Source: Bacteroidota bacterium
GTDB taxonomy: Bacteria > Bacteroidota > Bacteroidia > Chitinophagales > UBA10324
Assembly: GCA_014190575.1 (NCBI GenBank)
Contig: BJGQ01000009.1
Location: 27,501-82,358 of the forward strand
Direction of reading: 5' to 3'
DNA: 54,858 bases
Shown here in pieces: positions 1 through 54,858 of this stretch (positions within the stretch are counted from its first letter, which is position 1; the number at the start of each line of letters is the position of its first letter). The translations under genes were made by a program, and so were the position numbers. Below the pieces are notes generated by a model that had not been told where the DNA came from, did not search any database, and saw nothing but the letters and a program-made list of their open reading frames with translations.

Positions 1-572
1 AATCCCTGCGCTAATTCGTTTGGTTTATCCATTGCCAGACCATTGAATTTTTCACCTCTTAAAACCAAAGAAAGTGAACTGTCAATTTCGATTGCATTGT
101 GTGGAAGTGTACAGTGACCATCGGTACATTGTGAATCGAAGGTGCGGCCAATCCATCCGGAATTAATCACCTGATTTTCGTCCGATGCAGATTGCCAAAT
201 GTCTCGGGAGCGAAAGTGGGAACGATTAGGATTTGGATAACCTACATTATTGAGAATACTCATGCTTCCTTGTTCCCACAAATCAATTAAGCTTTCTAAA
301 GCAGGATTAAATGCAAGATCATCGTTCAATCGAATTAGGTCAGCGGGTTTAATGCCTATATCAGGTCGGTTGCTGTAATACAAATCGTTGGAATATGGAA
401 TGATGGTGTTGAGACCATCATTACCACCTGTAAGTTGCACAATAATTAATCTCTTGCCGTTGAAAGCAGCAAGATTATTTCCGGTTGCGCGCAAAAACCC
501 GGGCATCATCATAGCGGCTGATACCAATGCGGTGTTTCCGATAAAATCTCTTCTTGAAATTTTATTTTTCAT
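1..572 (-). CDS. DUF1501 family protein, C-terminal part outside the window
   Basis: The frame reads from an ATG at 572-570 on the minus strand to the window edge without a stop, about 190 residues. The start resembles a twin-arginine signal (MKNKISRRDF) followed by a hydrophobic stretch, then LIIVQLTGGNDGLNT, the conserved N-terminal motif of the DUF1501 family (sulfatase/alkaline-phosphatase-like fold, usually exported by Tat). Its ATG overlaps the TGA of the DUF1800 gene (ATGA, 569-572), so the two are probably co-translated. DUF1800 and DUF1501 are regular neighbours in Bacteroidota and Planctomycetota; the pair's biochemical role is unknown to me. Confidence 0.85.
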   Translation of the reverse strand, partial: MKNKISRRDFIGNTALVSAAMMMPGFLRATGNNLAAFNGKRLIIVQLTGGNDGLNTIIPYSNDLYYSNRPDIGIKPADLIRLNDDLAFNPALESLIDLWEQGSMSILNNVGYPNPNRSHFRSRDIWQSASDENQVINSGWIGRTFDSQCTDGHCTLPHNAIEIDSSLSLVLRGEKFNGLAMDKPNELAQG

Positions 573-1951
573 ATAAGTTGAAATGAAGGTGAACTCATAA
601 TTAAGGTTAGAGCGTCGATTTTTTTTGTTTCCACAGTTGATTGATTTAACAGTGCAACAAATTTTTGTTTCTCCGTTTCTGTCAGTTCAACTTGTAATAA
701 TTTTTCCGCTGCTGATTGAATCAGTTGCTCATCTGTTTCTCCATTTATTAATTGCGAAAGCGCCGACCACTCAGCTGAAAAAAGTAATTCTCTTGCGGGT
801 TTTATTTCTCCTGTTTCTTCAAACTGGGGTTTATCGCTGGCGTTTATTTTATATTTTCCGCGTGAAGCAAGTGCGAGATTTAATCGCAGAAAAAGCGATG
901 CGCCATCAATCCAGTTTCGACCACCCTTCCAACCGGCCACATTGGGAGGAAATAATAATAACTGACCAAGCACCCGTTGAAATTTCACCTGTATCAAATC
1001 TTCTTTGGGAGTGAGGTTAATTAATTTTTTCATCCGAATCATTAATTCAACCGGTGACATAATTTTTGTTCCGATATTTTTTTCTTCATAAAACCATTCC
1101 GAAGAAAAAATAGTCTTCATCAGTTTTTTTATATCGTAATCCGAGTTATAAAATTCTTCAGCAAGCGCGCTGATTCTTTCTTCATCCACAAATTCATTTA
1201 CAAATTCTTTATAAATTTTTCGGGTAATGAACTTTGCAGTTAGCTTATCATCCAACAGCATATTGATAATATCCTCGCCATTAAAACTTCCTGACTTTCC
1301 ACGAAATTCTTTTACTCCATCGTCATGGTCTTCGGCCCGGAAAGTATATTCTCCCTTCTTATCAATGGTCCAACCGGTAAATGCTCGCGCACTTTCTTTA
1401 ATGTCTTTTTCAGTATAGTTGCCAAAGCCAATGGTAAATAATTCCATGAGTTCTCGGGCAAAATTTTCGTTCGGATTGTTTTTATGATTTTGCTGATTGT
1501 TCAGGTAATTAATCATAGCCGGATCTTTTGCAATGGCATGCGCGAGAGTTCTGAAACTGCCCAATGCGTTTTTACGGATGGTATTGTTTTGCACCTGCAT
1601 TAGATAAGCTAGCGGTACTGATGTGGCAAAATGATTGTGCCAGAAAACTGTCATCTGCTCACGAAGAGCCGCTTTAGTAGTGGCCAACCTGAACATCCAT
1701 GCCATGCTCAACGCCTGCGTATCGGTAATCGACACTAGCATTAGGAGCAATATTTTTGTACTGTATGCCTCCGCTCCTTCTTTTAGCGGATAGGGCAGGT
1801 AGCTGAGTTCTTCAATGGTTTCCGAATTTTTAAACAGCTCATCAATGTGTTCGCTTAGTTTTTTATTTTCTAACACCGCTTCTTCACCGGGAGTAAATCC
1901 CAATCCTGCACGATGTAAGAGGTGGCGGATTTTTTGTTTTTCAGAAATCAT
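569..1951 (-). CDS. DUF1800 family protein
   Basis: A 460-residue protein whose N-terminus (HLLHRAGLGFTPGE) and mid-region (FARELMELFTIGFGNYTEKD, then ARAFTGW) match the DUF1800 family signature. The C-terminal region contains PPNVAGWKGGRNWID, another typical family stretch. No signal peptide is evident at the chosen ATG, although many relatives act together with an exported DUF1501 partner. It is the first gene of a two-gene operon with the downstream DUF1501 gene, with which it shares a 4-base stop/start overlap. Function is not established; association with extracellular polymer or surface processing is only a guess from the partner. Confidence 0.88.
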   Translation of the reverse strand: MISEKQKIRHLLHRAGLGFTPGEEAVLENKKLSEHIDELFKNSETIEELSYLPYPLKEGAEAYSTKILLLMLVSITDTQALSMAWMFRLATTKAALREQMTVFWHNHFATSVPLAYLMQVQNNTIRKNALGSFRTLAHAIAKDPAMINYLNNQQNHKNNPNENFARELMELFTIGFGNYTEKDIKESARAFTGWTIDKKGEYTFRAEDHDDGVKEFRGKSGSFNGEDIINMLLDDKLTAKFITRKIYKEFVNEFVDEERISALAEEFYNSDYDIKKLMKTIFSSEWFYEEKNIGTKIMSPVELMIRMKKLINLTPKEDLIQVKFQRVLGQLLLFPPNVAGWKGGRNWIDGASLFLRLNLALASRGKYKINASDKPQFEETGEIKPARELLFSAEWSALSQLINGETDEQLIQSAAEKLLQVELTETEKQKFVALLNQSTVETKKIDALTLIMSSPSFQLI

Positions 1952-2143
1952 TGTTTTTTATAACGGGATTTTTACTCAAATTATTTTCATCAGTCAAAGA
2001 AATAGACTTTGTTTTTTATAATATGTTTAAATCTTGAAAATAAAATTAGAAATAAAAATTTTTATTAAATTTATTTTGATAGAAATTAAAAAACAAATTT
2101 TATTTTCAGAATATTCTTCTCCCTTTTTCCATTACGAATCATT

Positions 2144-2151
2144 TAAGTTTG
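2144..2151 (+). promoter_or_regulatory. Bacteroidota-type -7 box upstream of serA
   Basis: TAAGTTTG is an exact match to TAnnTTTG, 17 bases before the serA ATG. The expected -33 TTTG is only weakly represented by a T-rich run near 2123-2127. The implied transcript leader is about a dozen bases. Confidence 0.5.
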
Positions 2152-2168
2152 CCGAAATTTTTTTCTGA

Positions 2169-3116
2169 ATGATAAATATTCTTGCCAACGACGGGTTGGA
2201 TAAAAGCGCCATTGACCGGTTAACCACGAGTGGATTTACAGTTTCAACTCATAAAATATTACAGGAAAATATTGCTGCTCACATTCATGAATACGATGTA
2301 GTAATTGTACGCAGCGCCACTAAAATCAGAAAGCAGGAATTAGAAGTGGCCAGCAAATTAAAATTAGTGGTACGCGGTGGAGTTGGGGTCGATAACATTG
2401 ATGTAGCATTTGCCGAAACAAAAAATATTGCGGTGCGCAACACACCTCTTGCCTCATCAAACTCAGTAGCCGAAATGGTTTTTGCGCACCTGTTTTGTTG
2501 CGCACGGTTTTTACATGATTCCAATCGCGAAATGTTTTTGAATGGTGCTACTCAGTTTAAAGAATTGAAATCGAAGTATTCTAAGGGTATTGAATTGCGT
2601 GGAAAAACTATTGGCATAATTGGTTTCGGAAATATCGGGATTGAAGTGGCGCGCATTGCATACGGTATGGGAATGAAAGTACTTGCTTATGATTTGCGTG
2701 CGAACACTGCCGAAATAAAAATGGACTTTCCAAACAAGCAATCGGTTTTTATTTCAACCAATACAATTGATAAAGATTTTCTGGTGGCGAACAGCGATTT
2801 TATTTCAGTTCATGTATCGGGCAAGCACGAGGTGCTGAATAAAAATGATTTTGAGAAAATGAAAAAAGGGGTTGGTATTATTAATTGTGCGCGTGGTGGT
2901 GTGGTGAATGAAAATGATTTGCTTGAATTTTTAAACAACGGAAAAATTGCGTTTGCAGGTATTGATGTTTTTATGAACGAACCTACTCCGCGCGAAGATT
3001 TATTGAAACACGAACGGGTATCACTTAGTCCGCACATTGCAGCATCTACATTAGAAGGACAAGAAAGAATTGGCAACGAGGTGGCGGATATTATCATCAA
3101 CTATTTTAAAAAATAA
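2169..3116 (+). CDS. serA: D-3-phosphoglycerate dehydrogenase (short form)
   Basis: A 315-residue D-isomer-specific 2-hydroxyacid dehydrogenase. The NAD-binding Rossmann loop GFGNIG is at residues 152-157. The family's catalytic residues are present as R242 (in NCARGG), E271 and H289 (in SPHIAAST). It lacks the C-terminal ACT domain of long-form enzymes, so serine feedback through ACT is not expected. The predicted reaction is 3-phosphoglycerate to 3-phosphohydroxypyruvate, the first step of serine synthesis, in the cytoplasm. It is followed after 12 bases by a DUF1015 gene, a usual SerA neighbour in Bacteroidota. serC, often the third member, is not adjacent. Other 2-hydroxyacid dehydrogenase specificities cannot be fully excluded, but the context favours SerA. 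Confidence 0.85.
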   Translation: MINILANDGLDKSAIDRLTTSGFTVSTHKILQENIAAHIHEYDVVIVRSATKIRKQELEVASKLKLVVRGGVGVDNIDVAFAETKNIAVRNTPLASSNSVAEMVFAHLFCCARFLHDSNREMFLNGATQFKELKSKYSKGIELRGKTIGIIGFGNIGIEVARIAYGMGMKVLAYDLRANTAEIKMDFPNKQSVFISTNTIDKDFLVANSDFISVHVSGKHEVLNKNDFEKMKKGVGIINCARGGVVNENDLLEFLNNGKIAFAGIDVFMNEPTPREDLLKHERVSLSPHIAASTLEGQERIGNEVADIIINYFKK

Positions 3117-3128
3117 TTTTCAATTTAA

Positions 3129-4373
3129 ATGGATAAAATAATTCCTTTTAAAGGAATACGACCGGTGAAAACGCTGGTAGATAAAGTTGCGGTGTTCCCC
3201 AATAATTTAATGAATGAACCGGAGCGCAGAGATGAAGCGAAAAAAAATCCGTACTCGTTCGCACATATCGTTAAACCGAAAATTGATTTTCCGGAAGCAA
3301 CTTCTAAAACTGCTCCGCAATTATTTGAACATGCAAAAAAATATTTTGATAAATTAATCAACGATCAAATTTTGGTTGAAGAAACCACCGAATGCTTTTA
3401 TGTATATCGGCAAATGCTGGATGGAAGAAGTCAAACAGGAGTAGTGGCATGTTATCATGTAGATGAATATTTTAATAACAAAATAAAAAAACACGAACAC
3501 ACGCGCGAAGAAAAAGAACTGGAGAATGTTGAACACATGATGGTAACCGGCATGAGTTCCAATCCTATTTTTCTTGCCTACAATCCGGTGAACGAAATTG
3601 ATACTTTAATAAATCAGGTAAAAGCTACTGTGCCTGAATATCATTTTATTTCTGATAACGATGCCTATCATTCACTGTGGGTAGTGAATGATGCAGAAAT
3701 TATTTCGCGCCTAAAATTTTTATTTAACTCAAAAGTGGATGTCAGTTACATTGCCGATGGCCATCATCGCGCTGCCTCTGCTGCAAGAGTTGCCAAACTC
3801 ATGCGTGAAGCTAATCCAAAGCATACCGGCACAGAGCCATACAATTATTTACTCACTTGTTTGTTTCCATCCAATCAATTAAAAATTTATGATTACAACC
3901 GTGTTGTAAAAGATTTGAATGGCTTAAGCAATGAAGAGTTGATTGAAAAAGTGAAAGAGAATTTTGATGTGATAGCAATGAACGAAACCGAATTTGCTCC
4001 ATCATCATTACACAAAATCGGAATGTACTTAGGCGAACATTGGTTTGAACTCACACCAAAACCAAACACATTTAAAAACGATCCGGTAAACCGGTTGGTG
4101 GTTTCTATTCTTCAGCATAATATTTTAGATCCCATACTTGGCATTAAAGATCCGCGAACCGATAAGCGCATGGATTTTTATCCGGGCACCAAGGGATTAA
4201 CTTCTATTGAAAAAAGAGTGGACAAAGGAAAATCGGCAGTAGCATTTGCATTGTATCCGGTGAGCATGCAACAACTTTTTGATGTGAGCGATGCCGGAGA
4301 AATAATGCCGCCGAAGAGCACCTGGTTCGAACCGAAATTATTGAGCGGGTTAATCATTTATTCAATCCGTTAA
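3129..4373 (+). CDS. DUF1015 family protein
   Basis: A 414-residue cytoplasmic protein that begins IIPFKGIRPVKTLVDKVA and contains YIADGHHRAASA, both characteristic of the DUF1015 family. No signal peptide or membrane segment is seen. It lies 12 bases downstream of serA in the same direction and is presumably co-transcribed. DUF1015 genes commonly sit beside serA/serC in Bacteroidota and clostridia, suggesting a link to serine or phosphohydroxypyruvate metabolism, but the sequence gives no catalytic assignment. The conserved DGHHR motif would be the first place to look for an active or ligand-binding site. Confidence 0.85.
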   Translation: MDKIIPFKGIRPVKTLVDKVAVFPNNLMNEPERRDEAKKNPYSFAHIVKPKIDFPEATSKTAPQLFEHAKKYFDKLINDQILVEETTECFYVYRQMLDGRSQTGVVACYHVDEYFNNKIKKHEHTREEKELENVEHMMVTGMSSNPIFLAYNPVNEIDTLINQVKATVPEYHFISDNDAYHSLWVVNDAEIISRLKFLFNSKVDVSYIADGHHRAASAARVAKLMREANPKHTGTEPYNYLLTCLFPSNQLKIYDYNRVVKDLNGLSNEELIEKVKENFDVIAMNETEFAPSSLHKIGMYLGEHWFELTPKPNTFKNDPVNRLVVSILQHNILDPILGIKDPRTDKRMDFYPGTKGLTSIEKRVDKGKSAVAFALYPVSMQQLFDVSDAGEIMPPKSTWFEPKLLSGLIIYSIR

Positions 4374-4437
4374 TAAATCGATTGTCATTAATTTGAAAGA
4401 ATATTATTTAGTGAGTTTTCAATTCCCAATAGTTTTT

Positions 4438-4445
4438 TACATTCG
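4438..4445 (+). promoter_or_regulatory. candidate -7 box for the T9SS cargo gene at 4473
   Basis: TACATTCG differs from TAnnTTTG at one base and lies 28 bases before the ATG. An identical octamer precedes the large T9SS gene at 42082, which slightly strengthens both calls. Confidence 0.35.
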
Positions 4446-4472
4446 CCACATCCAAACAATCAAAAATAAAAA

Positions 4473-5477
4473 ATGAAAAAATTTTACACCCTTTGCCTTT
4501 TAGCAATTGCAGTTACTTTTAATTCAAAAGCGCAAAACATAATTCTCAGCGAGGATTTTGAAGACACCACTACTTACGCTAACATTTTAATTACTACTCC
4601 ATCAGGTAGCGATACCACATGGATCGATGCTGATTTAGATGCTTTAGCATATGCAGGTTCTGTTGGAACCCGTGCTGGTGAATGGTATATTTCTAAAGGA
4701 TTTGCCGATGTTGATTCAACAACCCGTGTAATGGCAAGCAACTCCTGGACTAATAATTCTCAACAACCGGTAGCTAATTATTTAATCACTCCTCCAATTC
4801 ATTTGAACGATGCATCAGGCATGTTGTACTGGAAAAATGCTCCTTTTCAAACACCTCGTTATGTTGATGGATTGCAGGTTTTAGTTTCTACCACACAAAA
4901 CTTCGACAATAATTTTTCTGATACTTTAAAATTGTATGCTGAATTTGTAAGCGGCGACAGCAGCCATAGTTTTAACGATTATGTTTTTTCAACTCCCGGT
5001 TTTGTTTTTGGTTCCGATGGTCTTTGGCTCGAAGATAACAACGGCGACTCTGCAAGATGGAGAGGAATATTAAGACCTGATAGTGCAAGTCTGGCTGGTT
5101 ATGCAGGGCAAACCATTTACATTGCTTTTTGCAGCGGCACCACCGACGATAACTTAAACAGTATTGATGATATTCTGGTAACCGGTAGTGGAACTGTATT
5201 AGCTTTTGCCCCTTCACAAAACAATTTTTCTTTAAACACCTTTCCAAACCCTGCTACCGATAAATTTACAGTGCAATACACATTGCCTGCAACCGGCATG
5301 GTTAATTTAACCATTATGGATGTTACAGGCCGCAAAGTTAAAACCGCCCTTAACAACATGAGCTTAAAAGGCGATTACACTTTTGATGTAAACATCAGCG
5401 AGTTGCCTGCCGGAAACTACACCGTGGTTTTAACAACCAAGCAAGGCCAAAGCGTATCAAAAATTACCAAGCAATAA
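4473..5477 (+). CDS. secreted protein with choice-of-anchor J domain and T9SS sorting domain
   Basis: A 334-residue protein with a Sec signal peptide (hydrophobic residues about 4-18, ending SKAQ). Residues about 25-235 look like the cleaved-adhesin/choice-of-anchor J domain: it opens SEDFED, and has YLITPPIHL and LYWKNAPF strands. Residues about 250-334 form a type A T9SS C-terminal domain (FPNPATDKF, then LPAGNYTVVL). It would cross the outer membrane by T9SS and be attached at the surface or released. The jelly-roll-like domain suggests carbohydrate or protein binding; no catalytic residues were recognised. A strong terminator follows 24 bases after the stop, so it appears to be a single-gene unit. 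Confidence 0.85.
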   Translation: MKKFYTLCLLAIAVTFNSKAQNIILSEDFEDTTTYANILITTPSGSDTTWIDADLDALAYAGSVGTRAGEWYISKGFADVDSTTRVMASNSWTNNSQQPVANYLITPPIHLNDASGMLYWKNAPFQTPRYVDGLQVLVSTTQNFDNNFSDTLKLYAEFVSGDSSHSFNDYVFSTPGFVFGSDGLWLEDNNGDSARWRGILRPDSASLAGYAGQTIYIAFCSGTTDDNLNSIDDILVTGSGTVLAFAPSQNNFSLNTFPNPATDKFTVQYTLPATGMVNLTIMDVTGRKVKTALNNMSLKGDYTFDVNISELPAGNYTVVLTTKQGQSVSKITKQ

Positions 5478-5500
5478 TTTTTAAAAAATATTTTTTACAG

Positions 5501-5538
5501 AAAGCCCCCGACAATTTTTTTGTCGGGGGCTTTTCTTT
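5501..5538 (+). terminator. rho-independent terminator after the T9SS cargo gene
   Basis: A perfect 13-bp inverted repeat (5501-5513 with 5521-5533, core GCCCCCGACA) with a 7-base loop, followed by a T-rich run. Confidence 0.9.
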
Positions 5539-5620
5539 TTTTTTGGGGGGGGGGGAGAAAAGTATTAGCTAAACATAAATTCAACATTCATTATTCAAAT
5601 GTTCAATTATTCTATTGTTC

Positions 5621-5774
5621 CTTTTTTTGGGGAAGAAAAAATACAGCCAACTCTGGTTTGCCTATGTGGGTTTGTCGGAACGCGGGTTTGTTGTTGCTGC
5701 ATCTGCCTTGCGGCAGTAGGTTAATACCGATTTTAATTTTAGTTGTTGGTCAGGCGACCAACAACGGCGGAGTG
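5621..5774 (+). repeat. REP-like palindromic repeat, left copy
   Basis: About 150 bases that recur, inverted and imperfectly, at 6351-6518. It contains two small hairpins: CTGCC/GGCAG with a 4-base loop near 5704-5717, and a perfect 9-bp stem TTGTTGGTC/GACCAACAA (5743-5751 with 5756-5764). A 22-base block (5669-5690) is identical to the complement of 6450-6471. A T-then-G run at its start echoes the T9/G11 tract at 5536-5555, so the outer end may be partly duplicated. No transposase is present nearby. Confidence 0.8.
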
Positions 5775-5923
5775 TACTCACGCACCAAAATTTTCGGTTC
5801 GTATGATTACGAACCGAGGCAAAAAGATTTCGGAAATATTTTCAGTTGTGTAACTTTTTATAATCGCATTCCGCTCCACAGCTGTTCTCCCTCAAATTTA
5901 ATAACCAATAAAATTTTTTAGAA

Positions 5924-6349
5924 ATGAAAACCATTTTAATTGCCCTTGTGGCATCCATCGGAATTTTCGGGAGAACAACAAACACTGAAATTTCCGGAAC
6001 CGACAATTTCAATTTTACCAGCAACACCATGAATTTTGAATTAACCATTCCCATGGATCTGAAAAACAAATTAGTCATTAACGAAACTGAAAACAGTGTT
6101 GTATTCAATTACGATAACCCCGGTTATCCGAATGATGTATTTCTGTTTTCAATTAATAAGGTGAGCGAAAAAACATGGATGCAGCTGCATGAAAATATTT
6201 ATAACGGAATTGTTTTAACCAACAATGATGGTTTTATAACTTACAGCGAAACCACTAAAGAAAATACTTTGCGCGGAAAAAACAGAGATGAGTTTGAACA
6301 AATGCTTGGCAATATTCATGAAATTGTAAAAACATACAAACAAATATGA
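5924..6349 (+). CDS. small exported protein of unknown function
   Basis: A 141-residue product starting MKTILIALVASIGIFG, a likely signal peptide, followed by a hydrophilic domain with alternating beta-strand-like segments (FELTIPMDL, NSVVFNY, DVFLFSINKV). No cysteine lipobox, known motif or membrane anchor is visible. I do not recognise the family. The gene sits alone between the two inverted repeat copies, with the str operon converging from the right. Coding bias looks like its neighbours, so it is probably real; whether it travels with the repeats cannot be told from one locus. Confidence 0.6.
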   Translation: MKTILIALVASIGIFGRTTNTEISGTDNFNFTSNTMNFELTIPMDLKNKLVINETENSVVFNYDNPGYPNDVFLFSINKVSEKTWMQLHENIYNGIVLTNNDGFITYSETTKENTLRGKNRDEFEQMLGNIHEIVKTYKQI

Positions 6350-6350
6350 T

Positions 6351-6518
6351 CACCGCCGTTGTTGGTCGCCCCCGCTGTTCTTGGTCGCCTGACCTACAAC
6401 CAAAAACCACAACACAAAACCAACTGCCGCCAGGCAGATGCAGCAAAGGCAAACCCGCGTTCCGACAAACCGCTGAAAACAAACCAGCATAGTCTGTATT
6501 CTTTTCTCCAAAAAAAAA
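6351..6518 (-). repeat. REP-like palindromic repeat, right copy (inverted)
   Basis: The reverse complement aligns without gaps over about 80 bases with the left copy, from the AATACAG block through the CTGC..GCAG hairpin. It then diverges, keeping only the GGTCAGGCGACC core and the terminal GACCAACAACGGCGG block. An extra GGTCGCC unit has been inserted or duplicated near 6363-6390. It abuts the str operon terminator. Confidence 0.8.
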
Positions 6519-6545
6519 CCGCCCTCAAAAACTGAGAGCGGTTTT
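6511..6545 (-). terminator. terminator of the rpsL-rpsG-fusA operon
   Basis: A 12-bp stem with one mismatch (6515-6526 with 6534-6545, core AAAACCGC), 7-base loop, followed on the minus strand by eight T. It lies 31 bases beyond the fusA stop. Confidence 0.85.
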
Positions 6546-6576
6546 AAACTTTTAACCCGAAACTCTAAACCCGGAA

Positions 6577-8715
6577 CTACTCAGCAGCAGCCTTCTGACG
6601 GCCCTTTGCTTTTGCTATTACTTCTTCTGCCACCGCATTTGGTGCAGGAGCATAATGAGAGAATTCCATTATAGAAGTTGCACGGCCCGATGAGATGGTA
6701 CGCAACTGAGTTACATAACCAAACATTTCGCTCAGCGGAACTTTAGCTTTAATGATTTGAGCGTTGGCTTTCATTTCCATGCTTTCCAACTGACCGCGAC
6801 GGCGGTTCATATCACCCACCACATCTCCTGTGTATTCTTCAGGCGAAACAATTTCCACTTTCATAATCGGCTCCAGCAAAATCGGTTTCGCTTTACGGCA
6901 AGCTTCGCGGAACGCATACTTCGCACAAATTTCAAACGACATGGCATCGGAGTCAACCGCGTGGAACGAACCATCAAACAAGCGAACTTTCAAATCTTCA
7001 ACCTGGTATCCTGCAAGCACACCGCTGTTCATTGCCTCCTTAAATCCTTTTTCAATGGATGGAATAAACTCGCGTGGAATAGAACCTCCGAACACATCGT
7101 TCACAAATACCAATCCTTTTTCTTCAGGTCCCACAGGTCCCACTTCGCAAATAATATCAGCGAACTTACCACGACCACCCGACTGCTTCTTGAACAACTC
7201 ACGGTGCTCAACAGTTTTAGAAATGGTTTCTTTATAAGCAACCATCGGCGCGCCTTGGTTACACTCTACTTTAAACTCGCGCTTCAAACGGTCAACAATA
7301 ATTTCCAGGTGTAACTCACCCATTCCACTGATAATGGTTTGAGAAGTTTCGTCGTCAGTACGCACTTTAAATGTTGGATCTTCTTCAGCTAATTTGCTTA
7401 AAGCCATTCCGAGTTTATCTACATCCGCCTGAGTTTTCGCTTCAATGGCAATAGATATAACAGGGTCAGGGAATTTAATATTTTCAAGAATGATAGGATG
7501 CTTTTCGTCGCACAGTGTATCGCCGGTTTTTATTTCTTTGAAACCAACTGCTGCTCCAATGTCACCTGCTTCAATGGTTTCAACCGGATTTTGTTTGTTC
7601 GCATGCATCTGGAAAATACGGGAGATACGCTCCTTCTTTCCTGAACGAGTGTTCAACACATAAGAACCCGCATCCAGTTTACCTGAGTAAGCACGGAAGA
7701 AAGCCAAACGACCTACAAACGGATCGGTCATAATTTTAAATGCCAGTGCAGAGAATGGTTCCTTTGTATCAGGCTTACGCAAAATCTCTTCGTTAGTATC
7801 AGGATTGATTCCAACCACAGCATCAATATCCATTGGAGACGGAAGGTATTGCACCACCGCATCCAAAGCTGCCTGCACTCCTTTATTTTTAAAAGAAGAA
7901 CCACACATCATCGGAATAATTGCAATGTCAATTGTTGCACGACGAATGGCGTTACGGATTTCTTCTACTGAAATAGAACTTTCATCAGCGAAATATTTTT
8001 CCATAATCTTATCATCGTACTCGGCAACTGCTTCAATCATTTTTGTTCTCCACTCTTTCACATCAGCCACCATGTCTTCCGGAATAGGAATTTCCTTAAA
8101 GGTCATTCCCTGTGTATCATCATCCCAAACAATTGCTTTATTCAATACAAGGTCAACCACTCCTTTAAATGTTTCTTCAGCACCAATCGGCAACTGAAGC
8201 GGAACAGGATTAGCGCCTAATTTTTCTTTCACTTGCTTTACTACATCCAAAAAATCAGCACCGCTTCTATCCATTTTATTTACAAAACCAATACGCGGAA
8301 CTTTATAACGATTCGCCTGACGCCAAACAGTTTCTGATTGTGGTTCAACTCCGGATACGGCGCAGAACAATGCAACCAATCCATCCAACACACGAAGCGA
8401 GCGCTCCACTTCCACTGTGAAATCCACATGGCCTGGAGTGTCAATGATGTTGAATTTATATTGCTGAGTAGAATCTATTTTTTTTCCTTGTTCAGTAGGA
8501 TATTGCCAGAAACAGGTTGTTGCAGCAGAAGTAATGGTGATACCACGCTCTTTCTCCTGAACCATCCAGTCCATTGTTGCAGCACCATCATGTACTTCAC
8601 CAATTTTGTGTGATACTCCGGTATAATATAATATGCGCTCCGTAGTGGTTGTTTTACCCGCATCAATGTGCGCAGCAATGCCAATGTTCCTTGTGAACTT
8701 TAAATCGTAAGCCAT
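6577..8715 (-). CDS. fusA: translation elongation factor G
   Basis: A 712-residue GTPase with G1 [10 protein letters not shown] (residues 15-24), G3 DTPGHVDF and G4 [10 protein letters not shown], followed by the EF-G domain II-V sequence including [12 protein letters not shown]. It catalyses GTP-driven translocation of tRNA and mRNA on the ribosome and, with RRF, ribosome recycling. It is the third gene of the str operon, 20 bases after rpsG, and is followed by a terminator. In many Bacteroidota rpsJ and the S10 operon continue directly after fusA; here they do not. Length and motifs are those of an ordinary housekeeping EF-G. Confidence 0.98.
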
Positions 8716-8735
8716 GAAATTGAATTGATAATTTG

Positions 8736-9203
8736 TTAAACTCTGAAATGCGCAAATGCCTTGTTCGCATCAGCCATCTTGTGAACATCTTCTTTCTTTT
8801 TAAAGGCAGCACCTTCGCCCTTTGTAGCAGCAATAATTTCTGCAGCTAATTTATCCGACATTGATTTTCCGTTGCGGTCGCCTGCATATTTAATCAACCA
8901 GGTCATTGCCATAAATGTGCGACGGGTCGGGCGCACCTCACTTGGAATCTGAAAAGTTGAACCACCAATACGGCGGCTGCGCACTTCCACATTCGGACCA
9001 ATATTTTCCAATGCCTTCTTCCACATTTCGTGTCCGCTTTCTTTGGTAGTATCAGCTACTTTATCAAAAGTGTCATACACTATTTTATAAGCCACAGATT
9101 TTTTACCTTGCTTCATCAGGGTGTTTACGAAGCGGGTAATCATCGGATCGTTAAATTTAGGATCCGGTAACAGGGCTTTCTTTTTGGCGCGGGTCTTTCT
9201 CAT
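8736..9203 (-). CDS. rpsG: 30S ribosomal protein S7
   Basis: A 155-residue protein with the S7 N-terminus (MRKTRAKK, then [17 protein letters not shown]) and the conserved [14 protein letters not shown] region that contacts 16S rRNA. It nucleates assembly of the 30S head and is the usual autoregulator of the str operon in enterobacteria; whether that holds here is unknown. It lies between rpsL (38-base spacer) and fusA (20-base spacer) and shows no anomalies. Confidence 0.98.
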
Positions 9204-9241
9204 TATTACTTAGTACTGAATTATCAGATTGAATTATTTAA

Positions 9242-9646
9242 TTATTTCTTTTTTGCAGCGGCAGCCGGTGCACCTGCTTTAGGGCGCTTGGTTCCGTACT
9301 TACTGCGACTTTGTTTGCGGTCATTTACTCCGGCAGTATCCAGCGCACCACGAACAATGTGGTAACGAACACCCGGTAAATCTTTCACACGACCACCGCG
9401 AATCAACACAATGGAGTGCTCCTGAAGATTGTGACCTTCTCCCGGAATATAAGAGATAACTTCAATGCCATTGGTGAGGCGAACTTTCGCTACCTTACGC
9501 AATGCTGAGTTTGGTTTCTTAGGGGTTGTGGTGTACACTTTTGTACAAACGCCACGCTTTTGAGGACTGGCATTAAGGGCGCGAGACTTGCTCTTCGCCT
9601 TGATGATTTTACGACCTTTTCTTACAAGTTGTTGAATGGTAGGCAT
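9242..9646 (-). CDS. rpsL: 30S ribosomal protein S12
   Basis: A 134-residue protein with the decoding-site loops [16 protein letters not shown] and [14 protein letters not shown]. Both streptomycin-contact lysines are wild type, and the aspartate normally beta-methylthiolated is present in the second loop. It ends in a short lysine/alanine-rich tail (APAAAAKKK) slightly longer than in E. coli. It is the first gene of the str operon. Confidence 0.98.
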
Positions 9647-9679
9647 TCAGGGTTATTTTACTTTATTTTTTTGGGACGG

Positions 9680-9687
9680 CAAATGAA
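9680..9687 (-). promoter_or_regulatory. possible -7 box for the str operon
   Basis: On the minus strand TTCATTTG is close to TAnnTTTG and lies about 34 bases before the rpsL ATG. The region upstream is T-rich but has no clear -33 element, so this is tentative. Confidence 0.3.
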
Positions 9688-9790
9688 AACAAAAAAACTC
9701 AAAATATCAACAATGAATTCGAAAAAGAATATTTAGGTAATAATCAATGTTTCAACTTGGTTGAAATTTAAAATGATTTCCATTTTTTGG

Positions 9791-9819
9791 TTTGCAGGTA
9801 ACTTGAAATTTTATCTTTA
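9791..9819 (+). promoter_or_regulatory. candidate promoter of the Xaa-Pro aminopeptidase gene
   Basis: TTTG at 9791-9794 and TATCTTTA at 9812-9819, separated by 17 bases, approximate the Bacteroidota -33/-7 pair. The ATG follows 21 bases later. Confidence 0.5.
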
Positions 9820-9840
9820 CCGCCCTCATAAAAAACGCAC

Positions 9841-11130
9841 ATGAAATATATACCTGCTTCCAGCTCTCTCTTTATTGAAAACCGTCAGCGCTTTGTCAGC
9901 AAGATGAAGCCGAACTCCATTGCTGTTTTTCACAGCAACGATCAGATGCCGCGCAGTGGCGACCAGACTTTTTATTTCCGTCAGAATGCTGATTTGTACT
10001 GGCTCACCGGAATTGACCAGGAAGATACCATGCTCATTTTGTATCCCGATTCTCCGCGACCTGAATACAAGGAAGTTTTGTTGATGAGAAAAACAAACGA
10101 AGTAATTGCGGTTTGGGAAGGACACAAGTACACCATTGAAGAAGCAAAGCAGGCATCGGGCGTAAAAACCATTTTATGGAACGAAGAGTTTGATACCATT
10201 TTAAATCTGTTGATGGTGTATGCTGAAAATGTTTACATCAACTTAAATGAAAATGATCGTGCTGTTATAAAAGTGCCTTACCGCGATTTGCGATTTGCCA
10301 ATGAATTGCGAAGTCGTTTTCCGTTGCACAATTACGAAAGAGCCGGAAGAATAATGAGTGAATTGCGCTCCATAAAATCAGAAGGAGAAATAAAACTGAT
10401 TCGCGAAGCGTGTGCAATTACTGAGAAAGCTTTTCACAGAGTGATGAAAGCGATGAAGCCCGGAGTAATGGAATTTGAAATTGAAGCAGAAATAATTTCG
10501 GAGTTCATTCGCAATCGTTCGAGCGACCATGCCTACTATCCCATTATTGCGAGTGGCGCGAGTGCCTGTGTGTTACACTATGTAGAGAACAATAAAGAAT
10601 GTAAGGATGGCGATTTGGTGTTGATGGATTTCGGTTGCGAGTATGCCAACTATGCTTCTGATTTAACACGAACTATTCCGGTGAATGGAAAATTTACTCC
10701 GCGACAAAAAGAAATGTACAGTGCAGTTTTGCGTGTGATGAAGCAGGCGAAAAACATGCTTCGCCCCGGAACATTATTGAACGACTACAATGCCGAAGTC
10801 GGAAAAATTATGGAAGGCGAACTCATTAAACTCGGATTGCTGAATGCGGATGAAGTGAAAAAACAAAATCCGGATGCGCCGCTTTATAAAAAATATTTCA
10901 TGCATGGCACTTCGCACTTCATGGGATTGGATGTGCACGACATCGGAAATCGTTTTGCGCCAATGAAAGCAGGAATGGTTTTTACCTGCGAACCCGGCAT
11001 TTATGTTCCCGAAGAATCCATTGGTATCAGAATTGAAAATGATATTCTGATTACTGATAAAGACCCGATTGATTTGATGAGCACTATTCCGATTGAAGTG
11101 GAAGAGATTGAAGAGTTGATGAAGAAATAA
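9841..11130 (+). CDS. pepP: Xaa-Pro aminopeptidase (M24B)
   Basis: A 429-residue aminopeptidase P. An N-terminal creatinase-type domain (about 1-170) precedes the pita-bread catalytic domain. The dinuclear metal ligands are all present: D263 and D274 (MDFG and SDLTRT), H359 (in HGTSHFMGLDVHD), E384 (CEPGIY) and E399 (RIEND). It removes N-terminal residues preceding proline from peptides in the cytoplasm. No signal peptide is seen. A T9SS gene begins one base after its stop; that gene has no evident promoter of its own and may be co-transcribed. Confidence 0.93.
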   Translation: MKYIPASSSLFIENRQRFVSKMKPNSIAVFHSNDQMPRSGDQTFYFRQNADLYWLTGIDQEDTMLILYPDSPRPEYKEVLLMRKTNEVIAVWEGHKYTIEEAKQASGVKTILWNEEFDTILNLLMVYAENVYINLNENDRAVIKVPYRDLRFANELRSRFPLHNYERAGRIMSELRSIKSEGEIKLIREACAITEKAFHRVMKAMKPGVMEFEIEAEIISEFIRNRSSDHAYYPIIASGASACVLHYVENNKECKDGDLVLMDFGCEYANYASDLTRTIPVNGKFTPRQKEMYSAVLRVMKQAKNMLRPGTLLNDYNAEVGKIMEGELIKLGLLNADEVKKQNPDAPLYKKYFMHGTSHFMGLDVHDIGNRFAPMKAGMVFTCEPGIYVPEESIGIRIENDILITDKDPIDLMSTIPIEVEEIEELMKK

Positions 11131-11131
11131 A

Positions 11132-12628
11132 ATGAAAAAAACTTTTCTGTTTGTTTTCTTTTTGTATTTGTCTAATGCAAATTTATTTGGACAACATAGA
11201 GGAGACAATTGGTGCTTTAGTGATAGTTGCGGAATATCTTTTTTAAGTGGAAGTCCAGTAAATATTCCATCAAATTTAGGTACAATTTCTTCTAGTTTTC
11301 CAGGATTTCCAACAGAAGCGACAGCAAGTATCTCTAATGAAGCAGGTAACTTATTGTTTTATGCAAATGGGAATAAGGTTTGGAATGCTATAGGTGATAC
11401 TCTCGAAACAAATTTATTGGGAATGGGATGCGGCCAAGATGCTACTAATGGATGTCTTTTTCTTCCTTTTCCAGGGAAAGAAGATTCTGTTGTAGCATAT
11501 TTCTATGTTTGGCTCTTTCCCATTTATCACCCTAAAGGTTTGTATTATACACTTCTAAATACAAATTTGAATGGTGGATTGGGTGATATTTTAACCAGTA
11601 CAATTTATACCCCTGCATTTTTAACTGATTCAGTTTCAGAACAATTGACTTCAATAAAACATGCTAATGGCCGTGACTGGTGGATTATTTTTAAAACAGG
11701 TAAACAAAATGATTATTTCAAAATATTACTTGGACTAAACGGTATCGAAAAAGTTGATTCGCAAAATGTAGGAATGAAAATAAATTTATTTAATTATGGT
11801 GAAATAAGTTCTAATCCTCAAGGTGATTTAATTGGCAGTGTCCATTTTTATGCAAGGCAAATTGAATTATTCAGGTTTGACAGATGCTCAGGTGAAATGA
11901 CTCTAATCTATGATGCACAATTAGACGATATCAACGGTGCTCCTCCATATGGCTGTTCTTTTTCTCCAGATGGGAGAAATTTTTATTATTCAGTAAGAGA
12001 TACTATTTACCAAATTCATATTAATAATAATTTTACTGTAAATAACAAAGTCATAATTGCCTCACATCCCTTTACAGTATTTCCTCCTTCCGATAGTATC
12101 TATGATTACTGGCAACATGAACTTGGACCGGACGGTAAAATATATATAATTTGTTCCAAAGAGTCTACCCCTTATTTGAATTACACTTACAGGGATAAAA
12201 ACCTATGTGTTATTAATAATCCAAATGGTATAGGAGCCGCATGTGATTTTCAACCCTGGTCTTATTATCTCGGGGGTAATAAAGTTACACTTGGATTACC
12301 TAATATGCCCAACTATAATCTCGGAAAATTAGTTGGCAGCCCTTGCGATACACTTACATCAATTCAAAATGAAAATCTAAAAACGAAAAGTATAGTTCGC
12401 ATTTTCCCTAACCCTGCAACAGAGCAATTGACAATTGATAATGGAGAATTTACAATTACTGAAATCGAAATCACTGATGTGATGGGAAGAATAATTTATA
12501 AAGAACAATCACATTCTCACTTATCAATTATCCATTGTCAATTATTTTCCGCCGGAATTTATTTTGTAAAGGTTTATATGAATGATGGAAATGTTGAGGT
12601 GAAGAAATTTGTGAAAGAACAGCAATAG
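11132..12628 (+). CDS. T9SS sorting-domain protein with N-terminal WYFG-like repeat region
   Basis: A 498-residue protein with a signal peptide (KKTFLFVFFLYLSNANLFGQ). The region GISFLSGSPV through NLLFYANGNKVWN is the opening seen in many large Bacteroidota surface proteins of the gliding-motility C-terminal type. Short repeated strands suggest a beta-propeller-like fold through about residue 410. Residues about 425-498 form a type A T9SS domain (IFPNPATEQL, then SAGIYFVKVY). It is predicted to be secreted and surface-attached; the ligand is unknown. The ATG directly follows the aminopeptidase stop with a one-base gap, an odd functional pairing. Confidence 0.85.
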   Translation: MKKTFLFVFFLYLSNANLFGQHRGDNWCFSDSCGISFLSGSPVNIPSNLGTISSSFPGFPTEATASISNEAGNLLFYANGNKVWNAIGDTLETNLLGMGCGQDATNGCLFLPFPGKEDSVVAYFYVWLFPIYHPKGLYYTLLNTNLNGGLGDILTSTIYTPAFLTDSVSEQLTSIKHANGRDWWIIFKTGKQNDYFKILLGLNGIEKVDSQNVGMKINLFNYGEISSNPQGDLIGSVHFYARQIELFRFDRCSGEMTLIYDAQLDDINGAPPYGCSFSPDGRNFYYSVRDTIYQIHINNNFTVNNKVIIASHPFTVFPPSDSIYDYWQHELGPDGKIYIICSKESTPYLNYTYRDKNLCVINNPNGIGAACDFQPWSYYLGGNKVTLGLPNMPNYNLGKLVGSPCDTLTSIQNENLKTKSIVRIFPNPATEQLTIDNGEFTITEIEITDVMGRIIYKEQSHSHLSIIHCQLFSAGIYFVKVYMNDGNVEVKKFVKEQQ

Positions 12629-12672
12629 ATAACAGGGATTGAAAAGTTGCTGAAAGAATAAATGCTTTGAAT

Positions 12673-12680
12673 TAAATTTG
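12673..12680 (+). promoter_or_regulatory. -7 box of the toxin-antitoxin pair, implying a nearly leaderless mRNA
   Basis: TAAATTTG matches TAnnTTTG exactly and ends only four bases before the antitoxin ATG at 12685, so transcription would start at or next to the start codon. The -33 element is unclear (TTGC at 12647-12650). Confidence 0.4.
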
Positions 12681-12684
12681 TGCA

Positions 12685-12921
12685 ATGGAAAACCAGGTTG
12701 ATTACACAAACATCATCACTATTGAAACAGGAAAGCGCGGAGGTAAACCATGCATCAGGAATATGCGCATCACTGTCTATGATATTCTTTCGTGGTTGGC
12801 AAACGGAATGAGCAGAGCAGAAATTATTTCTGATTTTCCTGAACTGACTGAAGATGATATTTCTGCTACCCTTCAATTTGCAGCCGACCGCGAAAACAAA
12901 GTATTATATCTTCATTCGTGA
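12685..12921 (+). CDS. DUF433 antitoxin
   Basis: A 78-residue protein of the DUF433 (COG2442) family: GKPCIRNMRITVYDILSWLA followed by EIISDFPELTEDDISA. This is a winged-helix-like DNA-binding fold that serves as antitoxin to DUF5615 PIN-like proteins. Its TGA overlaps the GTG of the toxin gene (GTGA at 12918-12921), giving the coupled translation typical of such pairs. It probably binds both the toxin and its own promoter; the latter is inferred from other toxin-antitoxin systems. Confidence 0.88.
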   Translation: MENQVDYTNIITIETGKRGGKPCIRNMRITVYDILSWLANGMSRAEIISDFPELTEDDISATLQFAADRENKVLYLHS

Positions 12922-13253
12922 AATTACTGCTCGACCAAAATATTTCCAGAAAATTAGTTGCTCGACTTTCTGAAGAATTTCCGGAATCAACACATGTTTA
13001 CCTGATAGGAATGCAAAGTGTTTTGGATTTGGGAGTCTGGAAATATGCAAGAGATAATTCTTTTACCATTGTTACACAGGATGCTGACTTTTATGAACTT
13101 TCATTGGTGAATGGATTTCCACCGAAAGTAATCTGGCTTCGGTGCGGCAACTCAACAACCGAATTCATTTATCAGCTTTTAATGAATCACAAAGAATCCA
13201 TTCAGAATTTTATTTCAGAAAATGAAAAGTTAGCGTGTCTTGAATTGTACTAA
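12918..13253 (+). CDS. DUF5615 PIN-like toxin
   Basis: A 111-residue protein of the DUF5615 (COG4634) PIN-like family. It begins KLLLDQNIS, where the aspartate is the first acidic site, and contains IVTQDADFYE with further conserved acidic residues, then PPKVIWLRCGN. PIN-fold toxins are Mg-dependent RNases; this subfamily is predicted to be one by homology only. The start is GTG, overlapping the antitoxin stop by four bases; no ATG lies near. The next gene (pssA) begins 12 bases after its stop. Confidence 0.88.
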   Translation: MKLLLDQNISRKLVARLSEEFPESTHVYLIGMQSVLDLGVWKYARDNSFTIVTQDADFYELSLVNGFPPKVIWLRCGNSTTEFIYQLLMNHKESIQNFISENEKLACLELY

Positions 13254-13265
13254 ACAAAACAACCG

Positions 13266-14048
13266 ATGAAACTCATCAAACAAATTCCGAACATGCTCAC
13301 GCTCCTCAACCTGACTTTGGGTTGCATAGGAATATTGTATGCCTTCGACGAACGATATTTTATTTTAACAAAAGCACAGCACGGAATTTATCAGACTTTC
13401 GAGATCAACAACCGGTTATTCACCAGTGGCTTTTGCATTTTGCTGGCGGCAGTGATTGATTTTTTCGATGGGTTTGTTGCACGGGCGTTGAATGCAAAAT
13501 CCGAAATCGGAAAACAGTTGGACTCGCTCGCTGATATGGTGACATTCGGTGTGTTGCCCGCAATAATTATTTATCAGTTGTTGGAACGCGCTTATTTTTT
13601 AGAGAGCGGTTCGCTTTACACCAGTAAATTATTTATGCTTCCTGCTTTCATCATTGCATGTGCCGCTTGCTGGCGCTTGGCAAAATTTAATATTGACGAA
13701 AGACAGCACGAAAGTTTTGTCGGATTACCATCGCCTGCAAATGCGATTTTCATTGCCTCGCTTCCGCTTATATATATTGGTAACGATTATGGTTTAGGAA
13801 ATCTGCTCATCAACAAATGGATTTTGTATGGCATCACTATTTTGTTTTCGTGGCTGATGGTTTCTGAACTGAAAATGTTTTCATTGAAAGTAAAATCACT
13901 CGGATGGAGAGGAAATGAGTTGCGCGTAATTTTTATTTTACTATCGTTGCTCCTGATTTTTTTCATGCACTGGACCGGATTAGCACTCTCAATAATTGCA
14001 TACATACTTCTTTCCATAATCAATTCATTCCTCGAAAAACCAGAATAA
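13266..14048 (+). CDS. pssA: CDP-diacylglycerol-serine O-phosphatidyltransferase
   Basis: A 260-residue integral membrane enzyme. The CDP-alcohol phosphatidyltransferase signature is complete: D68-G69-x2-A72-R73-x8-G82-x3-D86-x3-D90. About seven hydrophobic segments are visible, and the N-terminus (IPNMLTLLNLTLGCIGI) is typical of the type II PssA family. It forms phosphatidylserine from CDP-diacylglycerol and serine at the cytoplasmic membrane, the precursor of phosphatidylethanolamine. It follows the toxin gene by 12 bases and precedes purS by 52 bases of low-complexity spacer. Confidence 0.92.
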   Translation: MKLIKQIPNMLTLLNLTLGCIGILYAFDERYFILTKAQHGIYQTFEINNRLFTSGFCILLAAVIDFFDGFVARALNAKSEIGKQLDSLADMVTFGVLPAIIIYQLLERAYFLESGSLYTSKLFMLPAFIIACAACWRLAKFNIDERQHESFVGLPSPANAIFIASLPLIYIGNDYGLGNLLINKWILYGITILFSWLMVSELKMFSLKVKSLGWRGNELRVIFILLSLLLIFFMHWTGLALSIIAYILLSIINSFLEKPE

Positions 14049-14100
14049 CCGAAACTAAAAACTCGAAACCAAAAACTCGAAACCCGAAACAATAAAAAAG

Positions 14101-14349
14101 ATGATTTACACAGCAGAAATTAATGTAATGCCACTGAAAGAATTGCTCGATCCGCAAGGAAAAGCAGTTGTATCAGGATTAAAAAATCTCGGAATCAACG
14201 AAGCGAAAGATGTTCGCATTGGCAAGCACATCACGATTCAGATAGAAGCAGAAACAGAAAAACTTGCAAACGAAAAAGTAGAAACTGCCTGCAAAAAATT
14301 ATTATCGAATCAGGTGATGGAATATTATGAGTTCACCTTGCATTCGTAG
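14101..14349 (+). CDS. purS: phosphoribosylformylglycinamidine synthase subunit PurS
   Basis: An 82-residue protein matching PurS over its whole length: AEINVMPLKELLDPQGKAV, then NEAKDVRIGKHI. PurS bridges PurL and PurQ in the three-subunit FGAM synthase, passing ammonia for the fourth step of purine synthesis. Neither purL nor purQ is adjacent, so the complex must be assembled from distant loci. Its 3' end overlaps the next gene by 23 bases. Confidence 0.9.
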   Translation: MIYTAEINVMPLKELLDPQGKAVVSGLKNLGINEAKDVRIGKHITIQIEAETEKLANEKVETACKKLLSNQVMEYYEFTLHS

Positions 14350-15628
14350 ATTCTCATTTTCCTTTATTTACTTTCTATTCTTTGTTGAAATATTCAACAA
14401 TAAAATTTGTATTGCGCAAGATAGTGCTTTCGCTCACAAAATAATTGATACACTAACCTCTCCTTATTTCTTTGGAAGAGGATATGTAAACAATGGCAAC
14501 GCTAAAGCTGCTGCTTATGCGGCTGACCGTTTTTATGAATATGGCATTAGTGCATATCATGGCGGATTCTTCCAGTCGTTCATGATGGATGTAAATACTT
14601 TCCCCGGAAAGATGATTATGAAACTGGATGATAAAATTTTAACAACCGGAAAAGACTACATCGTTTCAGCTGAGAGCAAGAGCAAAAAGGGAAAGTTTAA
14701 ACTGGTAAAAATTGAATCCATTGCCTCCCAAAATTCAGATGGCAGTTGGCAATATGCTGTTACTGATTCAAAAACTATTTTAGTGATTGACGACAGTACA
14801 AAAGTTGGTGGTGGATTAAAATCACTTTTGAAAACAGTGGAAGAAAAAAGTTGTTTCGGCGCAGCTGGTTTCATTGAACTCAATAGCATCAAACTGACAA
14901 TGGATATGTCCATGGAAGTAAAACCGTGGATGCATCTAATTGTTTTAAAAAGTGCCTTCAACGCAAATGCACAAACTGTTACACTCGATATTCAAAACAA
15001 ATTAGTAAAAGTGCAATCGCAGAATGTGGTCGGTTACATTCAGGGTACACGCAAACCCGATTCAATGATTGTGCTCACTGCACATTACGATCACCTTGGT
15101 GGATTGGGAAATGCTACCTACTTCCCCGGTGCAAATGATAATGCCAGCGGAATTTCGATGTTGCTTTCTCTCGCAAGATATTATTCCAACATTGATCACC
15201 GACCTGAATACACTATGGTGTTCATTGCTTTCGGTGGCGAAGAAGTTGGTTTGATTGGCTCTCAATTTTTTGTTCAGTATCCGTTAATCAGTTTAAATAA
15301 AATCCGTTTCCTCATCAATATGGATATTATGGGCACCGGTGAAGAGGGAATAAAAGTGGTAAACGCAACAGAATATAAAAATGATTTTGACCGCCTTGTA
15401 AAACTCAACGACGAATTTCATTTAATGAAAAGTGTTCAACCACGAGGCAAAGCGGCAAACAGTGATCATTATCCTTTTTCAGAAAAGGGTATAAGTTGTT
15501 TTTTCATTTACACCCTCGGTGGCATCAGCGCTTATCACGATGTATATGACCGTGCCGAAACACTTCCGCTCACCAAGTTCAACGATTTAGAAAAACTATT
15601 AAAGTTGTTTATTGATAGTTGTCAATAG
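14327..15628 (+). CDS. secreted M28 family zinc peptidase
   Basis: A 433-residue exported metallopeptidase. A long signal peptide precedes IAQDS at about residue 31. The M28 zinc ligands are all present: H253 (TAHYDHLGG), D271 (GANDNASG), E305/E306 (GGEEVG), D333 (NMDIMG) and H381 (SDHYPF). An aminopeptidase acting outside the cytoplasm is the likely role. The ATG at 14327 lies inside purS (23-base overlap). It is the only start that keeps the whole signal peptide, and the overlap suggests translational coupling despite the unrelated functions. No T9SS domain is present, so it may stay in the periplasm. Confidence 0.88.
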   Translation: MSSPCIRRFSFSFIYFLFFVEIFNNKICIAQDSAFAHKIIDTLTSPYFFGRGYVNNGNAKAAAYAADRFYEYGISAYHGGFFQSFMMDVNTFPGKMIMKLDDKILTTGKDYIVSAESKSKKGKFKLVKIESIASQNSDGSWQYAVTDSKTILVIDDSTKVGGGLKSLLKTVEEKSCFGAAGFIELNSIKLTMDMSMEVKPWMHLIVLKSAFNANAQTVTLDIQNKLVKVQSQNVVGYIQGTRKPDSMIVLTAHYDHLGGLGNATYFPGANDNASGISMLLSLARYYSNIDHRPEYTMVFIAFGGEEVGLIGSQFFVQYPLISLNKIRFLINMDIMGTGEEGIKVVNATEYKNDFDRLVKLNDEFHLMKSVQPRGKAANSDHYPFSEKGISCFFIYTLGGISAYHDVYDRAETLPLTKFNDLEKLLKLFIDSCQ

Positions 15629-15691
15629 TATTTTTTCTCTGATTTATTTAAAGAATTTGTAAATCGTATTTAAACCTATCTGCTAGCTTAT

Positions 15692-15725
15692 ATATGTTGA
15701 TTACAACTATATGTTGATTACAACT
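15692..15725 (+). repeat. 17-bp tandem repeat upstream of the TonB receptor gene
   Basis: Two perfect, directly abutting copies of ATATGTTGATTACAACT (15692-15708 and 15709-15725), about 85 bases before the receptor ATG. Each unit contains an inner inverted pair, GTTG and CAAC. It may be a regulator binding site, possibly for the LytTR regulator encoded downstream, or simply a slippage duplication. Confidence 0.8.
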
Positions 15726-15810
15726 CAACCCCATTTTTCAACAGTTCAATAGTTTAATACTATTCAGTCGTATGATACACAAGTACCATTGCATCACAAA
15801 ATAATTACAA

Positions 15811-18189
15811 ATGAAAAAATTAATTCTAATTGCAATGGTTTTTACCTTTTTCGGAATCTCGAAAATTGCAATTGCACAAAATCAAACACAAATAGTTAAA
15901 GGAACCGTGCTTGACAAACAATCACAAGCCCCATTGCTTGGAGTAAATATTATAATTATTGGTACTGATCCAATTAAAGGTGGCACTACAGATATCGATG
16001 GCCTTTTTAAAATTTCGGATGTTGCTCCCGGGCGTTACGATTTAAAATTATCGTATGTTGGATATAAAGAATTAATAATTCCCAATGTAGTAGTGACAAC
16101 CGGAAAAGAAGTTTCAGTTGATATAGGGTTAGAAGAAAATGTAAATGAAATAAAAGAAATTATAGTTACCAGCAATAAGAAAAATGAAACAATCAATGAA
16201 ATGACGAGTGTTAGTGGTCGTTCGTTTTCAATGGAAGAAGTAAATCGTTATGCAGGTGGCCGTTCTGATCCATCGCGTCTCGCCGCAAATTTTGCGGGAG
16301 TGAGTTCACCCGATGATTCGCGAAACGATATTGTGATTCGAGGAAATTCTCCAAGCGGTGTTTTGTGGCGCATTGAAGGATTAAATATCCCAAATCCAAA
16401 TCATTTCTCTACTATAGGAACTACAGGAGGCCCGGTTAGCGCGATAAATACTAATGTGTTAAAAAATTCCGACTTCTTTACTTCAGCTTTTCCTTCCGAA
16501 TATGGAAACGCGAATGCAGGAGTTTTCGATTTAGGTTTCCGAAATGGAAACGCTGATAAGTTTGAACATACCATTCAGTTCGGTGCACTAACAGGAATTG
16601 AAGCAATGACCGAAGGCCCGATTAATAAATCAAAAGGTTCGTCGTACTTGCTCGCTTATCGTTATTCGTTCACTGGATTTGCGCAGGCAATCGGAATTCC
16701 AATTGGAACAACTGCTACTCCATTCTATCAGGATATATCTTTTAAAATAAATGGCGGCAATACAAAAGCAGGTCGCTTTACATTGTTTGGTTTAGGTGGA
16801 AAAAGTAAAATAGAATTTTTACACGATAAGATTGACACCACAGATTTGTTTGCCGACCCAACAAAAGACAGCGATTTTACCAGCGATATTGGCTTGGTTG
16901 GTTTGAAACATTTTATCCGTGTGAATGAAAAATCATATTTCAAAACAGTGATTGGTGCCACCTATTCTGCAACAGAATATAATCTCGATACCATTTCAAA
17001 ATCAGATGTAACTTCTTCACGCGTGTTAGAAAATAAAACAACTCACATTCATTATTCCCTCAACACTTCTTTCAATTCAAAAATAAATTCAAAGTTGTTT
17101 TTAAAAATTGGTGCGATTGCTGAAATAATTAATCTTAATTTATTTTATCGCACATTGGAAAATAACGGTGCATGGAATCAGCGATGGAATTACAATGATT
17201 TTACAGAACTGTTACAGGCATATGTGCATGTGAAATATAGTTTCAATGACAAACTTACATTAAATGTTGGAGCACACAGTCAGTTTTTAACCCTAAATAA
17301 TTCATTCGCTGTTGAGCCGCGCGTTGGTTTTGTTTTTCACGCGAATGAAAAAAATTCATTCAGCATTGGTTTCGGAATGCACAGTCAGATGCAACCGCTT
17401 GATGTTTATTTTTTCCGTTCCATAAAACCAGATGGCACTTACGACCAATCAAATTTGAGTTTAGGTTTTACCAATAGCCGACATTTTGTTTTGGGTTACG
17501 AAATTTTACCGGTGAAAGATTGGCGAATAAAAGTTGAAACATACTACCAGCAGCTTAATAATATCCCTGTTTCTGTTACACCAAGCAGTTTTTCTATGTT
17601 GAATTCAGGTGCAAGTTTTAATCCGGTTGATCAGGGCTATTTAAAAAACTCAGGTACCGGAACTAATTATGGAATTGAATTAACGATTGAAAAATTTTTC
17701 AGCAAAGGATATTATGGATTAATCACGGGCAGTTTGTATGAATCAAAATATAAAGGCAGTGATGGAGTAGAACATAACACAGCATTCAACGGGAAATTTG
17801 TTTACAATGCATTGATTGGAAAAGAAATTAAATTAGGAAAACAAAAACAAAATTCGTTTGCCATAGATGTTAAAGTCACACAAGCCGGTGGAAGATATTA
17901 CACGCCTGTTGATTTAGTCGCTTCGCAAACAGCACTTACCCAAATTTTAAAAAGTGATTCATTTGCTTTCAGTCAGCGCAATACAAATTTTTTCCGGTTA
18001 GATGTGAAAGCCGGATTTACTTTCAACAGTAAAAAACACAAGTATGCCCAATCAATATTTTTTGATGTGCAGAATGTAACCAATAATAAAAATGTTTTTG
18101 CAGAGCGATACAATCCGGTTACCAATAAAATAAATACTGCTTACCAGCTTGGCTTGTTTCCAAATTTTGTTTACAAAATTCAGTTCTAA
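15811..18189 (+). CDS. TonB-dependent receptor with N-terminal carboxypeptidase-regulatory-like domain
   Basis: A 792-residue outer-membrane protein. Signal peptide about 1-22 (ending AIAQ), then a CarboxypepD_reg-like beta-sandwich (about 27-110: VKGTVLDKQSQAPLLGVNI and GRYDLKLSYVGYKEL). A plug domain follows (about 120-240, with DIVIRGNSPSGVLWRIEGL), then a 22-strand-type barrel ending NFVYKIQF with a C-terminal phenylalanine. It should take up a substrate using TonB energy. No SusD partner is adjacent, so the substrate cannot be inferred as glycan. The next two genes encode a two-component system, suggesting regulated expression. Confidence 0.92.
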   Translation: MKKLILIAMVFTFFGISKIAIAQNQTQIVKGTVLDKQSQAPLLGVNIIIIGTDPIKGGTTDIDGLFKISDVAPGRYDLKLSYVGYKELIIPNVVVTTGKEVSVDIGLEENVNEIKEIIVTSNKKNETINEMTSVSGRSFSMEEVNRYAGGRSDPSRLAANFAGVSSPDDSRNDIVIRGNSPSGVLWRIEGLNIPNPNHFSTIGTTGGPVSAINTNVLKNSDFFTSAFPSEYGNANAGVFDLGFRNGNADKFEHTIQFGALTGIEAMTEGPINKSKGSSYLLAYRYSFTGFAQAIGIPIGTTATPFYQDISFKINGGNTKAGRFTLFGLGGKSKIEFLHDKIDTTDLFADPTKDSDFTSDIGLVGLKHFIRVNEKSYFKTVIGATYSATEYNLDTISKSDVTSSRVLENKTTHIHYSLNTSFNSKINSKLFLKIGAIAEIINLNLFYRTLENNGAWNQRWNYNDFTELLQAYVHVKYSFNDKLTLNVGAHSQFLTLNNSFAVEPRVGFVFHANEKNSFSIGFGMHSQMQPLDVYFFRSIKPDGTYDQSNLSLGFTNSRHFVLGYEILPVKDWRIKVETYYQQLNNIPVSVTPSSFSMLNSGASFNPVDQGYLKNSGTGTNYGIELTIEKFFSKGYYGLITGSLYESKYKGSDGVEHNTAFNGKFVYNALIGKEIKLGKQKQNSFAIDVKVTQAGGRYYTPVDLVASQTALTQILKSDSFAFSQRNTNFFRLDVKAGFTFNSKKHKYAQSIFFDVQNVTNNKNVFAERYNPVTNKINTAYQLGLFPNFVYKIQF

Positions 18190-18212
18190 ATCTATCGCAT
18201 TAATTTTATACC

Positions 18213-19232
18213 GTGAGAAAAAACAAGACCAGATTTATTTATATGATTGTAGCAGGGGTATTCATATCCCTGCTTCTTCATTCAATTGTTCCGTTTCCTG
18301 TTAATGATCATAATAGGTTATACGACTTTCTGATATCGATAATAATTACAGTAATTGTTTGGGAAGGAAATCTTCGCATCGACTCAATATTAAATATAAA
18401 AATTCCTTGGGTTAATAAACCAGCCAAACGAATATTTACCCATTTACCAATCAGCTTAATATTTAGTGTGCTTGCAATTTATTTACCAATGCAGTTTTAT
18501 AATATTTTTATTTGCGAAGTACCGCAGGCCAGCAAAGGTGCCTTAATGTCTTCATCAGTTGTTATTGGTTTATTAATAACTATAATAATTCTTTCAATTG
18601 AAATCAGTACTCAATTTTTTTATCACTGGAAAAAATCAATTGTGGAAGTTGAAAAATATAAATCAGAAAGTGCCCATGCACAATTACAAAACCTGAAAAA
18701 TCAAATCAATCCGCATTTTTTGTTTAACAACATGAGTGTTCTTTCATCGCTCGTATATCAAGATCAGGATAAAGCGGTTGATTTTATTAATCAACTGTCA
18801 AAAGTTTACAGATATTTATTAGATAATCGATCTAATGAGTTAGTTACTTTAGAAAGCGAACTCACTTTTATAAAATCATATACCTACCTGCTTCAAATTC
18901 GCTTTGATAAAAATATAAATTTCAATTTCGAAATTTCACCAAGTCAAATACATTTATTGATTCCGGCAATGGCATTACAAATGCTTATTGAAAATGCAAT
19001 AAAACACAATGAAATTTCTGAAGACCTTCCATTAACAATTTCTGTTACAGCTAATGAAAATGAATTGGCTGTTAAAAATAATCTTCAGCCAAGAATTAAT
19101 AATGAACCCGGATCAAAAACTGGATTAGACAATATAAGTGAGCGATATAAATTTTATACTGATAGAAAAATTGAAGTGATAAAAAATTTAAATTCATTTA
19201 TTGTAAAAATTCCATTATTGAATTCGAAATGA
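18213..19232 (+). CDS. LytS-type sensor histidine kinase (His_kinase family)
   Basis: A 339-residue inner-membrane kinase with about four hydrophobic segments in residues 9-133, then a cytoplasmic region. The phospho-accepting histidine is H168 in QINPHFLFNN, followed by the N-box LQMLIENAIKHN and the G-box KTGLDNISERY. There is no separate periplasmic sensor domain, so the signal may be sensed in the membrane. The start is GTG at 18213, giving a basic RKNKTR head before the first membrane helix; the first downstream ATG would remove it. Its TGA overlaps the ATG of the response regulator gene by four bases. Confidence 0.92.
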   Translation: MRKNKTRFIYMIVAGVFISLLLHSIVPFPVNDHNRLYDFLISIIITVIVWEGNLRIDSILNIKIPWVNKPAKRIFTHLPISLIFSVLAIYLPMQFYNIFICEVPQASKGALMSSSVVIGLLITIIILSIEISTQFFYHWKKSIVEVEKYKSESAHAQLQNLKNQINPHFLFNNMSVLSSLVYQDQDKAVDFINQLSKVYRYLLDNRSNELVTLESELTFIKSYTYLLQIRFDKNINFNFEISPSQIHLLIPAMALQMLIENAIKHNEISEDLPLTISVTANENELAVKNNLQPRINNEPGSKTGLDNISERYKFYTDRKIEVIKNLNSFIVKIPLLNSK

Positions 19233-19984
19233 AAGCCATAATTATTGAAGACGAAAAATTATCGGCCGACCATCTCGCGCTCCTTTTAAGAAAGATTGAT
19301 CCTTCAATTGAAATAATTGCGACTGCTGATTCGGTAAAAAGAAGCTTGGAATTATTCAGCAAGGGAATAATGGCAGATATACTTTTTATTGATGTGCATC
19401 TTGCTGATGGATTAAGTTTTGAAATTTTTTCAAAACTAAACATTGAAATCCCTGTGATTTTTACTACTGCTTTTGATGAATATGCAATTCAGGCATTCAA
19501 ACTAAACAGCATTGATTATTTATTAAAACCAATCGGTATTGATGATTTAAAAACTGCACTCACTAAGTATCAGAAATTAAAAAGTGTTTATCAAACCACA
19601 ATTATCGAAGATATTACTAATGCCTATCAAAATTTAAACAAGCAATACAAAAACCGGTTCATGGTTAAATCGGGCGACACGATTGCATCCATCAAAACTG
19701 AAGAGATTGCTCATTTTATTTCAGAAGATAGTTTGGTGATACTTGTAACTACATCAGGAAAAAAATATTCGGTTGATTATACTTTAGATGATTTGGAAAC
19801 ATTGATTGCACCGGATTTATTTTTCAGAATTAACCGAAAGGTGATTATTCACATCAACACCATTCAAAAAGCTAACTCTTATTTTAATAGTCGATTGAAA
19901 TTAAATTCCGCTTCACTTTCGGATGATGATTGCATCGTAAGTCGCGAGCGAGTATCTGATTTTAAAAAGTGGTTGGATAAATAA
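19229..19984 (+). CDS. LytTR family response regulator
   Basis: A 251-residue regulator. The receiver domain (about 1-120) has the acidic pocket IIIEDEK, phospho-acceptor D55 in LFIDVHLADG, and the conserved lysine in YLLKPI. A LytTR DNA-binding domain fills about 150-250 (RFMVKSGDTIASIKTEEI, then FFRINRKVIIHINTI). It pairs with the overlapping upstream kinase. LytTR proteins bind direct repeats upstream of target genes; candidate targets here are the receptor gene (with its tandem repeat) and the large surface protein gene that follows. Confidence 0.93.
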   Translation: MKAIIIEDEKLSADHLALLLRKIDPSIEIIATADSVKRSLELFSKGIMADILFIDVHLADGLSFEIFSKLNIEIPVIFTTAFDEYAIQAFKLNSIDYLLKPIGIDDLKTALTKYQKLKSVYQTTIIEDITNAYQNLNKQYKNRFMVKSGDTIASIKTEEIAHFISEDSLVILVTTSGKKYSVDYTLDDLETLIAPDLFFRINRKVIIHINTIQKANSYFNSRLKLNSASLSDDDCIVSRERVSDFKKWLDK

Positions 19985-20023
19985 AATTGATTCCCGGATA
20001 TCTTTTAGTATTTAAATTAGTTG

Positions 20024-20053
20024 TTTGTAGTTAAAACAAAACTTCTATCTTGT
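20024..20053 (+). promoter_or_regulatory. candidate promoter of the 1264-residue surface protein gene
   Basis: TTTG at 20024-20027 and TATCTTGT at 20046-20053, 18 bases apart, approximate -33/-7. Its position rules out an in-frame TTG at 20021 as the translation start and supports the ATG at 20078. Confidence 0.45.
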
Positions 20054-20077
20054 TCGCACAAACCAAAATTAAAACCC

Positions 20078-23000
20078 ATGAGAAGGATTAGTTTTTTGCT
20101 TACTGTTTTTTTGCTCATTGCAAATAGTTCAATTTATGCGGCCAATAAAATAACTGTCGCTTCAGGTACTTGGAACACTCCTGCAGTATGGGGAGGTTCG
20201 GTTCCGGTCGCTGGCGACAACATCACCATCAGTGTTGGTCACACTGTTACCCTAAATGTAACTACACCAAGTATAGCAATTGCTATTATAAACGGAACTT
20301 TAAGTTTCGATGCATCAGGAACAGGTCGCACTTTTATTATTACCGGAACGCTATCAATAAATGGAGGTGGTATTTTTAATTGTGTTAGCCCAGGTATAGC
20401 CACAACTCACGCTCTAAATTTTAATGGCACCTCCTTTATTAACAACGGAACAATTAACATGTTTAATGCAACCAATGTATGCAATGTGGTTTTTGGTGGA
20501 GCTGTTGCTCAAACAATTAGTGGAAACGGCTCAACTGTTTTTAATAAACTAAAATTGAATAATACTGGTGGAAAATTTTCCATCACCTACGGCGGAGGAG
20601 CATTTTCAAGTACAATTTCTAATACCACAAAAGTACTGACCGGATTTACAGTGAATGATTCATTAATTATTTCAAGAGGATTAATGATTATGAACGGACA
20701 AAACAACAGTTCACTCGTTCATACTGTTGGCCATTTGCGCATGGGCTCAACAACCTCAGCAATGTCTTCGTCTATTGATATTTTAAGTGGTTCTGTAACC
20801 ATAGATGTAAATACTGCTCTTATTATGAACGATGCTGCAAATGCCGGAGAAACTTTAAATGTGAATGGAGTTTTTCAATCGCCTAACATGACACAGTCAA
20901 ATTCAGCAATCGCTTTTGCCATGCTCGGACCCAATTCTGATGGTGGCGCAAACAATAAAACCATTTGCAATTTTAATGGCGATGTAAATATTCCTGACTT
21001 GTTGGGCATTGTTGGAAACACAAGATTATATACCGGTACCGACCCGAAAAGACCTCAATTAAATTTCTCAGGAAATGTTTACATACAATATTTAAAGAGT
21101 TATACCATTGATATTCCATTGACATCACAAGATATTTTTATCAAATCATTTTACTTCGGATTGTTTGATTCATTGGGAACACATCCGATAATTACTTTAA
21201 ATGGAGGCACAGAAGCTTTACCTAAAATATGGAATGTTCCCTTTACTGTTTTTGATGCGCCAATTCAATATTCAAATCCTCCAATAGGAAATCCGATTGT
21301 TGCCTTGATTTCTGAATCAGCATCTGATTGGGTGGTGAATGGAGTTCGTGAAATTGTAAGCGGAAGTTCAATGGCCGTTCATTCAAATGACACATTGAAA
21401 GTGAATGGTAAAATTATTGTTGACAGCAATGGAGAAATTGCAGGTTCAGAAACTGAAACGGATTCATCAGGTTTTATTTCCACTGCTGGTCCGTTGCTTT
21501 TATTCGGAACCAACGGAACAATAAAAGTTTTGAATTCAACACTTGGTAATGGATTACTTACTGAAGCTGCAAGTAATGTTGCAATAAAAAACCGAACTGC
21601 TGATTTTAACTGGGACTTAAACGCGATAAATAATTCTGGTAAAATTCAATATTCATCTGCAACTTCGCAAACAATTACAGCTCGGACTTACAATAAATTA
21701 TTGATAACCGATGTCGGAACAAAAACACTTTTAGGTACCATTACTGTAAATGATTCCCTCAGTTCTTCATCGTTATTATCACTCAGCACTTTCAGTATTA
21801 ATGTAAAGAAAAATGTGGTATTGAATGCAAGTGTTAGTGGTTCAGGCGGAATTATTTTTAATGGTTCTACAATACAGAATATCGGAGGCACATCTGGTAA
21901 CTGGGGAAATTTTACAGTGAACAACAGCAATGGATTAAATTGTGTGACAGATATCAACACAGATGGTCTTGTCACATTTACCAATGGGAAACTGAATACA
22001 TCTTCAGGAGCAAAATTAAATTTAACTGCAAGTGGAACCCATGCAGGTGCAAGTACAGGCAGTTATGTAAATGGTCCGATGACAAAGACAACATCCTCAA
22101 CAAATGCATTTGTTTTCCCGACCGGTGATGTAACCACTTTCAGAAATTTTGAATTGATTCCATCATCTGCAAATTCAACAACCTGGACCGGACAATACTT
22201 AGCATCCGCTTTTTCAAATACAAGTTCTGTTACCGTCCCGTTAATTTCTGTCAGCAATCTCGAACATGTTTTATTAACAAGAAGTGGCGTTTCACCTGCT
22301 GATGCAAAAGTGAAATTGTATTGGGCTACGGCAAGTGGATTTGCTGATACCATTGGATTAAGAGTTGCAAGCTGGAGTGGTTCATCATGGACAAATGCAG
22401 GAAAATTTTCTTCAACAGGAAATACAACTTCAGGTACAATCACTTCTAATGCATCTTCAACTTTTAATGCATTTACATTTGGAAGAGTTGCTGGGAATAC
22501 TATAACTACAGGAACACTTACTTCAATTTCATTTTGCAAAGGTGCAGCTGTATCAGTTCCGTTTACTTCAATCGGAACTTACAATGCAGGAAATATTTAT
22601 ACAGTTCAATTGAGTGATGCAAGCGGAAATTTTGCTTCACCACTTTTAATAGGCACATTAACTTCAAATGCAAACAGTGGAAGTATAACAGCTGCAATTC
22701 CATTTACAGTTGTTGATGGTTTTGCATACAGATTGAGAATTGTCAGCTCAAACCCAAGTGTAATTGGTTCTGACAACGGAACAAATTTTTCAATTACTTC
22801 ACCGCCTGTTGTTTCAATGGTTTCTACAGCAGGAAATTCAATATGCGCTTCAGGCATTACAACTCTGAATGTTCTTGTAAGCGGAGGTAATGCTCCTTAC
22901 ACTTATTTGTGGAACACAGGAGCAATAACTTCTTCTATTCAGGTTGGTGTCGGAACCTATTCGGCAACTGTTACTGACGCCAATGGATGTGCAGGAAATT

Positions 23001-23872
23001 ATTCTATCACTATTTTAAGTTCTATTTGTGATGTTCCAACAAGTATTTCTTCATCAAACATCACCGGAACAAAAGCAACTCTAACATGGACAGGAAATAG
23101 TTGCGCTGTAAAATATCGAATTCAGATTCGTGTAATGGGTACTACAGCATGGAACACAACTGCAGTAAATGCACCAACAACAACAAAGAGTTATATTACT
23201 TTGCTGCCACTTACAACTTATGAATATCGTGTTCGATCTGATTGTAATAGTACTGGAACAATTGCCTCTGCATATTCTTCTATTCAAACATTTACAACAT
23301 TGTGTAATTGTGAAAAACCAGCAACTATTAACTTCACAAACATTGCACAAACCACAACAACTGTTAACTGGACCGGAAATACATGTGCTTTAAAATATCG
23401 TTTACAATATCGCAAACAAGGTGTAACTGCCTGGACAACTGCAACTATAACAGCACCAACAGCAACAAAAAACTTAACAGTCTTACTGAGCAACTCAACT
23501 TACGAAATAAGAATGCGCAGTGATTGCAACGCAACAGGTTCAGTAAATTCAGGTTGGACAACTACTCAAACATTTACAACTGCATTACGCTTGGAAGATG
23601 TTGCTGTGAATGCTTCAGGTTTTGAATTAAGTATTTTTCCAAATCCTACTGAAGGAAAATTTGTGTTAAATATAAATTCAGTTGTTGATGGAAATGGTGA
23701 AATTAGAATCAGCAATATCTTAGGTCAGGAAATTATGAACGCTACAATTGAATTGAAAAACAGAGCAAACAATTTCAATTATTCTTTAGAAAATGTTTCT
23801 TCAGGAATTTATTTCGTATCATTGAAAACTGATGATGGTGTGATTACAAAAAAACTGAACATCAATAAATAA
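20078..23872 (+). CDS. giant T9SS surface protein with G8-like, SprB-repeat and fibronectin III modules
   Basis: A 1264-residue protein. The ATG at 20078 starts a normal signal peptide (RRISFLLTVFLLIANSSIYA); an upstream TTG in frame would add 19 non-signal residues and overlaps a promoter. The N-terminal region (VASGTWNTPAVWGGSVPVAG) resembles the G8/beta-helix entry seen in Bacteroidota adhesins. A long beta-strand-rich, threonine/serine/asparagine-rich stretch follows. Near residue 930 is one SprB-type repeat (APYTYLWNTG, then YSATVTDANGC). Two tandem fibronectin III-like modules with paired cysteines follow (WTGNSCAVKYR and WTGNTCALKYR), then a type A T9SS domain (IFPNPTEGKF, SSGIYFVSLK). 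Likely a surface adhesin or matrix component; no enzyme motif seen. Confidence 0.87.
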   Translation: MRRISFLLTVFLLIANSSIYAANKITVASGTWNTPAVWGGSVPVAGDNITISVGHTVTLNVTTPSIAIAIINGTLSFDASGTGRTFIITGTLSINGGGIFNCVSPGIATTHALNFNGTSFINNGTINMFNATNVCNVVFGGAVAQTISGNGSTVFNKLKLNNTGGKFSITYGGGAFSSTISNTTKVLTGFTVNDSLIISRGLMIMNGQNNSSLVHTVGHLRMGSTTSAMSSSIDILSGSVTIDVNTALIMNDAANAGETLNVNGVFQSPNMTQSNSAIAFAMLGPNSDGGANNKTICNFNGDVNIPDLLGIVGNTRLYTGTDPKRPQLNFSGNVYIQYLKSYTIDIPLTSQDIFIKSFYFGLFDSLGTHPIITLNGGTEALPKIWNVPFTVFDAPIQYSNPPIGNPIVALISESASDWVVNGVREIVSGSSMAVHSNDTLKVNGKIIVDSNGEIAGSETETDSSGFISTAGPLLLFGTNGTIKVLNSTLGNGLLTEAASNVAIKNRTADFNWDLNAINNSGKIQYSSATSQTITARTYNKLLITDVGTKTLLGTITVNDSLSSSSLLSLSTFSINVKKNVVLNASVSGSGGIIFNGSTIQNIGGTSGNWGNFTVNNSNGLNCVTDINTDGLVTFTNGKLNTSSGAKLNLTASGTHAGASTGSYVNGPMTKTTSSTNAFVFPTGDVTTFRNFELIPSSANSTTWTGQYLASAFSNTSSVTVPLISVSNLEHVLLTRSGVSPADAKVKLYWATASGFADTIGLRVASWSGSSWTNAGKFSSTGNTTSGTITSNASSTFNAFTFGRVAGNTITTGTLTSISFCKGAAVSVPFTSIGTYNAGNIYTVQLSDASGNFASPLLIGTLTSNANSGSITAAIPFTVVDGFAYRLRIVSSNPSVIGSDNGTNFSITSPPVVSMVSTAGNSICASGITTLNVLVSGGNAPYTYLWNTGAITSSIQVGVGTYSATVTDANGCAGNYSITILSSICDVPTSISSSNITGTKATLTWTGNSCAVKYRIQIRVMGTTAWNTTAVNAPTTTKSYITLLPLTTYEYRVRSDCNSTGTIASAYSSIQTFTTLCNCEKPATINFTNIAQTTTTVNWTGNTCALKYRLQYRKQGVTAWTTATITAPTATKNLTVLLSNSTYEIRMRSDCNATGSVNSGWTTTQTFTTALRLEDVAVNASGFELSIFPNPTEGKFVLNINSVVDGNGEIRISNILGQEIMNATIELKNRANNFNYSLENVSSGIYFVSLKTDDGVITKKLNINK

Positions 23873-23894
23873 ATTTCTATTCGCTTTAAAATTA

Positions 23895-23935
23895 AAATCC
23901 CGTTTCTCTAACTGAGAAGCGGGATTTTTTATTTT
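23895..23935. terminator. bidirectional terminator between convergent genes
   Basis: A 14-bp stem with one G-T wobble (23895-23908 with 23914-23927, core AAATCCCG/CGGGATTT), 5-base loop, T-run on the plus side and A/T-rich flank on the other. It lies between the surface protein gene and the SprT-like gene. Confidence 0.85.
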
Positions 23936-24549
23936 GCCATTTTAATTTCGGCAACAGGAGAAAATAAATAAACCGACTTGGTAGATACATTAACACACAT
24001 GTATCGCTTGCGTAATTTTTTTCCTTTCAAATAAGTTCTTCCATCGTGCGCAATGAATTCACTCCCTTCAACAATATCTTCGAGGTGAAGTGTTTCCCTT
24101 ATATTATATCGAGCTAAAGTTTTTGTTAAAGAAATATCATAGCACGAGCTTGCTGCAGGGTTCTTCAAATACTTTTCCAAGGCTGTTGAAATATCCTCCG
24201 GAAAAATTTCTTGCGCCAATATTGGCTTCATCAATTTTTTAAAATCATTTTTCCATTCAACACCATGTGATGAAACATTTCCTCTGTGTTTCAGCCAAAC
24301 AATTAAGTGCGCAACTTCATGAACAAAAGTGATAGTGAATGCAAATGGATTTAATGTTCCGTTTACTGTTATTACATGCCCTCTTGAATAATCAGGTGAA
24401 CGATAATCGCCCATCACTGTTTTTCTGTTTGGTGTAATGATGACTTTTATTTTGTATTCATCTATCCAGTTAACAAGAAGTAGTAATGATTTGGGTGGGA
24501 CGAAGGGATGAAGTACTAAAGCAATTTTATTTTTCGCCTCTGAATTCAT
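23929..24549 (-). CDS. SprT-like zinc metalloprotease family protein
   Basis: A 206-residue protein with the zinc motif HEVAH (H77, E78, H81) in FVHEVAHLIVW and a probable third ligand H95 in SSHGVEWKNDFKKLM, the SprT-like arrangement. No signal peptide or membrane segment, so it should be cytoplasmic. Eukaryotic relatives (Spartan) cleave DNA-protein crosslinks; bacterial members are largely uncharacterised. Its ATG overlaps the stop of the upstream membrane protein gene by four bases, placing it at the end of the M23-bactofilin-AtpZ operon, where an ATP synthase gene would be expected in many relatives. Confidence 0.85.
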   Translation of the reverse strand: MNSEAKNKIALVLHPFVPPKSLLLLVNWIDEYKIKVIITPNRKTVMGDYRSPDYSRGHVITVNGTLNPFAFTITFVHEVAHLIVWLKHRGNVSSHGVEWKNDFKKLMKPILAQEIFPEDISTALEKYLKNPAASSCYDISLTKTLARYNIRETLHLEDIVEGSEFIAHDGRTYLKGKKLRKRYMCVNVSTKSVYLFSPVAEIKMAK

Positions 24550-24947
24550 TTCTCCGATTTCCGGTTCGCGATTTTTGTGAGTTTCATCATTTCAACAACT
24601 TCTAAAATGGTATAACAACTATAGTCAACAAAAAATGGAATAATGAAGTATGGTTTCCCTGGTTTAAATAAAAAAGCATAAGCTACAACAAATACTAAAC
24701 TCAACAATAGTTTTACTGTCATGCTTCCGGTGATAGCAGTGATAAATTTATAATTGTTATTGCTCAAAATTCCTTTCGAAGCCCACCAGAATAATACTGG
24801 ACTGACCAGCGCATAAAAAATAAAAACAGCAATCGTGAAACTTTCAAACGGCTGCATTTTTTCCAATCGTGAAACTGCTACGCAAAACATGGCCATAATA
24901 AAAGTGACCACAAAGTATTTTCTCCAATAAGATTTTAACGCGTTCAA
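24546..24947 (-). CDS. small four-helix membrane protein of an AtpZ-linked operon
   Basis: A 133-residue hydrophobic protein with about four membrane segments (about 10-27, 36-58, 70-92 and 98-116) and a basic C-terminus. It follows AtpZ with a 4-base overlap. In Bacteroidota ATP synthase operons a similar small membrane protein often lies between AtpZ and AtpB, and this is probably its counterpart by position. I recognise no motif that assigns a function; an assembly or ion-uptake accessory role for the F0 part would be a guess. Confidence 0.65.
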   Translation of the reverse strand: MNALKSYWRKYFVVTFIMAMFCVAVSRLEKMQPFESFTIAVFIFYALVSPVLFWWASKGILSNNNYKFITAITGSMTVKLLLSLVFVVAYAFLFKPGKPYFIIPFFVDYSCYTILEVVEMMKLTKIANRKSEK

Positions 24948-25180
24948 GGTTTTGAAACTTCTTTTATAACAATGTACAAACCTAACAAAACACCTCCGAA
25001 TGAAAACAGTGTTTTAAATATTGGTAATTGTAAATGAAAAAATAAATCGGTAAAATAACCGGCTGTAAAACCAAACATCACAGCGGCAATTAATTGAAAA
25101 CCCACGCTCGAATATTTTGCGTAAGTGGAAGCATCAGACTGCTTCTTTTCTGAGCTCTTGTTGGGTGTCTCGTTTTTCAC
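24944..25180 (-). CDS. atpZ: AtpZ/AtpI family protein
   Basis: A 78-residue protein with two membrane helices joined by a short loop: YAKYSSVGFQLIAAVMFG, then LFSFGGVLLGLYIVIKEV. This is the AtpZ/AtpI pattern, an accessory of F-type ATP synthase assembly. The start is taken as GTG at 25180, inside the 3' end of the bactofilin gene (47-base overlap). No later in-frame ATG precedes the first helix, so the exact start is uncertain while the family call is firm. No ATP synthase subunit gene is in the window. Confidence 0.82.
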   Translation of the reverse strand: MKNETPNKSSEKKQSDASTYAKYSSVGFQLIAAVMFGFTAGYFTDLFFHLQLPIFKTLFSFGGVLLGLYIVIKEVSKP

Positions 25181-25580
25181 CTGGTTTTATTTCTTTCACT
25201 CCCATGCGACAACTGCCGTTGAACTTAGCGCCTGTTTCCACCACAAATTTTCCGGTGGTAATGTTTCCTTCAATGTAGGCTGATGATTTTAAAAAAAGTA
25301 ATTCATCCACTTCCACTGTTCCGAAAATTTTACCACTGATGTCGGCATTGTCGCAAATGATATCGCCGTCAACTGAGCCAGTAACTCCAATAACAATTTT
25401 TGCTTTTGAAGTAACAGTGCCTTTCACCATTCCGTCAATGCGTATATCGCCATCGCACACAATTTCTCCCTGAATCGAAGTGCCTTGTCCGATGATGTTT
25501 ACAGCATTTGAATTAGGCGTTGATGAATTTGTTTGTTGAACTTTCATCTGGTTGTTGTCTGGAGTTTGTTTGTTAAACAT
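25134..25580 (-). CDS. bactofilin (polymer-forming cytoskeletal protein)
   Basis: A 148-residue protein whose centre (about 25-125) is the right-handed beta-helix of bactofilins: IGQGTSIQGEIVCDGDIRID followed by repeating short strands (DGDIICDNADISGKIFGTVE). The flanking ends are polar and disordered. Bactofilins polymerise without nucleotide into membrane-associated filaments that organise cell-wall enzymes. The preceding gene encodes an M23 peptidase, the classical bactofilin partner, only 13 bases upstream. The 3' end overlaps the AtpZ gene. Confidence 0.92.
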   Translation of the reverse strand: MFNKQTPDNNQMKVQQTNSSTPNSNAVNIIGQGTSIQGEIVCDGDIRIDGMVKGTVTSKAKIVIGVTGSVDGDIICDNADISGKIFGTVEVDELLFLKSSAYIEGNITTGKFVVETGAKFNGSCRMGVKEIKPGEKRDTQQELRKEAV

Positions 25581-25593
25581 GGTCTTGAGTTAT

Positions 25594-26529
25594 TTAATTG
25601 AACACTATGTAATCCTGCGGGTTTAATGGCAACCCTTTGTACCATAATTCAAAATGCAGATGCGGACCTGAAGTTTGCTCGCCGCTGTTTCCGATTATAG
25701 CAATCACATCACCGGCTTTCACATAAGCGCCTTCTTTTTTCAGCAACACTGAATTATGCTTGTACAAAGATATTAAATTGTTCGAGTGTTGTATGGCAAT
25801 TACATATCCGGTTTCAGTGGTCCAGTTTGCGAACACCACCACTCCATCTAAAGTGGCTTTGATGGCTTCGTTTTCCGGAGCAACAATATCAACTCCATAA
25901 TGGTCTTCTTTCGGGCTAAATGGAGCTGTGATGTATCCTTTTACCGGTTGAAAAAAGTGGAACTCAGCAATGGAACTGAATTTTTTTCCAATCTGATCTT
26001 TGGCTAAATCAAGGTTGAGCATGAAACTACTTTCGTTCTCCACATTATCGCGCAGCTTTGATTCCATTGGAGAAATCTTTTTTAAATCAATACTGTCATA
26101 TTGATGAATGGTGCTTACATCAATTACTGCGGTATCTATTTTTTCAATGGGCTGCCCATTGTTAATTATGTTTTCAAGATTAGCTACATACAGGTCGTGT
26201 GCTTTCACCGCCATTTCCATGCTGTCGGTTTTCATTCGAAGGTTAATGAGTTCGCGTTTGTTGCTAATAGTTGCATATCCAGGTATATATTCTTTCAGAG
26301 GAGTAAATACGATTGCTGAAGTAATAAATGTAACAATGATAACAATGATGGTGCTGAGTAAAATATAAATGTTCACACGAGATAATCGAAAAGAAGAAAC
26401 CTCTTCAAAGGTTTCGTCGTTCATGACCACCAGCCGATACTTATTTGTTAATTGCTTTAACACCCGTTGTGCGGGACTCTTGTGTTCATCCATCTGCCTG
26501 CCGCTCGCTGTTTTATTCTTTACCGGCAC
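25594..26529 (-). CDS. membrane-anchored M23 (LytM) peptidase
   Basis: A 311-residue protein with one membrane helix (about 53-75), a coiled-coil-like linker (about 85-170) and a C-terminal M23 domain. The zinc ligands are complete: H210 and D214 (HYGVD) and H292 of the HLH motif (H290, H292). It should cleave peptidoglycan cross-bridges in the periplasm. It probably works with the bactofilin encoded next, as in Helicobacter and Caulobacter. The start could be GTG at 26529 or, more typical for this family, the ATG at 26493 that gives MDEHKSPAQRVLKQL. Confidence 0.9.
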   Translation of the reverse strand: MPVKNKTASGRQMDEHKSPAQRVLKQLTNKYRLVVMNDETFEEVSSFRLSRVNIYILLSTIIVIIVTFITSAIVFTPLKEYIPGYATISNKRELINLRMKTDSMEMAVKAHDLYVANLENIINNGQPIEKIDTAVIDVSTIHQYDSIDLKKISPMESKLRDNVENESSFMLNLDLAKDQIGKKFSSIAEFHFFQPVKGYITAPFSPKEDHYGVDIVAPENEAIKATLDGVVVFANWTTETGYVIAIQHSNNLISLYKHNSVLLKKEGAYVKAGDVIAIIGNSGEQTSGPHLHFELWYKGLPLNPQDYIVFN

Positions 26530-26687
26530 AATTTACTTTTATAAAAATTGTAACAGTAAAATTCTAGTCGGAAAAAATAGTTATTATTTGAAGAACAAAA
26601 AATTTTTGGTAGAAAACAATCAATAAGATGCCGCGGTTTTAGACTATTTCGTTTCATTTTCATCCTAACACTTTAATGTTAGATTTT

Positions 26688-26721
26688 TTTGTGGGTGCAT
26701 TAACCTGACTTTATATATTTG
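26688..26721 (+). promoter_or_regulatory. candidate promoter of the PorW/SprE gene
   Basis: TATATTTG at 26714-26721 matches the -7 consensus exactly, with TTTG at 26688-26691, 22 bases upstream. The TTG start codon at 26787 lies 65 bases downstream. Confidence 0.5.
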
Positions 26722-26786
26722 TTTGAGGAGTTAGTAATTTTTTTAAAAGTTAATCGTTTAACCCGCACGGAAAAATCAGGTAGCAT

Positions 26787-29465
26787 TTGAAGAACAAAAA
26801 AACAAGCGCATCATTATTACTGGCAGTCATTCTATTTTTAGTTGCCTGTGCCGGCAACAAAAAGAGCAGTCAATTATCATTGCTCGGAGGATTTTATCAC
26901 AACACTACTGCGCGTTACAATGGATTTTATTACGGTAAGCTGAAGTTGAATCGTGTGAAAGAAAGCATGACATCTTCATTGCAGGATGATTATACAAAAC
27001 TGCTTCCGTTGTTTACCGACGAAGAAGCGGGCAGCGGTTCAAAGGGAGATTTAGATTCAGTGATTATTAAATTATCAGTAGTAACGCAATTGCATCCGAA
27101 GAGCAAGTGGGTTGATGATTGCTACCTGCTAATTGGCGAATCATATTTCTACAAACAGGATTATGAAGATGCGCTTTCAACTTTTCAATACATAGTTGCC
27201 ACTTTTAAAGAAACAGGAAAGAAGAAAAAGAAATCGGGTGGAAAAAAAATAAAAGAAGGAGATGTTACTATTCCTTGGTTGAAGAGTGGAGAAGGTTTCA
27301 CGCTGCAACACCGACCGGTGCGCAATGAAGCATTGCTGTGGTTATTGAAATCATACATCGCTATGAAAAAATATGATGAAGCGCAAAGCATCATAAAAGT
27401 TTTAGCAGCCGATCAGACTTTTCCATTTGACCTTCGTGAAGAGTTTACATTAATCAGTACACAGAATTTTTTAAAACAGGATAGATATGCCGATGCTATT
27501 GTACCGTTGAAGCAGGCGATAGTACTCACAAAAAAGAAAAAAGATAAAACGCGCTATACTTATATTCTCTCTCAACTTTATCAATTAACCAATAATTCTG
27601 ATAAAGCAATTGAGTCATTCAAGAAAGTGATTGCAATGAAACCCGAATACAACATGGAGTTTTATGCGAACATCAACATAGCAAAATCGTTTTCAGGAAA
27701 CGGAAAAACTTCAGCAACTGAAGTGCTTTCTCTTTTAGAGAAACTGGCCCGTGATGATAAATATGAAGAATTCCGCGACCAGATTTATTACACCATGGCT
27801 GAAGTTTATCTGAAAGAAAATAATAAACCACTTGCCATTAAATCATTGAATAAATCGATTGAAACAAGTACCTCTAATACCAACCAAAAAGCATTATCAT
27901 TTTTAAAATTAGCAGAGTTGGATTTTGCTGATAAATATTATGTGACCGCTGGCGGTTATTACGACAGCACTGCTGTATTCATGACCAAATCATTTGAGAA
28001 ATATGATGAAGTTAATCTGAAGAAAAAAATTCTTGACAATTTGGTTTTTCAAATCAACATTGTTTCACGAGAAGACAGTTTGCAAAAATTAGCATCGATG
28101 CCGGAAAAGGAATTGAATAAAGAACTGGATGCAATCATTGACAAATTTGAAAAACAACAGAAGCTGGATTCATTGCAGAGCAACACAATTGTATCATCAG
28201 ATGCAAAAAAGGTAGAGGATAATAATGACACAAAAAACGGTTGGTATTTTTATAACTCCGCTACAAAAGGATCAGGCTTTAACGATTTTAAAAAGAAGTG
28301 GGGCAACCGAGTAAATGAAGACAACTGGCGCCGCAATAACAAAACAAGTTCCGAAGAAAATTCAGCGATTCAGAATAGCAAATCAGATGCAAATTCTCCA
28401 ACATCTAACGGTAGCAAACTGACTCGTGATGATTTAAAAATAGGTATTCCTTTTAAACCCGAAGAGAAAAAAACATCGGATTTTAAAATTCAAAATGCTT
28501 TGTTTGCTATTGGAGGGATTTATAAAGAAGACTTAAAAGATTTTGACTACGCTATAAAATCGTATGAAGATTTATTAAAACGATACCAGCAATTTGAATT
28601 AGAACCTGCAACATTTTATGCTTTGTATTTATTGTATAACAATAAAAGCATGGCCATGCAATCTGAAAATTACAAGCAGCAGGTTCTTAAAAACTATCCC
28701 AATTCAGAGTTTGCAAAACTATTAAGCAACCCAAATTACTTGGAAGAAAAAAAAGCAGGAGCCAATCAAGTTGAAGCATATTATCAATCTGCCTATGCAT
28801 TGTTCCAGCAACAGAAATATTCAGATGTAATTGTTAAAACAAAAGCGTCCGATTCACTTTTTACAAAAAATCCATTTGCGGCGAAATTTGATTTGCTTGA
28901 ATCATTTGCAATAGCACAAATACAACCAGTTGATACTTTTAAAGCTGCATTGAAGAGTATTATAAAAAAATATGTTGTTGGTGAAGAAGTAGAAAAAGCA
29001 AAACAATTACTCGGCAATATTGATAAACCTAAAGGCAGTGAAAAAGGAGACAAGAATGTTAAACTTCCAAAAGACTCCACTTTTCAAAGTAGCGCTTCTT
29101 CCTATTCAATTCATAAAACCAATGCGCACTATTTCGTCATTCTTTTTACTGATGATGACCCTGCAATTAAAGGTACGGTAGATTCATTGCAAAATTTTAT
29201 CACTCAGAATTATTCGTTGAACACATATAAAGTTTCTACTATGATGCTCGATAAGAAACAACAAATGATTTTAGTAAAACAAATGAAAAGTATGGATGAT
29301 GCCATGACATTTTATGCCGATGCATCAAGCCAGACTTTTTACGATGAGATTGAAAGTACAGATTTTTATTTCTTTGTTATTGATGATAAAAATTTCGCAA
29401 CTTTTTTCAAAAATAAAAACCTGACTGATTATATGCAGTTCTTTGATGCGAATTACAATCCATAA
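26787..29465 (+). CDS. sprE: T9SS/gliding lipoprotein PorW/SprE with TPR repeats
   Basis: An 892-residue lipoprotein: signal peptide with lipobox (LVAC, Cys21), then FYHNTTARYNGFYYGK, a motif shared by SprE of gliding flavobacteria and PorW of Porphyromonas. Tetratricopeptide repeats follow (for example SDKAIESFKKVIAMKPEYN and DFDYAIKSYEDLLKRYQQF). A polar linker lies near 470-560, with a further C-terminal domain. It is required in those organisms for T9SS function, probably connecting the periplasmic rotor/ring parts. The start is TTG; an AGG stretch lies just upstream and no ATG precedes the hydrophobic core. The seven T9SS cargos in this window are its expected clients. Confidence 0.82.
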   Translation: MKNKKTSASLLLAVILFLVACAGNKKSSQLSLLGGFYHNTTARYNGFYYGKLKLNRVKESMTSSLQDDYTKLLPLFTDEEAGSGSKGDLDSVIIKLSVVTQLHPKSKWVDDCYLLIGESYFYKQDYEDALSTFQYIVATFKETGKKKKKSGGKKIKEGDVTIPWLKSGEGFTLQHRPVRNEALLWLLKSYIAMKKYDEAQSIIKVLAADQTFPFDLREEFTLISTQNFLKQDRYADAIVPLKQAIVLTKKKKDKTRYTYILSQLYQLTNNSDKAIESFKKVIAMKPEYNMEFYANINIAKSFSGNGKTSATEVLSLLEKLARDDKYEEFRDQIYYTMAEVYLKENNKPLAIKSLNKSIETSTSNTNQKALSFLKLAELDFADKYYVTAGGYYDSTAVFMTKSFEKYDEVNLKKKILDNLVFQINIVSREDSLQKLASMPEKELNKELDAIIDKFEKQQKLDSLQSNTIVSSDAKKVEDNNDTKNGWYFYNSATKGSGFNDFKKKWGNRVNEDNWRRNNKTSSEENSAIQNSKSDANSPTSNGSKLTRDDLKIGIPFKPEEKKTSDFKIQNALFAIGGIYKEDLKDFDYAIKSYEDLLKRYQQFELEPATFYALYLLYNNKSMAMQSENYKQQVLKNYPNSEFAKLLSNPNYLEEKKAGANQVEAYYQSAYALFQQQKYSDVIVKTKASDSLFTKNPFAAKFDLLESFAIAQIQPVDTFKAALKSIIKKYVVGEEVEKAKQLLGNIDKPKGSEKGDKNVKLPKDSTFQSSASSYSIHKTNAHYFVILFTDDDPAIKGTVDSLQNFITQNYSLNTYKVSTMMLDKKQQMILVKQMKSMDDAMTFYADASSQTFYDEIESTDFYFFVIDDKNFATFFKNKNLTDYMQFFDANYNP

Positions 29466-29513
29466 AAACTGATTTGATAATTCGATAATGAAATATATTT
29501 TGCATTTTAATTC

Positions 29514-31727
29514 ATGAGCAAGAAGAAAAATTCATATAGAAAATACATTCGAATCTTTTGGTTTTTTACCGGGGGAATCTTGCTTTCTATTATTTTGCTG
29601 ATTACACTTACTGCTTTCGGATTGTTTGGTGATATGCCAACATTTGAAGAGTTAGAAAATCCGAAAAGTTCATTGGCTACTGAAGTTTACAGTTCTGATG
29701 GTGTATTGCTCGGCAAATATTATTTTCAAAACAGAAGTGAATCTTCGTTCGATGAAATTCCTGCTTCACTAAAAAATGCATTGATTGCTACTGAAGATAT
29801 TCGCTTTTACGAACACAGCGGAATTGATTATTGGGGAACAGTTGGCGGTGTGGTTTCAACATTGTTAGGCGATAAGCGAGGTGCTTCTACTATTTCGCAA
29901 CAACTTGCTTTGAATCTTTTTTCTTCCCGTGAAAAAAATCCGTGGAAGCGAATGACTCAGAAATTAAAGGAGTGGATTATTGCGGTTAAACTGGAGCGAC
30001 GATACACTAAAGAAGAAATCATTAATTTATATTTTAATACTGTTGCATTCAGTGATAATTCTTATGGAATAAAATCTGCAGCACGAACTTATTTCAGCAA
30101 AGATCCTGATTCATTGAAGGTGGAAGAAGCAGCAGTACTGGTTGGAATGTTAAAAGGAAATACCCTTTATAATCCTCGTCGCAATCCCAAAAAATCTACT
30201 GAGCGTCGAAATACTGTACTGGACCAAATGGAAAAATATGGATTTTTGACTAAAGCACAGTTGGATACCGCAAAAAAATATCCGATCAAATTAAATTATC
30301 AAAGCCCGGATCATAACGAAGGTGTGGCAACTTATTTCCGCGAGCATCTCCGCCAGGATATGATGAAGTGGTGTTCGGAGAATAAAAAATCGACTGGTGA
30401 ATTTTTTAATCTGTATAAAGACGGATTGAAAGTTTATACAACAATTAATTTCAAGATGCAGGTTTATGCAGAAGCCGCTGTACAAAAACACATGGCCGAA
30501 TTGCAAAAACAATTTTACGATAGTTACAAAGGTTCTGCACCTTGGGGAAAGGATGATAAATTTATTTCAGATGCCATGAAACAATGTGATCGTTACATCA
30601 GAATGAGGCAGGCAAATATTTCTATTGATAGCATTAAAAAATCATTTCATACTCCGCAGGCAATGACCGTATTTTCATATCGCGGCGATGTTGATACTGT
30701 TATGACTCCCTACGATTCTATAAAATATTACAAATACTTTTTACACACAGGATTCATGGTTACTAATCCACATACTGGAGAAATATTATCTTGGGTGGGC
30801 GGAATTAGTCATAGATATTTTAAATACGACCATGTCAACATTCATGCAAAGCGACAAGTTGGCTCAACTATAAAACCAATTCTATATACTACTGCAATTG
30901 AAAATGGATACAGCCCGTGCTTTGAAGTGCCGAATGTAAAAGTGGTGTTTGAAAATTTTAATAACTGGAGTCCTGATAATTCTGACAACAAGTATGGTGG
31001 TATTTATACTTTGTATAAAGGTCTTGCAAATTCTGTAAACTGCATTAGCGCTTATCTCATGAAACAAATTGGTCCGCAGCCAATGATTGACATGGCGCGC
31101 CGCATGGGTATTGAAAGTAAAATGGATCCCTATCCATCTTTGTGCCTCGGTGTTCCAGATATTTCTGTTTATGAAATGGTAGGGGCGTATGGCACTTTTG
31201 CCAATAAAGGAATTTACAATCGCCCGTATTATATCCAGCGGATCTGTGACAGTCGTGGAAATGTGCTACAGGAATTTACCACTAAAAAAACTGAAGTAAT
31301 AAACGAAGGTGTGGCTTATGTAATGGTGCGTATGTTAGAAAATGTCGTGAATGCGGGAACAGGGCAAAGACTCAGAGGCAAGTATGGAATAACAGGCGAA
31401 GTTGGGGGGAAAACAGGAACGACTCAAAATAATACTGATGGATGGTTTATGTCCATAACGCCACAACTCACTGGCGGCGTATGGGTAGGTGGTGATGATC
31501 GAATCATTCGTTTCCGTTCCATTTTTTACGGGCAAGGCGCGAGCATGGCCTTACCAACATGGGGATATTTTCTGAAAAGTGTTTATGCCGATAAATCGTT
31601 GGGCATTTCACCGGATGCAACCTTTGAAGCACCAGCTAGTGGTGTTGGAATTGAAATTGATTGTGATAAATACAAACAACATGGTGAAGATAAAAAGCAT
31701 GTGATTTTTGGTGAGCAATACAATTAA
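29514..31727 (+). CDS. class A penicillin-binding protein (PBP1A-like)
   Basis: A 737-residue bifunctional peptidoglycan synthase. One N-terminal membrane helix (about 12-37) precedes a GT51 glycosyltransferase domain with the catalytic E94 in TEDIRFYEHSGID and the STISQQLALN motif. The transpeptidase domain has S451-x-x-K454 (GSTIKP), S507-V-N509 and K633-T-G (GGKTGTTQ). It polymerises and crosslinks glycan strands in the periplasm. It follows the PorW/SprE gene by 48 bases and may share its transcript. Confidence 0.94.
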   Translation: MSKKKNSYRKYIRIFWFFTGGILLSIILLITLTAFGLFGDMPTFEELENPKSSLATEVYSSDGVLLGKYYFQNRSESSFDEIPASLKNALIATEDIRFYEHSGIDYWGTVGGVVSTLLGDKRGASTISQQLALNLFSSREKNPWKRMTQKLKEWIIAVKLERRYTKEEIINLYFNTVAFSDNSYGIKSAARTYFSKDPDSLKVEEAAVLVGMLKGNTLYNPRRNPKKSTERRNTVLDQMEKYGFLTKAQLDTAKKYPIKLNYQSPDHNEGVATYFREHLRQDMMKWCSENKKSTGEFFNLYKDGLKVYTTINFKMQVYAEAAVQKHMAELQKQFYDSYKGSAPWGKDDKFISDAMKQCDRYIRMRQANISIDSIKKSFHTPQAMTVFSYRGDVDTVMTPYDSIKYYKYFLHTGFMVTNPHTGEILSWVGGISHRYFKYDHVNIHAKRQVGSTIKPILYTTAIENGYSPCFEVPNVKVVFENFNNWSPDNSDNKYGGIYTLYKGLANSVNCISAYLMKQIGPQPMIDMARRMGIESKMDPYPSLCLGVPDISVYEMVGAYGTFANKGIYNRPYYIQRICDSRGNVLQEFTTKKTEVINEGVAYVMVRMLENVVNAGTGQRLRGKYGITGEVGGKTGTTQNNTDGWFMSITPQLTGGVWVGGDDRIIRFRSIFYGQGASMALPTWGYFLKSVYADKSLGISPDATFEAPASGVGIEIDCDKYKQHGEDKKHVIFGEQYN

Positions 31728-31808
31728 CTGTTCCTGTTAAATTCTCATTTGCCATTTTAAAATAAACATTTTTACATTAAATTTTTTAATTAAAAAACAA
31801 TAATCAAT

Positions 31809-32423
31809 TTGAAAAATTTGTCAATAGCAAGCATTGCTTTTCTATTTTTAATTGCAGTTTCAATTCAGCTTTTTTATTCTTCCTGCAAAAAAGATATTTG
31901 TGAAAATTTAAAATGCTGGAATGGAGGCACTTGCTTAAATGGTGTTTGCGAATGCGCAACCGGATGGTCTGGAGAAACTTGTTTAACTCCTGTTGCAAAT
32001 ACAGATCCTTGTTCAAATATAATCTGTCAAAATGGGGGTACTTGCGTAGATGGTACTTGCAATTGTGCATCAGGATACGAAGGAGTGAATTGTGAAATTG
32101 AAACTCGCGCCAAATTTATTCGAACATGGAATGTTAGTCAGAACAGTTCATTATTTGGAACTTCAGGCTATTCGTTAACAGTATTGAACGATACGAGTAT
32201 TAATTCCGTACTCATTGAAAATTTCTGGAATGAATTCACTGTAACAAATGCTACAGTGAATGGAAACAACATTACTATTCCATTTCAATTTCAAACTGTT
32301 AGCTCAACAATTTATTACATTGGTGGAACCGGAACATTTAATAATAACCAGATATTGTGGAATTATTCAATTACAAATACCAACACTAGTGTAATTGACA
32401 ATTGCACCGCAACATGGCAATAA
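31809..32423 (+). CDS. lipoprotein with two EGF-like modules
   Basis: A 204-residue lipoprotein. Signal peptide with lipobox-like LFYSSC (Cys26), then two cysteine-rich EGF-like modules: NGGTCLNGVCECATGWSG and NGGTCVDGTCNCASGYEG, each with the six-cysteine pattern. A C-terminal beta-rich domain (about 100-204) has no recognised motif. EGF-like modules behind a lipobox recur in Bacteroidota cell-envelope proteins of unknown role. The start is TTG at 31809; no ATG lies before the hydrophobic segment. Confidence 0.75.
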   Translation: MKNLSIASIAFLFLIAVSIQLFYSSCKKDICENLKCWNGGTCLNGVCECATGWSGETCLTPVANTDPCSNIICQNGGTCVDGTCNCASGYEGVNCEIETRAKFIRTWNVSQNSSLFGTSGYSLTVLNDTSINSVLIENFWNEFTVTNATVNGNNITIPFQFQTVSSTIYYIGGTGTFNNNQILWNYSITNTNTSVIDNCTATWQ

Positions 32424-32458
32424 TATTCTAAAAAAAATATTCTGAATTATTTGAAATA

Positions 32459-32962
32459 TCAAATAGGTCGCGATGCATTTTTTTTTGACCTTGTAAAAAC
32501 AGCTATTATCAACGACACAAATAATCCGGCAATCATGGTTCCGCCAGATTCTGCAGTTACCTGGCCCATTGGAGAAAAATAGGTGCGTGCATTTTCCTCT
32601 ACCTGTTTTATTTCTATATCAGATTTTTTTTCTTTCACCATTTCATTATGAAACTGCTGCGCCATTCTTTCTTTTCGCTGCGGATCAACAGTACTGTTAA
32701 AAACATATGCATGCGCACCCATCATAATTGAAATAATAAAACACACAACAATGGCAGAATAAAATGCTTTTCCAAAAGTCATTATGCCTTGATTTATTTT
32801 TCTCGTTTCAACAACACACAAGTAAGCGCCCGTTGCCATCATAAGAATTCCAATGTAAGAGCTATACTGTCCAAGTTCGCTATCGGGCCATCCCATATAA
32901 AATTCAAATGCGCGCCACACCACACACGCTATTCCTGCCAACACTCCGTATTTCAATTCCAT
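32459..32962 (-). CDS. DUF4199 family membrane protein
   Basis: A 167-residue protein with four hydrophobic segments (about 5-22, 33-52, 64-85 and 141-160) and the DUF4199 layout: a polar, helical insertion (VDPQRKERMAQQFHNEMVKE) before the last helix. It is found almost only in Bacteroidota and has no known function. The ATG is just 4 bases from a strong terminator hairpin belonging to the upstream gene, leaving no room for a conventional leader. Confidence 0.85.
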   Translation of the reverse strand: MELKYGVLAGIACVVWRAFEFYMGWPDSELGQYSSYIGILMMATGAYLCVVETRKINQGIMTFGKAFYSAIVVCFIISIMMGAHAYVFNSTVDPQRKERMAQQFHNEMVKEKKSDIEIKQVEENARTYFSPMGQVTAESGGTMIAGLFVSLIIAVFTRSKKNASRPI

Positions 32963-32966
32963 AAAA

Positions 32967-33007
32967 ATTTTTCCCGCAAAGAAACTGAAATTCTTTGCGG
33001 GAAAAAT
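32967..33007 (-). terminator. terminator after the copper monooxygenase gene, abutting the DUF4199 start
   Basis: A perfect 17-bp stem (32967-32983 with 32991-33007, core TCCCGCAAAGAA), 7-base loop, T-run on the minus strand formed by the stem end. It ends 4 bases before the DUF4199 ATG. Confidence 0.88.
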
Positions 33008-33027
33008 ATTGTTTGAAAAATCTTATG

Positions 33028-34605
33028 CTACTTACTGATAATAAGTTTGCTGATGCTTGTTGTTTTTCCGGTCAACTGCACAAAATAATTTCCGTCAGGC
33101 AACGAACCGATTGAATATTGAAAGCGATAATTTCCATTGGTCATGGTGCGCGAAGGAAAAAGTTGTTTCACAGTTTTACCGATCACATCTTTTATTTCCA
33201 TTGAATAAGTTCCGGTTTCAGGAATGGTAAAATCAGTAATCAGTTTATCATTCGCCGGATTCGGATAAAGCAACAAACCTGAATTTTCATTTTGCGCTGT
33301 TACATCATCCACGCCAAGCGGCACAAGCGGCGAATTATCAATCACAATGTTTTCGTCGCCTGGGAAGTAAATGGTAAATTCAAAAAAGGTGAGCATCATT
33401 TCATCTAGTGTACTTTCTCCAGAGGTTACTATTTGTGGGGGATTATTGGGGTTGTTGTAATTGTTTGTGGTGTTGTCGTATGTGGCAACAGAATACAACA
33501 CAGTACTTGCCGGAATTTTTATAACCTTCCTGAACTGATACAATCCCTGCCAGTGAAAATCCCAATTGTTTATGGAGATAAAAGGAATGGTATCGTTAGT
33601 AGGAGTAACACCGAATGCATTAATTGTTTTTCCAATCAAGTGTTGGTGGGGAGCAACGCCTAGCATAGATAAATCGAAGTTCGGCAATTGATAATGTTCA
33701 TGACAGGTTTTAACTTGATTGGCCGGCAAAACCAATGGCCACTCGGTCAACACTGTAGGGTCAACATGATTGAGAGGAGCATTAAAATAAACAGGACGAA
33801 TGAATGCACCTGCTTGATAAAAGAAATTAATTTTTGAACTGTCGGATAGTCCATTGCTACCGGGCGCGTAGTGATATTGCAAAACAATATCTGCATTGGC
33901 CGGAATGTTAATTCCCATTCCATCAGGCAAAACAAAAGGGGCAGCTCCCGGAACCCATGCGCCAATTAATTGTGCAGCATTATTTCCTACTCCACCAAAA
34001 CCAGCATAACCCGGATCCGGATCCTGCGTGTCTAATTGCTGACAAACTCCGGTGGTATCCCAATAAATTAAAACATGGTGAACGATTGCTGTATTGCCTG
34101 GAATAAATTCTATCGCTTTCATCATTTGATCAGCAGAGTATCCTGACGGAACAACAAAGCAACGGAAATCATCAGTAGCAACTGTAACAGTATAGTTTGG
34201 CAACTGTAACACATCATCCGGAGTTCCGATCTGACTTCCGGTTGGATAGATAGGAAGCGATGGCAAATTTGCAGTGTTGCCTTCGGGCATTCCACCATTC
34301 ACCCAGTCATTAATCTTTTGAATATCCTGCGGACTTAAAAATCGTTCGTGCGCCAAACGACTGAAATTAGGATCCGGTGGCCATGGTGGCATGCGATGAT
34401 TATTTACAGCATCCTGAATGGAAGCACCTGCATTCGTTGCATCGGCATAAGTGACCAATGGAAACGAAGCAATGTTTCCGGTGCGGTGACAACCTGTGCA
34501 ATTCTGATAAAAGATAGTTGCCATGTCATCACAAAAAGTCGGCGTTTGTGCAAATGAAATTTCAGCAGTAAAGCTGATGGCTAAAAGGATTAAGATTTTC
34601 TTCAT
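33028..34605 (-). CDS. cytochrome c / ascorbate-dependent-type copper monooxygenase fusion with T9SS domain
   Basis: A 525-residue exported protein with three parts. Residues about 21-110: cytochrome c domain with C36-x2-C39-H40 haem site and M72 (in RMPPWPP) as likely axial ligand. Residues about 125-420: fold and motifs of the PHM/dopamine beta-monooxygenase type. Candidate CuH ligands are H176-H177 (IVHHVLIYWD) and H245 (LQYHYAPG); candidate CuM ligands are H320-x-H322 (APHQHLIG) and M403 or M404 (LDEMMLTF). Residues about 440-525: type A T9SS domain (LYPNPANDKL). It would hydroxylate an unknown substrate at the cell surface, with the haem domain feeding electrons. The ligand mapping is mine, by pattern. 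Confidence 0.82.
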   Translation of the reverse strand: MKKILILLAISFTAEISFAQTPTFCDDMATIFYQNCTGCHRTGNIASFPLVTYADATNAGASIQDAVNNHRMPPWPPDPNFSRLAHERFLSPQDIQKINDWVNGGMPEGNTANLPSLPIYPTGSQIGTPDDVLQLPNYTVTVATDDFRCFVVPSGYSADQMMKAIEFIPGNTAIVHHVLIYWDTTGVCQQLDTQDPDPGYAGFGGVGNNAAQLIGAWVPGAAPFVLPDGMGINIPANADIVLQYHYAPGSNGLSDSSKINFFYQAGAFIRPVYFNAPLNHVDPTVLTEWPLVLPANQVKTCHEHYQLPNFDLSMLGVAPHQHLIGKTINAFGVTPTNDTIPFISINNWDFHWQGLYQFRKVIKIPASTVLYSVATYDNTTNNYNNPNNPPQIVTSGESTLDEMMLTFFEFTIYFPGDENIVIDNSPLVPLGVDDVTAQNENSGLLLYPNPANDKLITDFTIPETGTYSMEIKDVIGKTVKQLFPSRTMTNGNYRFQYSIGSLPDGNYFVQLTGKTTSISKLIISK

Positions 34606-34632
34606 GAAAAAATTTTATGTGGCTTTGATTTT

Positions 34633-34640
34633 CAAATGTA
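34633..34640 (-). promoter_or_regulatory. -7 box of the copper monooxygenase gene
   Basis: On the minus strand TACATTTG matches TAnnTTTG exactly, about 28 bases before the ATG at 34605. A TTTT about 20 bases upstream may stand in for the -33 element. Confidence 0.5.
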
Positions 34641-34737
34641 GTAAAGGTTTAAGCAACTATAAAATCGTGAAATAAATATTCAACGATTCAAGTGAATGGT
34701 ATTTACTTCGCCCACAATAAGTCAAAAAAAAATCGCT

Positions 34738-35691
34738 ATGAATAAAATTCTGTTTGCATTTCTCGTTGTGTTTGCTGCATGCAAAACCGCAACTCTTCCT
34801 TCTGTTCCAACAGAAAAAGAAGTGGTGATTGAAAGTGGTGGAGGTCACATTCACGGAACCTTGTTATTGCCCGCTGATACGAGCAAACCATTTCCACTCG
34901 TAATAATTATTGCAGGATCGGGACCAACTGATCGCGATTGCAATCAGGCAGGTATGAAGAGCGATGCATTTAAAATGCTGGCTGATTCATTGGCGAAAAG
35001 CCGAATTGCAAGTTATCGCTACGATAAAAGAGGAATAGGTGCAAGCAACGATTATAAAATGAGTGAAGCCGATTTGCGCTTCGATGATTTTGTGAATGAT
35101 GCGCTTGCCGTAATCAATCATTTTAACACTGACAAAAAATTTTCAAAAACAATTGTAGCCGGTCACAGCGAAGGCGCACTGCTTGGTCTGCTCGCAAGTA
35201 AACAAACAACTGTTACAGGTTACATTTCTATGTGCGGAGCAGGAAGACCAATTGGTGTAGTGCTGAAAGAACAATTATCGAAACAACCGGATGCCATTAA
35301 AATCGAGTGTTACAGAATCATTGATAGTTTGAATGTTGGTGTAACAGTTAAGAATGTGGCACCAATGCTTGCTTCGTTGTTCCGCGAAAGTGTGCAGCCC
35401 TATATGATTTCTTGGATGAAGTATGACCCGGCAAAAGAATTTGCTGAATTTAAAATTCCATCGCTCGTAATTGAAGGCGACAGCGATGTGCAGGTTTCTG
35501 TTTTAGATGCAGAGACTTTAAAAAATGCAAATCCATCCACACAATATAAAATTGTGGCAGGTATGAATCATGTTTTAAAATCAGGATTTAAAAACAAAGA
35601 CGAAAATATTGCATCGTACAGTAAGCCCGAAGTACCAATCAGCAGCGACTTTGTAAAAACTGTTACAGATTTTATTCTGGGATTGAAATAA
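34738..35691 (+). CDS. alpha/beta hydrolase lipoprotein
   Basis: A 317-residue hydrolase. The ATG at 34738 is chosen because it gives a lipoprotein signal (LFAFLVVFAAC, Cys15); an in-frame ATG at 34696 would put 14 polar residues in front. The catalytic serine lies in GHSEG (VAGHSEGALLGL), the acid is likely in IEGDSDVQV and the histidine in MNHVLKSG. An oxyanion-type IIAGSGPTDRDCN segment is near the N-terminus. Serine esterase or peptidase activity in the periplasm is likely; the substrate is unknown. Confidence 0.85.
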   Translation: MNKILFAFLVVFAACKTATLPSVPTEKEVVIESGGGHIHGTLLLPADTSKPFPLVIIIAGSGPTDRDCNQAGMKSDAFKMLADSLAKSRIASYRYDKRGIGASNDYKMSEADLRFDDFVNDALAVINHFNTDKKFSKTIVAGHSEGALLGLLASKQTTVTGYISMCGAGRPIGVVLKEQLSKQPDAIKIECYRIIDSLNVGVTVKNVAPMLASLFRESVQPYMISWMKYDPAKEFAEFKIPSLVIEGDSDVQVSVLDAETLKNANPSTQYKIVAGMNHVLKSGFKNKDENIASYSKPEVPISSDFVKTVTDFILGLK

Positions 35692-35737
35692 ATTTCGAAA
35701 TAAAATATTTTAAATCCCAATTTAATCGCTGCAATTT

Positions 35738-35770
35738 CCCTCTCCTTAGGAGAGGGATTAAGGGTGAGGC
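35738..35770 (+). repeat. CTCCTTAGGAG palindromic repeat, copy 1
   Basis: An 8-bp perfect palindrome arm pair, CCCTCTCC and GGAGAGGG, around TTA, followed by ATTAAGGGTGAGGC. The same unit recurs at 52801-52834 and, inverted, at 39091-39127. It lies between two convergent genes. Confidence 0.85.
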
Positions 35771-35771
35771 T

Positions 35772-36425
35772 TTATTTCTTCAGCATTTTAAATGCCTGCG
35801 TCCATTGATTGCGTAGAAAACCAGGAAGGCACCACAACACAACAAGAGGTTCAATCGCTCTTGCTGATTCCACTTTGCCCATGTCTTCAGTTTCCCAATT
35901 GAAAGTGGTGAGAATTTCTGTTACACTTTGTTTTGCGGCTTCATTATTTCCGCAGATAAACATGGTTGGTTTCAATCCGCTGAAATCAGGGTTCACCATT
36001 AACGCATTGCCAACACAACTGAATGCTTTAACAAAATTTATTTCCGAAAAATTTTTTTGCAGTTGTTCCATCAGCGAATCATTTGGTCCGGTAAATAATT
36101 GAATCACTCCATTAACAGGAGGTAATTCTGCAATCGGATTGGTGGTGTCAATCACAGTTTTGCCATTCAGGTTTTGAATGCTTGATTGTTCAATCACTGT
36201 TTTTGCAACTGTTCCTTTTACTGCCAGCACAATAATTTCTCCGAACTGCGCTGTCTGTTCGAACGAACCTATTTTATATTTATTTCCATTTTGTTCATTG
36301 AAGTCTTTCAGCTTCGAAGCATCGCGTGTTCCCAACATTACTTCACAATCATTTTGCAAAAATCCTTTTGCCAATGCTTTGGCAACTGCACCCGAACCAA
36401 GTATTCCAATTTTCTTATTCAGCAT
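35772..36425 (-). CDS. F420-reductase-like NADP-binding oxidoreductase
   Basis: A 217-residue protein with an N-terminal nucleotide-binding site KIGILGSGAVAKALAKGF, then MLGTRD, which suits NADP, and the IDTTNPI segment typical of the NADPH-dependent F420 reductase-like family (PF03807 type). There is no evidence of F420 biosynthesis in the window, and Bacteroidota generally lack it, so the partner substrate is probably different. The C-terminal part keeps KAFSCVGN and the conserved PLVVLWCLPG stretch. Cytoplasmic; physiological role unknown. Confidence 0.8.
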   Translation of the reverse strand: MLNKKIGILGSGAVAKALAKGFLQNDCEVMLGTRDASKLKDFNEQNGNKYKIGSFEQTAQFGEIIVLAVKGTVAKTVIEQSSIQNLNGKTVIDTTNPIAELPPVNGVIQLFTGPNDSLMEQLQKNFSEINFVKAFSCVGNALMVNPDFSGLKPTMFICGNNEAAKQSVTEILTTFNWETEDMGKVESARAIEPLVVLWCLPGFLRNQWTQAFKMLKK

Positions 36426-36501
36426 AAAATTTATTTTTTGTTTTGAACTCTAACAGAATGTAGAAGGAATAGTTTCTAGCTGAAGAAATATTTGAAAGAA
36501 A

Positions 36502-37020
36502 TTAAGCGGAGGAAGAATTAAACCCAACTTCCTTTTTCAAAAGCTCAACCGTATTAAAAACAATCGGACAGATTTTATAAAACTCCATCACACGCTTCCA
36601 ATACAGTTTAATGCGCGCTTCATCTAAGTATGGAAAATCTTTACACGAGTGGGGTCGCGATTCGTAAATCGAACAGATATTATGATCCAAAAAAACACAA
36701 GGTCGTGCGGTCATATATTGAATCATCGTGCCTTTTTCCTGTGCTGTAAATTGATTTTTAAAATCTTCGTTACTCATGCTTTTTTTCGATGCGAGTATTG
36801 AAATTTCTTCTGCACTTAATCCCGGTTGCAGATGCCGGCAACAGTTTCCGCATTGTGTGCAATCAATATTTTTTTCGACTTCAGGAATAATTACATCTAG
36901 TGTAAAATCAATCTGCTTCGATGGAAGCGCATGAATAAAATTCCGGAATGATTGATTCTCGGCTGCCTTTTCGGTCACTAAAGCAGGAAGATTTTCGGGA
37001 TGCATTTCCACTATTTTCAT
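36502..37020 (-). CDS. YkgJ family cysteine-cluster protein
   Basis: A 172-residue protein. The start at 37020 (MKIVEMHPENLPAL) is preferred; longer frames reach into the divergent T9SS gene's upstream region. It has the YkgJ/UPF0153 pattern: CTQCGNCCR, then CVFLDHNICSIYESRPHSC, then KICPIVF, eight cysteines that could bind a Zn or Fe-S centre. A basic, aromatic C-terminal helix follows. Function is unknown. Confidence 0.82.
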   Translation of the reverse strand: MKIVEMHPENLPALVTEKAAENQSFRNFIHALPSKQIDFTLDVIIPEVEKNIDCTQCGNCCRHLQPGLSAEEISILASKKSMSNEDFKNQFTAQEKGTMIQYMTARPCVFLDHNICSIYESRPHSCKDFPYLDEARIKLYWKRVMEFYKICPIVFNTVELLKKEVGFNSSSA

Positions 37021-37182
37021 TGGGCGAAAAATAAAAAAATCAAATAAAAACCCAATGAGCAGGTAAGAATTTTTTAATTCATTTTTTAATCCCCGATTCA
37101 ACTTCATTAATATTGAGGTATCAAAAAAAATATTCAAATGAAATCGAAGATTCACGAATTCCATCATAAAATAAATTTTACA

Positions 37183-39084
37183 ATGAGTAAAACACTTTAC
37201 ACTTCAATCTTGCTCACCATAATATTGTTGGCAGGAGTCAATCAACAATCGAAAGCTTGCTACGCCAACTACACCCACTCCAATGCGTGTGCTGGTGATA
37301 CAGTTTGGTTTTTTGCCCTTGACCTTTATGCGGTTCATAGTTGGGATTTTGGTGATAGCATCAGCGGAAATCCGAATACTGCATATGACGATACGGTATT
37401 TCATATATACACAACTCCCGGAACATACTATGTAACACACTTCGATAACATAGGCGCGGAGTGGGCATTCGAAACTCAAGTGATAACCATCAGCTCAACT
37501 TGTTTTCTCGCAGATTTTAATTCGCAATGTGGGGGCTCATTATATTTCAACTTCACCAATCAATCTATTGGAAATAATTTAACTTACCAATGGACTTTTG
37601 GTGAACCATCATCAGGTACAAATGATTCGAGCACGCTTTTAAATCCTAATCATACTTACTCAACTGCTGGTTCTTATGATGTTACATTAATTATTTCTGA
37701 TGGAACGCAAACCGATACCACTTTACAAATAATTAATGTATCAGCCAATTGCATGTCTTTTTATATCAGTTACATGTTAAATCCATGTGCGAATGATACT
37801 ACCCATTTTTATTATAATTTTTCAGGTGTAACAAGTGTGCTTTGGAATTTCGGTGATCCTACATCAGGCGCAGCAAATACTTCAATCGATTTTATTCCCT
37901 ATCATATTTTTTCTGTACCCGGAGTTTATGTTGGTTCAGTAATCTATACTGATGGAATCACAACAGATACTCTTCCGGTAATTACAAATATTGTTGATTG
38001 TAATGTTTTTCCAGGCGATGCAAACCGCGATGGGCAAGTGACAGGTGAAGATATTTTAGCGCTTGCGCTTTACTACGGCGATACAGGAATTGCGCGTTCC
38101 GGTGCTTCATTGAATTTTACTCCGCAAGCATGTACTGATTGGGGATTAACGAACAGCACCTTTACTGGAAACATGTACCTGAATGATATGGTGAATCTGA
38201 AAAATGCAGATTGCAATGGTGATGGAGTTATTAATGATTTAGATGTGCAAGCCATAACACAAAACTTCGGAATGGTTTCGCATCCACACAACATTGAATC
38301 GCAAATGCAGATGGTGCCGAATCAAGCACCGATGTTAAAAGTGACTTTGTTAGATTCAACATTAAACCCTTGCGGAGATCAAGGAACAGCTATTTTATCC
38401 TTAGGTGAAGTTGGAGATACTGTTAAATCTATATATGGAATTTGTGTTCGAATTAAATACAATGATTTCCCTATTCTATCTAATTCCTTTACAGTTGATT
38501 TCAACAACTCATGGTTAGATACAATCGGATTACCAAATTTAATTTACAAATATTATAATGATGAGGTCAATCGGGTTTTAACAATAGTGGCTACAAGAAA
38601 AAATCATATAGCTATTGATGGAACTGGAGAAATAGCAATCATTCATTTTTATCTTGGATGTGCAGAAAAACTTGAACGATGGTTTGCCCCAGTTTCTCTT
38701 TCAATTTTATCCGATGCAAAAGTTCTTAATAACAGTGTCTATTATCCGAATGGAAATACGGGGTTTGTACAACATTTTATCAATGTAAATACTCAAGGAG
38801 ATACCACTTCAATTGATGTTGGTGATGGCATCAACGAAATTTCAAACAACAACAATCTCACTCTCTATCCATCACCTGCAACCGACAAATTATTTATTTC
38901 TTCAAAAGAAAATATTCGCAATGCACAATTAAAAGTTTATGATGCAGCAGGAAAATTATTATTGGAAAATAAAATGACCGGAACGAACACATCAATTGAT
39001 GTAACCAATATTGCAGATGGAATTTATTTGCTTGAAGTAAATGATGGAGTAAATGTTTACAGAAACAGGTTTTTAAAACAATAA
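37183..39084 (+). CDS. T9SS surface protein with PKD domains and dockerin-like calcium repeats
   Basis: A 633-residue protein. The ATG at 37183 gives a proper signal peptide (LYTSILLTIILLAGVNQQSKA); an earlier in-frame ATG at 37138 does not. Three PKD-like domains follow (SWDFGDS, YQWTFGEP and LWNFGDP motifs). Two dockerin-type calcium loops come next (GDANRDGQVTGEDILAL and DCNGDGVINDLDVQ), about 50 residues apart. The protein ends in a T9SS domain (LYPSPATDKL, then IADGIYLLEV) where the usual PNP is PSP. Likely a surface adhesion or scaffolding protein; no enzyme motif. It heads a run of three T9SS genes. Confidence 0.86.
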   Translation: MSKTLYTSILLTIILLAGVNQQSKACYANYTHSNACAGDTVWFFALDLYAVHSWDFGDSISGNPNTAYDDTVFHIYTTPGTYYVTHFDNIGAEWAFETQVITISSTCFLADFNSQCGGSLYFNFTNQSIGNNLTYQWTFGEPSSGTNDSSTLLNPNHTYSTAGSYDVTLIISDGTQTDTTLQIINVSANCMSFYISYMLNPCANDTTHFYYNFSGVTSVLWNFGDPTSGAANTSIDFIPYHIFSVPGVYVGSVIYTDGITTDTLPVITNIVDCNVFPGDANRDGQVTGEDILALALYYGDTGIARSGASLNFTPQACTDWGLTNSTFTGNMYLNDMVNLKNADCNGDGVINDLDVQAITQNFGMVSHPHNIESQMQMVPNQAPMLKVTLLDSTLNPCGDQGTAILSLGEVGDTVKSIYGICVRIKYNDFPILSNSFTVDFNNSWLDTIGLPNLIYKYYNDEVNRVLTIVATRKNHIAIDGTGEIAIIHFYLGCAEKLERWFAPVSLSILSDAKVLNNSVYYPNGNTGFVQHFINVNTQGDTTSIDVGDGINEISNNNNLTLYPSPATDKLFISSKENIRNAQLKVYDAAGKLLLENKMTGTNTSIDVTNIADGIYLLEVNDGVNVYRNRFLKQ

Positions 39085-39090
39085 AGCCCA

Positions 39091-39127
39091 AAGCCCCATC
39101 CCTAACCCTTCCCCTAAGGAGAAGGGG
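39091..39127 (-). repeat. CTCCTTAGGAG palindromic repeat, copy 3 (inverted)
   Basis: The reverse complement reads CCCCTTCTCCTTAGGGGAAG then GGTTAGGGATGGGGC, the same family as 35738 and 52801, with one arm mismatch. It lies in the 92-base gap before the broken T9SS gene. Confidence 0.8.
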
Positions 39128-39473
39128 ACAGACGCGCTGATTTGATTCGATTTTTTGAAAAATAATTTTACAAAAAATGAAACTGAATAAAATTTTTACT
39201 GCAATACTTTTTTGTATTGCCTCAATATCATTTTCGCAAAATGGATTTGCGCAGTTGAATGCTGCATTCACCGGACCCAATACTACTTGACTTGGAAATA
39301 CGGTTTCCTTTATTGACCAAAGTACGGGTGGTGCGATTGCCTGGTTCTGGGATTTCCCCGGGGGCTCACCTGCATTTTCTACACAACAAAATCCGATTGT
39401 AAATTATTATGTACCGGGCTCATACAATGTTCAGTTAGTTGTTTATGATGGCACTGTTTACGATACTTCCTTA

Positions 39474-40604
39474 ATGTTTAATTTCATTACTGTAGATGCT
39501 TTGCAAGTTGTTTGGACTTCGCAAAACCCAACATGTGGAATGAACAATGGAACAATTGCTTTGTCGGTAATTAGTGGTTTTCCTCCATATATTTTTAATT
39601 GGAGCAATGGATCAAATACACAAAATCAAACCGGTTTAAGTGCCGGAAGTTATGATTGTTTTGTCACCGATGGAATGGGATGTATGTTTCCGATTAATGT
39701 GGTGCTTTCTAATGCAACTTCTTTTTCATTGCTCGAATCGCACACTGATGCGGCATGTGCAAATGCAAACGGTGCAATTGATTTATCGCCGATGGGTGGC
39801 ACTGCGCCATTCACCTTTCAATGGAACACAGGTGCAACTACTGAAGACCTCAACAACATTGTTGCAGGTATTTATAGTGTAACAGTTACAGATGCAAACT
39901 TGTGTGCAATTTCAGAAAGCATTTCGATTAACAATACCAACGGACCGGTAATTTATCCGTTCATTAACAATGAAATCTGCGGCGCCGGAAACGGAAGTAT
40001 TTCGATTTATGCAGCAAACGGAACTGCTCCTTATACTTATTTGTGGAGCAATGGCGGAACTGATTCAACCATCAGTTCACTCAGTTGGGGCAATTATACC
40101 GTTACAGTTACCGATCAGCTTTTGTGTCAGGGTTTTGCAAACATTGCGGTGTACGATTCCAATCTCATTGCAGTTTCTCCAACTGTGCAGCCAATCAACT
40201 GCGGCACACATGGAAATATTTCAGTGAATGCAACCGGTGGTGTGTTGCCTTATACTTACTTGTGGAACACAGGTGAAACAACGGCTACACTGCAAAATGT
40301 TTCGCTCGGAAATTACACTGTTACAGTGAGTGATGCCGGCACTTGTGTTTTAGTTGTTCCGATTAATGCGCAATTTTATTTCTATACTTATATCACATCA
40401 GTGATTCCGAATTGTTCTTCAAATGGTTCTTTAACAGCCGGAGTATTTGGTGGCACACCACCATTTACTTACCTGTGGAGTAACGGCGATACGAATGCAA
40501 CTGCAGCCAATCTTCAACCCGGTTCATATAGTGTAACAGTTACTGATTCTGCTGGATGCAGCACCACCGGTATTCAGTTTTACCAACCACCTGCAACAAT
40601 ATAA
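39474..40604 (+). pseudogene. SprB-repeat fragment of the broken T9SS gene
   Basis: This frame (376 residues from the first internal ATG) lacks any signal peptide. It consists of five SprB-type repeats of about 70 residues, each with a PYTYLWSNG-like strand and a YSVTVTDANLC-like strand. The TAA at 40602-40604 falls where the downstream domain should begin. An independent start here is unlikely; the frame is open upstream to the TGA at 39288 and encodes the rest of a PKD domain. Confidence 0.75.
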
Positions 40605-41968
40605 TTGAAGGCAATGTGTTTAACGACCCCAATGCAAATTGCATTCAGGATTCAGGCGAGGTAGCTGTGCAGGGAATTGTGATTACGGCTTCGAATGGCT
40701 TTGCAAATTATTATGCTTACAGTGATGCAAATGGATATTATCAGATCCCGATCAGCACAACAGGTAATTTTAATCTTTCAGCATCCAGTTATAATCTTAT
40801 TTGCGGTAATTTATTTTCATGTACTGCAACCTCCAATGTTTTTTTTGGATCAGTTGGCGATACTTCCTTTAACAATAATTTTGGATTTGTTACAACAGCT
40901 GCAAATTTCGATTTGCTCATGCACCCGGGCTGGCACACAGCCAATCCCGGATTTGATAAAGAGTACTGGTTACTTTATTACAACGATGCACCAATTGCAT
41001 TTACTGATACAGCCACAGTTGTTTTTCATTACGATGCAAATCTGGTTTACTTCGATAGCATTGCGCCATACCCTGTTCATGATGCAGTAGCTCACTCACT
41101 CACCTGGCAGGTTTATCCTGTTCCGAATCCGGGTTGGAACTGGAATGATCGGCTGCATGCGTTCTTTCATGTGCCTGCTTCGTTGCCTGTTGGATATTTA
41201 CTGCAAAGTGATTTTGATATTTCTCCATTGAGTGGTGATTGTAACAATGCAAATAATCATCTCCATTATTCTGAATCTGTAACCGGCTCATTGGATCCGA
41301 ATGAAAAAGAAGTTTCTCCTGCCGGAAATATAACGGGTGCAGATTCCGTTCTCACTTACACCATTCATTTTCAAAATACCGGAACTGATACAACGCATTT
41401 TGTAATTGTGAAAGACACTCTCTCACAATATCTGGATCCGACTACAGTTCAGAATCTTGCATCAAGTGATCCGTATTCCGACTTTAATATTTCAGGAACC
41501 GGCGTGCTCACATGGGTTTTCAATCCATTGTTCTTACCGGATAGTGCAACCAATGAAGCAGCAAGCAAAGCATTTGTTTCGTTCAGTGTGGAAACAAATG
41601 GAAACCTGCCGATCGGAACACAGATTGAAAATGTGGCTTCCATTTATTTCGATTACAATTCGTCGGTAGAAACAAATACAGTTTCAAATTCCATTATCAA
41701 TGGAGTGAATAATATTTCTGATAAAAATGTTTCTGTTACAGTTTATCCGAATCCGTTTTCATCGTCCACTTCTATTGCAGTGAATGGTGTGAATGGAAAA
41801 TATGATTTCACACTCAATAATGTTTTAGGAATGAAAATGAAGGAATTGAAAAATGTAAATACCCAACAATTCATTTTAAAACGGACCGATTTACCAGCGG
41901 GAATTTATTTCTTCAGCATTTCTATCGAAGGAAAAAATGTGGCGAATGGAAAAATTGTGATTGAGTAA
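40556..41968 (+). pseudogene. C-terminal fragment of the broken T9SS gene
   Basis: This 470-residue frame starts inside the previous one without signal peptide. True homology probably begins at IIEGNVFNDPNANCIQDSGE, a CNA-B/SdrD-like domain. It is followed by GSLDPNEKEVSP and VLTYTIHFQNTGTDT of the DUF7619 type, then a T9SS domain (VYPNPFSSST, LPAGIYFFSI). A -1 shift between about 40575 and 40604 separates it from the SprB repeats; no slippery heptamer is in phase there. Confidence 0.75.
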
Positions 41969-41994
41969 ATTAAAATCTTTAATACTTAAATTTC

Positions 41995-42036
41995 AATGGG
42001 TTGCTTCTTAATTGATGCAACCCATTTTATTTTTTC
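41995..42036 (+). terminator. terminator after the broken T9SS gene
   Basis: A perfect 10-bp stem (41995-42004 with 42017-42026, AATGGGTTGC/GCAACCCATT), 12-base loop, then TTATTTTTT. Confidence 0.85.
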
Positions 42037-42055
42037 AATTCCACTTCCTACAAAT

Positions 42056-42063
42056 TACATTCG
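42056..42063 (+). promoter_or_regulatory. candidate -7 box for the 1344-residue T9SS gene
   Basis: TACATTCG, one base from the consensus and identical to the octamer before the T9SS gene at 4473; it lies 19 bases before the ATG. Confidence 0.35.
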
Positions 42064-42081
42064 CTTTTCCAAATTCACTCA

Positions 42082-45000
42082 ATGAAAAAAATACTCTTTA
42101 CCATTTTCTTTTTATCTGCTCTTATATCGCAAGCACAAGTTCCCTACTCAGCCATTCCATTAAAAGGAGATGAACCTGAATGGGTGCAATTACTTTTCCA
42201 ACCCAATCCGGATCCTGGAATTGTTTCAGAAAAATTTAAAGACTATTTCAAAACGCATCCATTCGAAAAAAATTATTACACACAATTTTATAAGCATTGG
42301 ATGATGTTGCATTCAAGAGATAACAATGGTTCGTTGTTCGGTTTGCCATTGGATGATGCAAAATTTAATGAGACCAATTATTTAGCTCGTTGTAAAAACA
42401 GTTCGCTTGAAAAATCAGCCAACTGGCAGTGCGTTGGTCCGTTTGATTTTGATAAAGAAGCAGCCGGAAAAAGTTATGCTGCCGGAGCAGCTCATGTTTA
42501 CACCACCGAGCAATCCATTTCGAACACCGATATTTTATATGCAGGTACTGCAAATGCAGGAGTTTGGAAAAGTATTGATAAAGGAAACACCTGGGTAAAT
42601 CTTACAAAAGATATGATGCTTGGAACTGTGCTTTCATTGGAGATTGATAAAAACAATCCCGACATTGTATATTTTGGTGGTGCAGGAAAAGTTTATAAAA
42701 CCATAGATGGTGGTAATTCATGGAACATTACTGGTGATGCAGCATTTAATTCTGCATCAAAAACTATCAGAGACATAGTGCAATCTACTGTGAATGCCTA
42801 CGAACTTTGGATGGCTTCGGATCAGGGATTTTATCATACTACAGATGGTGGCGTTAATTGGATAATGCAATATTCAGGTGTGTGGAAGGAAATTGAAATT
42901 CATCCCACCAATGCGCTAATCATGTATGCAATAAAACAACCTGGAGTAAAAACTGAATTCTATAAATCATACGATGGTGGTCAAACATTCATAAATATTA
43001 TTAATGGATATCCATCTGCAGTGTCACCGGATGAACAAAAACGAACTGAAATTGCAGTATCTCCTGCTGCGCCAAATATTGTTTATGCTTTTGCAACAGG
43101 AGTTTCAGACGGAGGTTCAGGTTTGTATGGAATTTATGTTAGTCACGATGCAGGAGAAAGTTGGTCATTTCAATGTTGCGGTGTTGGTCCTGGTGGCTTG
43201 CCTGATACAAGCACAAATAAAAATTTATGCGGTTGGGATGACCATGGTGGTGATGATGGCGGACAATATTATTACGATTTAGCATTGGAAGTTTCTCCGT
43301 TCGATTCAAATGAAGTGCATGTGGGGGCAGTAAATCATTGGGTAAGTTATGATGGTGGTACGAATTGGTTTTGCCCGTCAAAGTGGAGTCATTCTGATAA
43401 AGTAAATTATGTACATGCCGATATTCACGACATACACTTTTACGGGAATGATTGGTGGATCAGTTGCGATGGCGGAATTTTTTATTCGCAATCCCAAGGC
43501 GATACTTTCAATCGCAAACAATTCGGAATTGCAGGAACCGATTTCTGGGGATTCGGCATGGGTGAATGGGAAGGTGAAGAAGTTATGGTTGGCGGTACTT
43601 ATCACAACGGAACTCTGTTGCGCGATTTTAATACTTATACAAATGGCTGGCTCAGCACAATGGGTGGAGATAATGTTTTAGGTGGTGTGAATTACGGCGA
43701 CTCACGAATTATTTTTTCCGATTACGGCCGGCATAAAATTCCAGGTGATCGCACAATTGATTTATTGAATCTTGGCACTGCTATGATTCCGAATAATTCC
43801 TACTATGTAGGTGAAGCAAGTGAATTTGAATTTCATCCTAATTTATTTAATACAATTTATATTGGCAAAGATTCAGGCATCTGGAAATCTGATGATCAGG
43901 GTGCAACTTATTCGTTGCTGCACAATTTCGGGAGTGGATTAATCACTTACATTGAAGTTGCTCCAACCAATCCATCCGTAATTTATGCTTGTTACTACCT
44001 GAGTTATTATGGTACAAAAAAACTATTCAGGTCAACTGATGCAGGTCAATCTTGGATTGATATAACTCCGCCCGCTTCGTTGTTTAATAATGCCTCTGCA
44101 GGAATTCCATTTGACATTGCTGTAAGCAGTACCAATGAAAATGAATTATGGCTGGTGCGTATTCCACAAAGTTCACAACTAAGTAATATCAACGGATACA
44201 AAGTTTTTAAAACCATTGATGGTGGTAGCAACTGGATAAACATTACCACAGCAATGCTCGATGGCGAATACATTACCTGCATTGAACACCAAAGCGGAAC
44301 TGATGGCGGAGTTTACATCGGAACAAGAAGAGCAGTTTACTATCGTAATAACACAATGGCTGATTGGGAATTATACAACAGTGGTTTACCCGTGAGTATT
44401 GGAAGCACGCAGGTTTTAATCAATTACAAATCAGGAAAAGTGGTTAATGCCACTGACCGCAGTGTTTGGGAGTCTCCTGTTTACGAACCATCAACTCCGA
44501 AGGCAACAATTTCAGTTGATAAAAATGTAATTCATTGCACACGCGACACCATTTATTTTCATGATCATTCAAATTTGTTAGCGCCAAGTACAACTAACTG
44601 GAGTTTCCCGGGTGGAAATCCTTCTTCATCCAATCTTCGTAATCCAAAAGTTGTTTATTCTAATCCTGGTACCTATTCAGTTGAGTTAACAGTCGGCAAT
44701 GGTTTCGGTATTTCTACCCAAACACTGAATAATTTTATTACAGTTTACAATGAATGTTTTGCTGATACTATTCCAGGAAATTGTTTATCTCTCAACGGTA
44801 CAAGTGGTGATGCAATCGGTCCGAATCTGAATCTGAATTCAAATCATGTCTCAATCAGTGCATGGATAAAACCAAACGGCACGCAAGGAGATTGGAGTGG
44901 AATTGTTTTTTGCCGCGGTGGAAATACCACTTCAGGAATCAGTATGAAAGATAACAATGAAATTAGGATGCACTGGAATGGAACTGAATGGGGTTGGTCT

Positions 45001-46116
45001 TCTGGTTTGTTTGCACCTGTCGATGAATGGTCTCATGTGGCATTGGTAGTTACACCTGATTCTGCCACACTTTATGTAAATGGAATTCCATCGAGTAATA
45101 TTCATTCTTTTCCAACAGAAGAATTTGATTGCCCGATCAGTATTGGCTTGGATAATTGTTGCGACAGATATTTCAAAGGCTTGATTGATGAGATGTGCGT
45201 ATACAATCGTTCCCTTTCAAAAAATGAAATTCGTGACTTAATGCACCTCACAAAAAACCCATTGAGCGATTCATCGTTGGTTCGATATTATCAGTTTGAT
45301 GAAAGCAGCGGACCTATACTCGATAAAGTTGGAGTAGGTCATGCAAACCTGAATGGCGGAGCATCGCGTGTAACATCATCAGGACCCTTTGGTGGTGGAA
45401 TCAGTTTCCGGAAAAATATTTTAACAGCAGGCAATCATGTTTTCACTAATACAGGCTTCTCTTGTTCATGGTCAAATGGAACAACACTTCCGCACGGCGA
45501 TGTTGTTATTTCAAGAATTAACTTACTTCCAGATCAAACACCTGCGCAAAATTGGAATGCAAGAAGTTATTGGATCATGGATAACTATGGAACGAATGAA
45601 TTTTATGATTTACCAAATCAACTATCATTCGACAAAATCGGAACAGTGAGTGCAACCGATCAGCAAAATCCTAATCGTTTTAAAATTTGTCTGCGTGGTC
45701 ACAATGCTGATGGAAACACATGGGGAACACCAAACGACAGTGCGAATCTATGCACTTCCGGCACTGATGGTTCAGCACAATTCGGGAATGTAAGTTCGTT
45801 TGTTTCTTCGTCGCAGTTTGATATTATCAATTCATCAATTGTGGTAATCGGAACACAGGAAATTCTTTCTGAGAATTATGAAATGAATGCATCCGTTTAT
45901 CCTTCTCCGATTTCAAACACAGATAAACTTTTTGTAAAAACAATTTGCATTGGCGAGTGCCGTATCGAATTATTTTCTTCCATCGGACAAAAAATAACCG
46001 AACAGAAATTTTCAAAAGAAACTTCGCTTTCCTTAAAAGATTTACCCGCCGGAATTTATCATTACACTTTTCATTCTTCCGATTACGAACAGAATGGTGA
46101 GGTGGTGATACAGTAA
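42082..46116 (+). CDS. giant T9SS protein with sortilin/BNR-type propeller, PKD and LamG domains
   Basis: A 1344-residue protein. Signal peptide about 1-19 (ending SQAQ). Residues about 110-810 carry many BNR/sortilin-type repeats (IDKGNTWVNLTKD, IDGGNSWNITG, TDGGVNWIMQY, STDAGQSWIDI), the blade pattern of a VPS10-like ten-bladed propeller. A PKD domain follows near 835-890 (NWSFPGGNPSSS). A concanavalin/LamG domain lies near 910-1060 (VSISAWIKPNGTQGDWSGIV, then LIDEMCVYNRSLS). It ends in a T9SS domain with the PSP variant (VYPSPISNTDKL, LPAGIYHYTF). Probably a surface glycan- or protein-binding adhesin; no sialidase active site recognised. Confidence 0.87.
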   Translation: MKKILFTIFFLSALISQAQVPYSAIPLKGDEPEWVQLLFQPNPDPGIVSEKFKDYFKTHPFEKNYYTQFYKHWMMLHSRDNNGSLFGLPLDDAKFNETNYLARCKNSSLEKSANWQCVGPFDFDKEAAGKSYAAGAAHVYTTEQSISNTDILYAGTANAGVWKSIDKGNTWVNLTKDMMLGTVLSLEIDKNNPDIVYFGGAGKVYKTIDGGNSWNITGDAAFNSASKTIRDIVQSTVNAYELWMASDQGFYHTTDGGVNWIMQYSGVWKEIEIHPTNALIMYAIKQPGVKTEFYKSYDGGQTFINIINGYPSAVSPDEQKRTEIAVSPAAPNIVYAFATGVSDGGSGLYGIYVSHDAGESWSFQCCGVGPGGLPDTSTNKNLCGWDDHGGDDGGQYYYDLALEVSPFDSNEVHVGAVNHWVSYDGGTNWFCPSKWSHSDKVNYVHADIHDIHFYGNDWWISCDGGIFYSQSQGDTFNRKQFGIAGTDFWGFGMGEWEGEEVMVGGTYHNGTLLRDFNTYTNGWLSTMGGDNVLGGVNYGDSRIIFSDYGRHKIPGDRTIDLLNLGTAMIPNNSYYVGEASEFEFHPNLFNTIYIGKDSGIWKSDDQGATYSLLHNFGSGLITYIEVAPTNPSVIYACYYLSYYGTKKLFRSTDAGQSWIDITPPASLFNNASAGIPFDIAVSSTNENELWLVRIPQSSQLSNINGYKVFKTIDGGSNWINITTAMLDGEYITCIEHQSGTDGGVYIGTRRAVYYRNNTMADWELYNSGLPVSIGSTQVLINYKSGKVVNATDRSVWESPVYEPSTPKATISVDKNVIHCTRDTIYFHDHSNLLAPSTTNWSFPGGNPSSSNLRNPKVVYSNPGTYSVELTVGNGFGISTQTLNNFITVYNECFADTIPGNCLSLNGTSGDAIGPNLNLNSNHVSISAWIKPNGTQGDWSGIVFCRGGNTTSGISMKDNNEIRMHWNGTEWGWSSGLFAPVDEWSHVALVVTPDSATLYVNGIPSSNIHSFPTEEFDCPISIGLDNCCDRYFKGLIDEMCVYNRSLSKNEIRDLMHLTKNPLSDSSLVRYYQFDESSGPILDKVGVGHANLNGGASRVTSSGPFGGGISFRKNILTAGNHVFTNTGFSCSWSNGTTLPHGDVVISRINLLPDQTPAQNWNARSYWIMDNYGTNEFYDLPNQLSFDKIGTVSATDQQNPNRFKICLRGHNADGNTWGTPNDSANLCTSGTDGSAQFGNVSSFVSSSQFDIINSSIVVIGTQEILSENYEMNASVYPSPISNTDKLFVKTICIGECRIELFSSIGQKITEQKFSKETSLSLKDLPAGIYHYTFHSSDYEQNGEVVIQ

Positions 46117-46131
46117 AAGATTTTTCTCTTA

Positions 46132-46170
46132 AAAAAAGATGGCAACCATTAAAGGGATGCCATCTTTTTT
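46132..46170. terminator. bidirectional terminator between convergent genes
   Basis: A perfect 13-bp stem (46132-46144 with 46158-46170, AAAAAAGATGGCA/TGCCATCTTTTTT) with a 13-base loop and poly-T on both outward sides; it serves the T9SS gene and the FKBP gene. Confidence 0.9.
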
Positions 46171-46192
46171 TATTCCATTTTTTGAAATCAAT

Positions 46193-46627
46193 TTATTTAA
46201 TCCCCAACAACTCAACTTCAAAAATCAATGTGCTGTTCGGGCCAATGTGCGACCCTGCTTGTTGTTCGCCATAAGCAAGATTCGGTGGAAGAAATAATTT
46301 CCACTTGCTTCCGACCGGCATTAATTGCAAGGCTTCAGTCCATCCGCTGATCACTCTGTTCAATGGAAAACTTGCTGACTGACCGCGTTGAACCGAACTA
46401 TCGAATACTGTTCCGTTAATCAGCGAACCATGATAATGACAGGTTACTGTATCCGTTGCTCTTGGTTTTTGTCCGTCGCCGGTTACCATGATTTCATATT
46501 GCAAACCGCTTTCAAGAGTTACTACTCCCGGTTTTAATTTATTCTGTTCTAAAAATTCCATTCCTTCTTTCAGATTTTTTTCTGCTTTATCTGATTTGAT
46601 TTGAAATAATTTGTCGGTGATTCCCAT
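46193..46627 (-). CDS. FKBP-type peptidyl-prolyl cis-trans isomerase
   Basis: A 144-residue protein with a short helical N-terminal region ([17 protein letters not shown], as in FklB/Mip-type enzymes) and a complete FKBP domain: [38 protein letters not shown], then [20 protein letters not shown]. No signal peptide, so probably cytoplasmic. It would catalyse proline isomerisation and assist folding. It shares a terminator with the convergent T9SS gene. Confidence 0.92.
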
Positions 46628-46727
46628 TTTTTAATTTTTTAAAAGATTGATGATTGATTCATTTTCTGAAATGCAAACTTACTGAACTTACTTACTAAGC
46701 AACAAAAATTAAAGGCCAGTTATTAAT

Positions 46728-46735
46728 TATCTTTG
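46728..46735 (+). promoter_or_regulatory. -7 box of the molybdenum cofactor operon
   Basis: TATCTTTG matches TAnnTTTG exactly, 69 bases before the moaA ATG; no clear -33 TTTG. It is the only good promoter-like sequence before the moaA-to-formate dehydrogenase series. Confidence 0.5.
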
Positions 46736-46803
46736 TATCGTTGGGAAATTTTCTGAAGTATGATTTCAACTAATCAGAAAAACTGAAGAACAAAAATTCA
46801 TAA

Positions 46804-47784
46804 ATGCTTAAAGACTCTTTCGGTCGCATACACGATTACCTGCGCATTTCGCTGACTGATAAATGCAATTTGCGTTGTGTTTACTGTCATCCGACAAATG
46901 CATTACATGGTCATCATGATTATGCAAAGAACATGTCGGCTGCGGAGATAGAGAAAATCGTTTCCGTTTTTGTGGGTGAAGGAGTGAATAAAATTCGCCT
47001 CACAGGTGGCGAACCATTAATCAGAAAAGATGCGAAAGAAATTATTGAGCGATTATCAAATTATCCTGTCAAACTTACCATCACCACCAACGGAGTTTTT
47101 GTTCATGATTTTATTGACACATTCAGGCAAGCGAAATTAAAGTCGGTGAATGTGAGTCTGGATTCACTGAACAAAGAGAAAAATTTCATACTCAACAAGC
47201 GTGATGAATTCGACAGTGTAAAACGCAACATTGATTTATTACTGGAAAATGATTTTCATGTAAAAGTGAATGTGGTGGTGATGAATGGGGTGAATTCAGA
47301 TGAAGTAAATAACTTTATAGAATGGACAAAAGATTTTCCGTTGCACATCCGCTTCATTGAGTTCATGCCGTTTCCCGGAAATAAATGGGACCACGAAAAA
47401 GTTTTTACTCACCAGCAAATACTGAAAACTGTTTCTGAAAAATATCCGGTCGAAAAATTATCGGATGATGCGCACGATACAGCAAAAAAATATTTCGTTC
47501 CGAATCACAAAGGAACCTTCGCAGTTATCAGCACCATGAGCGAACCGTTTTGTAGCGGATGCAACCGCATGCGAATTACTACAGATGGTAAAATGCGCAA
47601 TTGTTTATTCTCAAAAACCGAAACCGATTTACTTACCGCGCTTCGGGCGGGGAATGATATTGTTGCATTAATTCGCGAATGTCTTTACGGTAAACATTAC
47701 ATGCTCGGTGGAAATCATGATGAACATTGGGGCGAAGAAGAAACAGCTTCACACAGAAGAAGCATGCTCGGAATCGGCGGATAA
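46804..47784 (+). CDS. moaA: GTP 3',8-cyclase MoaA
   Basis: A 326-residue radical SAM enzyme. The N-terminal 4Fe-4S cluster ligands are C21, C25 and C28 (CNLRCVYC). The C-terminal cluster ligands are C250, C253 and C267 (CSGCNRMRITTDGK, then MRNC). It ends in the catalytically required Gly-Gly tail (MLGIGG). It converts GTP to 3',8-cyclo-GTP, the first step of molybdopterin synthesis. It opens a run of same-strand genes extending to the window end; moaC, the next enzyme, is not in the cluster. Confidence 0.96.
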   Translation: MLKDSFGRIHDYLRISLTDKCNLRCVYCHPTNALHGHHDYAKNMSAAEIEKIVSVFVGEGVNKIRLTGGEPLIRKDAKEIIERLSNYPVKLTITTNGVFVHDFIDTFRQAKLKSVNVSLDSLNKEKNFILNKRDEFDSVKRNIDLLLENDFHVKVNVVVMNGVNSDEVNNFIEWTKDFPLHIRFIEFMPFPGNKWDHEKVFTHQQILKTVSEKYPVEKLSDDAHDTAKKYFVPNHKGTFAVISTMSEPFCSGCNRMRITTDGKMRNCLFSKTETDLLTALRAGNDIVALIRECLYGKHYMLGGNHDEHWGEEETASHRRSMLGIGG

Positions 47785-47808
47785 AATTTTTATTATTTTC
47801 ATGCTCCG

Positions 47809-48993
47809 ATGGTCACAGTTATAGAAGCAAGGAACGCAGTAATCAATACTGTTCAGCAAGGAAAAAAAGAAATTTTATCATTATCAAAATCATCCGGATG
47901 CATTTTAGCTGATGATATAATTTCTCCGATTGATTCGCCGTCGTTTGATAATTCAGCAATGGATGGATATGCTTTTCGTTACGATGATTTTATCAATCAA
48001 CTTGAAATAAAAATCATTGGTGAATCAGCTGCCGGAAAAAGTTTTTCAAAAAAAATTAACCAGGGTGAAGCTATTCGAATTTTTACTGGAGCCGAAATTC
48101 CGGTTGGTGCAGATACAGTTGTGATGCAGGAAAAAATTTCAATCGTGAATGAAAGATTAATTATTCAGGACGATAAAATTTTTGTTGGCGCAAACATCCG
48201 GCGAAAAGGTTCGCAGATAAAAAAGAAAGAATGCGCATTGAAGAAAGGAACTCAGCTTAACTCCGGCTCAATTGGATTTCTTGCTTCAATAGGAATTTCA
48301 AAAGTCAAAGTGTTTTCAAAATCAAAAGTTGCAATCATTGTAACCGGAAACGAATTGCAACCACCCGGTACAAAACTGAAACCCGGAAATATTTATGAAT
48401 CAAATTCAGTTGCATTGCAAACAGCATTGCAATCTGACGGAATAAATTTTATAAAAACATTTATTGTTAAGGATAATAAAAAATCCATTCGTTCAGTTTT
48501 TAAAAAGTCGATGAAACAATTTGATTTTATTTTATTCACCGGTGGAATTTCCGTGGGCGATTATGATTTTGTCGGGAGAATAATGGAAGAAGAAAAAGTG
48601 AAAACCATTTTTTACAAAGTGAAACAAAAGCCAGGTAAGCCATTGTACTTCGGAACAAAAAACAAAAATTACATTTTCGGTTTACCCGGCAACCCTGCAT
48701 CAGTGCTCACTTGTTTTTATGAATATGTAATTCCGGCATTACGAAAATTCAAGGGATTTGAAAATCCATTTCTGAAATCCATTTCAGTTTCGTTGACTAA
48801 AACAATCAATAAAAAAACTGGTTTAACACATTTCATGAAAGCCGCAACAGATTATAAAACAGCAACACCTTTGGAAGGACAGGAATCATTCATCATGAAA
48901 TCATTTTCCGATTCCAATTGCTTTATTGTTGTTCCGGAAGAAGTGGAAACCATCAATGAAGGCGAATCAGTTGAAATACATTTATTGCCTTAA
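47809..48993 (+). CDS. moeA: molybdopterin molybdotransferase MoeA
   Basis: A 394-residue protein with the MoeA motifs NSAMDGYAFR, IFTGAEIPVGADTVV, FTGGISVGDYDFV and FGLPGNPASVLTCFYE. It inserts molybdate into adenylylated molybdopterin. The separate MogA/MoaB adenylyltransferase is not in the window. It starts 24 bases after moaA and ends 13 bases before the transporter gene, consistent with one operon. Confidence 0.95.
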   Translation: MVTVIEARNAVINTVQQGKKEILSLSKSSGCILADDIISPIDSPSFDNSAMDGYAFRYDDFINQLEIKIIGESAAGKSFSKKINQGEAIRIFTGAEIPVGADTVVMQEKISIVNERLIIQDDKIFVGANIRRKGSQIKKKECALKKGTQLNSGSIGFLASIGISKVKVFSKSKVAIIVTGNELQPPGTKLKPGNIYESNSVALQTALQSDGINFIKTFIVKDNKKSIRSVFKKSMKQFDFILFTGGISVGDYDFVGRIMEEEKVKTIFYKVKQKPGKPLYFGTKNKNYIFGLPGNPASVLTCFYEYVIPALRKFKGFENPFLKSISVSLTKTINKKTGLTHFMKAATDYKTATPLEGQESFIMKSFSDSNCFIVVPEEVETINEGESVEIHLLP

Positions 48994-49006
48994 TTAAATT
49001 TCAATA

Positions 49007-49747
49007 ATGAATCCTGAAATCACCACCGGAATTTTTCTCTTACTTCTTTTTTCAGTTGCATTTCTGTATTCCAGTGTTGGTCATGGGGGTGCAAGTGGTT
49101 ATCTGGCACTGATGGGAATTTATCATTTCACACCCGATGTGATGAAGCCATCTGCTTTGATGCTGAATATTGTTGTTTCGCTCATTGCATTCATTCAATA
49201 CTCACGAACCACTTCAGTCAATAAAAAATTAGTGTTGTTGCTGATTATCGGTTCAGTGCCCGCTGCATTTATCGGAGCAGGAATTAAGCTTGATGTATTG
49301 ATTTATAAAAAAGTATTGGGTGTGTTGTTGTTGTTTCCCATTCTTCGGTTGCTTGGATTTTTCGGGAAGGAAGTTTCTGTTTTAAAAAATCCAAATCCAT
49401 ATCTCGCTGTTGCAATTGGAATTACAATTGGATTTATTTCAGGGGTAATAGGTATCGGTGGTGGAATTTTACTCAGTCCTATTTTACTTTTTTTAGGTTG
49501 GGCTTACATCAAACAAACTGCGGTGATTTCATCGCTGTTTATTTTTCTGAATTCAATTTCAGGGATGATTGGTTTGGTTTCGAAAGGTATTTCAATTGAC
49601 ACAACCATTTATTTATGGATTGCCATTGCAGTGGCAGGTGGATTGGCTGGTTCTTATTATGGGGCGAGAAAATTTAATTCAACAGTTTTGAAAAAAGTGC
49701 TGGCATTAGTGTTGGTCATTGCATCATTCAAATTAATTGCCGGTTGA
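49007..49747 (+). CDS. TauE/SafE family membrane transporter
   Basis: A 246-residue integral membrane protein with about seven or eight hydrophobic segments and the duplicated TauE/SafE motif: FLYSSVGHGGASGYLALMGI near the start and GFISGVIGIGGGILLSPILL in the middle. The family moves sulfite, sulfoacetate or other small anions. Embedded between moeA and mobA, it may supply or export an anion tied to the pathway (molybdate, sulfite or formate); the sequence does not decide which. Confidence 0.88.
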   Translation: MNPEITTGIFLLLLFSVAFLYSSVGHGGASGYLALMGIYHFTPDVMKPSALMLNIVVSLIAFIQYSRTTSVNKKLVLLLIIGSVPAAFIGAGIKLDVLIYKKVLGVLLLFPILRLLGFFGKEVSVLKNPNPYLAVAIGITIGFISGVIGIGGGILLSPILLFLGWAYIKQTAVISSLFIFLNSISGMIGLVSKGISIDTTIYLWIAIAVAGGLAGSYYGARKFNSTVLKKVLALVLVIASFKLIAG

Positions 49748-49760
49748 TTTTATTGAAATC

Positions 49761-50351
49761 ATGAAAAATAATTCACCTTCAGTCAATGGATACATTCTCG
49801 CAGGAGGAAAAAGTTCGCGCATGGGTGAAGACAAAGGTTTGATTCTCTTCAATGAAAAACCAATGATTACGAATGTGATTGAACAATTAAAACCAGCAGT
49901 TCAAAAAATCATCATCGTATCAAACAACAAAGCCTACGAACAATTTGGATTGGAAGTCATCAGCGATTTAATAACCGACATCGGACCAGCAGGCGGAATT
50001 CTCACAGCACTTTCTCATTCGGATGCCAACTATAATTTTATTTGCAGTTGCGATATGCCATTTATAAAAACAGAAGCAATAAATTTTCTGATTGAACATT
50101 CGTTTGATTTTGATATTACAGTTGCTGTTCATCAAGAAAAAATTCAACCGTTGTTCGGAATGTATTCTATAAGTTGTTTGCCTGAATGGAAAAATCAAAT
50201 TCAAAAAAATAATTTCAAATTGCAGGAACTGATAAGTCATTTCAATTTGCAGAAATTAGAAATGAAAACAATGAACTCGTTCGATGAAGCTATTTTTACC
50301 AATGTAAATTCGAAATCTGAGCTGCAACAAATTCAGCAAAAAGGAAAATGA
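49761..50351 (+). CDS. mobA: molybdenum cofactor guanylyltransferase MobA
   Basis: A 196-residue nucleotidyltransferase with the signature ILAGGKSSRMGEDKGL and the metal-binding ICSCDMPFI segment. It transfers GMP from GTP to Mo-molybdopterin, forming the dinucleotide used by formate dehydrogenases of the DMSO-reductase family. The ATG at 49761 is chosen; an in-frame TTG at 49737 lies inside the transporter gene. Its TGA overlaps the moaD ATG by four bases. Confidence 0.92.
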   Translation: MKNNSPSVNGYILAGGKSSRMGEDKGLILFNEKPMITNVIEQLKPAVQKIIIVSNNKAYEQFGLEVISDLITDIGPAGGILTALSHSDANYNFICSCDMPFIKTEAINFLIEHSFDFDITVAVHQEKIQPLFGMYSISCLPEWKNQIQKNNFKLQELISHFNLQKLEMKTMNSFDEAIFTNVNSKSELQQIQQKGK

Positions 50352-50581
50352 AAATAAAAATTCTAGCATTCGGAATCATTGCTGATATCACCAGTAAATC
50401 AGAATGGACAATGGAAAATATTCAATACTCCGACGAATTGAAAAAGCACTTGGAGAATTTATATCCACGATTAAAAAGCACGAAGTATGCAATAGCAGTT
50501 AACCTGTTAATCACTTCCGGAAATTTCGAATTAACAGATGGAGCAACGGTAGCTTTGATGCCGCCTTTTTCTGGAGGGTAA
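50348..50581 (+). CDS. moaD: molybdopterin synthase small subunit MoaD
   Basis: A 77-residue ubiquitin-like protein ending in the obligatory Gly-Gly (PPFSGG), the site of thiocarboxylate formation. It starts KIKILAFGIIADIT and is translationally coupled to mobA by the ATGA overlap. It donates sulfur to the dithiolene in complex with MoaE, encoded next. The MoeB-type activating enzyme is not in the window. Confidence 0.93.
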   Translation: MKIKILAFGIIADITSKSEWTMENIQYSDELKKHLENLYPRLKSTKYAIAVNLLITSGNFELTDGATVALMPPFSGG

Positions 50582-50603
50582 CTTTGTCAAACAACAAAAG
50601 AGA

Positions 50604-51050
50604 ATGTCAGATAAAAAAAGAAAGAATGTATTTAAGGAAGGAGCAATCTCCTCTTCCTTCATCGCGGAAGCAATCGCTAAACACAGCACTAAAAAAGATA
50701 TCGGTGCGCACAGCATTTTTCTCGGGCAGGTTCGTAATGATGTCATCAACGACAAAGAAGTAAAAGCCATTGACTACACCGCTTACAATGAAATGGCGGA
50801 AGAAAAATTTCATGAGATTCGCGAAACAGCTTTCGAAAAATATTCGCTGACCTGCATGCACATTTATCACAGCCTCGGCAGAGTAAATTCGGGAGAAATA
50901 AGTTTATTTGTTTTCACTTCTTCCAAGCACCGCAAAGACGCAATGGAGGCATGCACTTACATTGTTAATCGCATAAAAGAAGAAGCACCTGTTTGGGGAA
51001 AAGAAATTTTTGAAGATGAAAGTTACATTTGGAAGCAAAACACACTTTAA
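50604..51050 (+). CDS. moaE: molybdopterin synthase large subunit MoaE
   Basis: A 148-residue protein with the MoaE motifs HSIFLGQVRND, then HSLGRVNSGE and the active-site segment APVWGKEIFEDESYIWK, whose lysines bind substrate and the MoaD tail. With MoaD it converts cyclic pyranopterin monophosphate to molybdopterin. It follows moaD after 22 bases and precedes fhs after 28 bases. Confidence 0.95.
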   Translation: MSDKKRKNVFKEGAISSSFIAEAIAKHSTKKDIGAHSIFLGQVRNDVINDKEVKAIDYTAYNEMAEEKFHEIRETAFEKYSLTCMHIYHSLGRVNSGEISLFVFTSSKHRKDAMEACTYIVNRIKEEAPVWGKEIFEDESYIWKQNTL

Positions 51051-51078
51051 CACTAAATCATAAAATCAGAAAATAATA

Positions 51079-52749
51079 ATGCTATCAGACTTAGACATTG
51101 CACAAGCGGCGAAAATCACACACATCAAAGAAATTGCAGCCAAAATAAATATTCATGCCGACGACCTTGAATATTACGGCAAATACAAATCGAAACTCCC
51201 ACTGAAATTAATTGACGAGCAAAAGATAAAATCGAGCAAACTCATTCTGGTTTCTGCCATCAATCCGACTCCGGCAGGTGAAGGAAAAACAACAGTATCT
51301 ATCGGGTTGAATGAAGGATTAAACAAACTCGGAAAAAAATCAATCGTGGTTTTACGCGAGCCATCGCTCGGACCTGTGTTTGGTATAAAGGGTGGCGCCG
51401 CCGGTGGCGGTTACTCGCAGGTGATTCCGATGGAAGATATCAATCTGCATTTCACAGGAGATTTCGGTGCAATAGAAAAAGCTAATAATTTATTAGCCGC
51501 ACTCATTGATAATAACCTGCAGAACAAACAAAATAATTTAGGCATCGACCCGCGCACCATCAAGTGGAAGCGTGTGATGGACATGAATGATCGTTCGCTT
51601 CGCCAGATAATTGTTGGAATCGGTGGTGTAAGCAATGGAATTCCTCGAGAAGATGGATTCAACATTACTCCAGCATCTGAAGTAATGGCGATCCTCTGCA
51701 TGTCGAAAGACATTGATGATTTGAAAATGCGACTTGGAAATATTTTCGTTGGATTCACTTTCGATAAGAAGCCAATTTTCGCCCGCGATTTAAAAGCTCA
51801 AGGTGCAATGGCCATTCTGTTGAAGGAAGCTATCAAACCTAATCTCGTTCAAACTTTGGAAGGCAATCCTGCCATTCTTCATGGTGGACCGTTTGCAAAC
51901 ATTGCACAGGGAACCAATACCATCCTCGCTACAAAAATGGGATTGTCGTTAGGTGATTATGTGGTAACCGAAGCTGGTTTCGGTGCCGACCTTGGTGCTG
52001 AAAAATTCATGAACATCAAATGCGGTTATGCAGGTTTGGCTCCTCATGCAATTGTGTTGGTGGCAACCATCCGCGCACTGCGTCATCACGGTGGAGCAAA
52101 AAAAGAAGAGTACAATACGCCGAGCATGGACCGCGTGATAAAAGGTTTTCAGAACCTTGAAAAGCACATTGAGAATTGTAAAAAATTCGGAATCACCCCG
52201 GTTGTTGCCATTAATAATTTTCCAACTGATTCACCGGAAGAAATTGAATTCGTTCAAACGCATTGTGCGAAGATGAATGTGAAGGCTGTAGTGTCATATG
52301 GCTTTGCAAAAGGTGGCGATGGAACTAAAGAGTTGGCTCAAGCTGTTCTCGATGTTATTGAAAGCGGTTCAAATAAATTCAAACCATTGTACGATTGGAA
52401 CCTGAGTGTGGAAGATAAAATCAATCGCATTGCAACCGAAATTTACGGAGCCGATGGTGTTGAATATTCTTCGAAGGCACGCACACAATTGAAAATGATA
52501 AAAGATTTAGGCTACGATAAATTACCAATCTGCATGGCAAAAACACAGAAGTCATTGTCCGATAAAGAAACAGTTGTTGGTCGCCCGAAAGGATTTACCA
52601 TTAATGTGCGCGAGTTTGAATTCGCAGCAGGTGCCGGATTCATCATTCCAATTTTAGGTGACATGATGCGCATGCCCGGCTTACCTGTTGTTCCCGCATC
52701 CGAGCACATGGACATCGACAACAATGGAAAAATTACAGGACTGAGTTAA
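51079..52749 (+). CDS. fhs: formate-tetrahydrofolate ligase
   Basis: A 556-residue enzyme of usual family length. The P-loop-like motif NPTPAGEGKTT and the segments VLREPSLGPVFGIKGGAAGG and ALRHHGGAKKE are characteristic. It joins formate to tetrahydrofolate with ATP, giving 10-formyl-THF, or runs in reverse to release formate and ATP. It lies between molybdenum cofactor genes and formate dehydrogenase genes, placing formate at the centre of the cluster. The direction in the cell cannot be told from the sequence. Confidence 0.96.
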   Translation: MLSDLDIAQAAKITHIKEIAAKINIHADDLEYYGKYKSKLPLKLIDEQKIKSSKLILVSAINPTPAGEGKTTVSIGLNEGLNKLGKKSIVVLREPSLGPVFGIKGGAAGGGYSQVIPMEDINLHFTGDFGAIEKANNLLAALIDNNLQNKQNNLGIDPRTIKWKRVMDMNDRSLRQIIVGIGGVSNGIPREDGFNITPASEVMAILCMSKDIDDLKMRLGNIFVGFTFDKKPIFARDLKAQGAMAILLKEAIKPNLVQTLEGNPAILHGGPFANIAQGTNTILATKMGLSLGDYVVTEAGFGADLGAEKFMNIKCGYAGLAPHAIVLVATIRALRHHGGAKKEEYNTPSMDRVIKGFQNLEKHIENCKKFGITPVVAINNFPTDSPEEIEFVQTHCAKMNVKAVVSYGFAKGGDGTKELAQAVLDVIESGSNKFKPLYDWNLSVEDKINRIATEIYGADGVEYSSKARTQLKMIKDLGYDKLPICMAKTQKSLSDKETVVGRPKGFTINVREFEFAAGAGFIIPILGDMMRMPGLPVVPASEHMDIDNNGKITGLS

Positions 52750-52800
52750 ATAAGAATTCTATTAAGAAAATAATTAAAGAATAAATTTTTCACGACTATT

Positions 52801-52834
52801 CCCCTCTCCTTAGGAGAGGGGTTAGGGATGAGGC
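52801..52834 (+). repeat. CTCCTTAGGAG palindromic repeat, copy 2
   Basis: A perfect 9-bp hairpin (52801-52809 with 52813-52821, CCCCTCTCC/GGAGAGGGG, loop TTA) followed by TTAGGGATGAGGC. It ends 6 bases before the fdhD ATG, so it would form a structure in the leader or intercistronic RNA there. Same family as 35738 and 39091. Confidence 0.88.
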
Positions 52835-52840
52835 TTTCAA

Positions 52841-53671
52841 ATGAACATTGAACAATACAACGGACTGTTTTTTAACGAAGGGAAATTTTCTCAGGTCGAA
52901 GATATTCTCGCAGTTGAAGTCGCATTGAGTATTGCTGTCAATGAAGTTCCGTTCACTGTTACCATGCAAACTCCCGGTAACGAAATGGAACTGGTTCGCG
53001 GACTATTATTCTCCGAAAAAATATTTCAGAGTTTAACCGAACATCCCACAATAGATATTCTTGAAAAGAATGAAGAAGGTTTTATCAGTGTCGTGAATGT
53101 TAAAATTCCACCGGAACTTATTCTAAAAGATTTCGCCGGAACACGAAATGTAATCTCCGCATCTTCATGTGGTGTGTGTGGCAAAACTGAATTGGATGAG
53201 TTGGGAACCGACAGAGTTTTAAATTCAGATATCCTCAATCCGGCAATGGTAAAAATGATGTTTGAAAAAGTCAGCGCACAACAAAAAACTTTTCAGCAAT
53301 CAGGAGGCACACACGCCGCCGGAGCATTCACCATTGATGGAGAACTGCTTGCCGTGATGGAAGACATTGGTCGCCACAACGCAGTTGATAAAGTGATTGG
53401 ATACCTCGTGAATAATAACATGCTCGAAAAAGCAAAACTCATCACCGTCAGTGGTCGCGTGTCATACGAAATTGTTAGCAAGGCCAAATCAGCGGGCATT
53501 CCTTTTCTCGCTTCTGTTTCTGCGCCATCCTCACTCGCTGTTGATTCTGCAGAAGCCGCAGGAATTTCCCTCATGGCTTTCTGCCGCAATAATAAATTTA
53601 CTGTTTACTCAAATCCTGCACAGGTGGCAAACGATAAACCCGAAATAACCACCGGACAGATTCAACGATAG
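52841..53671 (+). CDS. fdhD: formate dehydrogenase accessory sulfurtransferase FdhD
   Basis: A 276-residue protein with the essential cysteine pair C110-x2-C113 ([14 protein letters not shown]) and the segments GGTHAAGAF and [16 protein letters not shown]. FdhD carries sulfur from a cysteine desulfurase to the molybdenum bis-guanine-dinucleotide cofactor, which formate dehydrogenase needs for activity. Its presence strongly predicts a molybdenum (or tungsten) formate dehydrogenase catalytic subunit just beyond the window. Confidence 0.95.
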
Positions 53672-53680
53672 ATAAATACA

Positions 53681-54858
53681 ATGTCAAAAAATTTAAGTGA
53701 CTTATCAGGAAGGAAAGGATTATCAAAAAATCTTTTCGAAGAATATGGAAACCTTGCAACTGCAACCGGAACACCTGATGCCGCTGCACTGGAAAAACTC
53801 CGCGAAGAATTTCTCGTTGGAAAATCATCTGTGTATGGTGCCATATCATTTTATGATTTTCTGAAACCCGAAAACAAAGGCAAGAAAGTTTACATCTGTA
53901 ATGGCAGCTCTTGCATGACCGCCGGAACACAGGATGAGTTGCATTCAAAAATCAGCGCACACTATTCAGCCGACGAGATTGGCGAAATGTGCTGCCTCGG
54001 TCGCTGTCACGAAAATGCATCGTTCCACATCAATGGGAAAAATTTTTCAGGAAATGATATTGATGACATTGAAAAAATAAAGTCCGGTAATGTGGGTACT
54101 AAAGAAAAATACAATGTCGGTTCCATCGGCACACCCATACTTACCTGCGGATACGGCAGCATAAAAGATTTCTATAAAATATTTACCGACTGCTTAACAA
54201 AAACTCCCGAAGCGCTTCTCGCTGAATTGAAAGATTCCGGATTGCGTGGTCGTGGTGGTGCAGGTTTTTCAATGGCATTCAAATTAGAATCGTGCCGCAA
54301 TGTGGTAGGTGATACAAAATTTATTGTCTGTAATGCCGATGAAGGCGACCCCGGTGCCTACTCAGACCGCTACATCATGGAACAGCGCCCGCACACCATG
54401 CTCATGGGAATGATGATTGCGGGCTACATCACCGGCGCACAACACGGAGTGGTTTATATCCGCGGCGAATATCCCGAGTCGGTTGATATCGTGACCGAAG
54501 AAATTTCGAAACTGCAAAATGAAAATCTGCTTGGAGAAAACATTAACGGCAGCAGTTTCACCTTCAACTTCAAAGTAATTAAAGCGCAGGGCGCTTACAT
54601 CTGCGGCGAAGAAACCGCATTGCTTTCTTCCATTGAAGGGCAGCGGCCTGAAGTGCGGGTGCGGCCACCGTATCCCACTCAGCAGGGATTATTTAATAAA
54701 CCCACTGTGGTGAATAATGTAGAGACACTCGCCAATCTTCCCTTCATCATGCAGCACGGCGGAAAAGCTTTTGCCGCCATCGGCACCGCAAAATCATCAG
54801 GCACCAAACTCATTTCGCTCGATGGATATTTTAACCGCCCCGGCATTTATGAAGTGGA
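53681..54858 (+). CDS. NAD-linked formate dehydrogenase flavoprotein (NuoE/NuoF-like fusion), 3' end missing
   Basis: The frame is open from the ATG at 53681 to the edge, 392 residues. The first ~140 residues are a NuoE-like thioredoxin-fold domain with a 2Fe-2S set in CNGSSCMT and CCLGRCHE. From about 145 it is NuoF-like: GLRGRGGAGF (NADH/FMN site), CNADEGDPGAYSDR and GAYICGEETALL. Such fusions are the diaphorase subunits of soluble NAD-dependent formate dehydrogenases and some hydrogenases. The 9-base gap after fdhD indicates formate dehydrogenase. The C-terminal 4Fe-4S motif lies outside the window. Confidence 0.9.
   Translation, partial: MSKNLSDLSGRKGLSKNLFEEYGNLATATGTPDAAALEKLREEFLVGKSSVYGAISFYDFLKPENKGKKVYICNGSSCMTAGTQDELHSKISAHYSADEIGEMCCLGRCHENASFHINGKNFSGNDIDDIEKIKSGNVGTKEKYNVGSIGTPILTCGYGSIKDFYKIFTDCLTKTPEALLAELKDSGLRGRGGAGFSMAFKLESCRNVVGDTKFIVCNADEGDPGAYSDRYIMEQRPHTMLMGMMIAGYITGAQHGVVYIRGEYPESVDIVTEEISKLQNENLLGENINGSSFTFNFKVIKAQGAYICGEETALLSSIEGQRPEVRVRPPYPTQQGLFNKPTVVNNVETLANLPFIMQHGGKAFAAIGTAKSSGTKLISLDGYFNRPGIYEV

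Follow-up and report, generated by a model that had tools for sequence, protein, structure and literature searches.

The gene considered here occupies positions 33028..34605 on the minus strand (stop codon included) of the window, i.e., the whole 54,858-nucleotide stretch of Bacteroidota DNA that was analysed. Its reading frame is intact, starts with ATG and encodes a protein of 525 aa (a cytochrome c - PHM/DBM-like copper protein with a T9SS tail) whose parts, all read from the minus strand, follow one another as a candidate signal peptide (residues about 1-19, 34549..34605; recognised by eye and matching a model helix at 2-18), a CxxCH haem domain of cytochrome c-like character (residues about 24-110, 34276..34536; delimited by a Pfam match, invariant residues and helices), the N-half or CuH domain of a PHM-like core (residues about 127-285, 33751..34227), its C-half or CuM domain (residues about 296-417, 33355..33720) and a T9SS type A C-terminal sorting domain (residues 446-523, 33037..33270). 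Both PHM halves are backed by fold matches, and the sequence models agree to different degrees: Pfam Cu2_monoox_C (residues 301-408) scores 23.8 bits over a cut-off of 23, while Cu2_monooxygen (residues 139-247; 1.6e-4, 22.3 bits) and Cytochrome_CBB3 (residues 27-77; 3.3e-4, 21.4 bits) stay under their cut-offs of 30 and 27, respectively. The T9SS sorting domain named in a preliminary description of this DNA was upheld by Pfam Por_Secre_tail (7.5e-11) and by the NCBIfam model for type A sorting domains (33.2 bits, cut-off 23). Compared with PDB sequences, the single protein matched DBH (dopamine beta-hydroxylase) best (1.7e-6), and a profile of 34 homologues retrieved DBH at 1.5e-12 and PHM (peptidylglycine alpha-hydroxylating monooxygenase) at 6.6e-7. 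In animals these two copper enzymes produce noradrenaline and amidated peptides, respectively.

A probable terminator (32967..33007, minus strand; an inverted repeat of 17 pairs with a T-rich tail) separates the gene from a DUF4199 gene; the region has six terminator-like sites, against 2.8 expected from shuffled sequence, and this one has the longest stem. On the other side, a hydrolase gene starts 90 bp away (34606-34695). The six closest loci (L043-L048), which apparently represent five congener genomes plus one of the same family (G010), all carry two copies of the gene followed by DUF4199, with an alpha/beta hydrolase gene ahead of the first copy in three of them (L043, L045, L047); likewise, all five congeners searched (G001-G005) have two adjacent copies (L079, L078, L080, L072, L096). 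The window retains the second copy only. The same genome has a second haem-PHM paralogue on a different contig (L002, with 39% identity in the 34-sequence alignment), and since the tree places it outside the first-copy clade, the first copy seems to have been lost in the window. Eight farther neighbours, scanned at L049, L050, L053 and L054, comprised valyl-type tRNA synthetases, arginase, DeoC aldolase, ketopantoate hydroxymethyltransferase, a C25 peptidase, a VWA/Ig-like T9SS protein and one protein without a family. No shared pathway emerged from these eight and the six closest loci, and no gene for a redox partner or a substrate was seen among the neighbours examined.

The fold of the copper core was approached through an AlphaFold2 model (mean pLDDT 81.1, pTM 0.67) built on an alignment of 21 sequences (A1, see below), in which ten-residue blocks between residues 131 and 420 have pLDDT values from 62 to 96. 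With this model as query, the top 31 Foldseek matches were all PHM or DBH (1.1e-14 to 1.5e-11), the next being the unrelated complement C5 (2e-6, TM 0.15). VIA-align superposed model residues 127-417 on PHM 55-328 (Z 22.2, rmsd 3.0 Å, 260 residues) and gave Z 21.4 and rmsd 3.8 over 300 residues for DBH. The PHM/DBM-like domain first proposed from the letters of the sequence thus matches solved PHM structures, and an absence of the fold, which would have spoken against the proposal, was not seen.

The homologue search of genomes returned 18 loci: L043-L056 matched over most of the length, L057, at the end of a contig, matched in part, and for L058-L060 the match was limited to residue 396 onward. 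Two partly overlapping alignments were derived, A1 (21 sequences, i.e., the window protein and 20 from L043-L056) and A2 (34 sequences), both chosen before the aberrant paralogue L063 was seen; neither includes L063 (which would break the invariance of C39) or L150. At E 0.01 or better, A2 members matched Cu2_monoox_C (33/34), Cu2_monooxygen and Por_Secre_tail (26/34 each), Cytochrome_CBB3 (10/34) and Haem_bd (7/34). Residues 25-425 of the window protein hold 12 His, 9 Met and 6 Cys, and of these 27 residues ten, and no more, are invariant, the identical set in both alignments. The ten coincide with the predicted metal ligands: C36, C39, H40 and M72 for the haem, H176, H177 and H245 for CuH, and H320, H322 and M403 for CuM. 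Q353 is likewise invariant and aligns with PHM Q272 (hand-counted on the profile alignment).

The candidate CuH ligands are encoded at 34075..34080 (H176-H177) and 33871..33873 (H245), and those of CuM at 33640..33648 (H320-x-H322) and 33397..33399 (M403), all on the minus strand. By hand count on the A2 profile alignment, H176/H177, H245 and H320/H322 fall on rat PHM H107/H108, H172 and H242/H244, the last pair being what we take to be the numbers of the PHM CuM histidines. The profile alignment ends before the CuM methionine (a narrower profile is also short of it), and M403 was therefore placed by structural register: the end points of the VIA alignment (model 417, PHM 328) are offset by 89, from which we infer that it corresponds to PHM M314. 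Published ligand assignments are His107, His108 and His172 for the CuH of PHM with M314 in the CuM site (PMC6123673), and His262, 263, 333, 412, 414 and Met487 for DBH (PMC4846438). The earlier claim of two complete copper sites therefore stands, with all six ligands present in 34/34 sequences (five aligned with PHM by profile, M403 by structural register), and a check for poorly conserved ligands found none. The residue positions given at that stage were right throughout, apart from the choice left between M403 and M404 for the CuM methionine: M403 is invariant and M404 is present in 25/34. Taken together, we regard the protein as almost certainly of the PHM/DBM fold and furnished with both kinds of metal site.

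The haem attachment motif C36-x-x-C39-H40 (34486..34500, minus strand), already recognised in the preliminary description, is invariant in all 34 aligned homologues. To it we add M72, which lies in an MPPW motif (34390..34392, minus strand), is equally invariant and is the probable distal, i.e., second, haem ligand, an element absent from that description; W101 of the same domain is also invariant in the alignments. The AlphaFold2 model places haem-domain helices at 24-35 and 92-103, with residues 37-49 and 72-79 around the haem at pLDDT < 50. Whole-model VIA rows mostly spanned 127-525 and scarcely covered the haem part. Folded alone and haem-free (pLDDT 74.3), the haem domain matched no cytochrome among solved structures (best Foldseek E 0.9; no VIA row with Z >= 2 among 148 chains). 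In both models, low-confidence in parts, residues 20-118 form helices and lack strands of 3 or more residues, and so depart from the N-terminal beta-sandwich DOMON of the DBH type. A chance occurrence of CxxCH is ruled out by its presence in 34/34 A2 sequences and by the haem motif in 130/133 frames of the wider set described below.

How often haem and copper domains are fused was assessed by searching for Cu2_monoox_C, irrespective of haem, in 149 near relatives and in 247 genomes sampled across Bacteroidota. Matches were found in 70 of the former (114 places, the window's own included) and 24 of the latter (26 places, two of which repeat places of the relatives), and the upstream frames were read for the resulting 138 places (114 plus 24 non-repeat ones). 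A haem motif was present in 130 of them (C-x2-CH in 116, C-x3-CH in 3 and C-x4-CH in 11); of the remaining eight, three are cut by the sequence end and five have no counted motif, namely L063 (CxxYH), L159 (C-x5-CH), L150 (motif lost) and, with frames that begin downstream of the place of the haem domain, L081 and L134. The fusion rate in Bacteroidota, the family frequency that the preliminary description had asked for, hence amounts to 130/133 frames containing the N-terminal region. A second count that started from the copper-ligand pattern yielded 139 frames (L166 (+) being an antisense artefact, and L074, L120 and L134 being cut before the domain) and a haem motif in 132/135, located 133-185 residues before the HH pair, the three exceptions being again L063, L150 and L159. 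Of 105 distinct frames in an initial subset (two duplicate rows dropped), 100 showed the six copper ligands by a loose pattern, the remaining five being fragments that miss part of the region. In the same vein, residues 1-430 used as query against L001-L060 gave 51 frames (own included; 49 distinct), all with CxxCH in the first 150 residues; L019, a distant member with C-x4-CH, lies outside these 51. As a family trait kept in 130 of 133 assessable frames, the haem fusion is unlikely to be an accident.

Within this family several variants were encountered. Spacings of C-x3-CH, C-x4-CH and once C-x5-CH accompany the same copper pattern in distant members (L019, L067, L083, L084, L087, L091, L098, L102, L106, L114, L123, L124, L159). 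The paralogue in L063 (frame at 2713, plus strand), 1177 residues long, reads CxxYH at the place of CxxCH, keeps the copper pattern and carries, by eye, Ig/PKD-like repeats; it may lack normal haem attachment. Together with L150, from which the motif is gone, this variant suggests that some paralogues may do without haem. By eye, the frame at 51 (minus strand) of L121 encodes a lipoprotein that joins a redoxin-type-looking domain, a cytochrome c and a PHM domain in one chain, perhaps forming a longer electron or copper relay, and the haem-PHM protein of L020 (571-2523, plus strand) ends in a dockerin-like repeat instead of a T9SS domain.

Outside Bacteroidota, a single record was matched among the plasmids searched, that of Nonomuraea gerenzanensis (Actinomycetota; L131, 2096-3424, plus strand; 2e-10, 24.4% identity over 64% of the query), at a place for which the PLSDB table lists no gene. 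The lipoprotein-like protein encoded there shares, by eye, the six-ligand pattern with the window protein; it differs in having no haem motif before the domain and no sorting domain, the chain stopping just past the Met motif. Since this homologue lacks the haem motif, haem is not common to all bacterial PHM-like members. No homologues were found in the viral contigs searched, and Cu2_monoox_C was absent from fourteen well-known control genomes.

The type A sorting domain occurs in a genome that encodes T9SS components: SprA (1840.6 bits) and, in the window itself, PorW/SprE (26787..29465, plus strand; a T9SS periplasmic lipoprotein, NF052312 575.6 bits, cut-off 250), which is part of the export machinery that the 525-aa protein would need. 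The genome also has two Cytochrom_C_asm proteins, one of them within an 815-residue frame. On these sequence features the protein is probably located at the cell surface. Among the 138 places, the tail after the EM motif is long enough for a sorting domain in 100, not in 36, and cut in 2. A check of a subset flagged 26 frames as short-tailed (L038 and L079 in error, as they are tailed), and a lipobox-like motif in 17 of the other 24 suggests lipid anchoring of short-tailed members. The window further contains four large surface-type proteins (20021-23872, 37138-39084, 39474-40604 and 42082-46116; G8/FN3, PKD, SprB-repeat, sortilin/laminin-G), three of which match a T9SS sorting domain (one of the three below the cut-off), as well as a protein with two EGF-like repeats (31809-32423, plus strand; EGF_2 7.2e-10) that is possibly, by eye, a lipoprotein.

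With PHM the window protein has in common the core fold (Z 22.2), the six copper ligands and the equivalent of Q272; it differs by the additional haem c domain and T9SS tail, by an identity of about 16%, and by invariant cysteines that are limited to the haem pair. It differs, too, in the residues that in PHM bind the peptide carboxylate, which we take to be R240, N316 and Y318. R240 is replaced by A318 (R is absent from column 318 in both alignments), and, in a register at 405 and 407 that derives from the placement of M403, N316 is replaced by L405 (N in 1/34) and Y318 faces residue 407, an F or Y in 28/34. Because these presumed peptide-binding residues are not kept, peptide amidation is disfavoured as unlikely, and the substrate is probably not a peptidylglycine.

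A parallel in layout is offered by DBH, the closest PDB sequence match, in which the ligand order is the same and an extra domain likewise sits N-terminal to the copper core. In cellobiose dehydrogenase and LPMO, a pair of separate proteins, a haem domain (b-type) feeds an extracellular copper monooxygenase; the principle would be the same, whereas the copper fold is unrelated to that of the window protein. The N-terminal DOMON of DBH, a beta sandwich, shares its fold with the haem domain of cellobiose dehydrogenase, and no binding pocket was found in this DOMON (PMC4846438). At the same N-terminal place the window protein has a predicted helical domain with CxxCH, so that the layouts run parallel, relatedness not being implied.

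We reason that the protein is most likely a surface, O2-using copper hydroxylase whose CuH would be reduced by its own cytochrome c, and that a haem-driven hydroxylase of the PHM/DBM superfamily is a reasonably likely description of it, as far as sequence and predicted structure permit. Judging from its motifs and from related enzymes, the protein would be exported by Sec, receive haem c covalently at C36/C39 in the periplasm, and then be exported by the T9SS and attached via its C-terminal domain. The H40/M72 haem could take electrons from the respiratory chain or from an external donor and pass them to CuH (H176, H177, H245) in ascorbate's stead; O2 at CuM (H320, H322, M403) would then hydroxylate an extracellular organic substrate, with CuH supplying the second electron. 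In PHM each copper accepts one reducing equivalent from ascorbate, the coppers are about 11 Å apart and O2 binds at CuM (PMC6123673). Considering that ascorbate is not guaranteed on a bacterial surface, the fused c-type haem is the simplest donor candidate, and the haem domain probably replaces ascorbate (vitamin C) as the electron source.

Among the other readings, the one that survives best, though we consider it unlikely, is a PHM-like monooxygenase served by a small external reductant, in which the haem would sense O2 or redox state, dock a partner or stabilise the fold. It can draw on L063 (CxxYH with the copper pattern kept), on L150 (no haem motif) and on the Nonomuraea relative (six-ligand pattern by eye, no haem motif), against which stand the retention of the haem motif in 130/133 frames and of M72 in 34/34 sequences. 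Quite improbable, in our estimate, is a peroxygenase using H2O2 instead of O2 and two electrons at CuM, with a haem that removes or senses peroxide: H2O2 can indeed make O2 and reductant unnecessary in PHM (PMC6123673), but such a shunt at CuM alone would make the CuH ligands dispensable, and they are invariant. The electron flow might also be reversed: as in a surface oxidase, the coppers would oxidise a metal or organic compound outside the cell and hand the electrons to the cytochrome for onward transfer. The probable surface location and the haem domain would allow it, yet the conserved 3His and 2His+Met sets form the pattern of O2-activating monooxygenases and a Pfam scan of 17 other window proteins showed no further cytochrome, which leaves this arrangement highly improbable. 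A metal-binding or storage protein without catalysis, suggested by the fact that activity of a bacterial member is not evident among the open-access matches listed, is hardly credible in the face of a complete two-site ligand set, a strictly conserved Q353 and frequent tandem copies.

Taken one by one, the PHM-type fold with its copper sites, the haem c domain and the T9SS tail are already known. Their stable combination is not described among the open-access (PMC) matches listed, and in the titles and abstract openings listed there for ascorbate-dependent or DBH-like monooxygenases a bacterial enzyme was nowhere the evident subject. Returning to the cytochrome-reduced hydroxylase, we tentatively propose, at somewhat less than even chances, that Bacteroidota possess a large class of ascorbate-free, cytochrome-wired surface two-copper hydroxylases that receive electrons singly at CuH from a fused haem c. 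Such a class may parallel the DBH layout, or look like an earlier form of it; the N-terminal DOMON of DBH is folded like a cytochrome but is not known to hold a haem. How two distant coppers share electrons is studied on PHM and DBM as model enzymes, and their ascorbate donor complicates the kinetics. The natural haem fusion would provide a donor that is coloured, built in and delivers one electron, so that the passage from haem to CuH and on to CuM could be followed directly. If true, the proposal would predict a bacterial surface chemistry in a phylum where Cu2_monoox_C proteins occur in 70/149 near relatives of the organism and in 24/247 genomes sampled at large.
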